This document shows, in pieces, positions 1-42,933 of a DNA stretch of 42,933 nucleotides (the first letter of the stretch is position 1; every line of letters starts with the position of its first letter). The DNA is from Thiomicrorhabdus sp. GTDB lineage: Bacteria > Pseudomonadota > Gammaproteobacteria > Thiomicrospirales > Thiomicrospiraceae. Under the pieces are notes generated by a model, which was not told where the DNA came from, ran no database searches, and saw only the letters and a list, made by a program, of their open reading frames with translations. The stretch lies in assembly GCA_021648625.1 (NCBI GenBank), contig JAKISK010000005.1:1-42933 (forward strand), given 5' to 3'. A program made the translations under genes and the position numbers.

Positions 1-275
1 TTGTCTCTACAAAAAACCATCACACCTATGATAACCTGCCATTTTATCTGTACGATTCACTGCCCGCAGGGTTTCTAGGTTCAATCACGCTAAAATACAT
101 TTTAAAATACGATTCAAAATTAAGCACAAACAGCCAAGATTGGTCCTACAACCAAATTCTTTATTATTTAACACACTATGGTCACGACTTAACTGGAAAT
201 TTCATTTTGGGCCGCAGCATGGCGAATAAAGCCACCGAGCAACAATACCCAATTATTAGGCGACAATTAACTTGA
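1..275 (+). pseudogene. HipA-family kinase fragment (YjjJ-like), cut by IS21
   Basis: Reading frame 3 is open from the window edge to a stop at 273-275. It encodes a stretch with LPFYLYDSLPAGFLG followed further on by a D-L-x-G-N-F-I-L-G segment. These match in pattern the LPxFLxDxxPxGFLGR and GEDLPGNLILG segments of HipA-like (YjjJ-type) serine/threonine kinases as I remember them. The frame runs into the IS21 left end near base 256 and stops there, so the C-terminal kinase part is missing. The N-terminus lies outside the window. The ORF track omits it because it has no start. Family assignment rests on remembered motifs only. Confidence 0.55.
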
Positions 276-344
276 CCGGTTCGCGACAACTAGCTTGGCC
301 GGTTTTGGTAAACTTTAGGCATATTTAATCAACAAGAGATTTGT

Positions 345-1838
345 ATGCCTGAAATATCCATAACCCAACAACAGGTTAAGTTATATATGTCTTATCGTAA
401 AAATAATTCCCAAGTAAAGTCTGCTGCCAAAGTCGGCATTTCTGAGCGTAGTGCTAGACGCATAGAAAAGGGGGAGCGTCAATCACAGCATCAACCAAGG
501 AAATACCGCACTCGTAAAGATCCATTCAATGGTTTATTTGAAAAACACTTAGTCCCTTTATTAAAATTAAATCCTGAATTACAGCCCATCACCTTGCTTG
601 ATGTCTTAGCGGACAAAGCACCTGATCAATTTGACGCCTCACACCTGAGAACTTTACAGCGTCGCGTCAAACGGTGGCGTGTGCAAGAAGGTCCAGAACA
701 AGAGGTGATCTTTTTACAACACCATACCCCTGGCGACATGGGAATATCAGATTACACTTGGATGAATAAGCTCAATATTACGCTTAATGGTAATGAGTTT
801 AAGCATAAAATTTATCATTATCGCTTAGTTTACAGCGGCTGGACTTACGTGCAGATCACGTTAGGGGGTGAAAGCTTTGAATCACTTTCATCAGGTTTAC
901 AGAATGCTTTTTGGCGCAGTGGCGGTGTACCCGTTAGTCATCGCACAGATAGCTTGAGTGCGGCTTTTAAAAACCACAGTGAAAAAACCTTACTCACTGA
1001 GCGCTACGCTAAACTTTGTAAATATTATGGTGTTAGTGCAACACGTAATAACAAAGGTGTTGCCCATGAAAATGGCGCAATTGAATCGGCGCACGGCCAT
1101 TTAAAGCGAAAAATCGATCAGCAATTAATGCTACGAGGTCATAGAGACTTTAGTAATTTGGCTGATTATGAAACATTCATTAACCTAATTGTCGCCAAAA
1201 TTAATCGTCAGTGTAAAACACGATTTGAGCAAGAAAAACCCCACTTACAAGCGCTACCGAACAGACGTACTAATGATTTTAGTGATCTGCACGTTAAGGT
1301 TAGCTCAAGCAGCACCATTACCGTTAAACGTGTGCTTTATACCGTTCCCTCTCGCCTTGTTGGCGCGGCTTTACTTATTCATATTTATGATGACCGACTC
1401 GCACTCTTTCACGGTCACGAAGTAACACTTACCCTACCACGGCTTTATGCTCAAGGCTCTATTAGAGTACGCTGTATTGACTATCGACATGTCATTCACT
1501 CATTAGCGAAAAAGCCTAACGCGTTTAGAAACTCATTGCTTAGAGATGACTTGATCCCCGATGGCGACTTCACGTTAATCTGGCAGCAACTAATGCAAGA
1601 TGGCCTCTGCGATATAGATTGTAGATATATGGTCGATTTACTGGTACTTGCCGACAACTACGACTGCGAGTCAGCATTAGGGCGCTACGTGCTCACCGCG
1701 CTTGAACAAGGAAGCCGCCTATCTATCAAGCAATGCCGTGACGTATTTGGCCCTGATAATATTGAAATACCTTGGCTTGTAAGCCAGCAACACAGCCTGA
1801 CGAGTTATGATTGTTTAATAGGAGAGTTACATGGCTAA
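345..1838 (+). CDS. istA: IS21 family transposase IstA
   Basis: This is the DDE transposase of the IS21 element. An N-terminal helix-turn-helix region (about residues 10-45, with SERSARRIEKGE) precedes an RNase H-like core. Candidate catalytic acids are D136 (GISDYTW), D202 (HRTDSLS) and E247 (ENGAIESAH). The length of 497 aa is normal for the family. Its stop overlaps the istB start by 8 bases, the usual arrangement for coupled translation of the two proteins. IstA cuts and joins DNA and needs the ATPase partner IstB for target selection. No frameshift or internal stop is seen, so it may be active. Confidence 0.92.
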   Translation: MPEISITQQQVKLYMSYRKNNSQVKSAAKVGISERSARRIEKGERQSQHQPRKYRTRKDPFNGLFEKHLVPLLKLNPELQPITLLDVLADKAPDQFDASHLRTLQRRVKRWRVQEGPEQEVIFLQHHTPGDMGISDYTWMNKLNITLNGNEFKHKIYHYRLVYSGWTYVQITLGGESFESLSSGLQNAFWRSGGVPVSHRTDSLSAAFKNHSEKTLLTERYAKLCKYYGVSATRNNKGVAHENGAIESAHGHLKRKIDQQLMLRGHRDFSNLADYETFINLIVAKINRQCKTRFEQEKPHLQALPNRRTNDFSDLHVKVSSSSTITVKRVLYTVPSRLVGAALLIHIYDDRLALFHGHEVTLTLPRLYAQGSIRVRCIDYRHVIHSLAKKPNAFRNSLLRDDLIPDGDFTLIWQQLMQDGLCDIDCRYMVDLLVLADNYDCESALGRYVLTALEQGSRLSIKQCRDVFGPDNIEIPWLVSQQHSLTSYDCLIGELHG

Positions 1839-2598
1839 CATTCAAAGTTTACCCCTATTACTCAAAGAGTTACGGTTAACGGCTATGGCTAAATCATGGT
1901 CAACGCTAGCGGAAAAATCGATAAAAGAAGCATGGGATCCGGCACAGTTCCTAGCAGAGTTGTGTGAATTAGAAACGAATCACCGTTATGAAAATCGTCT
2001 TAAACGATTATTAAAAGAGAGCCAACTGCCCATAGGGAAGCAACTTAGCCAATATGACTTTACAGAAATAGAGGGTATAACAGCGCAGCAATTACAGCAA
2101 AAAATAACCAAGCTTGACTGGTTGAAGCAAGGGCATAACCTCATTTTATTTGGCGCGAGTGGCTTAGGTAAAACCCACCTAGCGGCAGCGGTAGGCTACG
2201 GGCTTATAGCGCAATCAAAACGGGTTAAATTTACAAGCAGCACGGCATTAGTTCAACATCTACAAAAAGCCAGAGAAGCGCTGGCTCTTGATGAGGCATT
2301 AAATAAATTAGATAAATATGAATTACTTATCTTAGATGATATCGGTTACGTAAAAAAAAGTGATAGTGAAAGCCAAGTGCTGTTTGAGCTAATAGCACAT
2401 CGATATGAACGAAATAGTTTATTGATCACAACCAATCAGGCGTTTAGTGAGTGGGATAGTATATTTGGCGACAACATGATGACTGTAGCCGTAATAGATA
2501 GGCTAGTACATCACGCAGATATTTATAAAATAGAAGGAGATAGTTACCGAAGAAAACAAGCTTTAAAATTAAACCAAAAAAGCGGCCAAGTTAATTGA
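1831..2598 (+). CDS. istB: IS21 family helper ATPase IstB
   Basis: This is an AAA+ ATPase of the DnaC/IstB type, 255 aa, full length. Walker A is GASGLGKTH at about residues 109-117, and Walker B is LLILDDIG at about 166-173. A sensor-like ITTNQAF segment follows. IstB assembles on target DNA and delivers it to the IstA transpososome. The start codon lies within the end of istA, behind a GGAGAG ribosome binding site. The stop codon falls inside the right terminal repeat, a common economy in this family. Confidence 0.92.
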   Translation: MANIQSLPLLLKELRLTAMAKSWSTLAEKSIKEAWDPAQFLAELCELETNHRYENRLKRLLKESQLPIGKQLSQYDFTEIEGITAQQLQQKITKLDWLKQGHNLILFGASGLGKTHLAAAVGYGLIAQSKRVKFTSSTALVQHLQKAREALALDEALNKLDKYELLILDDIGYVKKSDSESQVLFELIAHRYERNSLLITTNQAFSEWDSIFGDNMMTVAVIDRLVHHADIYKIEGDSYRRKQALKLNQKSGQVN

Positions 2599-2628
2599 CG
2601 CCAATCGGCCAAGGTAGTTGACGTCTGA

Positions 2629-3745
2629 TACCCGTTTTACTTTGTTTAAAGGTTTTTTAGGGGCCGGACACTCTTTTTGTGCCTTTTCCAGTAAAGCTCG
2701 GTATTGCTGTCGATAATGCTCTGCTTGAACATGATTTAGTACTCCTCCTGCTTCATCCACTGTACCATTCAACGCTTTTAGCCACTGCGCCATTTTCTGC
2801 GCCCAAGCTTGTTTGTCTTGCTCCCATGCACGAGTAAGTTCTCTAAGATGATGTGCATTGCATAAGGCATGTGTCATGTTATAACGGTAATAGGATTTCC
2901 AGTGATCATGACACAACGTGCCTTTAAAACGGGGCAAGATATTAATCTCATTCATCTCATTCATCGCATCCATTCCTCGTTTGGCGTGAGGCGCGTAGTG
3001 TGTCCATTGTTCAGTGCAACCAATGGCCTTTGCCATTGATATTAATCCCCGTTTCATCTGCGTGCGCAACACTCGCTTGAGCCAGATGGTCTTTACTGAT
3101 CTGCTCAAAGTTAGCAAGCCCCCTAAATGCTTGCTGGTTAAAGTTATAGAGAGAGCCTTCACTTAAAGGAATCGTTAATTGATCGGCAAAGTACTCTCGT
3201 ATTCGATTGTAGGGCAGGAGCTGATATTGAGAAAGATAAACAGCATGCGCTTTAATTTGTTTGCCGTATTGCACCGTCTTTGTGACCCCTTCGGGAAACG
3301 GGGCGACAAAACACTTTCCCTGATCATTTTTCAGGACTTGTGCCTGATATTCGGTGACCACACGGACAATATCCATATCGAAGACTTGTCGAGTCACCAT
3401 GCCCGCGTCTTGGTAATTTCCTTTGGGCAACGTGCGGCGATCCAGCTTAATCCATTCGACGATATCTGGATGGGTGTTTTTTTTAAGTGTGGTACCAATA
3501 TGACCTTTTTGAGCCCCTGGTGATTTGTTAGACTTTGTGCGAGTGGGCTTAAGTCGATGGGGATCACTGGATGGAGGTTTGCTGCTGTTTTTGCTATTAA
3601 GTGTGACACGATTGAGCAGTACGGACACCAACAATAAAAGGACACTTAAAGCCGAACGCAAAGCGGGTGACAGATCGCTTTCGTCTGCAATGAGTTGTTT
3701 GGCATTATTGATGGCTGCATCCACATCAAGGTTGTCAATGTTCAA
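2629..3745 (-). pseudogene. IS66-family transposase (TnpC) remnant, frameshifted and truncated
   Basis: Two minus-strand frames together encode an IS66-type transposase. The upstream part (3745 down to 3011) has the N-terminal NSKNSSKPPSSDP motif and the first catalytic region HADETGI, then stops right after GHWLH. The downstream part continues in another frame with WTHYAPHAKRGMDAM and LCHDHWKSYYRY, and ends where the IS21 right end begins near 2629. There is therefore a frameshift near 3010, and the C-terminal portion has been removed at the IS21 junction. No tnpA or tnpB is seen upstream, so it may come from the ISBst12-like subgroup that carries only tnpC. It is not functional as it stands. 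Confidence 0.85.
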
Positions 3746-4170
3746 AAGTGCCTCCTGATAAAGTCTAAGTTCAGGAGTATTATCTCATGCATTTTAAATG
3801 CGATTTTTTTCCTCCTGAGCTCTCTTATGGGGAATTAATTTCATGAACAGTCGGCTGGCTAGTACTGGATGGGAGTGCGTGATGTGGTGATCTTTTGTCA
3901 TGGGGTGTATGGTATGTTCATGGCCTTCTGGGGGAAAGTGCTAGAACTGAAAAATAGACAAAAAAACCTGTCAAGTACTTTTTTATTTATTTCGCTGAAT
4001 AGTTACGTTTTTTTTAAGTTTACTGTGAAAAAACGATTTTATATTACCCTAATCGGTATGTGGCGTTACGGATTTAGGCATTCTGATTTTAGAACATACG
4101 TTATTCTTCTAGTTATTTTTAACTTGGTCTTTTTCTTGCTAAAAAGTTCTCTCTAATCGGAGGCTTTTTT
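3746..4170. other. Intergenic stretch between IS66 remnant and transglycosylase gene
   Basis: This stretch has no convincing gene. A CTCCTGA / TCAGGAG inverted pair (3752-3777) lies just upstream of the tnpC start and may mark the old IS66 end or its promoter region. The 95-aa frame at 3869-4156 is rich in F, L and K, lacks a good ribosome binding site and looks like chance. A GGAGG ribosome binding site for the following gene sits near 4159. Confidence 0.5.
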
Positions 4171-5427
4171 GTGAAAACTAAAACCATATCATTAACGCTA
4201 TTATTAACGGTTAGTTTTCTGTTGATGTTAACGGCCAGTTATTTATCGAACGTGCAAAATTGGTTAACGTTTAATCATAATAATGAACAAACGTATTTAG
4301 ATCAACCGCTTGGTTTAATCGCTGTACCGAGTGAACTGCGAATGATAAGCAGTGGTTCTGTTCAATCAAATAATTCCCCCCCCCCCTCTAACCCTTCTTA
4401 TCAGAACGACACGTTGATGGATAATCCTGTGGCAACGTTTGAACCCTTGCCGCCCGTGGTGGAGGATTTTGTAACCGAAAATGTCATTTCTTCTGCCAAT
4501 AGGGGGGGGGAGAAAAATAATGATGTGAATAGTGATGTAAATCATAATGTATTAACGCCTTCTTTTATTCAATACACCGATGCATTGGTGATTGAAGTTC
4601 CAAAAGCGATTGCCACACCGTTGAACTTAAAACGGATGATTTCCCGTGTGTTATTAAGCCCTGCAATGGTAGGGGGGGAGGATTTGTTGAGTGTTGCACC
4701 AATTAAGGTGCAACACAAACCGTGGTTTTATCGCCAAGTAACCAATCAGTTTGGGCAAGCCATTCGCTACCCTGCGGCGGCCACTGAGTATGCACATTAT
4801 TTGTTGCAATCGCACACGCAAGAAGTGAGCGATGAGGATGGCACGTTTGTGTTGATTAAAATTCCACGGGTTGAAAATCGTTTATTGACAAATATAGAGC
4901 GATACAAACCTTGGGTGGATACGTATTCGCGTCAATTTAATGTCCCCAAAGAGTTGGTGTTTGCCATTATTGAGGTGGAAAGTGCTTTTAACCCCCGTGC
5001 GGTGAGTAAATCCAATGCGTTGGGTTTAATGCAAATTAAGGCCAATGCGGCAGGCCGAGATGTGTATCAATATGTAGATGGCAGAGCGGGTCAACCTTCG
5101 CCAGAGGCGTTGTTTGATGCCCAAAATAATTTAAGAATGGGCATAGCCTATATGGGGTTGTTGAAACACGATTACTTATTGGGGGTACGCAACCCTAAAA
5201 TTAAAGAGATGTTGTCTATTTCCTCCTACAATGCAGGCATCTCAAGAACCCTTAAATTGTTTGCCCCCACACCCGAAGAAGCAATTTCTCGCGTAAATCA
5301 GTTGCACCCAAAGCGGGTTTATCGTACCTTACGGTATGAACATGCATCCAGTGAAGCACGGCAGTATTTGGATAAGGTACTGAAGGCGAAAGCGCGTTAC
5401 AGTGAGTTATTGGATTTGAATGTATAG
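4171..5427 (+). CDS. Lytic murein transglycosylase, MltC-like SLT domain
   Basis: This enzyme cleaves the MurNAc-GlcNAc bond of peptidoglycan in the periplasm. A hydrophobic N-terminus (residues 5-24) serves as signal anchor or signal peptide. A low-complexity linker follows, and the C-terminal half holds an SLT/lysozyme-like domain. The catalytic glutamate is about E270 in IIEVESAFNP, followed by ALGLMQIK and SSYNAGI. The segment DGRAGQPSPEALFDAQNN resembles MltC. The start is GTG at 4171 behind GGAGG. The linker carries three homopolymeric tracts (C11, G9 and G7), so the frame depends on their exact lengths. It precedes the glycosylation island but probably belongs to general wall turnover or flagellar assembly. 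Confidence 0.8.
   Translation: MKTKTISLTLLLTVSFLLMLTASYLSNVQNWLTFNHNNEQTYLDQPLGLIAVPSELRMISSGSVQSNNSPPPSNPSYQNDTLMDNPVATFEPLPPVVEDFVTENVISSANRGGEKNNDVNSDVNHNVLTPSFIQYTDALVIEVPKAIATPLNLKRMISRVLLSPAMVGGEDLLSVAPIKVQHKPWFYRQVTNQFGQAIRYPAAATEYAHYLLQSHTQEVSDEDGTFVLIKIPRVENRLLTNIERYKPWVDTYSRQFNVPKELVFAIIEVESAFNPRAVSKSNALGLMQIKANAAGRDVYQYVDGRAGQPSPEALFDAQNNLRMGIAYMGLLKHDYLLGVRNPKIKEMLSISSYNAGISRTLKLFAPTPEEAISRVNQLHPKRVYRTLRYEHASSEARQYLDKVLKAKARYSELLDLNV
4376..4386. repeat. C11 homopolymer in transglycosylase linker
   Basis: An eleven-base C run encodes part of NSPPPSNP. On the opposite strand it reads A-G11-AATTATT, matching the dispersed A-G(n)-A/T word. It is the longest such run in the window. 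Confidence 0.9.
4502..4510. repeat. G9 tract followed by AGAAAAA
   Basis: This coding-strand instance encodes NRGGEKN in the transglycosylase linker. It is one of the closest matches to the full AGGGGGGGGAGAAAA word. Confidence 0.9.
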
Positions 5428-5482
5428 AGTATTTCTATACTGTTAGGGTGCTTTTTAGCGACTCAGAAAAAAAGGGAAATAG

Positions 5483-6115
5483 ATGTCAAATACAGAGCGG
5501 TATAAAACAGAGCAAGAAACGTTTTGGGCGGGTGAGTTTGGAAATAAGTACGTTGAACGTTCGAGTAATGCAACGTTTGTTCCCGCTAGAATAAATATGT
5601 TTTCAGACATTCTGAAACACACAAGCGGAGTGAAAAGCTTTTTAGAATTTGGCCCTAATGTGGGGTTAAATTTGATGGCATTGCAACAGTTGATGCCTCA
5701 TGCCGATTTACACGCGATTGAAATTAATAAAAAAGCATATCAAGCACTTCAAAATTCCGGGTTTCAAAATGTTGTAAATGGTTCTTTTTTAGAGAGTAAA
5801 TTTGTTGATTTTGCCGATTTTGTTTTTACATCAGGGGTTTTGATTCACATTAATCCTGATGAGTTGCCTAGAGCCTATCAAGCTTTATATAAGGCAAGTA
5901 ATCGTTATGTTATGGTGAATGAATACTATAACCCGGTTCCTGTGGAGGTTGATTATAGGGGCAATAAAGAACGTTTATTTAAACGAGACTTTGCAGGTGA
6001 GATGATGGATCGTTATCCCGATTTAAATTTGGTTGCTTACGGTTTTATTTATCAGCGTGATCCTAATTTTTCACAAGATGACACCAATTGGTTTTTACTT
6101 GAAAAAAGATCGTAA
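5483..6115 (+). CDS. Pseudaminic acid biosynthesis-associated methylase, copy 1
   Basis: This is a SAM-dependent methyltransferase-like protein of the family found in pseudaminic acid loci. Its N-terminal signature is TEQETFWAGEFGNKY. A degenerate SAM-binding region FLEFGPNVGLNL lies near residues 53-64, followed by HAIEINKKA. The tail VDYRGN...FKRDFAGEMM and the closing WFLLEKR are shared with the paralogue at 13464. The two copies bracket most of the pse genes. The target is unknown; by context it would be the flagellar sugar, a sugar nucleotide or the flagellin. The start at 5483 has AAAGGGAAAT upstream. Confidence 0.8.
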   Translation: MSNTERYKTEQETFWAGEFGNKYVERSSNATFVPARINMFSDILKHTSGVKSFLEFGPNVGLNLMALQQLMPHADLHAIEINKKAYQALQNSGFQNVVNGSFLESKFVDFADFVFTSGVLIHINPDELPRAYQALYKASNRYVMVNEYYNPVPVEVDYRGNKERLFKRDFAGEMMDRYPDLNLVAYGFIYQRDPNFSQDDTNWFLLEKRS

Positions 6116-7118
6116 AAAACAAGCGACTTTAACGGTCGTTTTTCGTTGCGATGCTTCACAAGCCATTGGAGTGGGTCATGTTATGCGTTGTTTGGTTTTG
6201 GCCGATGCCTTGATGCAACAAGGGGCAAAATGCATTTTTTCAACCATTAATGAAACTTTGGCTGTGGTGCCCGAGATTAAACGGCGTGGTTATCAAACGA
6301 TTCTTCCTGAGAGTCTAGCCCAAATTAATCCAGATTTTGTTGTTATAGATCACTATTATTTAGACAGCCATTTTTTTTTAACGCTTAAAAAAATGGCTGT
6401 TCTGTGTATGATTATTGACGATATTTGTGACAAACTTTTTTATCCATGTGATGCATTGTTGATACATAATTTAGCCTATCATGAGAAAGATTATCGAGAC
6501 TTGGTGTCTAAAGGCTGTCGAATATTTTCGGGTGCTGAGTTTATATTGATTAACCGTGAGTTTTTAACACGTTCTAACAATAGGCGAAAGATAAAAACCC
6601 CCGCAGAAACCTTGTTTTTATTTTTTGGTGGAACGGATCCCGCACAGTTGACGTTGAGAATATTGCGTATTATTGAGCAATACAATATAAATGTGCCAAC
6701 GACAAACGTTGTGATTGGAGAAGGCAATAGGGGGGGGGAAGAAATTAAAAAACTATGCCAATTATTAAAGGTAAATTTGCATATTCAAATTGATAACATA
6801 GCAGAGGTTATGGCACGAGCGGATCTAGCGATGGGTTGTGGTGGCACAGCAATTTGGGAGCGTTTAAACCTTAGGGTTCCAACATTAGAAATCAGCCATT
6901 CGCAATGGCAAATTCCAACCTTTAAGGCATTGCATAAACAAAAAAAACTTTACTATTTAGGGGCGGAATCGGTATTGAGTGATGAGGATATTGCAAACCA
7001 TTTGATTCGTGCTTTGACGGAAGGGTTAAACCTTCAATATTGTGTTTGTGGAGGGGGGGAGAAAAAGATGGCTAAAGAGATGATTGCTCTGGCGATAGAA
7101 AACAGGAAAATACCATGA
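6078..7118 (+). CDS. pseG: UDP-2,4-diacetamido-2,4,6-trideoxy-beta-L-altropyranose hydrolase
   Basis: PseG removes UDP from the 2,4-diamido sugar in the fourth step of CMP-pseudaminic acid synthesis. The N-terminal signature VVFRCDASQAIGVGHVMRCLVLADAL contains the family glycine-rich loop with its conserved histidine (GVGH). A second glycine-rich region, FFGGTDPAQLTLRI, and the C-terminal MGCGGTAIWERLNL are typical of the GT-B-like fold. The start is uncertain. The tracked ORF begins at 6033, and ATG 6078 or TTG 6099 would shorten the overlap with the preceding methylase, whose stop is at 6115. It contains a G9 tract at 6730 and a G7 tract at 7053. The next gene overlaps by 4 bases (ATGA). 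Confidence 0.85.
   Translation: MTPIGFYLKKDRKKQATLTVVFRCDASQAIGVGHVMRCLVLADALMQQGAKCIFSTINETLAVVPEIKRRGYQTILPESLAQINPDFVVIDHYYLDSHFFLTLKKMAVLCMIIDDICDKLFYPCDALLIHNLAYHEKDYRDLVSKGCRIFSGAEFILINREFLTRSNNRRKIKTPAETLFLFFGGTDPAQLTLRILRIIEQYNINVPTTNVVIGEGNRGGEEIKKLCQLLKVNLHIQIDNIAEVMARADLAMGCGGTAIWERLNLRVPTLEISHSQWQIPTFKALHKQKKLYYLGAESVLSDEDIANHLIRALTEGLNLQYCVCGGGEKKMAKEMIALAIENRKIP
6730..6738. repeat. G9 tract in pseG
   Basis: The context AATAGGGGGGGGGAAGAAATT encodes NRGGEE. The run divides evenly into the present frame, and a one-base slip would truncate PseG. Confidence 0.9.
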
Positions 7119-7756
7119 AAATACAGGTTTCTGAAGCACTTGATGCGATGGCTAAAGATTACAGCCAGCGAGTGATAGATTATGGATCAACAGCCGTTGC
7201 GGTTGGCTGGGCGGACTTTGAAACACAAGATTTACGTTTTAAACAGCTCCAAAAAGTGATTGATTTGAGTGGGGGGGGGTTTAGCTTATCCGATTTGGGG
7301 TGTGGTTATGCTGCGTTTGCACAAGCCCTTCCGAAAGAGATGCAACAAAAAATGCGTGTTTATCATGGGTACGATATCAGTAAGGAAATGATTTCTGTAG
7401 CGAAAGAAAACTTTAAAAATAATGAAACTCATCAGTTTTTTTTATCGTCTGATATTCAAGAAAAAACAGATTATGTGATTGCTTCAGGTATTTTTAACCA
7501 TCATTTTGATGCCGAGCCAAAAGAGTGGTGGGCGCATATTATAAAGACCATTCGCCACATGTATGATCGTGCTGAAAAAGGAATTGCGTTTAATGTTATG
7601 ACCTCTTATGTGGATTATCAAGAAGATTATATTTACTATTGTGATCCAATGGAAATGTTAAGGGTGTGTTTAGATCATTTTGGGCGTAACGTTAGCCTTC
7701 ATCATGATTATAATTTGTTTGAATTTACGGTTTTGGTAAAAAAGGGAAATGCATAG
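7115..7756 (+). CDS. Class I SAM-dependent methyltransferase
   Basis: This is a 213-aa methyltransferase. SAM motif I is SDLGCGYAAFAQAL (about residues 59-72), with an acidic residue for ribose binding in YHGYDISKEMI and a motif IV-like YVIASGIFNHHFD. The start ATG overlaps the pseG stop, and the stop overlaps the next start, so the genes are probably translationally coupled in one operon. The substrate cannot be read from sequence; a glycan or nucleotide-sugar intermediate is likely from context. A G9 tract at 7271 encodes LSGGGFS just before motif I. Confidence 0.75.
   Translation: MKIQVSEALDAMAKDYSQRVIDYGSTAVAVGWADFETQDLRFKQLQKVIDLSGGGFSLSDLGCGYAAFAQALPKEMQQKMRVYHGYDISKEMISVAKENFKNNETHQFFLSSDIQEKTDYVIASGIFNHHFDAEPKEWWAHIIKTIRHMYDRAEKGIAFNVMTSYVDYQEDYIYYCDPMEMLRVCLDHFGRNVSLHHDYNLFEFTVLVKKGNA
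7271..7279. repeat. G9 tract before SAM motif I
   Basis: This tract encodes SGGGF in the 7115 methyltransferase. It is one of the few copies preceded by T rather than A. Confidence 0.9.
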
Positions 7757-8448
7757 TGTCACAAAAAAGTTTTGACCCTATTTGGAATAAAATTTACGAC
7801 GCTGGTGCCATGCCACGAGCGCCCTATGACTACATTGCCAGCTTTGTTTTTCGAAATGCAGATAAAAACAAGGATAGAAATCAGCTTAATATTTTAGAAA
7901 TAGGCTGTGGGGGGGGGAATAATGTATGGTTTTTGGCATTAGAAGGGTTTAATGTTTGTGGGATTGATGGCAGCGCTTCGGCCATTGGTGCCGCGAAAAA
8001 AAGATTATCAGAAAGTGGCTTATCAGCAGACTTGCAGGTGGGGGATTTTACTCGTCTTCCATTTGAAGATGAAAGTTTTGACATGGTGTTTGATCGGGGT
8101 GCGCTTACATGCTGTGGTACAACGTCCATTCAAAAAGCTATTGGTGAGGCGCATAGGGTTTTAAAACCGAATGGTGCTTTCTTTTTTAACCCAATTGCAG
8201 ATTCGGATACCAGTTATCGCTCAGGAGTGTCTGTTGCAGACGATTTGACGGTGGAAATTAAAGAGGGCGATTATAGTGGAGTGGGGCAAATTCGTTTTGT
8301 TAGTCGGCGTGACATTGATATTTTTATGCCTGAGACAACGTGGAATAAAAAACGGATAGAACGTATTGAGATAACCGATATGCTTAACCCATACAGTAAA
8401 GTGGTTGCAAGTTGGCGTGTAGAGGCTATTAAAGTGAATAATGGATGA
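7756..8448 (+). CDS. Class I SAM-dependent methyltransferase (Methyltransf_11/25 type)
   Basis: This is a 230-aa methyltransferase with textbook motifs. Motif I is ILEIGCGGGNNVWFLA, followed by GIDGSASAI for motif II, GDFTRLPFEDESFDMVFDRGAL for motifs III/IV, and AHRVLKPNGAFFF for motif V. It starts with GTG directly at the stop of the preceding gene. The glycine triplet of motif I is encoded by a G9 tract, so this homopolymer sits in the cofactor-binding loop itself. It probably modifies an intermediate or the final flagellar glycan; the specific position is unknown. Confidence 0.78.
   Translation: MSQKSFDPIWNKIYDAGAMPRAPYDYIASFVFRNADKNKDRNQLNILEIGCGGGNNVWFLALEGFNVCGIDGSASAIGAAKKRLSESGLSADLQVGDFTRLPFEDESFDMVFDRGALTCCGTTSIQKAIGEAHRVLKPNGAFFFNPIADSDTSYRSGVSVADDLTVEIKEGDYSGVGQIRFVSRRDIDIFMPETTWNKKRIERIEITDMLNPYSKVVASWRVEAIKVNNG
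7909..7917. repeat. G9 tract encoding SAM-binding GGG
   Basis: The run encodes the GGG of IGCGGGNN, a functionally constrained glycine loop. At least in this gene it may therefore be kept by protein constraint. Confidence 0.9.
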
Positions 8449-8497
8449 TAATATTCTTAATGGCTCTACTCATGAGTTACGTGTGTAGTTACGCAAT

Positions 8498-9253
8498 ATG
8501 AAAGACTTAAAGCGAGTTGCGTTAATGCAACCAACCTTTATGCCGTGGTTAGGGTATTTTGGCCTGATTTTGGATGCTGATGAATTTATTTTTTTAGACG
8601 ACTTTCAGTTTGTTCGGCGCAGTTTTCACCAACGAAACAAGCTGTTTTTAAATAAAGATAAAGCGGGTTGCATAACCGTTCCAGTTGAGCACACTGGCCA
8701 ACAACAAATGTCGTTAAATGCGGTTCAGACATGCAGAAATAAAAAGTGGAAACGTCAATTTTTGGGCGCATTAAAACATAACTATAGCGGTGCAGAGCAC
8801 TTACCATATTATTATAATTTTATTGAGCAGTGGATTGAAAAAGAATTTTTAACATTGGCCGATTTTAACCTTTATTTTATTCGCTTTGTGATGGATGAAT
8901 TAAAGATTAAAACGCCTATAGGGCTATCCAGTCACTATAAAGTTGCTGGACAAAGATCAGAAAAAATTACAACGATTTTGAATCAAACCAGCGCAACCAC
9001 TTATTTAAGCGCACGCGGGTCTTTTGATTATATGCTTGAAGACAATGCGTTTGAGCAAACGGATGTGGAGTGTCAGTTTCAAAATTTTAGCCCAAAGGCT
9101 TATCCTCAGAGCCAAACTACTCAATTTATGCCTTACCTGTCGGTATTGGACTCTTTATTGCAACAAGGTGCCGTGGAAACGTTGGAAATGGTGAAACAAT
9201 CGGCAGGAAAATATTTATCGGTTCAGCAAATGAAGCTACGGATTCAGGTCTAA
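8498..9253 (+). CDS. WbqC-like family protein
   Basis: This 251-aa protein is recognisable as WbqC-like by its N-terminal VALMQPTFMPWLGYFGLI, the DEFIFLDDFQFVRRSFHQRNK segment, and a C-terminal YLSARGSFDYM. WbqC-like proteins are common in polysaccharide and glycan loci, but I know of no firm reaction for them; a transferase acting on sugar amino groups has been suggested from context. It lies between the methyltransferases and pseC on the same strand, with about 50 bases upstream and a poor ribosome binding site. I assign the family with good confidence and the function not at all. Confidence 0.75.
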   Translation: MKDLKRVALMQPTFMPWLGYFGLILDADEFIFLDDFQFVRRSFHQRNKLFLNKDKAGCITVPVEHTGQQQMSLNAVQTCRNKKWKRQFLGALKHNYSGAEHLPYYYNFIEQWIEKEFLTLADFNLYFIRFVMDELKIKTPIGLSSHYKVAGQRSEKITTILNQTSATTYLSARGSFDYMLEDNAFEQTDVECQFQNFSPKAYPQSQTTQFMPYLSVLDSLLQQGAVETLEMVKQSAGKYLSVQQMKLRIQV

Positions 9254-9296
9254 TAAAATGGAACCTGAAAGCACTTTAAAAAAGGCATAATGAAAT

Positions 9297-10463
9297 ATGA
9301 TCCCTATGATTCCTTATGGAAAACAAGATATTTCTCAAGCAGATATTGATGCGGTGGTGCGCGTGTTGCAGTCGGACTATTTAACGCAAGGGGCACAAGT
9401 TCCGCTGTTTGAACAAACGGTGGCAAGCTATTGTGGTGCGCAGTATGCCGTGGCGGTCAATAGTGCCACATCGGCATTGCATATTGCGTGTTTGGCTTTG
9501 GAGCTAAGGGGGGGGGATTTTTTTTGGACATCGCCTAATACTTTTGTTGCCTCCGCCAACTGTGCGCTGTTTTGTGGTGCAACGGTCGATTTTGTAGACA
9601 TTGACCCGCTTACTTATAATATGTGTGTGGTCGCGTTAGAAAATAAACTGAAGATCGCTAAACAGAACCATACCTTGCCTAAAATTGTTATGCCTGTGCA
9701 TTTTGCAGGCCAATCGTGTGATATGAAGCGCATACATGCACTGAGTGTAGAGTATGACTTTAAGATTATTGAAGATGCGGCGCACGCCATTGGCGGACAA
9801 TATTTAGGCGCTCCGATAGGGGGGGGGGAATATTCTGATATTACCGTGTTTAGTTTTCACCCCGTTAAAATTGTAACCACGGGCGAGGGGGGCGTTGCCA
9901 CTACCAACCAAGAAGCCTTGGCCGAAAAGATGCAGCTGTTTCGTAGCCACGGAGTCACGCGTGAACCTCACTTAATGACCCAACCGCAAGAAGGCGCTTG
10001 GGTCTATCAACAGGTCGATTTAGGCTTTAACTACCGCATGACCGAAATGCAAGCGGCACTAGGAATCAGTCAAATGCAGCGGTTGGGTGACTTTATTCAA
10101 AAACGCACGGTGTTTGCACAGCACTACGATGTTGGTCTATCGCACCTTCCTTTAGTGTTGCCTTATCAAACGCCTGAAAGCGACTCCTCTTTTCACTTGT
10201 ACCCCATATTAATTCAAACCGATCAATTGTCTAAAACTCGCTTAGAGGTGTTTAATGCCTTGCGAGAGCGAGGCATTGGCGTGAATGTGCATTATATTCC
10301 GGTTCATACACAGCCGTATTATCAACAACAGGGCTTTGCTCAAGGGGACTTTCCCGTAGCAGAAGCCTACTATCAACAAACGATCAGTATTTCGGTGTTT
10401 CACGCGATGACTGAGCAAGATCAAGAGACGGTCATAAAGGTATTGCAAGAGGTATTGGTATGA
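9297..10463 (+). CDS. pseC: UDP-4-amino-4,6-dideoxy-N-acetyl-beta-L-altrosamine transaminase
   Basis: PseC is the PLP-dependent aminotransferase that puts the C4 amino group on the keto sugar made by PseB. It is a DegT/DnrJ/EryC1 family member of 388 aa. Features are MIPYGKQDI at the N-terminus, NSATSALHIACLAL for cofactor binding, EDAAHAIGG, and the PLP lysine K191 in FSFHPVKIVTTGEGG, a spacing characteristic of PseC. The N-terminal MIP start at 9297 fits the family. Two long G tracts (G9 at 9508, G10 at 9819) encode RGGD and IGGGE. The stop overlaps the start of pseF by 4 bases. Confidence 0.9.
   Translation: MIPMIPYGKQDISQADIDAVVRVLQSDYLTQGAQVPLFEQTVASYCGAQYAVAVNSATSALHIACLALELRGGDFFWTSPNTFVASANCALFCGATVDFVDIDPLTYNMCVVALENKLKIAKQNHTLPKIVMPVHFAGQSCDMKRIHALSVEYDFKIIEDAAHAIGGQYLGAPIGGGEYSDITVFSFHPVKIVTTGEGGVATTNQEALAEKMQLFRSHGVTREPHLMTQPQEGAWVYQQVDLGFNYRMTEMQAALGISQMQRLGDFIQKRTVFAQHYDVGLSHLPLVLPYQTPESDSSFHLYPILIQTDQLSKTRLEVFNALRERGIGVNVHYIPVHTQPYYQQQGFAQGDFPVAEAYYQQTISISVFHAMTEQDQETVIKVLQEVLV
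9508..9516. repeat. G9 tract in pseC (first)
   Basis: The context is CTAAGGGGGGGGGATTTTTTT, encoding LRGGDFF. A G9 run is followed within two bases by an eight-base T run, so both are slippage-prone. Confidence 0.9.
9819..9828. repeat. G10 tract in pseC (second)
   Basis: This tract encodes PIGGGEYSD just ahead of the PLP lysine segment. A slip here would remove the active-site lysine from the product. Confidence 0.9.
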
Positions 10464-11176
10464 AGGGGAGGGGTATAAAATTATGCGTGATTCCCGCAAG
10501 AGGCGGCAGTCAGCGGATTCCACGTAAAAACATTAAAGACTTTTTAGGCAAGCCCATTATTGCCTATTCCATTGAAGTGGCTTTGCAAAGTGGGTGCTTT
10601 GATAAGGTGATTGTCTCGACCGATGATGAGGAAATTGCCCGCATTGCAAGGCAGTATGGAGCTGAAGTGCCGTTTGTTCGCCCAGCGGAGTTATCGAATG
10701 ATTTTGCAGGGACGCTTCCTGTGATAAAGCACGCGATTGAGTGGATGGAAACAGAGGGCGAACAAGTGGACTGGGTGTGTTGTTTGTATGCCACGGCGCC
10801 GTTTGTTCAAGCAACGTTATTACAGACAGGATTTAAGCAACTCCAAACAACGGGAGCGGATTACTGCTTTAGTGTGACCACGTTTGGGACTCCGATTCAG
10901 CGTGCATTCAGGATGACAGCAAAAAACCGTTTGGCGATGTTTCATCCCGAAAACTTTCATAAACGTTCTCAAGATTTAGAAGAGGCATTTCACGATGCTG
11001 GGCAGTTTTATTGGGGAAGCCCAGGTGCATTTAAGGAAGAACGCGCCATTTATTCAGAATTTTCCTCCCCCTACCTGTTGCCACGTTACTTGGTGCAAGA
11101 TTTGGACACTGAAGAGGATTGGACCAGGGCAGAGCTAATGTATCAAGCATTTTTAAAAAGTGATTTGCTGGAATGA
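10460..11176 (+). CDS. pseF: Pseudaminic acid cytidylyltransferase
   Basis: This enzyme activates pseudaminic acid with CTP to CMP-Pse, the last cytosolic step. The N-terminal nucleotide-binding signature CVIPARGGSQRIPRKNIKDFLGKPI is that of CMP-sugar synthetases. VSTDDEEIA and the later DLDTEEDW are also conserved. Its 238 aa are normal for PseF, and the order pseC-pseF supports this over NeuA. It overlaps pseC by 4 bases upstream and the next gene by 4 bases downstream, so it is part of the same operon. There is no long G tract in this gene. Confidence 0.9.
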   Translation: MKGRGIKLCVIPARGGSQRIPRKNIKDFLGKPIIAYSIEVALQSGCFDKVIVSTDDEEIARIARQYGAEVPFVRPAELSNDFAGTLPVIKHAIEWMETEGEQVDWVCCLYATAPFVQATLLQTGFKQLQTTGADYCFSVTTFGTPIQRAFRMTAKNRLAMFHPENFHKRSQDLEEAFHDAGQFYWGSPGAFKEERAIYSEFSSPYLLPRYLVQDLDTEEDWTRAELMYQAFLKSDLLE

Positions 11177-11757
11177 GTCATATGAAATTTTCAGCCATTA
11201 TTGTGCTTGGTAATTTAATGAGCCAATCGGGAAAACTAAATGCTGAATCGAGTGCACGAATGGAGGTGGCAATAGAGGCATTTCATAATCAGCTGGCACC
11301 TTGTATGGTGGCCTGTGGATGGGATTACCGAGAGGATTCGTCTATTACCATTGCCGATGCGATGAAGACTTATGCGATTGAGGTTGGTGGGATTCCTTCA
11401 GAGGTCATTTTAACGGAAAAAATGTCACGAGACACCGTGGGAGATGCTGTTTTCACAAAAAAAAACCTAGCGATAAAAAGGGAGTGGAGTTCTTTATTGA
11501 TTGTAACAAGTGATTACCATGTTATTCGAACGAATGAAATATTTAGCTTTATTTATGGCAAGTCATTTGGAATTAAAGTTGTGGCAGCAAGTACGGGTAA
11601 AAAGGTAGGAGAAAGCGTATTAAATAGTGAATTAAAATCAATACAGGCGTTTTATCAAACATTTAGAGGGGTTGATGCGGGAGATGATGTGTCAATATTA
11701 AAATGCCTCGTAGAAAGGCACCCTTATTACAATGGTTGCATTTATTCAGCACTTTGA
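11173..11757 (+). CDS. YdcF/ElyC-like DUF218 protein
   Basis: This 194-aa protein has the DUF218 pattern: an N-terminal hydrophobic strand FSAIIVLGN, an acidic-rich middle with EKMSRDTVGDAVFTK, and LLIVTSDYHVIRTNEIF near the C-terminus. In other proteins the family is linked to envelope or polyprenyl-carrier metabolism, and its chemistry is poorly defined. The start ATG overlaps the pseF stop (ATGA); a second ATG lies 9 bases on. It has no signal peptide, so it is probably cytosolic here. Its place between pseF and the formyltransferase suggests a role in making the modified sugar, but this is inference. Confidence 0.7.
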   Translation: MSHMKFSAIIVLGNLMSQSGKLNAESSARMEVAIEAFHNQLAPCMVACGWDYREDSSITIADAMKTYAIEVGGIPSEVILTEKMSRDTVGDAVFTKKNLAIKREWSSLLIVTSDYHVIRTNEIFSFIYGKSFGIKVVAASTGKKVGESVLNSELKSIQAFYQTFRGVDAGDDVSILKCLVERHPYYNGCIYSAL

Positions 11758-11784
11758 TTTCATGATGTTTTATAAAAAGAAGGA

Positions 11785-11791
11785 GGGGGGG
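11785..11791 (+). promoter_or_regulatory. Ribosome binding site merged with a G7 run and the GTG start
   Basis: The sequence reads AGGAGGGGGGGTGAAAA. The AGGAG ribosome binding motif runs straight into seven Gs, and the last G is the first base of the GTG start. Tract length therefore sets the distance between ribosome binding site and start codon, and a length change would tune translation without breaking the frame. Confidence 0.7.
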
Positions 11792-12387
11792 TGAAAAATA
11801 CAAATAATGTAATTTTGTTTTTAGGCGATCAAGACTCTTCTCTTTTAGAATGGTTGAAAAGGAGAGAGGCATCTGTCATATACACATCAGAAAAAATTAC
11901 TGCTGACTTTATTAAGAGACATGATATTCAGTTTCTTATTAGCTATGGATATCGCTATATTCTTAAGCAGGATGTTTTGGCGCTATTACCCGATCGTGCG
12001 ATAAACCTTCATATTTCGTATTTACCGTGGAATAGAGGTGCAGATCCCAATTTATGGAGTTTTATTGAAAATAGCCCAAAGGGTGTGACCATTCATTATT
12101 TGGATGCTGGCGTGGATACGGGGGATATTATTGTTCAAAAGAGGGTTCAATTTAATATACATCAAGAAACGCTTGCAACGTCTTATAAAAAACTGCATAT
12201 AACGATTCAAAAATTATTTAAACAACATTGGGCAATGATAAAAATTGGACAGTGCCAAAGACAACAGCAAATGGGTCAAGGTTCTTTTTATACCTCTCAA
12301 GAGAAAGACCGTTTACCCTATGCATTAACAGATGTTTTGCATACACCGCTTTCTGAGCTTAATGCTCTATCTCACCATGATATTTAA
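11791..12387 (+). CDS. Sugar N-formyltransferase (formyl_trans_N family)
   Basis: This protein would transfer a formyl group from N10-formyltetrahydrofolate to a sugar amine. The catalytic triad of formyltransferases is visible: asparagine and histidine in INLHISYLPWNRGADPNLWS, and the aspartate in DAGVDTGDII. At 198 aa it consists of little more than the catalytic domain and lacks the tRNA-binding C-terminal domain of Fmt. It sits directly before pseI, where a PseH acetyltransferase might be expected, and no PseH is seen in the window. This suggests 4-N-formylation of the UDP-sugar and a formylated pseudaminic acid. The start is GTG 11791. Confidence 0.82.
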   Translation: MKNTNNVILFLGDQDSSLLEWLKRREASVIYTSEKITADFIKRHDIQFLISYGYRYILKQDVLALLPDRAINLHISYLPWNRGADPNLWSFIENSPKGVTIHYLDAGVDTGDIIVQKRVQFNIHQETLATSYKKLHITIQKLFKQHWAMIKIGQCQRQQQMGQGSFYTSQEKDRLPYALTDVLHTPLSELNALSHHDI

Positions 12388-12397
12388 GGAAAAAAGA

Positions 12398-13462
12398 GTG
12401 CTAAACAGCAATGATTTGACAATTAATGGACACAAAATAGGAGAAAAGTATTCGCCTTATATGATAGCTGAAATGTCAGCAAATCATAACGGAGAAATTC
12501 AGAACGCATACCGTATTATTGATATGGCGAAAAGAGCGGGAGCAGATGCTGTTAAGATGCAAACCTATACCGCAGAGACGTTAACGCTGGATTGTGATTT
12601 GCCAGATTTTCAGTTAACCGAAGGATTATGGGCGGGGCGTTCTTTATTTGAATTGTATCAAGAAGCCTTTACGCCTTGGGCATGGCACAAGCCACTGTTT
12701 GACTACGCACAACAACAAGAGATTACCATTTTTAGCTCGCCTTTTGACACTACTGCGGTAGACCTGTTGGAAGACTTAAACACCCCTGCCTATAAAATCG
12801 CCTCGTTTGAAGCGGTTGATTTGCCTTTAATTCGATACGTTGCTCAAACGGGTAAGCCAATGATTATCTCAACGGGTATGGCCAATGCAGAAGAAATTGC
12901 CGAAGCCATTGACGCAGCCAGAGAGGGAGGCTGTACTCAACTGGCGATTTTACACTGTGTGAGCGGTTATCCAGCCCCCGCCGAAGAGTATAACCTGCGT
13001 ACCTTAGTGGATATGAAAACACGCTTTAATCTGCCGATTGGCTTGTCGGATCATACGTTGGACAACACCACGGCGCTCACCAGTGTGGCACTGGGTGCGT
13101 GTATTATTGAAAAACACGTGACATTAGATCGCAATGGGGGTGGGCCTGACGACAGCTTCTCTTTGGAAGAACCCGATCTAAACGCATTGTGTATGGGAGC
13201 CAAAACCGCTTGGCAGGCACTTGGACAAGTGGATTATGGTCGTAAATCGAGTGAACAGGGCAATATGAAATTTAGACGTTCGTTGTACTTTGTAAAAGAC
13301 ATTGCAGCAGGAGAGGCTGTAACCCGTGAACACATTAAAAGTATTCGCCCTGGTTATGGCGTTGCCCCCAAATATCAAGACCAACTGATGGGTCAAATCG
13401 CCCCGTTTGATATTAAGCGAGGCACTGCAGTAAAACCAGATTGGTTTACATTAGGAGAGTGA
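12398..13462 (+). CDS. pseI: Pseudaminic acid synthase
   Basis: PseI condenses the 2,4-diamido-2,4,6-trideoxy-altrose released by PseG with phosphoenolpyruvate. The NeuB-type TIM barrel begins with IAEMSANHNGEI, the form typical of PseI rather than sialic acid synthases. KMQTYTAETLTL and GLSDHTLDN follow. A C-terminal SAF (antifreeze-like) domain covers about the last 65 residues (RRSLYFVKDIAAGE). I prefer GTG 12398, with AAGGA seven bases upstream, over the tracked start at 12332 that would overlap the formyltransferase. It gives 354 aa, normal for the family. The next methylase starts within 2 bases of its stop. Confidence 0.92.
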   Translation: MLNSNDLTINGHKIGEKYSPYMIAEMSANHNGEIQNAYRIIDMAKRAGADAVKMQTYTAETLTLDCDLPDFQLTEGLWAGRSLFELYQEAFTPWAWHKPLFDYAQQQEITIFSSPFDTTAVDLLEDLNTPAYKIASFEAVDLPLIRYVAQTGKPMIISTGMANAEEIAEAIDAAREGGCTQLAILHCVSGYPAPAEEYNLRTLVDMKTRFNLPIGLSDHTLDNTTALTSVALGACIIEKHVTLDRNGGGPDDSFSLEEPDLNALCMGAKTAWQALGQVDYGRKSSEQGNMKFRRSLYFVKDIAAGEAVTREHIKSIRPGYGVAPKYQDQLMGQIAPFDIKRGTAVKPDWFTLGE

Positions 13463-13463
13463 A

Positions 13464-14087
13464 ATGAGTTATAAAACAGAACAAGAGTCGTTTTGGGCGG
13501 GTGAGTTTGGCGATGAATACAGTCAACGCAATAATAGTGATGCGTTATTGGTGAATAAAACAGCCTTTTTTTCAAAGGTCTTACAGCGAACTGGACAATT
13601 CCAGTCGGTCTTGGAATTGGGTTCAAACATTGGTTTAAATCTGAAAGCCATTCATCGGTTGTTGCCCAGTACCGAATTATCGGCCATTGAAATTAATGCG
13701 TTCGCCAAAGAACAACTTGAAAAATGGGGAGGGTGTAAAGACATATTTCATCAATCCGCATTGGATTTTGAGTCTGAAACGCGCTATGAGATGACGATGA
13801 TTCTAGGGGTTTTGATTCATATTAACCCGAAAGAACTTCCTCAAATGTATCAAAAGCTGTATGACCACAGCAATCGTTGGATATTGCTGTCTGAATCGTA
13901 TAACCCAACCCCTGTTGAGGTCAATTACCGTGGCAACGAAGGACGTTATTTTAAACGCGATTTTGCGGGGGAGATGATGGCGAAATACCCCGATTTAACC
14001 TTGGTGGATTATGGCTTTATTTATCACGGTGATCCTGCGTTTCCTTTAGATGATACGACGTGGTTTTTAATGGAAAAAAGAAAATAA
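13464..14087 (+). CDS. Pseudaminic acid biosynthesis-associated methylase, copy 2
   Basis: This is a paralogue of the 5483 gene with the same TEQESFWAGEFG start, LELGSNIGLNL SAM loop, LGVLIHINPKELP and C-terminal FKRDFAGEMM...WFLMEKRK. Its SAM loop is closer to the classical E-x-G-x-N form than copy 1. It follows pseI closely and precedes the Maf gene. Having one copy at each end of the pse cluster suggests either duplication with distinct acceptors or capture of a second sugar-modifying module. The substrate is unknown. Confidence 0.82.
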   Translation: MSYKTEQESFWAGEFGDEYSQRNNSDALLVNKTAFFSKVLQRTGQFQSVLELGSNIGLNLKAIHRLLPSTELSAIEINAFAKEQLEKWGGCKDIFHQSALDFESETRYEMTMILGVLIHINPKELPQMYQKLYDHSNRWILLSESYNPTPVEVNYRGNEGRYFKRDFAGEMMAKYPDLTLVDYGFIYHGDPAFPLDDTTWFLMEKRK

Positions 14088-14105
14088 TTGGATTGAAAAT
14101 ACATT

Positions 14106-16580
14106 ATGACACTGATTCAAACACAACAAAATGAAACCGTGCTAGAGGGCTTTTACCCTGAACAATTTAATCAAGCGGTTTCAAGTTCAATTTATCAAAC
14201 CTTTGTTGGTCAGCAGTTACCGAATGATAAGTTGTTTGTGGTGCTGGGAACCGATTCTGGTTTGTTAATTGATTATTTAGCGCGTATTGCAACGGCTGGT
14301 CAACGGTTTGTTTGTGTTGATTTTCCAGAGGTGATTGAATCTCTAAAGCAGACACGTGCGATGTTGTTTCAAGAGCATCCACATTTTAAAGTTGAACTCT
14401 ATACGTTTGAGGCGTTTGAGTATGAGCAACTTTATACCCGTCATGAAGATTATGTGATTCGAAATGCCATTATTTTATTACGCTCACTGGTGATGGTCGA
14501 AGGGAAGGGGGGGTATCAAAATCTTGATCAGAGACATCAAGAACGATTTCACCAGTTTCGTGTTGATCGTGTTGATAATCGCGATTTTAAAAAAACATTT
14601 GATCAGCAGATCGAAAATTCCTGCGATTTACAGCACCCTTTATCAGCCATTAAAGGGCGGTTAACAGGGGATATTCCCGCTATTTTATTAGGGGGTGGAC
14701 CCTCTTTAGATCACGTGATGCCTTGGTTAAAAGAGAATCAACAAAAAGTATGGATTTTTGCCGCCAGCCGAATTTGTAAACGATTGATTAAAGAGGGTAT
14801 TACCCCTGATTTTATTGGGGTGTTTGATGGGCAAGCGTTAATATTTGACTATTCAAAAGAGATGTATGAATTTGAAAAAGAGAGTATTTTAATTACGGGT
14901 GAACACCCACATGCATCCGTTATTCAGCAGTGGTCAGGATTAAAAACGTACAGTCGAAGACGTTTTCCTTGGGCAAGGGGGGGGGAGGAAAATTTTATTT
15001 CAGATGGGCCAACCGTTACCAATGCACTCTTTGGTATTAGTTGTTATTTAGGCGTGTCGCAACTGTATTTGGCTGGCGTAGATTTTTGTTTTACGCCAGA
15101 AGGTGTTTGCCATGAATCGGGCAGTATTGAAGCCAAAAATCAACAGCGAGATGCTTCGGATACCAAAGCAAAGAATTATCGAGGTGAAGAGGTTAGTACC
15201 AATATTCAATTGTATGATGCCCGTAATTTATTGGAAAAACACCTGCAAGAACTCAACAAAACATGGCCTGAGTTTCAGGCTTATAATTTGAATGATGGCG
15301 CAGCAGTGATAAAAAATATCGCGTATTGTGCTTTGGAACAGCTTGAAGAGAAGATTAAAGCAGGGGGGGATAAATTTAAGGTTGTAGAGGCCTTTGATGA
15401 TGCATTGCAGTACACTCACCAAACCGAAAAGCATTTTCAAACCTTTTTAAAAGGCGAGGTTAATTCACACTCTAAATGGTTGTTAAAGGTTGTTAAAGAG
15501 GCCAAAAAAGGCGTGCATTTAAGCAATACGTTATTTTCAGACCTCGCAAAACAACAGGCTAAAATTAAAGAGGTGCTTAAACTTAAAACAAAACTTGAAA
15601 AATTAGTGGGTGTGGATTATCAAACACTGGTTAATTATGGTTATCAGGCATTTATGGAAACGCTTAAACCCGTAGAATCTGAAACAGATATGTCGCAACA
15701 AGAGATGAAAAATGCATTAATTGGTTTTTTTGGCGGGTTACAGTTTGCGGCAGAACACTTTTTATTAAAGTTAGAAGCGCTAAAATCAGAAATAGCCTTT
15801 CGATTGTTAGAGCTGGATCCAAAAACAGAATTTACCACTTTGGGAGAGCATTGGATGGCTCAACACATTCCTGGCCGGTTTCAGGTTTGGTTAAACCACT
15901 TTGCGGTTAAATCTTATGCGGATTATGTGGCGAAATTTCCAAAGCAGGTTGAGCAACTGGAGCGAGCTTTTGAGTTTATGAAAACGGATGAAACGGCTTT
16001 AGAAAAACACTTTAATCAACGTTTTGATACGCCTGAAGAGTTTGTATTTAGACTGAACCGTGCGTTTAATGATAAGGATTTACTGGCGATTAAAGATATT
16101 GCACTACAACTTTCTTTTGTGGCGTCAGCGGAGCACGGCATTGTAAAATCGCTTGCTACGGGAATGTTGCTTGAATTAAAGAACAGTGAAAAAGATGCCC
16201 TTATTCACTATTTAACGGTTGATCCAAATCGAAAGAATTTTACCATTCAACAACAGGTTTTTCCGTTGGCATTTTCATTGAAGCAACCCGATAAAGGGTT
16301 GCAAGCACTGAGTGCGTTGAGTTTAATGAATGTAAATTATGTGCCTAAATACGCCGAAGCATTGGATATTTTAGGCGATGCTGACAATGCGATTGCTATT
16401 TACCGAGCGTATCCTCTGTTATATAAAGACACGGACGCGATGATTGAGTTGATTCGTTTATTAGTTTATAAACAAGACGTGGAGGCTGCGAATACGCTAT
16501 TGCAAAAAGCGGAAGCCAGTGCGTCACTGGATCAAGCGAAGTTACAGGCGTTTGTTCACTCTCTTAATGATCATTCCTAA
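14106..16580 (+). CDS. Maf-type flagellin glycosyltransferase (DUF115)
   Basis: Motility-associated factors transfer nonulosonic acids such as pseudaminic acid to flagellin serine or threonine. The central MAF_flag10/DUF115 domain is clear: AILLGGGPSLDHVMPWL (about residue 195), ITPDFIGVFDG, FISDGPTVTNALFGIS and YLAGVDFCF. The C-terminal third is helical, partly TPR-like, and may bind flagellin. Its 824 aa lie in the upper range for Maf proteins. It sits directly upstream of the flagellins. Three G tracts (14507 G7, 14977 G9, 15363 G7) lie in the gene; the G9 encodes ARGGEEN within the transferase domain. Its stop codon falls inside a dispersed repeat. Confidence 0.88.
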   Translation: MTLIQTQQNETVLEGFYPEQFNQAVSSSIYQTFVGQQLPNDKLFVVLGTDSGLLIDYLARIATAGQRFVCVDFPEVIESLKQTRAMLFQEHPHFKVELYTFEAFEYEQLYTRHEDYVIRNAIILLRSLVMVEGKGGYQNLDQRHQERFHQFRVDRVDNRDFKKTFDQQIENSCDLQHPLSAIKGRLTGDIPAILLGGGPSLDHVMPWLKENQQKVWIFAASRICKRLIKEGITPDFIGVFDGQALIFDYSKEMYEFEKESILITGEHPHASVIQQWSGLKTYSRRRFPWARGGEENFISDGPTVTNALFGISCYLGVSQLYLAGVDFCFTPEGVCHESGSIEAKNQQRDASDTKAKNYRGEEVSTNIQLYDARNLLEKHLQELNKTWPEFQAYNLNDGAAVIKNIAYCALEQLEEKIKAGGDKFKVVEAFDDALQYTHQTEKHFQTFLKGEVNSHSKWLLKVVKEAKKGVHLSNTLFSDLAKQQAKIKEVLKLKTKLEKLVGVDYQTLVNYGYQAFMETLKPVESETDMSQQEMKNALIGFFGGLQFAAEHFLLKLEALKSEIAFRLLELDPKTEFTTLGEHWMAQHIPGRFQVWLNHFAVKSYADYVAKFPKQVEQLERAFEFMKTDETALEKHFNQRFDTPEEFVFRLNRAFNDKDLLAIKDIALQLSFVASAEHGIVKSLATGMLLELKNSEKDALIHYLTVDPNRKNFTIQQQVFPLAFSLKQPDKGLQALSALSLMNVNYVPKYAEALDILGDADNAIAIYRAYPLLYKDTDAMIELIRLLVYKQDVEAANTLLQKAEASASLDQAKLQAFVHSLNDHS
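14977..14985. repeat. G9 tract in the maf gene
   Basis: The context is CAAGGGGGGGGGAGGAAAA, encoding ARGGEEN. Campylobacter maf genes are known to be phase-variable through poly-G tracts of similar length. Confidence 0.9.
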
Positions 16581-16617
16581 TTCTCAGATAGAAATACGTT
16601 TATAGCGCAAATCCTTG
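16575..16617 (+). repeat. Dispersed repeat, unit 1 (CCCTAATCCCCAGATAGAAA family)
   Basis: This unit reads CCTAATTCTCAGATAGAAATACG, then TTTATAGCGCAAATCCTTG. It aligns with units at 26171, 26297, 37125, 37277 and 37349. It is a solitary copy, and the TAA inside it is the maf stop codon. Confidence 0.7.
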
Positions 16618-16653
16618 CCGTACACTCAATATTTTTACCCCCCCCTCTATATA

Positions 16654-16677
16654 AACAAGCATTTCGCTTGTTTTTTT
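16654..16677 (+). terminator. Rho-independent terminator after maf
   Basis: A stem of AACAAGC/GCTTGTT with an ATTTC loop is followed directly by a T run. It would end the glycosylation operon. Confidence 0.85.
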
Positions 16678-16712
16678 ACGTCTTTATTACACCTTGTTTA
16701 GGTGTTTATCTA

Positions 16713-16738
16713 AGCCACTCTTAATGAGTGGCTTTTTT
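16713..16738 (+). terminator. Second terminator hairpin
   Basis: An AGCCACTC/GAGTGGCT stem with a TTAAT loop is followed by a T run. Together with the first terminator it insulates the flagellin promoter. Confidence 0.8.
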
Positions 16739-16742
16739 GTTT

Positions 16743-16766
16743 AAAGCCCTTTGTAATAAGGGCTTT
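16743..16766. repeat. Third hairpin, AAAGCCCTT/AAGGGCTTT
   Basis: This perfect 9-bp inverted repeat with a 6-base loop lies 5 bases after the second terminator. A T-rich stretch begins about 10 bases later, so it may be a weak third terminator. Confidence 0.6.
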
Positions 16767-16799
16767 AGGCTGTTGTTTGTTTTTTTATTAAATAATGTC

Positions 16800-16826
16800 T
16801 AAAGCTTTTCTTAGCCCGACCGTTAA
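16800..16826 (+). promoter_or_regulatory. Sigma-28 (FliA) promoter of flagellin gene 1
   Basis: TAAAGCTT, then exactly 11 bases, then ACCGTTAA. This matches the enterobacterial FliA consensus TAAAGTTT-N11-GCCGATAA at 7 of 8 and 5-6 of 8 positions. The same sequence precedes the third flagellin gene. Confidence 0.75.
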
Positions 16827-16913
16827 CGTAATTGAAGGCAGGAAACACTGTCTCAAAATATAAGAAACAGACAAACACAAAACACAATCAGGTACACACA
16901 AGGAGTAATTATT

Positions 16914-17735
16914 ATGGCTATGGTAATCAACACAAACATAGGTTCATTAAACGCAACCCGTCAACTTGATGGCTCAAGTCGTGACATGTCAGTATCAATG
17001 GAACGCTTAACCTCAGGTTTAAGAATTAACAGCGCCGCAGACGATGCCGCAGGGTTAGCGGTAGCAACCAATATGACCACCCAAATTATGGGAACCGACA
17101 TGGCGGTTCGTAATGCGAATGACGGCATCTCTTTAGCGCAAACCATAGATGGTGCTGCCGAAGAGATGGTGAACATGATGCAACGTCAACGTGAATTGAC
17201 CATTCAATCCTTAAACGGAACTTATACCGCCGAAAATCGTGACGCAATGAATGCCGAGTTTGATGCCCTATCCGCAGAATTAACTCGAATTGCAAGCACC
17301 ACCAAATTTAACGGTGTACCGATCATGGATACCACCGCACAAGTTGGAATTCATGCCGGTTGGGAAGATACGGCCGCCGATTCAATTGTGGTCACCGCCA
17401 TTGGTGGAACAGCCATCGCAGGTGCAGTGAGTGCCGTAGGCATTACCACCACAACATTAGCCGCTGCCGCGCTAGGTGTTTTGGATGTACAAATTTCGAC
17501 ACTCAGTACCGCCCGTTCAGGCGTGGGTGCCGTGCAAAACCGCTTGGAATACACGGTGGCAAACTTGCAGAATATTAGTGAAAATGTCAGTGCCTCTCGT
17601 TCATCCATTGAAGATGCCGATTTTGCCAAAGAGAGCGCCAATCTTGCGAGAACGCAAGTACTGCAACAAGCAGGGATGAGCATGTTAAGTCAGGCCAACC
17701 AAGCCTCACAGAATGTCTTGCAACTCTTGCAATAA
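16914..17735 (+). CDS. fliC: Flagellin, type A, copy 1
   Basis: This is a filament subunit of 273 aa with the conserved N-terminal D0/D1 region (MVINTNIGSLNATRQL, LRINSAADDAAGLAVATNM). A short central region follows, then the C-terminal D1/D0 region (FAKESANLARTQVLQQAGMSMLSQANQ). The short variable region (about residues 145-200) makes it a near-minimal flagellin. Serines and threonines around VQISTLSTARSG are possible acceptors for the Maf-linked sugar, by inference. The start has AAGGAG seven to eight bases upstream, and a sigma-28 promoter lies about 90 bases before it. It is a near-duplicate of the gene at 20129, with a few changes such as GTAIAGAVS versus GTGIASAVG. Confidence 0.95.
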   Translation: MAMVINTNIGSLNATRQLDGSSRDMSVSMERLTSGLRINSAADDAAGLAVATNMTTQIMGTDMAVRNANDGISLAQTIDGAAEEMVNMMQRQRELTIQSLNGTYTAENRDAMNAEFDALSAELTRIASTTKFNGVPIMDTTAQVGIHAGWEDTAADSIVVTAIGGTAIAGAVSAVGITTTTLAAAALGVLDVQISTLSTARSGVGAVQNRLEYTVANLQNISENVSASRSSIEDADFAKESANLARTQVLQQAGMSMLSQANQASQNVLQLLQ

Positions 17736-17821
17736 GAATTTTTTCATCAGACTAAGTTTGTTAAATAGCCCGATGAAAAATAAAATTTAAAACGCTTTTG
17801 ATGGGTGTTTTAAACAGAATT

Positions 17822-17839
17822 TGTCAAAGTAATTTGACA
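17822..17839. repeat. Perfect palindrome TGTCAAA-GTAA-TTTGACA between flagellins
   Basis: This hairpin or operator-like palindrome lies about 70 bases upstream of flagellin B and is conserved at 21036-21053. No T run follows, so it is not a classical terminator. A regulator site or RNA processing hairpin is possible. Confidence 0.6.
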
Positions 17840-17906
17840 GATAGATTCTAAGTTTAGCTGCCAGTTTGGGGCTATTACGATTCTTTATAAAATAAGGAGA
17901 ATTATC

Positions 17907-18728
17907 ATGGCTATGGTAATCAACACAAATGTAGGTTCATTGAACGCGACTCGTCAACTAGACAGTTCAAGTCGTGATCTTTCAGTCTCAATGGAACGTT
18001 TGACCTCTGGTTTACGTATAAACAGTGCCGCAGATGATGCGGCAGGGTTAGCGGTTGCAACGAATATGACCACCCAAATAATGGGAACGGACATGGCGGT
18101 TCGTAATGCCAATGACGGTATTTCAATGGCGCAAACCATTGATGGCGCATCGGAAGAGATGACCAATATGATGCAACGTCAACGTGAATTGGCAATTCAG
18201 TCCTTAAATGGAACCTATACCGCAGAAAACCGTGGGGCGATGGATGCAGAGTTTAATGCATTGTCTTCTGAAATTGATCGTATTGCGACCACCACTAAAT
18301 TTAATGGGGTTGAAATTATGGATACAGCGACCTCAACTAATTTACAAGTGGGTTGGGAAGCGACAGCGGATGATATTATTCAACTAACAACCATTGGTGG
18401 AGGAGCGATTGCAACCGCTGTTGCATTATTAGGTGTGGATTCGACATCAAATGCTGCATTGGCTATTGCTGGATTGGATACTCAACTAAGTACATTGAGT
18501 ACAGCACGCTCAGGCGTGGGTGCGGTGCAAAACCGTTTGGAATATACGGTGTCTAACTTACAAAATTTAAGTGAAAATACGTCGGCCGCACGTTCAGGTA
18601 TTCAAGATGCGGATTTTGCGAAAGAGAGTGCCAACCTTGCGAGAGATCAAGTGTTACAACAAGCGGGTATGAGTATGTTAAGTCAAGCCAATCAGTCTTC
18701 TCAAAATGTGTTAGCGCTGTTACGTTAA
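17907..18728 (+). CDS. fliC: Flagellin, type B, copy 1
   Basis: This is a second filament subunit, 273 aa, with the same D0/D1 ends as type A but a different centre (MDTATSTNLQVGWEATADD). Residues SENTSAARSGIQDADFAKES replace the type A SENVSASRSSIEDADFAKES. AAGGAGAATT lies before the ATG. No strong promoter is obvious. A TAAGTTTA-N13-GGCTATTA pair at 17849-17877 is a weak sigma-28 candidate, so it may be cotranscribed with flagellin A. It differs from the copy at 21120 at one residue that I can see (DSTSN versus DSTTN). Confidence 0.95.
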   Translation: MAMVINTNVGSLNATRQLDSSSRDLSVSMERLTSGLRINSAADDAAGLAVATNMTTQIMGTDMAVRNANDGISMAQTIDGASEEMTNMMQRQRELAIQSLNGTYTAENRGAMDAEFNALSSEIDRIATTTKFNGVEIMDTATSTNLQVGWEATADDIIQLTTIGGGAIATAVALLGVDSTSNAALAIAGLDTQLSTLSTARSGVGAVQNRLEYTVSNLQNLSENTSAARSGIQDADFAKESANLARDQVLQQAGMSMLSQANQSSQNVLALLR

Positions 18729-18766
18729 TTGATTAGAGAGGAATGGTTCAATAGGGAGGGTTTGAT

Positions 18767-19174
18767 ATGGAAATCAATGCTGTATCAACACCTGCTATTG
18801 GCAAAAGCGCTCTACAGTCTGATGTTAAATCGGCTGTAGAAGTGCAAACACCACGGCAGAAAGAGGTGTTCGTTGACACTTCATCTCAAAATGCTCAAAA
18901 GGCAAATGTAAAAGAGGTTCAACAACAGGTTGAACTAGTGAATTCAAAGCTCGAACAACTGGGTATGGGAGTCTCTTTTTCAGTAGATGAAAGTTCGCAA
19001 TCACCAGTGATTAAAATCATTGATCGATCAACGGATGAAGTGATTAAACAGTTTCCGAATGAAGATTCTCTTAAACGGATGCAACACATCCAAAGTTATC
19101 TGGATTCGGTACAACCTAATGGTAGTGCCAATAAAGAAAATTTGACAGGTGCCTTGTTCAATGAAATCATATAA
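18767..19174 (+). CDS. flaG: FlaG-family protein, copy 1
   Basis: This 135-aa flagellar accessory protein has a disordered N-terminal half and a conserved C-terminal FlaG domain: VNSKLEQLGMGVSFSVDESSQSPVIKIID, then TDEVIKQFPNEDSLKRM. FlaG homologues lie between flagellin and fliD genes and influence filament length. No fliD or fliS follows here; a second, larger FlaG-like gene does. AGGGAGG lies upstream of the ATG. It is nearly identical to the copy at 21980. Confidence 0.9.
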   Translation: MEINAVSTPAIGKSALQSDVKSAVEVQTPRQKEVFVDTSSQNAQKANVKEVQQQVELVNSKLEQLGMGVSFSVDESSQSPVIKIIDRSTDEVIKQFPNEDSLKRMQHIQSYLDSVQPNGSANKENLTGALFNEII

Positions 19175-19204
19175 GTAATTATATGAGGGTGAACGGGAGG
19201 AAGT

Positions 19205-19687
19205 ATGGCAACAATAAGTGGTATGCAACCGAGTGGCTCAACCGCTGCACCTATCAATAGCAGTATTGGTAATGCAATAAAATCGAGTGTTTCTGGCAGC
19301 CTACAAGGGGCAAGTCAGCAAGAAGTTACTCAAAAAATTGAGCAAAAAAAAGCAGACATTAGTCAACTGAAGTTGCAAGAAACAACCGACTCAATGAACC
19401 TTCGGTCACAAAAGCCGATGGACAGTACAGAATTAGATTCATTAATGCAGAATCTAAATACCGAATTAAAACAACTTCAGAATTATATGAAGTTTGAACG
19501 AGATAAAGATTCACAAAATATGGTGGTCTTTATTAAAGACAGTGAGACAGGTGAACTGATTCGTCAGATTCCAACGCAGGAATTTTTAAATATTTCTAAA
19601 ACAATTACACAGTTTTTAGAAATGCAGAAACAGTCCTCTGAAAAAATATCGCCACCGGTTGGAATGTTAACCAACGAGACGGCTTAA
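19205..19687 (+). CDS. FlaG-like protein 2, copy 1
   Basis: This 160-aa protein shares the FlaG C-terminal pattern (LNTELKQLQNYMKFERDKDSQNMVVFIKDSETGELIRQIPTQEFL) but has a different, longer N-terminus rich in S, Q and K. The DxxTGELIRQIP core is the FlaG hallmark. GGGAGG lies upstream of the ATG. It is the last gene of the unit before the AGCGGC/GCCGCT terminator. It probably acts with FlaG in filament growth, but a distinct role cannot be told from sequence. Confidence 0.85.
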   Translation: MATISGMQPSGSTAAPINSSIGNAIKSSVSGSLQGASQQEVTQKIEQKKADISQLKLQETTDSMNLRSQKPMDSTELDSLMQNLNTELKQLQNYMKFERDKDSQNMVVFIKDSETGELIRQIPTQEFLNISKTITQFLEMQKQSSEKISPPVGMLTNETA

Positions 19688-19771
19688 AAAACCTTTTAAA
19701 GCGTATAAATTAAACGATTTTTAAGTTGTAAAGAGAGTATCTCAAGGTGGCACAGTTTTCTTTGTGTGTTT

Positions 19772-19794
19772 AGCGGCTTCGGCCGCTTTTTTTT
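19772..19794 (+). terminator. Terminator of flagellin unit 1
   Basis: An AGCGGC/GCCGCT stem with a stable TTCG tetraloop is followed by eight Ts. It is duplicated at 22985. Confidence 0.92.
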
Positions 19795-19914
19795 GGTTTA
19801 AAATTTTGGCTTTTACCGATAGGTTGAACCGTTATATGAAGGGTTAATTCGCTTAATAATGGATTAAAATCTCGTACTTCTATAGTATAAAAAAGCCGTA
19901 ATGTTCTTATAAAA

Positions 19915-19940
19915 ACCACTCCTTTCAGAGTGGTTTTTTT
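19915..19940 (+). terminator. Terminator-like hairpin in the spacer
   Basis: An ACCACTC/GAGTGGT stem with a 6-base loop is followed by a T run. It is related in sequence to the hairpin at 16713, so both units are preceded by a GAGTGG-type terminator. Confidence 0.78.
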
Positions 19941-20013
19941 ATTTCATACCTCCCTGTACATAATGCCTGTAGCGTATCTTCTAGATTTTAATTCATTTTA
20001 TTTTAAAAAGTTC

Positions 20014-20040
20014 TAAAGCTTTTCTTAGCCCGACCGTTAA
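20014..20040 (+). promoter_or_regulatory. Sigma-28 (FliA) promoter of flagellin gene 3
   Basis: TAAAGCTT-N11-ACCGTTAA is the same as upstream of the first flagellin gene. Confidence 0.75.
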
Positions 20041-20128
20041 CGTAATTGAAGGCAGGAAACACTGTCTCAAAATATAAGAAACAGACAAACACAAAACACA
20101 ATCAGGTACCACACAAGGAGTAATTATT

Positions 20129-20950
20129 ATGGCTATGGTAATCAACACAAACATAGGTTCATTAAACGCAACCCGTCAACTTGATAGCTCAAGTCGTGAC
20201 ATGTCAGTATCAATGGAGCGTTTAACCTCAGGCTTAAGAATCAACAGTGCCGCAGACGATGCCGCAGGCTTAGCGGTTGCAACCAATATGACCACCCAAA
20301 TAATGGGAACCGACATGGCGGTTCGTAATGCCAATGACGGTATTTCTTTAGCGCAAACCATTGATGGTGCCGCCGAAGAGATGGTGAACATGATGCAACG
20401 TCAACGTGAATTGACCATTCAATCCTTAAATGGAACTTATACCGCCGAAAATCGTGACGCAATGAATGCAGAGTTTAGTGCATTGTCAGATGAATTATCA
20501 CGTATTGCATCCACCACCAAATTTAACGGTGTACCGATCATGGATACCACCGCACAAGTTGGAATTCATGCCGGCTGGGAAGATACAGCCGCCGATTCAA
20601 TTGTGGTCACCGCCATTGGTGGAACAGGCATTGCAAGCGCAGTGGGTGCTGTCGGCATTACCACAACAACTCTCGCCGCCTCCGCATTGGGTGTTCTGGA
20701 TGTACAAATTTCGACACTCAGTACCGCCCGTTCAGGCGTGGGTGCCGTGCAAAACCGCTTGGAATACACGGTGGCAAACTTGCAGAATATTAGTGAAAAT
20801 GTCAGTGCCTCTCGTTCATCCATTGAAGATGCCGATTTTGCCAAAGAGAGTGCTAATTTGGCCAGAACGCAAGTACTGCAACAAGCAGGGATGAGCATGT
20901 TAAGTCAGGCCAACCAAGTCTCACAGAATGTCTTGCAACTCTTGCAATAA
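20129..20950 (+). CDS. fliC: Flagellin, type A, copy 2
   Basis: This 273-aa flagellin is near-identical to the 16914 product. Differences cluster in the middle: SALSDELSRIAS for DALSAELTRIAS, GTGIASAVGAVG for GTAIAGAVSAVG, and ASALG for AAALG, plus NQVSQN near the end. The N- and C-terminal polymerisation regions are conserved, so it should assemble into the same filament. The leader differs from copy 1 by one inserted C before the ribosome binding site. Differences confined to surface-exposed parts suggest a functional second subunit rather than a decaying copy. Confidence 0.95.
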   Translation: MAMVINTNIGSLNATRQLDSSSRDMSVSMERLTSGLRINSAADDAAGLAVATNMTTQIMGTDMAVRNANDGISLAQTIDGAAEEMVNMMQRQRELTIQSLNGTYTAENRDAMNAEFSALSDELSRIASTTKFNGVPIMDTTAQVGIHAGWEDTAADSIVVTAIGGTGIASAVGAVGITTTTLAASALGVLDVQISTLSTARSGVGAVQNRLEYTVANLQNISENVSASRSSIEDADFAKESANLARTQVLQQAGMSMLSQANQVSQNVLQLLQ

Positions 20951-21035
20951 GAATTTCTTCATCAGACTAAGTTTATTAAATAGCCCGATGAAAAATAAAA
21001 TTTAAAACCCTAAAAAAGGTGTTTTAAACAAAATT

Positions 21036-21053
21036 TGTCAAAGTAATTTGACA
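21036..21053. repeat. Second copy of TGTCAAA-GTAA-TTTGACA palindrome
   Basis: It is conserved exactly although the bases just upstream differ between the two units (CCCTAAAAAAGG here), which hints that the palindrome itself matters. Confidence 0.6.
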
Positions 21054-21119
21054 GATAGACTCTAAGTTAGCTGCCAGTTTGGGGCTATTACGATTCTTTA
21101 TAAAATAAGGAGAATTATC

Positions 21120-21941
21120 ATGGCTATGGTAATCAACACAAATGTAGGTTCATTGAACGCGACTCGTCAACTAGACAGTTCAAGTCGTGATCTTTCAGTC
21201 TCAATGGAACGTTTGACCTCGGGTCTACGTATTAACAGTGCAGCAGATGATGCGGCAGGATTAGCGGTCGCAACCAATATGACCACCCAAATAATGGGAA
21301 CCGACATGGCGGTTCGTAATGCCAATGACGGTATTTCAATGGCGCAAACCATTGATGGCGCATCGGAAGAGATGACCAATATGATGCAACGTCAACGTGA
21401 ATTGGCAATTCAGTCCTTAAATGGAACCTATACCGCAGAAAACCGTGGGGCGATGGATGCAGAGTTTAATGCATTGTCTTCTGAAATTGATCGTATTGCG
21501 ACCACCACTAAATTTAATGGGGTTGAAATTATGGATACAGCGACCTCAACTAATTTACAAGTGGGTTGGGAAGCGACAGCGGATGATATTATTCAACTAA
21601 CAACCATTGGTGGAGGAGCGATTGCAACCGCTGTTGCATTATTAGGTGTGGATTCGACAACAAATGCTGCATTGGCTATTGCTGGATTGGATACTCAACT
21701 AAGTACATTGAGTACAGCACGTTCAGGCGTGGGTGCGGTGCAAAACCGTTTGGAATATACGGTGTCTAACTTACAAAATTTAAGTGAAAATACGTCGGCC
21801 GCACGTTCTGGTATTCAGGATGCGGATTTTGCGAAAGAGAGTGCCAACCTTGCGAGAGATCAAGTGTTACAACAAGCGGGAATGAGTATGTTAAGTCAAG
21901 CCAATCAGTCATCTCAAAACGTGTTAGCGTTATTACGTTAA
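21120..21941 (+). CDS. fliC: Flagellin, type B, copy 2
   Basis: This 273-aa flagellin is almost identical to the 17907 product; the only residue change I see is DSTTN for DSTSN. The near identity, compared with the more divergent A copies, points to recent gene conversion or purifying selection on type B. The same AAGGAGAATT leader and start context are present. It would be incorporated in the same filament as type A. Confidence 0.95.
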   Translation: MAMVINTNVGSLNATRQLDSSSRDLSVSMERLTSGLRINSAADDAAGLAVATNMTTQIMGTDMAVRNANDGISMAQTIDGASEEMTNMMQRQRELAIQSLNGTYTAENRGAMDAEFNALSSEIDRIATTTKFNGVEIMDTATSTNLQVGWEATADDIIQLTTIGGGAIATAVALLGVDSTTNAALAIAGLDTQLSTLSTARSGVGAVQNRLEYTVSNLQNLSENTSAARSGIQDADFAKESANLARDQVLQQAGMSMLSQANQSSQNVLALLR

Positions 21942-21979
21942 TCGTTTAGAGAGGAATGGTTCAATAGGGAGGGTTTGAT

Positions 21980-22387
21980 ATGGAAATAAATACTGTATCA
22001 ACACCTGCTATTGGCAAAAGCACTCTACAGTCCGATGTTAAATCGGCTGTAGAGGTGCAAACACCACGGCAGAAAGAGGTGTTCGTTGACACTTCATCTC
22101 AAAATGCTCAAAAGGCAAATGTAAAAGAGGTTCAACAACAGGTTGAACAAGTGAATTCAAAGCTTGAACAACTTGGCATGGGGGTCTCTTTTTCAGTAGA
22201 TGAAAGTTCGCAATCACCAGTGATTAAAATCATTGATCGATCAACGGATGAAGTGATTAAACAGTTTCCGAATGAAGATTCCCTTAAACGGATGCAACAC
22301 ATGCAAAATTATTTGGATTCGGTACAGCAAAATAGTATGAACAACAAAGAAAATTTGACAGGTGCCTTGTTCAATGAAATCATATAA
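21980..22387 (+). CDS. flaG: FlaG-family protein, copy 2
   Basis: This 135-aa FlaG is a duplicate of the 18767 gene. Changes lie mainly in the disordered N-terminus and near the end (MQNYLDSVQQNSMNN for IQSYLDSVQPNGSAN). The FlaG domain VSFSVDESSQSPVIKIID is unchanged. It has the same AGGGAGG ribosome binding site and the same neighbours. Confidence 0.9.
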   Translation: MEINTVSTPAIGKSTLQSDVKSAVEVQTPRQKEVFVDTSSQNAQKANVKEVQQQVEQVNSKLEQLGMGVSFSVDESSQSPVIKIIDRSTDEVIKQFPNEDSLKRMQHMQNYLDSVQQNSMNNKENLTGALFNEII

Positions 22388-22417
22388 GTAATTATATGAG
22401 GGTGAACGGGAGGAAGT

Positions 22418-22900
22418 ATGGCAACAATAAGTGGTATGCAACCGAGTGGCTCAACCGCTGCACCTATCAATAGCAGTATTGGTAATGCAATAAAATCGAG
22501 TGTTTCTGGCAGCCTACAAGGGGCAAGTCAGCAAGAAGTTGCTCAAAAAATTGAGCAAAAGAAAGCAGACATTAGTCAACTGAAGTTGCAAGAAACAACC
22601 GACTCAATGAACGTTCGGTTACAAAAGCCGATGGACAGTACAGAATTAGATTCGTTAATGCAGAATCTAAATACCGAATTAAAACAACTTCAGAATTATA
22701 TGAAGTTTGAACGAGATAAAGATTCACAAAACATGGTGGTCTTTATTAAAGACAGTGAAACAGGCGAGCTGATTCGTCAGATTCCAACTCAGGAGTTTTT
22801 AAACATTTCTAAAAGCATTACACAGTTTTTAGAAATGCAGAAACAGTCACCTGAAAAAATATTGCCACCTGTTGGTATGTTAACCAACGAGACGGCTTGA
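22418..22900 (+). CDS. FlaG-like protein 2, copy 2
   Basis: This 160-aa protein is a duplicate of the 19205 gene with only a few substitutions (for example NVRLQKP for NLRSQKP and KSPEKILPP near the end). The FlaG-type core SETGELIRQIPTQEFLNIS is intact. It closes the second flagellin unit before the terminator. Confidence 0.85.
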   Translation: MATISGMQPSGSTAAPINSSIGNAIKSSVSGSLQGASQQEVAQKIEQKKADISQLKLQETTDSMNVRLQKPMDSTELDSLMQNLNTELKQLQNYMKFERDKDSQNMVVFIKDSETGELIRQIPTQEFLNISKSITQFLEMQKQSPEKILPPVGMLTNETA

Positions 22901-22984
22901 AGACCCTTTTAAAGCGTATAAATTAAACGTTTTTTAAGTCGTAAAGAGAGTATCTCAAGGTGGCACAGTTTCCTTTGTGTGTTT

Positions 22985-23008
22985 AGCGGCTTCGGCCGCT
23001 TTTTTTTG
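22985..23008 (+). terminator. Terminator of flagellin unit 2
   Basis: The same AGCGGC-TTCG-GCCGCT stem and T run as at 19772. Confidence 0.92.
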
Positions 23009-23083
23009 GTCTAAATTTATTAGGTATCACTTTTGTTATTGTGTTTCAATATGTTCTTTATTGATTTTTTTAGGGGTTATAGC

Positions 23084-23644
23084 ATGATAAAAATATGGAC
23101 AAATCAATTCAAAAAACGATTGTCGAGTATATTGGTCATCGGCTTTATTGCGGGAGCCGTTGGTTGCTCTGGCGGTGTTAAAAAAGAGAGCATAGGGGAG
23201 AATTTTAATATAAATATTGTGTCATTAACGCTTTTGCAGCAAATAACACCGAGCATTACGTATCACTCAGAGCCTGAGTTACAGCGTTTATTGACCAAGC
23301 ATATTCGAAAAAATTTAACGTTGCAAGGCATGTTTTCTACCAAGCCTAGTGCCAATATGTTGAATATTAAGGTGGTGTATCGGCGTCATTTTTTAGATGA
23401 AATAAATCCAACTTCATCAGGGGCTCTGGCGTATCCAATCTACGATTTTGATATAAACGTGATGCAAGGACATAATAAGAGGGATGTATTAGCAAATGTT
23501 TCTCAACAAGGCTTGCTGTTTAAAGGGCGGTATATTATGAATATTGACGTAGAGGCAGGACGGTTAGATAAAAAATCGGATGAAATTGTTTTTATTGATG
23601 GAATAGCCAAAGAGATTGTTCGTTCGATTCAAACGCTTAAATAG
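23084..23644 (+). CDS. Predicted lipoprotein of unknown function
   Basis: This 186-aa product is measured from ATG 23084, which has AGGGG about 8 bases upstream and is better than the tracked start at 23033. The N-terminus has a basic stretch (KIWTNQFKKR), a hydrophobic core and a lipobox-like AVGC before SGG, so it is probably lipidated and envelope-bound. The rest shows mixed alpha/beta character with no motif I recognise. It lies between the flagellin units and cobU on the same strand, without clear functional linkage. Membrane or flagellar association is possible but unsupported. Confidence 0.65.
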   Translation: MIKIWTNQFKKRLSSILVIGFIAGAVGCSGGVKKESIGENFNINIVSLTLLQQITPSITYHSEPELQRLLTKHIRKNLTLQGMFSTKPSANMLNIKVVYRRHFLDEINPTSSGALAYPIYDFDINVMQGHNKRDVLANVSQQGLLFKGRYIMNIDVEAGRLDKKSDEIVFIDGIAKEIVRSIQTLK

Positions 23645-23660
23645 ATGCTTTTTGTTGTAT

Positions 23661-23692
23661 AAGGGGGGGCTTTTTAGCCCCCCCTTGAGGGG
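23661..23692 (+). promoter_or_regulatory. Two competing hairpins before cobU
   Basis: An 11-bp stem AAGGGGGGGCT/AGCCCCCCCTT (23661-23686, TTTT loop) overlaps a second inverted repeat CCCC-TTGA-GGGG (23681-23692). The GGGG of the second is the GAGGGG ribosome binding site of cobU. The C run can pair with the upstream G7 or with the ribosome binding site, but not both. It could also be just an imperfect terminator for the lipoprotein gene. Confidence 0.55.
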
Positions 23693-23700
23693 TAAAAAAT

Positions 23701-24249
23701 TTGATTCAATTTGTGTTGGGTGGTGTTCGTTCTGGTAAAAGTGCTTATGCGGAAAAAATGGCAAAAGAGATGGAGTCTCAAGGCGTTAAGGTCTTTTATA
23801 TTGCCACGGCACGCAGTGATGTTGCTTCTTGTGTTGAGGGGGGGGGAGAAAATACGGTTGACCCTGAAATGTTAAGCCGTATTCAGCGACACCAAGCGGA
23901 TCGTCCAAATCACTGGAAAACCATTGAAAGCCCGATTAAGCTTGCAGAGTGTTTGCGGACGTTGGATGGAAAAAAACACTGCCTTTTGGTTGATTGTTTA
24001 ACCTTGTGGACATTAAATTTAATGGATGCCGATTGCGTAGAGCAAGAAAAAAAGGCACTGCTCTCTTTGTTGCCCCATTTGAAAGCAAAGGTGATTTTGG
24101 TTAGTAATGAGGTTGGGTTAGGTGTGGTTCCTATGGGAAAGCTAACCCGTTGTTTTGTGGATGAGTTGGGTTGGTTGCATCAAGATATTGCGGGCTGTGC
24201 AGACAGTGTGGTGTTTGTGACAGCGGGTTTACCAATGACATTAAAATGA
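23701..24249 (+). CDS. cobU: Adenosylcobinamide kinase / adenosylcobinamide-phosphate guanylyltransferase
   Basis: CobU phosphorylates adenosylcobinamide and transfers GMP to give AdoCbi-GDP. Walker A GGVRSGKS (residues 7-14) and the RIQRHQADRPNHWKTIE segment with the GMP-accepting histidine are diagnostic. LVDCLTLW and VSNEVGLGVVP also match. The length of 182 aa is normal. The start is TTG 23701, eight bases after GAGGGG. Residues around SCVEGGGENTVDP, encoded by a G9 tract at 23838, look like an insertion of about ten residues relative to the compact ATA-x-x-x-x-D-x-EM region I recall in other CobU proteins. It is first of cobU-cobT-cobC-cobS. Confidence 0.92.
   Translation: MIQFVLGGVRSGKSAYAEKMAKEMESQGVKVFYIATARSDVASCVEGGGENTVDPEMLSRIQRHQADRPNHWKTIESPIKLAECLRTLDGKKHCLLVDCLTLWTLNLMDADCVEQEKKALLSLLPHLKAKVILVSNEVGLGVVPMGKLTRCFVDELGWLHQDIAGCADSVVFVTAGLPMTLK
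23838..23846. repeat. G9 tract in cobU
   Basis: GAGGGGGGGGGAGAAAATAC encodes EGGGENT in an apparent extra loop. It matches the full A-G(n)-AGAAAA word. Confidence 0.9.
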
Positions 24250-24312
24250 GTTTATAGATTAGGATTTACATTTAAATGAATTTTTATTTATTTGATTTTA
24301 AAAGGTTTTTTT

Positions 24313-25389
24313 GTGGTTAAGGTTAGAGTTATTTTTAATAACGCTCAAAAAGAGGCGTTGAAGCACCAAGGTCTGTTAACAAAACCTCAAGGTTCTTTAG
24401 GTCAATTAGAGGCGCTTGCGGTGCAGTTAGCAGGCCATCAAAATCGAATCTATCCACAGATAACAGCGCCTTGGATTTCGGTTTTTGCCGCCGATCATGG
24501 GGTCTCAGTTGAAGGGGTTTCAGCCTTTCCTTCGGTTGTCACTCAGGAGATGGTTAAAAATTTTTCAAAAGGTGGCGCGGCCATTACCGTTTTGGCGAAA
24601 GAGAATCAAGCCCATTTTGAAGTGGTGGATGTAGGGGTTTTGAATGACGTTACACAAGGAGGCAAGCTCTCTTTTCCGTATTTGCACTCGTTTAGAGTGG
24701 CGGCGGGTAGCTTTAATTTTTTACACCAGTCTGCGATGACCAATGAAATGGTGCAAAAAGCGATGGTAGCGGGTTGCTGTGCGGTTGAGCGTGCGCTTGA
24801 GGCGGGTGCGGATCTTTTTATTGCCGGTGAGATGGGGATTGGCAATACCACCAGTGCCACGGCCATCATTGCTCAGCTCTGTGATGCATCTGTTGAGGAT
24901 ATTGTTGGGTTGGGAACGGGCATTAACGCCACTCAAAAACAGTTGAAAGTGAAGGTGATTAAAAAAGGCTTATACTTGCATAAAGCACGGTTAACAGAAC
25001 CTTTAGAGGTGTTGAGGTGTGTCGGGGGCTTAGAGATTGCGGCTTTGGTTGGTGCTTATTTTGCCTGCGCTGAGAAAGGCTTGACGATGGTGGTGGACGG
25101 TATGATTGCCTGCGCCGCGGCATTGGTGGTGTGTGAGATGGCGCCTGAGGCAAAAAAATGGATGATTTTTGGTCACCAATCCATTGAGCCAGCACAACAG
25201 TGTGTATTTGAGCGTTTAGAGGTGCGCCCATTGCTGGACTTATCTTTGCGGTTGGGCGAGGGCTCGGGTGCGGCACTGTGTATTCCGATAATTAAAATGG
25301 CGTGTGCTCTGCATGAAAAAATGGCGACCTTTGCTGAGGCAGGCGTGTCCGAATCGGAAGCCGACTTAAAACCTGAATTGATCGTTTAG
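24313..25389 (+). CDS. cobT: Nicotinate-nucleotide--dimethylbenzimidazole phosphoribosyltransferase
   Basis: CobT makes alpha-ribazole-5-phosphate, the lower-ligand donor for cobalamin. Diagnostic motifs are LTKPQGSLGQLE, FAADHGVSVEGVSAFP, AGEMGIGNTTSATAI and the catalytic glutamate about E316 in LRLGEGSGAAL. I prefer GTG 24313, with AAGG seven bases upstream, over the tracked TTG at 24292. This gives 358 aa, close to the usual 350-360. cobC starts one base after its stop. Confidence 0.92.
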   Translation: MVKVRVIFNNAQKEALKHQGLLTKPQGSLGQLEALAVQLAGHQNRIYPQITAPWISVFAADHGVSVEGVSAFPSVVTQEMVKNFSKGGAAITVLAKENQAHFEVVDVGVLNDVTQGGKLSFPYLHSFRVAAGSFNFLHQSAMTNEMVQKAMVAGCCAVERALEAGADLFIAGEMGIGNTTSATAIIAQLCDASVEDIVGLGTGINATQKQLKVKVIKKGLYLHKARLTEPLEVLRCVGGLEIAALVGAYFACAEKGLTMVVDGMIACAAALVVCEMAPEAKKWMIFGHQSIEPAQQCVFERLEVRPLLDLSLRLGEGSGAALCIPIIKMACALHEKMATFAEAGVSESEADLKPELIV

Positions 25390-25390
25390 T

Positions 25391-26086
25391 ATGATTCGAG
25401 TTGATTTTGTGCGTCATGGCGAATGTTTGGACGATGTCTTTTTAAGGGGACATGCGCCTTCTGAATTAAGTAAGCTAGGTGTTCGACAAATGCAAACGGT
25501 GTTTTCGATATTGCCCAAACCTGATTGGGTTATCTCTTCGCCAGCAAAGCGTTGTTTACAGCCTACAAAACACGATTATGAAGACCCGACGGTTTGGAGT
25601 GATTTTCAAGAGCGTTTTTTTGGTATTTGGGATGGTTTGTCGTATGAGGCCATAAAATTATTAGACCCTGTTGGGTTGAAAAGCTATTTAGAACAACCGT
25701 TTACTTTTAATATCTCGAAATCAGAGCCGCTTGACAAGTTTGAGTTTCGTATTGCCTCAGCCTTTAAAAAAGTGTTAAAACATGCCGCAACGCACGGTTT
25801 AAATCGTGTATTGATTGTCACGCATGGCGGGGTAATGCGCGTACTGCTAAAGTCGGTATTAGGGCTGAATAATTCTGCGTTATTTCAATTTGAGGTGGGT
25901 TTTGGTGCCTTAATGACATTTGAGTGTTTTGTGATAAACCCCTCTGCGCTTTTTGAAAATACAGATTCAAGCACAAAAAAATCTGACTCTGAGCAAGGGG
26001 GGGGAGAAAAAAATATGGCGTGCTTGTCTGAATGTTTTATTAAGCTCGCCGCGTTAACACCTTGTTCACTTTCTGAATCCACCTGA
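25391..26086 (+). CDS. cobC: Histidine phosphatase, probable alpha-ribazole phosphatase
   Basis: This is a phosphoglycerate mutase-like histidine phosphatase with the catalytic VRHGE (H9) and a second histidine in VTHGGVMR. By position after cobT it should dephosphorylate alpha-ribazole phosphate or cobalamin phosphate. The domain ends near residue 190. The last 40 or so residues (ENTDSSTKKSDSEQGGGEKN and on) are low-complexity, contain a G8 tract, and are absent from the compact family. The start ATG has no strong ribosome binding site and probably relies on coupling to cobT. Confidence 0.85.
   Translation: MIRVDFVRHGECLDDVFLRGHAPSELSKLGVRQMQTVFSILPKPDWVISSPAKRCLQPTKHDYEDPTVWSDFQERFFGIWDGLSYEAIKLLDPVGLKSYLEQPFTFNISKSEPLDKFEFRIASAFKKVLKHAATHGLNRVLIVTHGGVMRVLLKSVLGLNNSALFQFEVGFGALMTFECFVINPSALFENTDSSTKKSDSEQGGGEKNMACLSECFIKLAALTPCSLSEST
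25997..26004. repeat. G8 tract in cobC C-terminal extension
   Basis: CAAGGGGGGGGAGAAAAAAAT encodes QGGGEKN. It is followed by a run of seven As. A slip would change only the tail of CobC, not the catalytic domain. Confidence 0.9.
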
Positions 26087-26170
26087 TCCGTTACGTTCAT
26101 TACGCGTTGGTTTAGAATAACTTTTTAAATTGGGCTTTGTTGCGTATAATGCCTTTTTTGTTTTTCTCTG

Positions 26171-26341
26171 GTATTTTCCTAATCTCCAGGCAGAAATACG
26201 TATGCTGCGCAAGCTCTTGATTCCACAGCAAAATAAAAAATAGCCGCCGAACCTACGGGTGCGACTAATGTTTTTTATTTCACTGTGAAACCAAACTCTT
26301 ACACACCATCTCGCGTTTCTATCTGGGGATTAGGGTATTTA
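26171..26341. repeat. Inverted pair of dispersed repeats with central hairpin (MITE-like)
   Basis: Unit 2 (26171-26220, forward) and unit 3 (26297-26341, reverse) form terminal inverted repeats with CCTAATCTCCAGGCAGAAATAC and TTTCTATCTGGGGATTAGGG. Between them, AAATAAAAAATAG and CTAATGTTTTTTATTT, flanked by CACAG/CTGTG, form an imperfect hairpin at about 26225-26289. The block separates cobC from cobS. The same architecture recurs at 37125-37327. Confidence 0.72.
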
Positions 26342-26368
26342 CTCAGCGCTTCTTTTCAGGTTTTTTTC

Positions 26369-27121
26369 ATGTTTAAACCCTTTTGGTTGGCTACTCAGTT
26401 TTTAAGCCGTTTTCCCAGTGTGCAATACGACTCCATCTCTGCGAAGGATATGGGGCGTGCGCTTAATTGGTTTCCTGTGATTGGCGGTTTAATTGGGCTG
26501 GTATTGGTGCTGGTCTCTCAACTGTATCTTTGGTTGCCCTCTCAGGTGGTTGCAGGCATTGTTCTGGTGGCTTGGGTTTGGAATACCGGTGGACTGCATT
26601 TAGATGGCCTTGCTGATACTGCGGATGGTTGGTTAAGCGCCTCAGGCGACCCGAAAAAAGCGTTGGAGGTGATGAAAGATAGTTTAATTGGTACGGGCGG
26701 TGGCGTTGCATTGGTACTGATTCTTATTTTAAAGTGGACGGTACTGGTGGTGATTATTGACTATCAAGCGTGGCTGTTTCTCTTTTTAGCCCCAATTGTT
26801 GGACGAATTTCATCCATTAATTTAATGCCTGTGACGGAATATGTTAGTTTAAACGGCATTGCACAAGATATGTTTTTGCACTTGAATCGCTATGTGGTTT
26901 GGGGTTGGATGTTGCTGTTAAGCACTGCAATTATTTGGGTAAACCCGTACCTGTTTTTAGGGCTAACCATGATTTGGTTTTGGATTCGTTGGGTTATGAT
27001 TTCAATTACGGGCGGTATGACAGGGGACACGGCTGGCGCGATGATTGAGGTCATGGAACTTGCTTGGCTCGTTGGTATTGTGATTATTTTAACGAATAAT
27101 TTTAGCTACACTTTGTTTTAA
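26369..27121 (+). CDS. cobS: Cobalamin synthase (adenosylcobinamide-GDP ribazoletransferase)
   Basis: CobS joins AdoCbi-GDP and alpha-ribazole at the inner membrane, the last assembly step. It is hydrophobic, with about six membrane segments and the hallmark GGLHLDGLADTADGWLSA followed by MKDSLIGTGG. N-terminal QFLSRFP is also typical. I take ATG 26369 as the start (CAGG upstream), giving 250 aa. The tracked start at 26285 would read through the dispersed repeat. It is separated from cobC by the MITE-like element, so it may have its own promoter. Confidence 0.92.
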   Translation: MFKPFWLATQFLSRFPSVQYDSISAKDMGRALNWFPVIGGLIGLVLVLVSQLYLWLPSQVVAGIVLVAWVWNTGGLHLDGLADTADGWLSASGDPKKALEVMKDSLIGTGGGVALVLILILKWTVLVVIIDYQAWLFLFLAPIVGRISSINLMPVTEYVSLNGIAQDMFLHLNRYVVWGWMLLLSTAIIWVNPYLFLGLTMIWFWIRWVMISITGGMTGDTAGAMIEVMELAWLVGIVIILTNNFSYTLF

Positions 27122-27130
27122 ATAACAACT

Positions 27131-27151
27131 GGTTAGGTTTTCTATCTAACC
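27131..27151. terminator. Weak hairpin between convergent cobS and PLP gene
   Basis: A GGTTAG/CTAACC stem with a 9-base loop overlaps the stop of the minus-strand gene. There is no strong T run, so a terminator role is tentative. Confidence 0.4.
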
Positions 27152-28060
27152 TTGATAATCTCTTCCTTGCAACCCGCCTGTATGCAGTAGGATGACCTTA
27201 GAGCCTGGCTTAAAGCGTCCTTGTTTAAGCTGATCGTAAAATCCATACACCATCTTTGCGGTGTAGATGGGGTCTAGCGCAATATTAAATGTTTGTTCAA
27301 AAACTTGCATTTGTTGCAACAGTGGCTCAGAGGTTTTTGCATAGCCACCACAATGATATTCGGTTAACAGTTGCCATGAGTGGGCGGAGGTTTCACCTAT
27401 CCATTTTTGAATGTGTGGTTTTAGGTACTCACCTTGTTTAAGAGCAGGGAATCCTAGGATGGTACGTGGATTATCGTCATGAAAAGGGGCGTATTTAATT
27501 AGTCCTGCTAGGGTTGCACCCGTGCCGACGGCGCTTAATAGGTGGGTCCAATTAGGGCACTGTATTTCTAGCTGTTGCATTAGAGGCTCAAAGCCTTGTA
27601 CTGCAAGGGAATTTGACCCCCCTTCTGGAAGGATATACGTGTTGGGATAAGTGCTTTGTAGTGTCTTTAGCGTGTTGGGCGTGGATTTTTGACGGTAGGC
27701 GGTTCGTGTTATAAATTGAAGTTGCATTCCATGCTGTGCTGCTTGTTTGAGGGTATGGCTCCACGTCTCAGGGTGTTTGGCTAACTCTTCGCCTCGAATA
27801 ATTCCGATGCTTTTAAACCCAGATTCTTGTGCCGCCACTGCGGTGGCGGCAATATGATTGGAATAAGCGCCTCCAAAGGTGAGTAGGGTGGTTTTTTGTT
27901 GCGCTTGAGCGGCCACAAGATTGAGTTTAAGTTTATGCCACTTATTGCCTTGAATTTGTGGGTGATTAAGCTCCTCTCGCTTCATATAAACGCAAATGTT
28001 ATGTGTTTCGAAAAGAGGGTTTATTAGTTTTGTTAAGGGGGTAATGCTATTCAAATTCAT
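27146..28060 (-). CDS. PLP-dependent ACC deaminase / D-cysteine desulfhydrase family protein
   Basis: This 304-aa fold-type II PLP enzyme has YMKREELNHPQIQGNKWHKLKLNL with the probable Schiff-base lysine K40, TFGGAYSNHIAATA for cofactor phosphate and SNH substrate contacts, LPEGGSN, and the C-terminal ILLHTGGLQG. The family includes D-cysteine desulfhydrase and ACC deaminase. Sequence alone does not separate these, and in free-living gammaproteobacteria D-cysteine detoxification is the more usual role. It is convergent with cobS and shows no operon partner. Confidence 0.82.
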   Translation of the reverse strand: MNLNSITPLTKLINPLFETHNICVYMKREELNHPQIQGNKWHKLKLNLVAAQAQQKTTLLTFGGAYSNHIAATAVAAQESGFKSIGIIRGEELAKHPETWSHTLKQAAQHGMQLQFITRTAYRQKSTPNTLKTLQSTYPNTYILPEGGSNSLAVQGFEPLMQQLEIQCPNWTHLLSAVGTGATLAGLIKYAPFHDDNPRTILGFPALKQGEYLKPHIQKWIGETSAHSWQLLTEYHCGGYAKTSEPLLQQMQVFEQTFNIALDPIYTAKMVYGFYDQLKQGRFKPGSKVILLHTGGLQGRDYQG

Positions 28061-28127
28061 GGTGTTATGGTTGGTGTCTTTTTTGATTGTGCGTATTGTA
28101 ACGATAGGTTTAGCGTGTTTATTTGGA

Positions 28128-29639
28128 TTATTGAGCGTGACTGAATTTTTCTTTATATGCGTGTAATTTTTGTTTTTTTAATTGGAGTTTATTTTTTGAA
28201 TGGGTGAGCGATGCTTTAATTGCGACGGTTCTTTTTTGAATTTGACTTACGTAGTTTACGGTTTCGTGCCCAATGTCTTCTCGTGCCAACTCTTCTACAT
28301 TGTAAAACCATTTGTGTGGGTCTAATCCCTGTGCTTCGGCTTCTCGTTGGAGTTTTCGGATTCGACTAGGTCCAGCATTGTAAGCGGCTAATGAGAAGTT
28401 GATTTGGTCTTCTTTTGAGTACATGGGTTTATCAAAATAATGGTCTCGAAGAAAAGCTAGGTACCTTACGCCTGCGTGAATGTTCTCTTCTAAATCATAG
28501 ATATTTGGAATATCAACGACTTTGGCTTGTGCGGTTGCGTCTTTAATTTGCATAATCCCTTTGGCACCTGCTTTACTGATAAGGTTGTGTTGAAAGCGGG
28601 ATTCTTGGTAAGCAAGCGAGGCGATTAAAAACCAATCAAAGTCATAAAATTCTGCGTACTTTTCAAAATAATATTGCAAGCAAGGCGTTTCATCTAAGGC
28701 ATTAAGTGAAAGAGGGGTCTTAACCCAAAAAGGGTTTTTATAATATTTTTGATAGATACTATTGCCTAGGAACTTTCCGGGTTTGGCGTAGGCGTTAATA
28801 AAGCTATTTAAAGAGTGTTTTAAATTTGGAAGATTTTTGTTTAATGCCCAAGCGATTTTTCCGCCACGATGAAAGACTATATTGGTTTGCAGATTTAAAT
28901 TGGCGTAGGTATGTTGGTAGATTTTGGCAATATGGTCGTCTACCACGGTATATTCAAAGAGGCCAGCATTGACCATTTCGAGCAGGTCTTCGGCTTCGAG
29001 TACTGGGTCGGCCTGAAAAACTTCGATTCCAGGAAGTCCCAATCGCCCTAGTGCTTGGCTCATCTTTTCTAAGCGGGCAATGTAGCTGCTGTTTGCTACG
29101 ACAATGATTTGCTTATTCGAAAGATCTTCAAGCTTGGCAATCATTGGGCTGTTTTGATTGGCTACCAGTATTTCTTGTACGTTTTGAATGTAAGGCTCTG
29201 TAAAATCAGCACGGTATTTTCGCGCTTCAGTTACGGTCAGCCCTGAAGCGATGATGTCACCACGCCCAGCAAGCAGTTCATTAAAGAGTTGATTAAAAGG
29301 GTGCGTTAAAAAAATAACATGGGTTTGGTAGCGTTTTTTTCTTGGACCTCGATTTAGGTATTTTTCATAAGCTTTTATGAGGTCGTGTTCTAAGCCCCTT
29401 TGCCCTTTAATCGTATGAAAAAAATTGGTGCCATTGTAGCTAACGAGTACTCTGAGTATTCTACGTTTACGTATTTGATCAAGATCGCCGATAAAGGGTT
29501 GGTTAATGCGTTCTAATAGAGAGTTTTGTATAGGGGGGGGAGAAATTTGTTTTGGATCGGCCAATGGAGAACTTAGGAAGGTACCTAATGCAAAAGAAGT
29601 GATGGCAACTGTTTTTAACGAGAGCTTAGGTGATGGCAA
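28128..29639 (-). CDS. MltF-like lytic transglycosylase with solute-binding domain
   Basis: This 503-aa periplasmic enzyme has an N-terminal signal peptide (about residues 8-28), then a periplasmic solute-binding-like domain (RILRVLVSYNGTNFF, GLTVTEARKYRADFTEPY). A C-terminal SLT domain has the catalytic glutamate near E346 in LAYQESRF, followed by GAKGIMQIKDAT and SLAAYNAGPSRI. This two-domain layout is that of MltF, where the first domain senses muropeptides. A run of eight Gs on the plus strand lies just after the signal peptide and encodes SPPPIQN. It is divergent from rnr, with a 190-base gap. Confidence 0.85.
   Translation of the reverse strand: MPSPKLSLKTVAITSFALGTFLSSPLADPKQISPPPIQNSLLERINQPFIGDLDQIRKRRILRVLVSYNGTNFFHTIKGQRGLEHDLIKAYEKYLNRGPRKKRYQTHVIFLTHPFNQLFNELLAGRGDIIASGLTVTEARKYRADFTEPYIQNVQEILVANQNSPMIAKLEDLSNKQIIVVANSSYIARLEKMSQALGRLGLPGIEVFQADPVLEAEDLLEMVNAGLFEYTVVDDHIAKIYQHTYANLNLQTNIVFHRGGKIAWALNKNLPNLKHSLNSFINAYAKPGKFLGNSIYQKYYKNPFWVKTPLSLNALDETPCLQYYFEKYAEFYDFDWFLIASLAYQESRFQHNLISKAGAKGIMQIKDATAQAKVVDIPNIYDLEENIHAGVRYLAFLRDHYFDKPMYSKEDQINFSLAAYNAGPSRIRKLQREAEAQGLDPHKWFYNVEELAREDIGHETVNYVSQIQKRTVAIKASLTHSKNKLQLKKQKLHAYKEKFSHAQ
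29533..29540. repeat. G8 tract inside the MltF-like gene, antisense to it
   Basis: ATAGGGGGGGGAGAAATTT lies on the plus strand while the gene is on the minus strand. The word is therefore not tied to encoding glycine; here it gives PPP. Confidence 0.9.
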
Positions 29640-29783
29640 GTCATGTTTCCAATTGAATCTATTTGAACGCTTTATTTTAGAGTAGATACGATTTAAAAAG
29701 TACTTTTTTTATAAGCAACGTGTGTTGTTTATGCTCGGGTAGCTAGGTTGTCACGTTTACTGGGCTATATTTTACTGGTAATT

Positions 29784-29792
29784 TGTTATAAT
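29784..29792 (+). promoter_or_regulatory. Extended -10 promoter for rnr
   Basis: TTGTTATAAT contains a perfect TATAAT with the extended TGn motif. No good -35 is seen. It lies about 95 bases upstream of the preferred rnr start. Confidence 0.6.
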
Positions 29793-29887
29793 ACGCGCAA
29801 TTTTTATAAATACAGCTCCTTTACGCTTTATTGTTTTGTGGAATTTTAGGTAAGGTAATTGGGGCTTTTAATCTTAGATGGTATCGA

Positions 29888-32206
29888 GTGACTACAGAAA
29901 ATACAACGGTTCAACAGGACCCACACGCACAGCGAGAAGCTGAAAAATATGACAACCCTATTCCAAGTAGAGAGTTTATTCTTGATGCTTTAGAGACGGC
30001 ACAAAAGCCATTAAGGTTGTATCAAGTGGCGAAGGTGTTAGAGGTTTCGGAGGACGACGAAGAGCGTTATGAGGCTCTGTCACGCCGCTTAAAAGCGATG
30101 GTGCGTGATGGGCAACTTATTCGTAACCGTCGTGGTGCGTTTGGTTTATTGAAAAAAATGGACTTAATTAAAGGGCGTGTTTTAGGGCATCCAGACGGCT
30201 ATGGTTTTTTAGTACCCGAAGCGGGGGGGAAAGATCTTTTCTTGTCTGAAAAAGAGATGCATAAAGCACTGCATGGTGATTTGGTCATCGCTTCGGTGGT
30301 GGGTGAGGACCGACGTGGTCGTCAAGAGGGTGCGATTGTTGAGGTTATTGACCATCGAACTAAACAAGTGTTAGGTCGTTTAGCAACTGAAAATGGCCTT
30401 TCTTGGGTGCGCCCTAACAATAACAGACTGACACAAGATGTTTTTATTCCTAAAGATGGTTTATTGGATGCGAAAGAAGAACAAGTGGTGTTGGTTGAAA
30501 TGTTAAGCCAACCTACGCTGAGATCTGGTCCGATTGGTAAAATCATTGAAGTGGTTGGTGACTATATGTCTCCAGGTATGGAGATTGATTCGGCCATTCA
30601 TGCGTATGGTATTCCAAACGAATGGTCAGAAGAGTTGTTAAAAGAGTTAGATAGCATTCCTGATGAAGTCGTTGAAGCCGATTTAGATGGGCGTAAAGAC
30701 CTTAGAAGTATGCAGTTAGTCACTATTGATGGTTCGGATACCAAAGATTTTGATGATGCGGTGTTTGCAAAGCGCCGAAAAAATGGTTGGCGTTTAGTGG
30801 TGGCCATTGCGGATGTCTCTCACTATGTTAAATCGGGAACGGAGTTAGATAAAGAAGCGTTTAAACGCGGGAATTCGGTTTATTTTCCACAACGTGTCGT
30901 TCCAATGTTACCGTCTAAATTATCGGATGGTTTGTGTTCGCTAAACCCTCACGTTGATCGTTTATGCATGGTTGCCGATTTAGCGATTGATGATGAAGGT
31001 CGCTTGGAGCGTAGTCAGTACTATCAAGCCGTGATGAATTCTAAAGCGCGTTTAACTTACAATCAAGTGAATGATATTTTAACCGACTCTGAAAGTGAGT
31101 ATCGAACGGAGTTTGCAGAGCAGGTTTCGCACATTGAAGATCTTCATGCGCTTTATAAGATTTTGCAAAAGGCACGTGAAGAGCGCGGTGCGTTAGAGTT
31201 TAATACCACTGAAACGCGCATTGTATTTGATGACGATCGAAAAATTAAAGAGATTGTGCCTGTTGTTCGAAACGATGCGCATAAGTTGATTGAAGAGTGC
31301 ATGTTAATGGCAAATGTTGCCACGGCACGCTACTTGAAATGGCATAAAATCCCGATAGTGTACCGTGTGCATGAAAAACCTGCGGAAGAGCGTTTGAAAA
31401 ATGTTCGAACTTTCTTAAAGGATTTTGGCTTAACGCTGGAAGGTGGGGATGAGCCAACTGCACATGATTATGCGGCGGTGATGGAAAAAATTAAAGATCA
31501 GCCTTATGAACATTTAGTGCAAACCGTGTTGTTACGTAGCATGAATCAAGCGGTGTATCAGCCAGATAATAAAGGGCATTTTGGACTGAATTATGAGCAC
31601 TACACGCACTTTACATCGCCTATTCGTCGTTACCCTGATTTACTGGTTCATCGTGCGATTCAACATGCATGGAAAAAAACGGGTGCAGAAGGGTTTGAGT
31701 ATACGGAAGCTAACATGCAGGAGTTGGGTCAGCACTGTTCGGATACCGAACGACGTGCCGATGAAGCCACGCGTGATGCGGTAACGTTTTTAAAATGTGA
31801 GTTTTTATCTCACCGTTTAGGCGAAGAGTATGATGCTGTGGTAACGGCGGCCACCAATTTTGGACTGTTTGTTGAAATTGATCCGTTGTATGTTGAAGGG
31901 TTGGTTCATATTACCGAGCTAGGTGAAGATTACTTCCATTACGATAATGCACGCCACTGTTTAAAAGGTGAACGTACAGGAAAAACCTATCGTTTAGGTG
32001 ATCGAATTCGAGTGCAAGTTGCTCAAGTAAACTTAGATGATCGTAAAGTTGATTTACGTTTTATCTCGGGAGGATCAACGGATGAAACGGTGTCGGAAGT
32101 GGAGTCTGAGAGTGAATCTCAATCTGAGGAGTCAGGCGAGCAAAAAAGACCTCGTAGAAAGCGCTACTACCGTAAAGGTAAAAAATCCCCAGCTAAGAGC
32201 GAGTAA
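29888..32206 (+). CDS. rnr: Ribonuclease R
   Basis: This is a processive 3'-5' exoribonuclease of the RNB family. An N-terminal winged helix (REFILDALETAQKPL) is followed by cold-shock domains (GRVLGHPDGYGFL), the RNB catalytic core with TIDGSDTKDFDDAVFA supplying the metal-binding aspartates, YTHFTSPIRRYPDLLVHR, an S1 domain (EYDAVVTAATNFGLFVEI) and a basic, serine/glutamate-rich tail. I choose GTG 29888 (772 aa) over the tracked TTG 29831, although neither has a strong ribosome binding site. A G7 tract at 30233 encodes EAGGKD. rlmB follows 5 bases on, the usual rnr-rlmB arrangement. Confidence 0.95.
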   Translation: MTTENTTVQQDPHAQREAEKYDNPIPSREFILDALETAQKPLRLYQVAKVLEVSEDDEERYEALSRRLKAMVRDGQLIRNRRGAFGLLKKMDLIKGRVLGHPDGYGFLVPEAGGKDLFLSEKEMHKALHGDLVIASVVGEDRRGRQEGAIVEVIDHRTKQVLGRLATENGLSWVRPNNNRLTQDVFIPKDGLLDAKEEQVVLVEMLSQPTLRSGPIGKIIEVVGDYMSPGMEIDSAIHAYGIPNEWSEELLKELDSIPDEVVEADLDGRKDLRSMQLVTIDGSDTKDFDDAVFAKRRKNGWRLVVAIADVSHYVKSGTELDKEAFKRGNSVYFPQRVVPMLPSKLSDGLCSLNPHVDRLCMVADLAIDDEGRLERSQYYQAVMNSKARLTYNQVNDILTDSESEYRTEFAEQVSHIEDLHALYKILQKAREERGALEFNTTETRIVFDDDRKIKEIVPVVRNDAHKLIEECMLMANVATARYLKWHKIPIVYRVHEKPAEERLKNVRTFLKDFGLTLEGGDEPTAHDYAAVMEKIKDQPYEHLVQTVLLRSMNQAVYQPDNKGHFGLNYEHYTHFTSPIRRYPDLLVHRAIQHAWKKTGAEGFEYTEANMQELGQHCSDTERRADEATRDAVTFLKCEFLSHRLGEEYDAVVTAATNFGLFVEIDPLYVEGLVHITELGEDYFHYDNARHCLKGERTGKTYRLGDRIRVQVAQVNLDDRKVDLRFISGGSTDETVSEVESESESQSEESGEQKRPRRKRYYRKGKKSPAKSE

Positions 32207-32211
32207 TCGTT

Positions 32212-32961
32212 GTGAAGCAAGAAATTATTTATGGATTGCATGCCGTTGAAAAGTTTGTAAAGCAAGCGCCTCAATTGGTTTATCAGCTCTCTTTTGTTAA
32301 GGGGCGGTTAAACAATCGTCAACAATCACTGTATGATTATGCAAAAAACCTTGGGCTGTCGCCTGAGTATGTTGCAAAATCCGCCTTTAATAAAATAGAT
32401 GGCAATCACCAAGGGGTGATGGCGCTTGTTGCAAAGCAGGCGGATTTAAATGAGTCTGACCTGCTTGCCATTATGGACAAGGCATCCAACCCGCTGTTTA
32501 TCTTTTTAGATGAAGTGCAAGACCCTCATAATTTAGGTGCCGTACTGCGAACCGCGGATGCGGTTGGTGCGGATGCAGTGATTATTCCTAAGCACAACTC
32601 GGTAGGCATGAATGCTACGGTTCGTAAGGTGGCCTCTGGTGCTGCGGATAACGTTAAGTTGATTGTAGTGTCTAACTTAACTCGAACGCTTAAAGAGATG
32701 CAGCAAGCTGGTATGTGGATGGTGGGGTTAGACGGTGACACCGAACAAACCATCTACGATCAAGATTTTACAGGCTCAACGGGCATTGTAATGGGTGCTG
32801 AAGGTACGGGGTTACGACGTTTAACAAAAGAAGCGTGTGATTACCTTGCTGCAATTCCTATGGTGGGTGTGGTTGAAAGCCTAAATGTATCCGTTGCAAC
32901 AGGCATTACGGTGTATGAAGTGTTTCGCCAGCGCGGGCAGGGTGGAAAGAAGTCGACATAA
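32212..32961 (+). CDS. rlmB: 23S rRNA (guanosine-2'-O)-methyltransferase RlmB
   Basis: RlmB methylates G2251 in the peptidyl-transferase loop. It is a SPOUT (TrmH/SpoU) methyltransferase of 249 aa. The N-terminal substrate-binding domain (IIYGLHAVEKFV) is followed by the knot motifs FLDEVQDPHNLGAVLRTADAVGADAVI, IVMGAEGTGLRRL and SLNVSVATGITVYE. GTG 32212 fits the family N-terminus. It is coupled with rnr. Confidence 0.95.
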   Translation: MKQEIIYGLHAVEKFVKQAPQLVYQLSFVKGRLNNRQQSLYDYAKNLGLSPEYVAKSAFNKIDGNHQGVMALVAKQADLNESDLLAIMDKASNPLFIFLDEVQDPHNLGAVLRTADAVGADAVIIPKHNSVGMNATVRKVASGAADNVKLIVVSNLTRTLKEMQQAGMWMVGLDGDTEQTIYDQDFTGSTGIVMGAEGTGLRRLTKEACDYLAAIPMVGVVESLNVSVATGITVYEVFRQRGQGGKKST

Positions 32962-33007
32962 CGTTCAAATCAATTAATCATTGATGGAGACTTTGCTTTT
33001 TAGGGCG

Positions 33008-34213
33008 TTAACATCCATTTAAATAAATATCGCCTTTTGTATCAATATCAATATCGACTTTGACGAGCGATTCATTTCTACAAGGTCCTTCAATACACTC
33101 TCCATTTTCAACCTTAAAAAAAGCATCGTGTATGGAGCATTTTAGCGTTTTTTCAAAAGGGTTAACGTCAATCTTATAGGCTTCGTCTAACGGTACATTT
33201 TGGTGTGGGCAGTTATTTACATACGCTTTGATTGTGTTCTGATATTTAATCAATAGGATAGAAGGGCTGTTTTCGCTCGCTTTAATCACTTGTGTTTTTG
33301 CATTGCTGAGATGCTTAATATTGGCAATGGGTTTGAGATGATTTTTTTGCAGTAAGTGGTCTAAGCCATGTTGTGTGCATTTTTGTGCGGCAAATTTATT
33401 GGCCTGACTCACAGCCTCTTTAAAATTACTTTTTTGAATTAAGTGATGGATGAGTGCTGCATTAAATGTATCGCCTGCACCTAAGGTATCAATAATAGGA
33501 TGAACTTCTTCCGCTTTAATATGCTGAACTTTTTGTTGAATATCCGAAAACCATACGCCTTGATTGCCCCATGTACATGCTAGTTTTGTATTAGGCGCTT
33601 CTTTTTGAATTTGTGTGAGCAGTTCAAGCCCATTTGAAAAGCCTTTTTCAGTGGCGTAGTGGTGAGAAAATATCACTAAGTTCACTTGATTAAAAAGTGC
33701 TTCAATGCCCTTCCTGCACTTTTCAACTTCAAGCGAGATGGGTTGATGGGTTAAAAAGGTTTTTGCGATATTTATCATTCCAGCAAGGTTTTCGATATTT
33801 CGACCCTCAAAGTGAAGCCAGTCAAATTTTTCCACAGTAATTTTTGCAAAGTGTTCAAAGGTGACTTCGGGTAGCTCTCTATAGTGCACAATAGTTCGTT
33901 GCCCATTTTTTTGATTAAGCGTGATAAATGAGGAAGGGGTTTTTCCTTGAATAAAGGTTTGGATGTGTGCCGTTGATAGATGGCGCGCTTTAAACCCTTT
34001 TAGAATTTGTTTGGCCTCTAAGTCGGTCGCTAATGCACAGCAAATGGCACAGTCATGCCCAAGTTGATTTAAAATATATAATGTATTGTTGATGTTTCCC
34101 CCCGGTGAGAGAGTTTTACTAAGTGCTCTTACCTCTTGGTCTTCTTGAGGGTAGTGCTTGACGGTGAAAATTGTGTCTAATACTGCATTACCAATACCAA
34201 GTATTTTTGCCAT
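33008..34213 (-). CDS. PfkB-family sugar kinase fused to a Rieske [2Fe-2S] domain
   Basis: From the preferred ATG at 34213 the product is 401 aa. Residues 1 to about 290 are a ribokinase/PfkB-type kinase, with LSPGGNINNTLYILNQLG for sugar binding and DTLGAGDTFNAAL with the catalytic base near D247. Residues from about 300 form a Rieske domain with C335-x-H337 (CPHQNVPLDE) and C359-x2-H362 (CSIHDAFF), the right spacing for one cluster. No stop separates the parts. The kinase resembles ketohexokinase-type members; the substrate is unknown. The tracked start at 34405 adds a K/F-rich stretch I think is untranslated. The role of the Rieske part is unknown; redox control of the kinase is one guess. 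Confidence 0.85.
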   Translation of the reverse strand: MAKILGIGNAVLDTIFTVKHYPQEDQEVRALSKTLSPGGNINNTLYILNQLGHDCAICCALATDLEAKQILKGFKARHLSTAHIQTFIQGKTPSSFITLNQKNGQRTIVHYRELPEVTFEHFAKITVEKFDWLHFEGRNIENLAGMINIAKTFLTHQPISLEVEKCRKGIEALFNQVNLVIFSHHYATEKGFSNGLELLTQIQKEAPNTKLACTWGNQGVWFSDIQQKVQHIKAEEVHPIIDTLGAGDTFNAALIHHLIQKSNFKEAVSQANKFAAQKCTQHGLDHLLQKNHLKPIANIKHLSNAKTQVIKASENSPSILLIKYQNTIKAYVNNCPHQNVPLDEAYKIDVNPFEKTLKCSIHDAFFKVENGECIEGPCRNESLVKVDIDIDTKGDIYLNGC

Positions 34214-34499
34214 AATGGGGTTGCCTGCGTTTTTTAAGGGTGATTTTAGTTGGAGACAGTGATTTAGATAGAAAGGCATGGGTTTTCGTATGCCTCGTTG
34301 AAATTGAGATAAGTCTGTAATCTTTGGAGTAAAGTGAATAAAAATGAAAAATTTCTTGACAATGGAATGTTTCAGCTTAAGTTTGCTTGTTGTTTTTAAA
34401 ATCAATATTATTCTTTAACTTGTTGATTATATTATGTATTGTGTTTCTTTATTGTCAGGTTATATTATTTTTTAATTGTGGTTTATTGTACACAAATTC

Positions 34500-34520
34500 T
34501 GTGGATAACTTTGTGAATAA
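34500..34520 (-). promoter_or_regulatory. Two DnaA-box-like 9-mers
   Basis: TGTGGATAA and TGTGAATAA, 3 bases apart and in the same orientation, read TTATCCACA and TTATTCACA on the other strand. Both fit the TTATNCACA DnaA box. Confidence 0.5.
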
Positions 34521-34677
34521 TTCAATAAAAAATGGCTTAAGTGCTTTATCTTAGCTAGATTTTAATAAACTGCTTAAAAAGTGAGCAGCTGGCTTCGTGG
34601 TGTTTTTTGTAAGCGTAAACACTAACTCAATAAGGCTTAGTTCTTGCTTTTTTATACTTAGTTTCCTTGTGTTTTTT

Positions 34678-34798
34678 GTAACTACTCAGCTAGCCCCTGA
34701 AAAAGGTCAACTCGGTGTTAAAAAATGATCATTTACACTTGTAAACTCTTATTTTTCGCCTTGATTTGACCTTTTTCAGGCACCATCTGAGCAGTTAC
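34678..34798. mobile_element. MITE with GTAAC termini and near 8-bp target duplication
   Basis: Terminal inverted repeats of about 33 bp begin GTAACTACTCAG (left) and GTAACTGCTCAG (right, inverted) and share CCTGAAAAAGGTCAA. The flanks TGTTTTTT and TATTTTTT match at 7 of 8 positions. GTAA ends and 8-bp duplications are features of IS66-family elements. The 121-bp interior has no ORF and includes TTTACACTTGTAAA. Confidence 0.72.
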
Positions 34799-34940
34799 TA
34801 TTTTTTAATAGATGTCATTTTGAGGTGACAAATCGAATAAAAAGATTACAATTCCTTTTTGTAAGTTTTATAAAGAGGCCTTTACACGAGAAGGGCGGGA
34901 GAAAAAAGAGATAAAGTTTGGCTGATTGAGGCGGAAAACA

Positions 34941-34970
34941 TGCGAATCCCTAAACATTCGCAAGTTTTTT
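34941..34970 (+). terminator. Terminator-like hairpin in the fnr leader
   Basis: A TGCGAAT/ATTCGCA stem with an 8-base loop is followed after AG by six Ts. It points toward fnr, 83 bases before its start, so it could stop read-through or attenuate fnr. Confidence 0.6.
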
Positions 34971-35052
34971 AACGAAAATCAGGCGTATTTTAGCCTTTTT
35001 TATTCGTGCCTCCTTTCGTGCAAAGATCTCATAAAGATTGAGTAGGTTATTT

Positions 35053-35778
35053 ATGACTGAAATTAAGTCAGCATTTAATGCAAGTTGTCGGAACTGTGGA
35101 TTACAAAAAGTATGTTTTCCGACAGGGTTAGTGAAGTCAGATATTGACCGATTAGATCAAATTGTTGATCGAAAAACACCCCTTAAAAAAGGTGAGTATT
35201 TATTTCAAGCGGACGATGCATTTGTTTCATTGTATGCCATTCGAGCGGGCGTTATAAAGCTGTACTCTTTTTCGGACACTGGCGAGGAGGTTATTCATGG
35301 GTTTTATTTACCAGGGGATGTTTTAGGCGTTGATGCTTTGGCGACTAAGCGACATAATATGAATGCGATTGCAATTGATACGGTAAGTGTGTGTGCATTG
35401 CCATTTGATCAATTGACTGATTTATCATTGAAAATACCGAGTTTGAACCGACAGATTATGATGGTTATGAGTAAGGAGGTGAACGAAGGTCGTTCGCATT
35501 CTGAAATGTTGATTAAGCGAAATGCAGACCAACGTGTGGCTCAATTTATTTGGAGCATGGCTGAGCGTTATCGTACACGTGGTTATGTTTGTGATGAATT
35601 TCGGTTAAATGTGTTACATCGAGATGTTGCCATTCACCTAGGGTTGACGCCAGAAACGGTTTCTCGTATTTTAGCTAAGCTTCACGCTGAAAATATAGTG
35701 ACTTGGAAAAAGAAAGAAGTAAAAATTCATAATGAAGAGGCTTTGAGGGCTTCTGCTGGCAGAAAGGAAGAGGACTAG
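35053..35778 (+). CDS. fnr: FNR-type oxygen-sensing transcription regulator
   Basis: This 241-aa Crp/Fnr regulator carries all four cluster cysteines of a [4Fe-4S] oxygen sensor: C12, C15 and C21 in CRNCGLQKVC, and C114 in VSVCALPF. The cyclic-nucleotide-like sensor domain is followed by a C-terminal helix-turn-helix DVAIHLGLTPETVSRILAKL whose E-x-x-S-R contacts fit TTGAT half-sites. ATG 35053 has AGTAGG upstream and is better than TTG 35038. It should activate anaerobic or microaerobic genes. The long leader with a MITE and a hairpin is unusual. Confidence 0.93.
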   Translation: MTEIKSAFNASCRNCGLQKVCFPTGLVKSDIDRLDQIVDRKTPLKKGEYLFQADDAFVSLYAIRAGVIKLYSFSDTGEEVIHGFYLPGDVLGVDALATKRHNMNAIAIDTVSVCALPFDQLTDLSLKIPSLNRQIMMVMSKEVNEGRSHSEMLIKRNADQRVAQFIWSMAERYRTRGYVCDEFRLNVLHRDVAIHLGLTPETVSRILAKLHAENIVTWKKKEVKIHNEEALRASAGRKEED

Positions 35779-35870
35779 AAGCTCGTCTAATGTTAACGAT
35801 AGCATCTCATTTAACCTAAAAAATAATGCGTGCTTAATTGTACGAGTTTTAAATTGAGTAACTTTATGAA

Positions 35871-36302
35871 ATGAAAAAAATTTCTCGAACAGCATTATTG
35901 CCTTATTCTGCTTTGCAAATGTATAACTTGGTGAACGATGTTGCTGCTTACCCTAAATTTTTACCATGGTGTGGCGCGGCAGAGGTGGCTTTTGAAGCGG
36001 AGAATGAGATGGTGGCGAGAGTCACCATTTCAAAAGCGGGTTTGAGCCAAACGTTTGAAACTAAAAACTATTTAACGCTAGGGGAGCGGATTGAGATGCA
36101 CTTGCTTGAAGGACCCTTTAAGCTCCTTGAGGGAGAATGGGTGTTTAAACCACTGGATGAAAAGGCATGTAAAATTCAGTTTGAAGTGGCATTTGAAGTG
36201 AGTCATGGGGTGTTAAATATGGCGATAGGCACCGTGTTTGAACACATAAGCAGTACATTGGTTGACTCTTTTTGTGAGCGTGCAAAAGTTATTTACGGTT
36301 AG
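35871..36302 (+). CDS. ratA: RatA / COQ10-type START domain protein
   Basis: This 143-aa polyketide-cyclase/START-like protein has the family start KKISRTALLPYSALQMYNLVNDVAAYPKFLPWC and the end SSTLVDSFCERAKVIYG. In E. coli RatA binds 50S subunits in one report, and the family also resembles ubiquinone-binding COQ10. The next gene, rnfH (ratB), is its usual partner, nine bases downstream. No strong ribosome binding site is seen for the ATG at 35871. Confidence 0.92.
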   Translation: MKKISRTALLPYSALQMYNLVNDVAAYPKFLPWCGAAEVAFEAENEMVARVTISKAGLSQTFETKNYLTLGERIEMHLLEGPFKLLEGEWVFKPLDEKACKIQFEVAFEVSHGVLNMAIGTVFEHISSTLVDSFCERAKVIYG

Positions 36303-36310
36303 GTCTGTCT

Positions 36311-36604
36311 ATGGGGAATACAATTCAAATTGAAGTGGCGTATGCGTTAGAGAGTGAGCAATTTCTTTATACCGAAGCGGTTAAAGCGGGGGCTACATTA
36401 CTTGACGCGCTAAAGGCGTCTCAATTGCTTATGGAGTTTCCAGATTTAAATATCGATAAGGTGGGTATTTTTGGTAAGTTGGCAGAGTATGGAACGGTAT
36501 TAAGGGCTGGAGATCGTATTGAAGTGTACCGTCCGTTAAAAGCCGATCCTAGAGATCGGCGGCGAAAGCAGGTGGAGCAGGAACGTAAGAAAGAAAAAGA
36601 GTAA
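36311..36604 (+). CDS. rnfH: RnfH (RatB) family protein
   Basis: This small 97-aa ubiquitin-like fold protein (UPF0125) has IEVAYALESEQFLYTEAVKAGATLLDAL, VGIFGKLAEYGTVLRAGDRIEVYRPL and the basic DPRDRRRKQ tail. It is paired with ratA as in many proteobacteria. Its function is poorly known; no rnf genes are nearby. Confidence 0.92.
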   Translation: MGNTIQIEVAYALESEQFLYTEAVKAGATLLDALKASQLLMEFPDLNIDKVGIFGKLAEYGTVLRAGDRIEVYRPLKADPRDRRRKQVEQERKKEKE

Positions 36605-36640
36605 TGATTTAGCTTCTTCTTGAAATCTAGAGTTTTGGTG

Positions 36641-37090
36641 TTAAAAAAGACCTAAGCCAAGAAAACTATTGTCTTGTTTCAGTTTGATTGTTTTATCGCG
36701 CATTGCCCAGCTTTCTAACATTTCATCTTGATCAAAGTGTATTACTAAATGTTTTGCTGAGTTAGAATGTAGGTCTGTGTTTTTACTGTAAAAAATATAT
36801 TCCCAGTTGTTTGGGTTAAATGGGTCCTTTCCTAAAGGAGGCCCAAGGAGTTCGCGAACTTGGTTTTTGTCTAAGCCGACCTGTAAGCTAGAAACCGCTT
36901 CTTGCGTCATCACATTTCCCTGAGTTAAAGGAGCCTTGTAAGGCTGAAAATAAGAGCAACCTGAGAGTAATGAAAGGGTTAATCCAAGTACAATTAATTT
37001 CCCCCCCCCCTGTGTTGTAGGCGGGTTTGTTTGATCTGATTTTAGTGTGTTCATTTGGTTGTGTAAGTTCTGTTTTGTGAATCGTTTCAT
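36641..37090 (-). CDS. bamE: Outer membrane protein assembly factor BamE
   Basis: This is a lipoprotein component of the Bam complex, 149 aa. The lipobox is LLSGC, followed by the SmpA/OmlA domain (GNVMTQEAVSSLQVGLDKNQVRELLGPPL and NNWEYIFYS). The N-terminal extension of about 30 residues before the signal core is unusually long and contains a C10 run on the plus strand that encodes QGGGK. No in-frame start codon lies between the run and the lipobox, so correct secretion depends on the length of the run. It is divergent from fur, with repeats in between. Confidence 0.9.
   Translation of the reverse strand: MKRFTKQNLHNQMNTLKSDQTNPPTTQGGGKLIVLGLTLSLLSGCSYFQPYKAPLTQGNVMTQEAVSSLQVGLDKNQVRELLGPPLGKDPFNPNNWEYIFYSKNTDLHSNSAKHLVIHFDQDEMLESWAMRDKTIKLKQDNSFLGLGLF
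37001..37010. repeat. C10 tract (G10 on the coding strand) in bamE
   Basis: On the minus strand it reads CACAGGGGGGGGGGAAATTAAT, encoding TQGGGKL between the start codon and the signal sequence. A length change of one base would abolish BamE. Confidence 0.9.
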
Positions 37091-37124
37091 CGTGTATTTA
37101 AGTTCTTGTTATTCGATTATTTAA

Positions 37125-37327
37125 GGTATTACCCCTAATCCCCAGATAGAAATGCGAATTAGAGTGTACCAACAGTAGGCGCTTTTAGGCGAGTAATTGA
37201 TGTGCATAGTGAATGTAAAAAAGACAACGTCACCTTATTGGTGATGAGTCCTTTTTTACATTTGCTAGGTGCGTCAAGGGATTACGCTATAAACGTATTT
37301 TCTATCTGGGGATTAGGGTATTATACA
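37125..37327. repeat. Second inverted pair of dispersed repeats with central hairpin
   Basis: Unit 4 (37125-37155) and unit 5 (37277-37327, reverse) share ACCCTAATCCCCAGATAGAAA and its complement TTTCTATCTGGGGATTAGGG. The centre folds as AATGTAAAAAAG/CTTTTTTACATT (37212-37262) with an inner GTCACC/GGTGAT. This is the same plan as 26171-26341: terminal repeats with an A6/T6-flanked hairpin. Confidence 0.75.
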
Positions 37328-37348
37328 CGCTAAGCTATTTTATGCATA

Positions 37349-37398
37349 AGCAAGGCTTTTGTGCCCTAATCCATACGTCTATCAGGGGAATAGGGATG
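37349..37398 (-). repeat. Degenerate sixth unit of the dispersed repeat
   Basis: Reverse-complemented it reads CCCTATTCCCCTGATAGACGTATG and later CACAAAAGCCTTG. It matches both the CCCTAATCCCCAGATAGA core and the GCGCAAATCCTTG box of unit 1. Confidence 0.55.
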
Positions 37399-37450
37399 AA
37401 TGAAAATAGTTCACCTAACATCGATTAAACGATAAATATTAGAGGATAAA

Positions 37451-37870
37451 ATGAGCGGAGCAGAGCTTAAAAAGTTTGGGTTAAAAGTTACCCTGCCTAG
37501 GGTTAAAATTTTAGAAATTCTTGAGCGAACAGATGATCAGCACCATTTAACCGCAGAAGATGTTTATAAAATATTATTGGAGCAGGGCGAGGAAGTTGGG
37601 CTTGCCACGGTTTATCGTGTATTAACTCAGTTTGAGCAAGCAGGCATTGTCCGTCGTTTAAACTTTGAAAATAATATTTCTATTTTTGAGCTGGATACGG
37701 GTGATAATCATGATCATTTGGTGTGTGTTAAATCGGGAAGGGTAAATGAGTTTGTTGACCCTATTATTGAAGCACGAATTCAAGAAATTGCAAAAGAGAA
37801 TGGGTATGAGGTGTTGAGCCATAGTTTGGTTGTTTATTGCGAAATTAAGGAAGAAAAAAAGGGGCGTTAA
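37451..37870 (+). CDS. fur: Ferric uptake regulator Fur
   Basis: This 139-aa iron-responsive repressor has a winged-helix N-terminus (LKVTLPRVKILEIL, HLTAEDVYKILL, VGLATVYRVLTQFEQAGIV) and a metal-binding dimer domain (DTGDNHDHLVCVKSGRVNEF). The usual CxxC of E. coli Fur is reduced to a single cysteine (CVKS), as I recall for Pseudomonas-type Fur, so it probably lacks the structural zinc site formed by four cysteines. The start has AGAGGA upstream. Confidence 0.95.
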   Translation: MSGAELKKFGLKVTLPRVKILEILERTDDQHHLTAEDVYKILLEQGEEVGLATVYRVLTQFEQAGIVRRLNFENNISIFELDTGDNHDHLVCVKSGRVNEFVDPIIEARIQEIAKENGYEVLSHSLVVYCEIKEEKKGR

Positions 37871-37884
37871 ACGCCCCTTTTTTC
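37858..37884 (+). terminator. Terminator of fur
   Basis: GGGGCGT-TAA-ACGCCCC is followed by a T run. The fur stop codon lies in the loop. An A run before the stem makes it potentially bidirectional for the convergent gene. Confidence 0.9.
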
Positions 37885-37902
37885 TGTTTTTCTTTAAAGC
37901 AA

Positions 37903-38664
37903 TTAAGCGTTAACTTGTTGTTTACGTCGACGGAAGGCCATAAAACCAACCATTCCTAGGCCACCCAGCATTAATGCATAAGTGCTTGGCTCTGGTACAG
38001 GGCTTACCTCTAGACTGAAATTGCGAACTTTATGCCAATCGGTTTTTCCGCCAGTTGCTGCGGTAAAACCAAAGTAAAAATCATCGGCTTGATAGTTTTC
38101 AATCGTGAAATCATCAATAAAGGTTTCGCCATCAATATTGACTGAAATGTCACCATTATCAAAATCAATATGAACATGACGGTAAGAATTGCTGCTTAAG
38201 TTAAAATCAACGTCTTCTTGAATGAGTGCATTCGATGCAGAATTTTGAATCACTGCTACATGGTTAGAACTGCCGCTATCCCAGCTGTTTCGGTATGTAT
38301 CGAATTCAACAGCATATCCTGTCATTCCAGTGAACCCAAGGTTTCCACCGCCAGTTGTTGAGGCATTAGGATCGGTTACCCAAGCAAATGTTAAACCATC
38401 GGCTTCAGAACCCCAGCCCATTTTTATGTCAAACTCCGCACTAAATGAACCGACATTTTCAAATGACATGTTTGTAAAAGCACTTCCTTTTTGCCATTTT
38501 TTATTGGGGGTTAAAATAACGCCGTTGTTTACATGGGATTGGCTTATGTAGGCATCGCCTCCAAGTGTCATATCGGTGTTAAAATCAAAATCCTGCATTG
38601 CCGCTTGCGCTGATGTCGCTGAAATTAGGGCGACGGTTAGTATGGATTGTTTTAAATATTTCAT
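37903..38664 (-). CDS. PEP-CTERM sorted protein with L-type lectin-like domain
   Basis: This 253-aa exported protein has a signal peptide (MKYLKQSILTVALISATSAQA). A concanavalin-type beta-sandwich follows (NVGSFSAEFDIKMGWGSEADGLTFAWV, TGYAVEFDTYRNSWDSGSSNHVAV), resembling legume-lectin domains. The C-terminal sorting tail has VPEPSTYALMLGGLGMVGFMAFRRRKQ. PEP-CTERM tails are cut by an exosortase (EpsH), which is not in the window. It probably serves extracellular polysaccharide or biofilm matrix. It is convergent with fur. Confidence 0.88.
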   Translation of the reverse strand: MKYLKQSILTVALISATSAQAAMQDFDFNTDMTLGGDAYISQSHVNNGVILTPNKKWQKGSAFTNMSFENVGSFSAEFDIKMGWGSEADGLTFAWVTDPNASTTGGGNLGFTGMTGYAVEFDTYRNSWDSGSSNHVAVIQNSASNALIQEDVDFNLSSNSYRHVHIDFDNGDISVNIDGETFIDDFTIENYQADDFYFGFTAATGGKTDWHKVRNFSLEVSPVPEPSTYALMLGGLGMVGFMAFRRRKQQVNA

Positions 38665-38788
38665 TGCAAATAACCTTTTTTAGTTTTAAAAGTAAACTAT
38701 CCCCCTTTGATCTTTACAATGGATAGTTATCCGCATAATTATAGCTATTTTTCTAAGGTTATTTTACTTATTTTACGGCTTATTTTGC

Positions 38789-40459
38789 TTATTTAATCAT
38801 TTGGCAGGCGGTTTTTAGCATCTCTTTAGCATGGCTTAGCGTCTGCTCAGTGACGATTAAGCCGCCCATCATTCTGGCAAGCTCTTCAATGCGTTGCTCC
38901 GTTGAAAGCTCTGTGACGTGTGTGTACGTTTGTTCATGACGCGTTTTTTTTGAAATTTGTAAATGGCAATGGCCGTGAGAAGCCACTTGTGCTAGATGGG
39001 TGATGGACAGTATTTGTTTATGCTGTCCCAGCTGTTGCATTTTTTTGCCTACCACTTCGGCAATACCCCCACCAATACCCACGTCTACTTCGTCAAAGAT
39101 TAACGTCGGCAGGCTTGCGACTTCGGCCGTTGCTACCTGTATGGCGAGGCTGATACGTGATAGTTCGCCACCTGATGCAACCTTAGCCAGAGGTTGTGGT
39201 GGTTGACCTTTGTTGGCGGTTACGTAAAAAGCGGCTTTGTCTAAGCCTGTCGCATTGGGTGTTTCTAATGTTTCTAAGCGTACTTCAAACAGTCCATTGG
39301 GCATTCCAAGTGTTTGCATGCCTTCAGTTACAACCTTTGAGAGTTTTTTAGCGGCCTTTTGGCGAGAGTTTTGTAATTGTATGGCGTGACTTTTAAACTG
39401 AATAAAAGCGTTTTCAATCTCTTGCTTTAAGGTGTCTAAAGAGTGTTCTGATTGCGTTAGTTCCAAAAGTGATTGCTGTAACTGTTGCTGTTTAGTGGTT
39501 AAATCGGATGGGTCAATGTTGTATTTTTTGGCTAAACTAAAAAGCTGAGATAAGCGCTCTTCTATTGTGTTTAAGCGTGGAGGGTCAAGCTCCGTTGCGC
39601 TGGCTTGTTGTTGAATGTCTCCTGCGGCTTCTTGAATTTCAATCAGTGCGCTGTTCAGTTGCGCTAAGTTTGTCTGTGTAAGAGGGGTTACATCTGCAAT
39701 TTGTTTTAAGGAATAAATGGCTTGATTTATTTTTTCGACCGCACCTGACTCGCCTTCAATGGCTTCATAGGCTGTTTGGCAGGAATTTTGAATTTCTTTG
39801 GCGTGTGAGAGCTGATGTTGTTCTTGAGAGAGGGTTTCAAACTCATCTTGTACGGGTTGAATTTCATTAAACTCTGAGTTTTGAAAGTGCAGCAGTTCGA
39901 GTCTATTTTGGTGGTCGGCTTGGCTTTCTAAAAGGGTTTTAAGCTGTAGCTGTAATGCTTGCCATGTTTGATGGTGCTGTTTGCAAGAGGATACCAAGGC
40001 GGAGTGAGCCGCATAGGCATCTAATAAATCGAGCTGTTTTGCATTGGAAAGTAACGATTGATGTTCGTGCTGACCATGAATGTCAATCAGTAAATTACCA
40101 AGCTTTTTAAGCTGGCTGGCGGGAACTGGGCGACTATTTATGTAGGCTTTAGAGCGTCCTTCAGGGGTGACGGTACGTCTTAAAAAACAGTCTTGCTCAT
40201 CGTCCAGTTCGTGCTGTGTTAGCCATGCCTGTACATTTTGTAAGTGTTCAATATTAAACTGGGCGGTCACATCGGCTCGTGGGGTATTGTGGCGCACAAG
40301 GCTGCTGTCGGCACGTTCGCCTAAGCTCAACCCAAGGGCATCCAGTAAAATAGATTTACCTGCACCCGTTTCGCCCGTTAAGGTGCTGAATCCAGCATGA
40401 AAATTAAGTTGTAATTTTTCAATAAGTGCTAAGTTTTGGATGGTGAGTTCTTGAAGCAT
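38789..40459 (-). CDS. recN: DNA repair protein RecN
   Basis: This SMC-like ATPase acts in double-strand break repair, 556 aa. Walker A GETGAGKS is at residues 29-36. A long coiled-coil middle (about 155-370) follows, then the C-terminal signature KVASGGELSRISLAIQ and Walker B LPTLIFDEVDVGIGGGIAEVVG. It lies 36 bases downstream of nadK on the same strand, a common arrangement. I see no clear LexA box between them. Confidence 0.95.
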   Translation of the reverse strand: MLQELTIQNLALIEKLQLNFHAGFSTLTGETGAGKSILLDALGLSLGERADSSLVRHNTPRADVTAQFNIEHLQNVQAWLTQHELDDEQDCFLRRTVTPEGRSKAYINSRPVPASQLKKLGNLLIDIHGQHEHQSLLSNAKQLDLLDAYAAHSALVSSCKQHHQTWQALQLQLKTLLESQADHQNRLELLHFQNSEFNEIQPVQDEFETLSQEQHQLSHAKEIQNSCQTAYEAIEGESGAVEKINQAIYSLKQIADVTPLTQTNLAQLNSALIEIQEAAGDIQQQASATELDPPRLNTIEERLSQLFSLAKKYNIDPSDLTTKQQQLQQSLLELTQSEHSLDTLKQEIENAFIQFKSHAIQLQNSRQKAAKKLSKVVTEGMQTLGMPNGLFEVRLETLETPNATGLDKAAFYVTANKGQPPQPLAKVASGGELSRISLAIQVATAEVASLPTLIFDEVDVGIGGGIAEVVGKKMQQLGQHKQILSITHLAQVASHGHCHLQISKKTRHEQTYTHVTELSTEQRIEELARMMGGLIVTEQTLSHAKEMLKTACQMIK

Positions 40460-40495
40460 TTTATATCTATCTTTGAATTTGTCGTAAGGAATCGG

Positions 40496-41389
40496 TTAAA
40501 GCTTGTCGCCCCAGTGTAGCTTGGCACGCAAGAGTTCAAAATGGTCATGCCCTTTTGGGTGCAACATCTTAATAAAATGTTTATGTCGAGTCACACAGGT
40601 ACGGTAACCTGCTGCGATGGTGTAGGAAACTTGACCATCGCAGATAATATTGGCCGTTCCATGACAGTGGTCGGCATGGGGGCGCAGTTCAATCATGCTA
40701 CTGCCCGAAACCACATAAGGCCGTGTACTCATGGTATGGGGGTTAATTGAGACTAGGCTTAATACATCTAAAGAGGGGTCTAAAATCGGCCCTCCAGCCG
40801 ACAAGGCATAAGCGGTTGAGCCTGTGGGGGTGCAAATAATCATCCCATCGGATCGTTGGCTGTTTAAAAAACGGTTGTCCACAAAGGTCTCAAACTCGAT
40901 CATGCGAGGCGATTCGGTTTTATGAATCACCACGTCATTAAAAGCGAGCTGGTCAAATAATTTTTCATCGCCTTTATAGATAGTCACTCGAATCAAGTTA
41001 CGCTCTTCAGATTCGTAAGAGCCTTGCATCATTTCATCAAGGGTATTGAGCATGTCTTTAGGGGATATGTCGGTTAAAAACCCTAAGCGACCAAGGTTGA
41101 TGCCTAATATGGGGATTTGCTGATCAACGATTGAGCGTGCAACGTCTAAGAAAGTACCGTCTCCGCCTACAACAATGGCGACATCAACTTGTTTGGCGAT
41201 TTGATCTCGGTCGATGATTTCAACGTCATAGCGTGTTTGAGGGAAGTCATGGCAAGAAGCGGAGTCTAGGTAGACCGTTTTACCTTGTGCTTGCAAGTGT
41301 TGCACCAGTTTATCAATGGTTTCCCAGCACTGAATACCATTGTATTTTCCAAAAATACCAAATGTCTCAAACATACGATTTAAACTCAT
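40496..41389 (-). CDS. nadK: NAD kinase
   Basis: This enzyme phosphorylates NAD+ to NADP+. The 297-aa protein has the GGDGT motif (residues 75-79, catalytic D77), GINLGRLGFLTD, and the second conserved region FNDVVIHK...TPTGSTAYALSAGGPI. Its length and motifs are normal for proteobacterial NadK. It is divergent from hrcA. Confidence 0.95.
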   Translation of the reverse strand: MSLNRMFETFGIFGKYNGIQCWETIDKLVQHLQAQGKTVYLDSASCHDFPQTRYDVEIIDRDQIAKQVDVAIVVGGDGTFLDVARSIVDQQIPILGINLGRLGFLTDISPKDMLNTLDEMMQGSYESEERNLIRVTIYKGDEKLFDQLAFNDVVIHKTESPRMIEFETFVDNRFLNSQRSDGMIICTPTGSTAYALSAGGPILDPSLDVLSLVSINPHTMSTRPYVVSGSSMIELRPHADHCHGTANIICDGQVSYTIAAGYRTCVTRHKHFIKMLHPKGHDHFELLRAKLHWGDKL

Positions 41390-41412
41390 TAAATAAAATC
41401 ATTAAAAAACCC

Positions 41413-41440
41413 TTGAATAAATAGGGGGTCGGCTTATAAT
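41413..41440 (+). promoter_or_regulatory. Sigma-70-type promoter for hrcA
   Basis: TTGAAT, 16 bases, TATAAT, about 62 bases upstream of the hrcA start. No CIRCE inverted repeat (TTAGCACTC-N9-GAGTGCTAA) is seen nearby. Confidence 0.6.
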
Positions 41441-41501
41441 TTGGCGGTCATGTCCGTAGACTGCCAAGTGCAGTTAATACTCTTTAAACCTAGGCTAACA
41501 G

Positions 41502-42527
41502 ATGTTAAACGACCGTTCACAACTTTTGTTTAAAAATTTAATGGGATTATACCTTAACGAGGGAAAGCCGATAGGCTCAACCACGTTGGCAAAATGTCCC
41601 GAGGTTGGATTAAGTTCTGCTACCGTTCGTAATGTGATGGCGGATTTAGAGCAAATGGGCTTGATTCATGCGCCTCATACCTCGGCAGGGCGAATTCCAA
41701 CGGATAAAGGCTACCGTTTTTTTGTGGACTCAATGTTGACCTATCAACCGTTATCTCAACAGGGCGAAGCGCGTATTCGTGAAGAGCTGTCGTTAACCTT
41801 AAGTCAAGATGCATTGATGTCCAGTGCTTCTCAAATGTTATCGGGTATTACTGGCATGGCGAGTTTGGTGTTAATGCCAAATAGAGAGCAGGGAATTTTA
41901 AGACACATTGATTTTGTCGCACTAGGCGGTACGCGTGTGTTGGTGGTATTGGTGTTTAATGAGCAAGATGTGCAAAATAGAATTATTGAGCTGGATGCTC
42001 CCGTTACGGCAGATGAATTAATTAAAGTCGCCAATTTTTTAAATGAACAATGTGTGGGAATGGGTTTAATCCGTGCCAAGCAGTCGTTGATTGAGCGCAT
42101 GAATCAAATTCGAAGTACTACCAATGAATTCATGCTGTCTGTTATTGAGGCAACCGATACGGCTTTAACCGAGCAGATCGAACAACAAATCCCTTTTTTA
42201 GTGTCAGGGCAGAGTAATTTATTAAATTACCAAGAGTTGGCTGAAACGGATAAATTGAAATCGTTATTTCATGCGTTTGAACAACACTCCGATATGCTCG
42301 GGATTTTGGATAAAAGCATGAACGCTCAGGGCGTTCAAATTTTTATTGGGCATGAGTGTGGTAATAAAGTGTATCAAGATTGCAGTATCGTAAGCACGGC
42401 TTATGAAGTCGAAGGTGAGGTACTGGGTGTACTGGGCGTGGTGGGCCCCAGTCGAATGAATTATGAAAAAGTGGTGCCAAAGGTGGATGTAATGGCAAAA
42501 ATTTTAGGTTCACTCTTGAAAAAGTAG
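41502..42527 (+). CDS. hrcA: Heat-inducible transcription repressor HrcA
   Basis: This 341-aa repressor of class I heat-shock genes has an N-terminal winged helix with GLSSATVRNVMADLEQMGLIHAPHTSAGRIPTDKGYRFFVD, then the GAF-like and dimerisation domains, ending with GVLGVVGPSRMNYEKVVPKVD. It is followed by grpE, the classical hrcA-grpE-dnaK order. It would normally bind CIRCE, but none is visible in the window. Confidence 0.95.
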   Translation: MLNDRSQLLFKNLMGLYLNEGKPIGSTTLAKCPEVGLSSATVRNVMADLEQMGLIHAPHTSAGRIPTDKGYRFFVDSMLTYQPLSQQGEARIREELSLTLSQDALMSSASQMLSGITGMASLVLMPNREQGILRHIDFVALGGTRVLVVLVFNEQDVQNRIIELDAPVTADELIKVANFLNEQCVGMGLIRAKQSLIERMNQIRSTTNEFMLSVIEATDTALTEQIEQQIPFLVSGQSNLLNYQELAETDKLKSLFHAFEQHSDMLGILDKSMNAQGVQIFIGHECGNKVYQDCSIVSTAYEVEGEVLGVLGVVGPSRMNYEKVVPKVDVMAKILGSLLKK

Positions 42528-42578
42528 TGAGGAACCCCAATTTAAAAAATAGTATGAAAATTAAATAGGAAGAGAGCT

Positions 42579-42933
42579 GTGTCAGAAGATAAAACAAAAA
42601 AGCAACATGCTGAACAAATTAACGAAGAAGGTATTCCAACGGTAGATGAAATTGATGCACTCTTAGAAAGCTCAGAAGAGGCACTGGAGCAAGCGCAAGA
42701 AACAGTTTCTGAAGACATTGAAGCGTTACTTTCTGAGTCACAAACAGAAGCGGAAAAGCATAAGGACATGGCCTTACGCATTCAAGCAGACATGGAGAAC
42801 TTGCGTCGTCGTACTCGTTTGGATGTTGAAAATGCACACAAATATGCCTTAAATAAATTTGTTGACGCGTTGATCCCAGCCATGGATTCGATGGAGATGG
42901 GAATGGATGCCGCCTCTAAAGAGGAAGCCTCTA
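42579..42933 (+). CDS. grpE: GrpE, nucleotide exchange factor of DnaK (5' part)
   Basis: A frame starts with GTG 42579 (AGGAAGAGAG upstream) and runs open to the window edge. The acidic N-terminus is followed by the GrpE signature DMALRIQADMENLRRRTRLDVENAHKYALNKFVDALIPAMDSMEMG. It is partial, with about 118 codons present. The long alpha-helical dimerisation region is seen and the C-terminal beta domain is missing beyond the window. The ORF track omits it because it has no stop. Confidence 0.92.
   Translation, partial: MSEDKTKKQHAEQINEEGIPTVDEIDALLESSEEALEQAQETVSEDIEALLSESQTEAEKHKDMALRIQADMENLRRRTRLDVENAHKYALNKFVDALIPAMDSMEMGMDAASKEEAS

Follow-up and report, generated by a model that had tools for sequence, protein, structure and literature searches.

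Two textbook protein families provide the closest described counterparts of the gene studied here. Ketohexokinases (KHK; KHK-A and KHK-C of animals) belong to the PfkB/ribokinase superfamily and have neither a Rieske domain nor a Rieske partner. Fructose is contacted in human KHK by D15, G41, N42, N45 and D258, as well as by E139 via water (PMC2651755). The Rieske-type ferredoxins of aromatic dioxygenases (e.g., CARDO-F, 3gce, and BphF, 1fqt) bind their cluster with a C-x-H and a C-x2-H motif, lack the loop cysteines of the bc1 type and serve an oxygenase. The chloroplast sensor kinase/Hik2 is a protein kinase known to be regulated by an Fe-S cluster, which makes its activity depend on redox state (PMC6949291). 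This is an analogy only, i.e., the protein belongs to the unrelated histidine-kinase family and carries a [3Fe-4S] rather than a Rieske cluster.

Here, we investigated a gene that joins a PfkB kinase and a Rieske domain. It is located on a window of 42,933 nucleotides (the whole stretch of DNA that was analysed) from Thiomicrorhabdus sp. Frame inspection confirmed a single uninterrupted frame of 401 codons for amino acids on the minus strand, and Pfam assigns both parts above the curated cut-offs: PfkB to residues 1-287 (E 4.5e-31; 108.7 bits vs. 25.8) and Rieske to residues 295-381 (E 2.3e-10; 40.7 bits vs. 20.3). The one-frame fusion with GAGD, C-x-H and C-x2-H motifs that the first-pass annotation had described is thus borne out by frame, Pfam and motifs. 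Since both matches exceed the Pfam cut-offs, automatic domain databases very probably list the PfkB-Rieske architecture already. The gene is single-copy in its source genome (1.92-Mb assembly in 96 contigs, about 80% complete). Respective features are listed in Table 1.

Table 1. Features of the fusion gene and its divergent neighbour (window coordinates).
Feature	Position	Strand	Basis
Kinase-Rieske fusion gene, 401 aa	33008..34213	-	ATG start at 34213, stop 33008-33010; Pfam, family-wide conservation
Ketohexokinase-like PfkB kinase domain (predicted), residues 1-287	33353..34213	-	PF00294, PDB sequence search, Foldseek
GAGD, residues 245-248, putative catalytic base D248 (= human KHK D258)	33470..33481	-	sequence
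Short linker, about residues 288-299	33317..33352	-	interdomain position; pLDDT 78-83 around 281-300
Rieske [2Fe-2S] domain, ferredoxin type (predicted), about residues 300-398	33020..33316	-	PF00355, subfamily profile
First Rieske ligand motif, C335-P-H337	33203..33211	-	sequence; invariant in 73 Rieske domains
Second Rieske ligand motif, C359-S-I-H362	33128..33139	-	sequence; invariant in 73 Rieske domains
Additional cysteine pair, C373-I-E-G-P-C378, invariant in the subfamily	33080..33097	-	fused, adjacent and stand-alone Rieskes compared
fnr/crp-family regulator, divergent neighbour (context only)	35038..35778	+	Pfam HTH_Crp_2 + cNMP_binding

Kinase and Rieske are separate neighbouring genes in other lineages, such that one frameshift, i.e., a sequencing or assembly error, could imitate a fusion. 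We consider such an artefact extremely improbable. The full fusion is present in 60/60 genomes of the source family with 45-90% identity, many of them closed, single-contig genomes. The uninterrupted frame is found in 58/60 of these, single-contig ones included, no family genome carries two separate genes (0/60), and additional fused copies are known outside the family. Named relatives among the matches are Thiomicrorhabdus, Thiomicrospira, Hydrogenovibrio and Sulfurivirga, i.e., a sulfur-oxidising group. Within the family alignment, M1 of the fusion is conserved. Compared with the closest relatives, and where dS is not saturated, dN/dS is 0.07-0.11 for the kinase and 0.13-0.21 for the Rieske half; both halves are under purifying selection. 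A sequencing error, or relatives with the parts always separate, had been named by the first-pass annotation as observations that would speak against a fusion; neither agrees with a fusion in all 60 genomes and selection on both parts. Relatives of the fusion were not found in viral contigs, i.e., there is no sign of viral spread. The two family genomes with a broken frame (L061:7447-8583 in G019 and G007:C180:8569-9766) reflect either sequencing error or decay, where the break in G019 lies directly past the last Rieske ligand.

The best PDB sequence matches of the kinase part are human and mouse ketohexokinase. Residues 3-287 align to KHK positions 5-297 (E 1.4e-43), with about a third of the residues identical. 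Ketohexokinases are also the best fold matches of the AlphaFold model in Foldseek (human KHK, 2hlz: E 4e-31, TM 0.91 over the KHK chain), and ribokinases are far behind in both comparisons. The contacts of human KHK to fructose correspond to D13, G39, N40, N43, D248 and E136, all of which are invariant in the source family. The same six residues are kept in 82 kinases, paired with a Rieske or not, with a single deviation at E136 and D248 being invariant in 82/82. That is, whole-domain alignment, fold, fructose contacts and GAGD motif all point to a ketohexokinase-like enzyme. The generic label of a sugar kinase given by the first-pass annotation was correct with regard to PfkB and too broad otherwise. 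The kinase is predicted to be active and to phosphorylate the C1 hydroxyl of a ketose, i.e., fructose or a related sugar. Following RTIV, its pocket-side segment lacks one residue relative to human KHK and shows an invariant His110, such that the substrate may not be fructose.

Sulfofructose kinase YihV (PfkB; 7ag6) is the second-best fold match behind KHK (TM 0.85). It shares only 24% identity and has no Rieske domain; an assignment to this specific family is not supported. We also rejected a role in sucrose recycling and a link to sucrose synthesis: relatives with a sucrose cluster have a separate PfkB fructokinase adjoining the sucrose genes, and close relatives without the cluster retain the fusion all the same.

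The Rieske part is best described as a predicted ferredoxin-type domain. Its cluster-loop sequences are CPHQNV and CSIHDA, which lack the disulfide cysteines of bc1/b6f Rieske proteins (C-T-H-x-G-C and C-P-C-H, respectively), such that a member of that group was discarded. A Rieske oxygenase was discarded, too: there is no C-terminal catalytic mononuclear-iron domain and the only other domain found by Pfam is PfkB. By profile, ferredoxins of dioxygenases and monooxygenases are among its closest solved relatives. Ligand motifs, similar size and missing bc1-type loop cysteines are shared with CARDO-F and BphF. In contrast to these, the domain shows a longer gap between the ligand pairs as well as an extra C-x2-G-P-C motif (C373/C378), of which 3gce, the closest ferredoxin of solved structure, has just the second cysteine in the alignment, and its partner is a kinase instead of an oxygenase. 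The position of C373/C378 is, we assume, the Pro-loop of the Rieske fold, and the Pro-loop of Rieske proteins lies over the cluster. A profile built from unfused Rieskes matches the fused domain with 7.9e-23. The four cluster ligands and C373/C378 are invariant in 73 Rieske domains, be they fused, adjacent or stand-alone; the constant ligands argue for the predicted cluster. The C-x2-G-P-C subfamily occurs in about 143/369 genomes of the class sample described below, mostly without known partner.

The AlphaFold model of the fusion has a mean pLDDT of 92.9. Its Rieske region consists mostly of strands (pLDDT about 81-92), with only kinase matches among the best 50 of the fold search; a single-sequence model of the Rieske part alone is poor (pLDDT 45). 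Structure prediction, as suggested by the first-pass annotation for the study of the interface, thus yields two confident domains and, with a pTM of only 0.74, no evidence for a fixed interface. This would fit loosely tethered domains.

To place the fusion among unfused relatives, we used a sample of 369 Gammaproteobacteria genomes, among which 102 bear the kinase. A Rieske domain directly follows the kinase in 37/102 (9 fused, 28 as separate gene), a C-x2-G-P-C-type Rieske is encoded elsewhere in the genome for 22/102, and 43/102 are without a Rieske of matching kind. Another 78 of the 369 genomes carry the Rieske without the kinase, i.e., the Rieske has a life of its own. Kinase and Rieske co-occur significantly (Fisher p = 6e-7, uncorrected for relatedness). 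The stronger point is the positional constancy: at every adjacent locus examined, the Rieske is found 3' of the kinase on the same strand, the Rieske domain lying 23-56 nt beyond the stop of the kinase. Chance falls far short of explaining this in genomes with about 3,000 genes. In some loci the two genes even overlap (e.g., by 4 bp at L051). Within a phylum-wide sample, 2/399 genomes are positive at E <= 1e-25. Based on these gene arrangements, kinase and Rieske are best read as an old module of Gammaproteobacteria, with the gene studied here as a putative fused form of the two-gene pair. The first-pass annotation had seen no obvious precedent for such a protein. We likewise found no publication on the kinase-Rieske combination in the open-licence literature, whereas the genomes show the fusion to be fixed in the source family and the unfused pair to be scattered through Gammaproteobacteria.

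A careful tree of the kinases implies three changes for the fused state, namely for the 18 rows of the source family, for G204 together with f158, and for G113. At least two of these are forced by well-supported branches, and a single fusion origin is not rejected (AU test, p-AU 0.146). The fusion thus probably arose more than once, as judged from this tree. A quick tree also suggested three independent fusions, but its own AU test opposed them, and that tree is unreliable on this point. The kinase-Rieske pairing as such needs 14 changes on the kinase tree, i.e., partners were often lost or gained.

Beside the pair itself, flanking genes vary by lineage. Neither an oxygenase nor a reductase was found to recur beside the pair or beside stand-alone Rieskes, and no other partner of the latter recurs in more than 6/40 loci. 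The adjacency of fnr, which the first-pass annotation had put forward, is real: the gene is a divergent upstream neighbour at a distance of about 0.8 kb and is found beside the fusion in most of 17 family loci. It is absent at L009, L010, L053, L055, L058 and L060, and the adjacency does not recur in the other lineages looked at. It therefore has little weight as a functional clue, and we rejected fnr as functional partner, given a synteny confined to part of the source family. In 16 Gammaproteobacteria loci (L045:6948-7250 and 15 others), the kinase is preceded by a membrane-like protein of ~100 aa with a C-x2-C ... C-x2-C pattern and no Pfam match. This protein is a second partner of the ketohexokinase-like kinase, observed in another set of Gammaproteobacteria than the Rieske.

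Regarding function, we tentatively propose, at a probability somewhat short of even, an ATP-dependent KHK-type ketose 1-kinase with a C-terminal ferredoxin-type Rieske domain acting as redox or iron-sulfur switch. The kinase domain would phosphorylate fructose or a related ketose at the C1 hydroxyl. Less certain than this step, the Rieske module would be a switch rather than a catalyst, i.e., oxidation state or loss of the cluster, possibly together with C373/C378, might alter activity or assembly of a kinase dimer. An accessory role is suggested by kinase active-site residues that are the same with or without Rieske partner; a comparison of 82 kinases revealed nothing clean that distinguishes paired from unpaired ones. 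That the Rieske is accessory rather than catalytic is also indicated by the 43 kinase-bearing genomes that have none of matching kind. Accessory clusters on non-redox enzymes commonly serve regulation or stability.

The same observations have to be weighed against two other readings. The Rieske could be an ordinary ferredoxin that exchanges electrons with an oxidoreductase acting on the kinase's substrate or product, such that the fusion provides co-localisation instead of regulation. The ferredoxin-type domain without bc1 disulfide cysteines, its oxygenase-ferredoxin profile neighbours and the many genomes in which the same subfamily stands alone are in line with this. We nevertheless hold it to be unlikely, because electron transfer needs a redox partner and none recurs at pair or stand-alone loci, and because a general carrier would hardly be expected to pair again and again with one kinase and with no redox enzyme. 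Alternatively, the cluster domain might stabilise the kinase or target it for removal upon failure of iron supply or Fe-S assembly, with redox state being irrelevant. Fusion and tight gene coupling, as in the overlap at L051, fit such a subunit, as do kinases that manage without a Rieske. On the other hand, a purely structural part needs no invariant ligands and cysteine pair, unless the cluster itself is structural, and we rate this reading as likewise unlikely. As no redox partner recurs nearby, we tentatively prefer a kinase gated by redox state or iron over electron transfer, and the redox- or oxygen-gated phosphorylation that the first-pass annotation had brought up remains plausible. A more far-reaching version, in which the Rieske cluster, possibly with a redox-active C-x2-G-P-C pair, directly switches a metabolic sugar kinase, would be the first Rieske-gated small-molecule kinase and a new means of redox control, widespread in Gammaproteobacteria; we regard it as a doubtful though serious candidate.

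The architecture itself is real and conserved, and the coupling of its two known families is apparently undescribed. A family-wide fusion and neighbouring genes elsewhere suggest that sugar phosphorylation is linked to redox state in a way not yet described. If the kinase is under the control of the Rieske, a ketose would enter metabolism depending on redox state, by means of a cluster whose role elsewhere is electron transfer. The module spans many Gammaproteobacteria, including chemolithoautotrophs without obvious sugar diet. As the fusion is a small single chain, the question is directly testable, and the kinase pairing offers a lead to the function of the C-x2-G-P-C Rieske subfamily.

Further features were observed elsewhere in the window. 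Positions 16861-22900 hold a tandem duplication of about 3.2 kb, laid out as two flagellin-flagellin-FlaG units. The four flagellins have 273 aa each, with 74-97% DNA identity between related copies, and FlaG is encoded twice. Just upstream of the flagellins (14106-16580), we find an 824-aa MptE-like protein of a kind seen in flagellin glycosylation clusters. Finally, a legume-lectin-like protein with PEP-CTERM sorting signal is encoded on the minus strand at 37903-38664.
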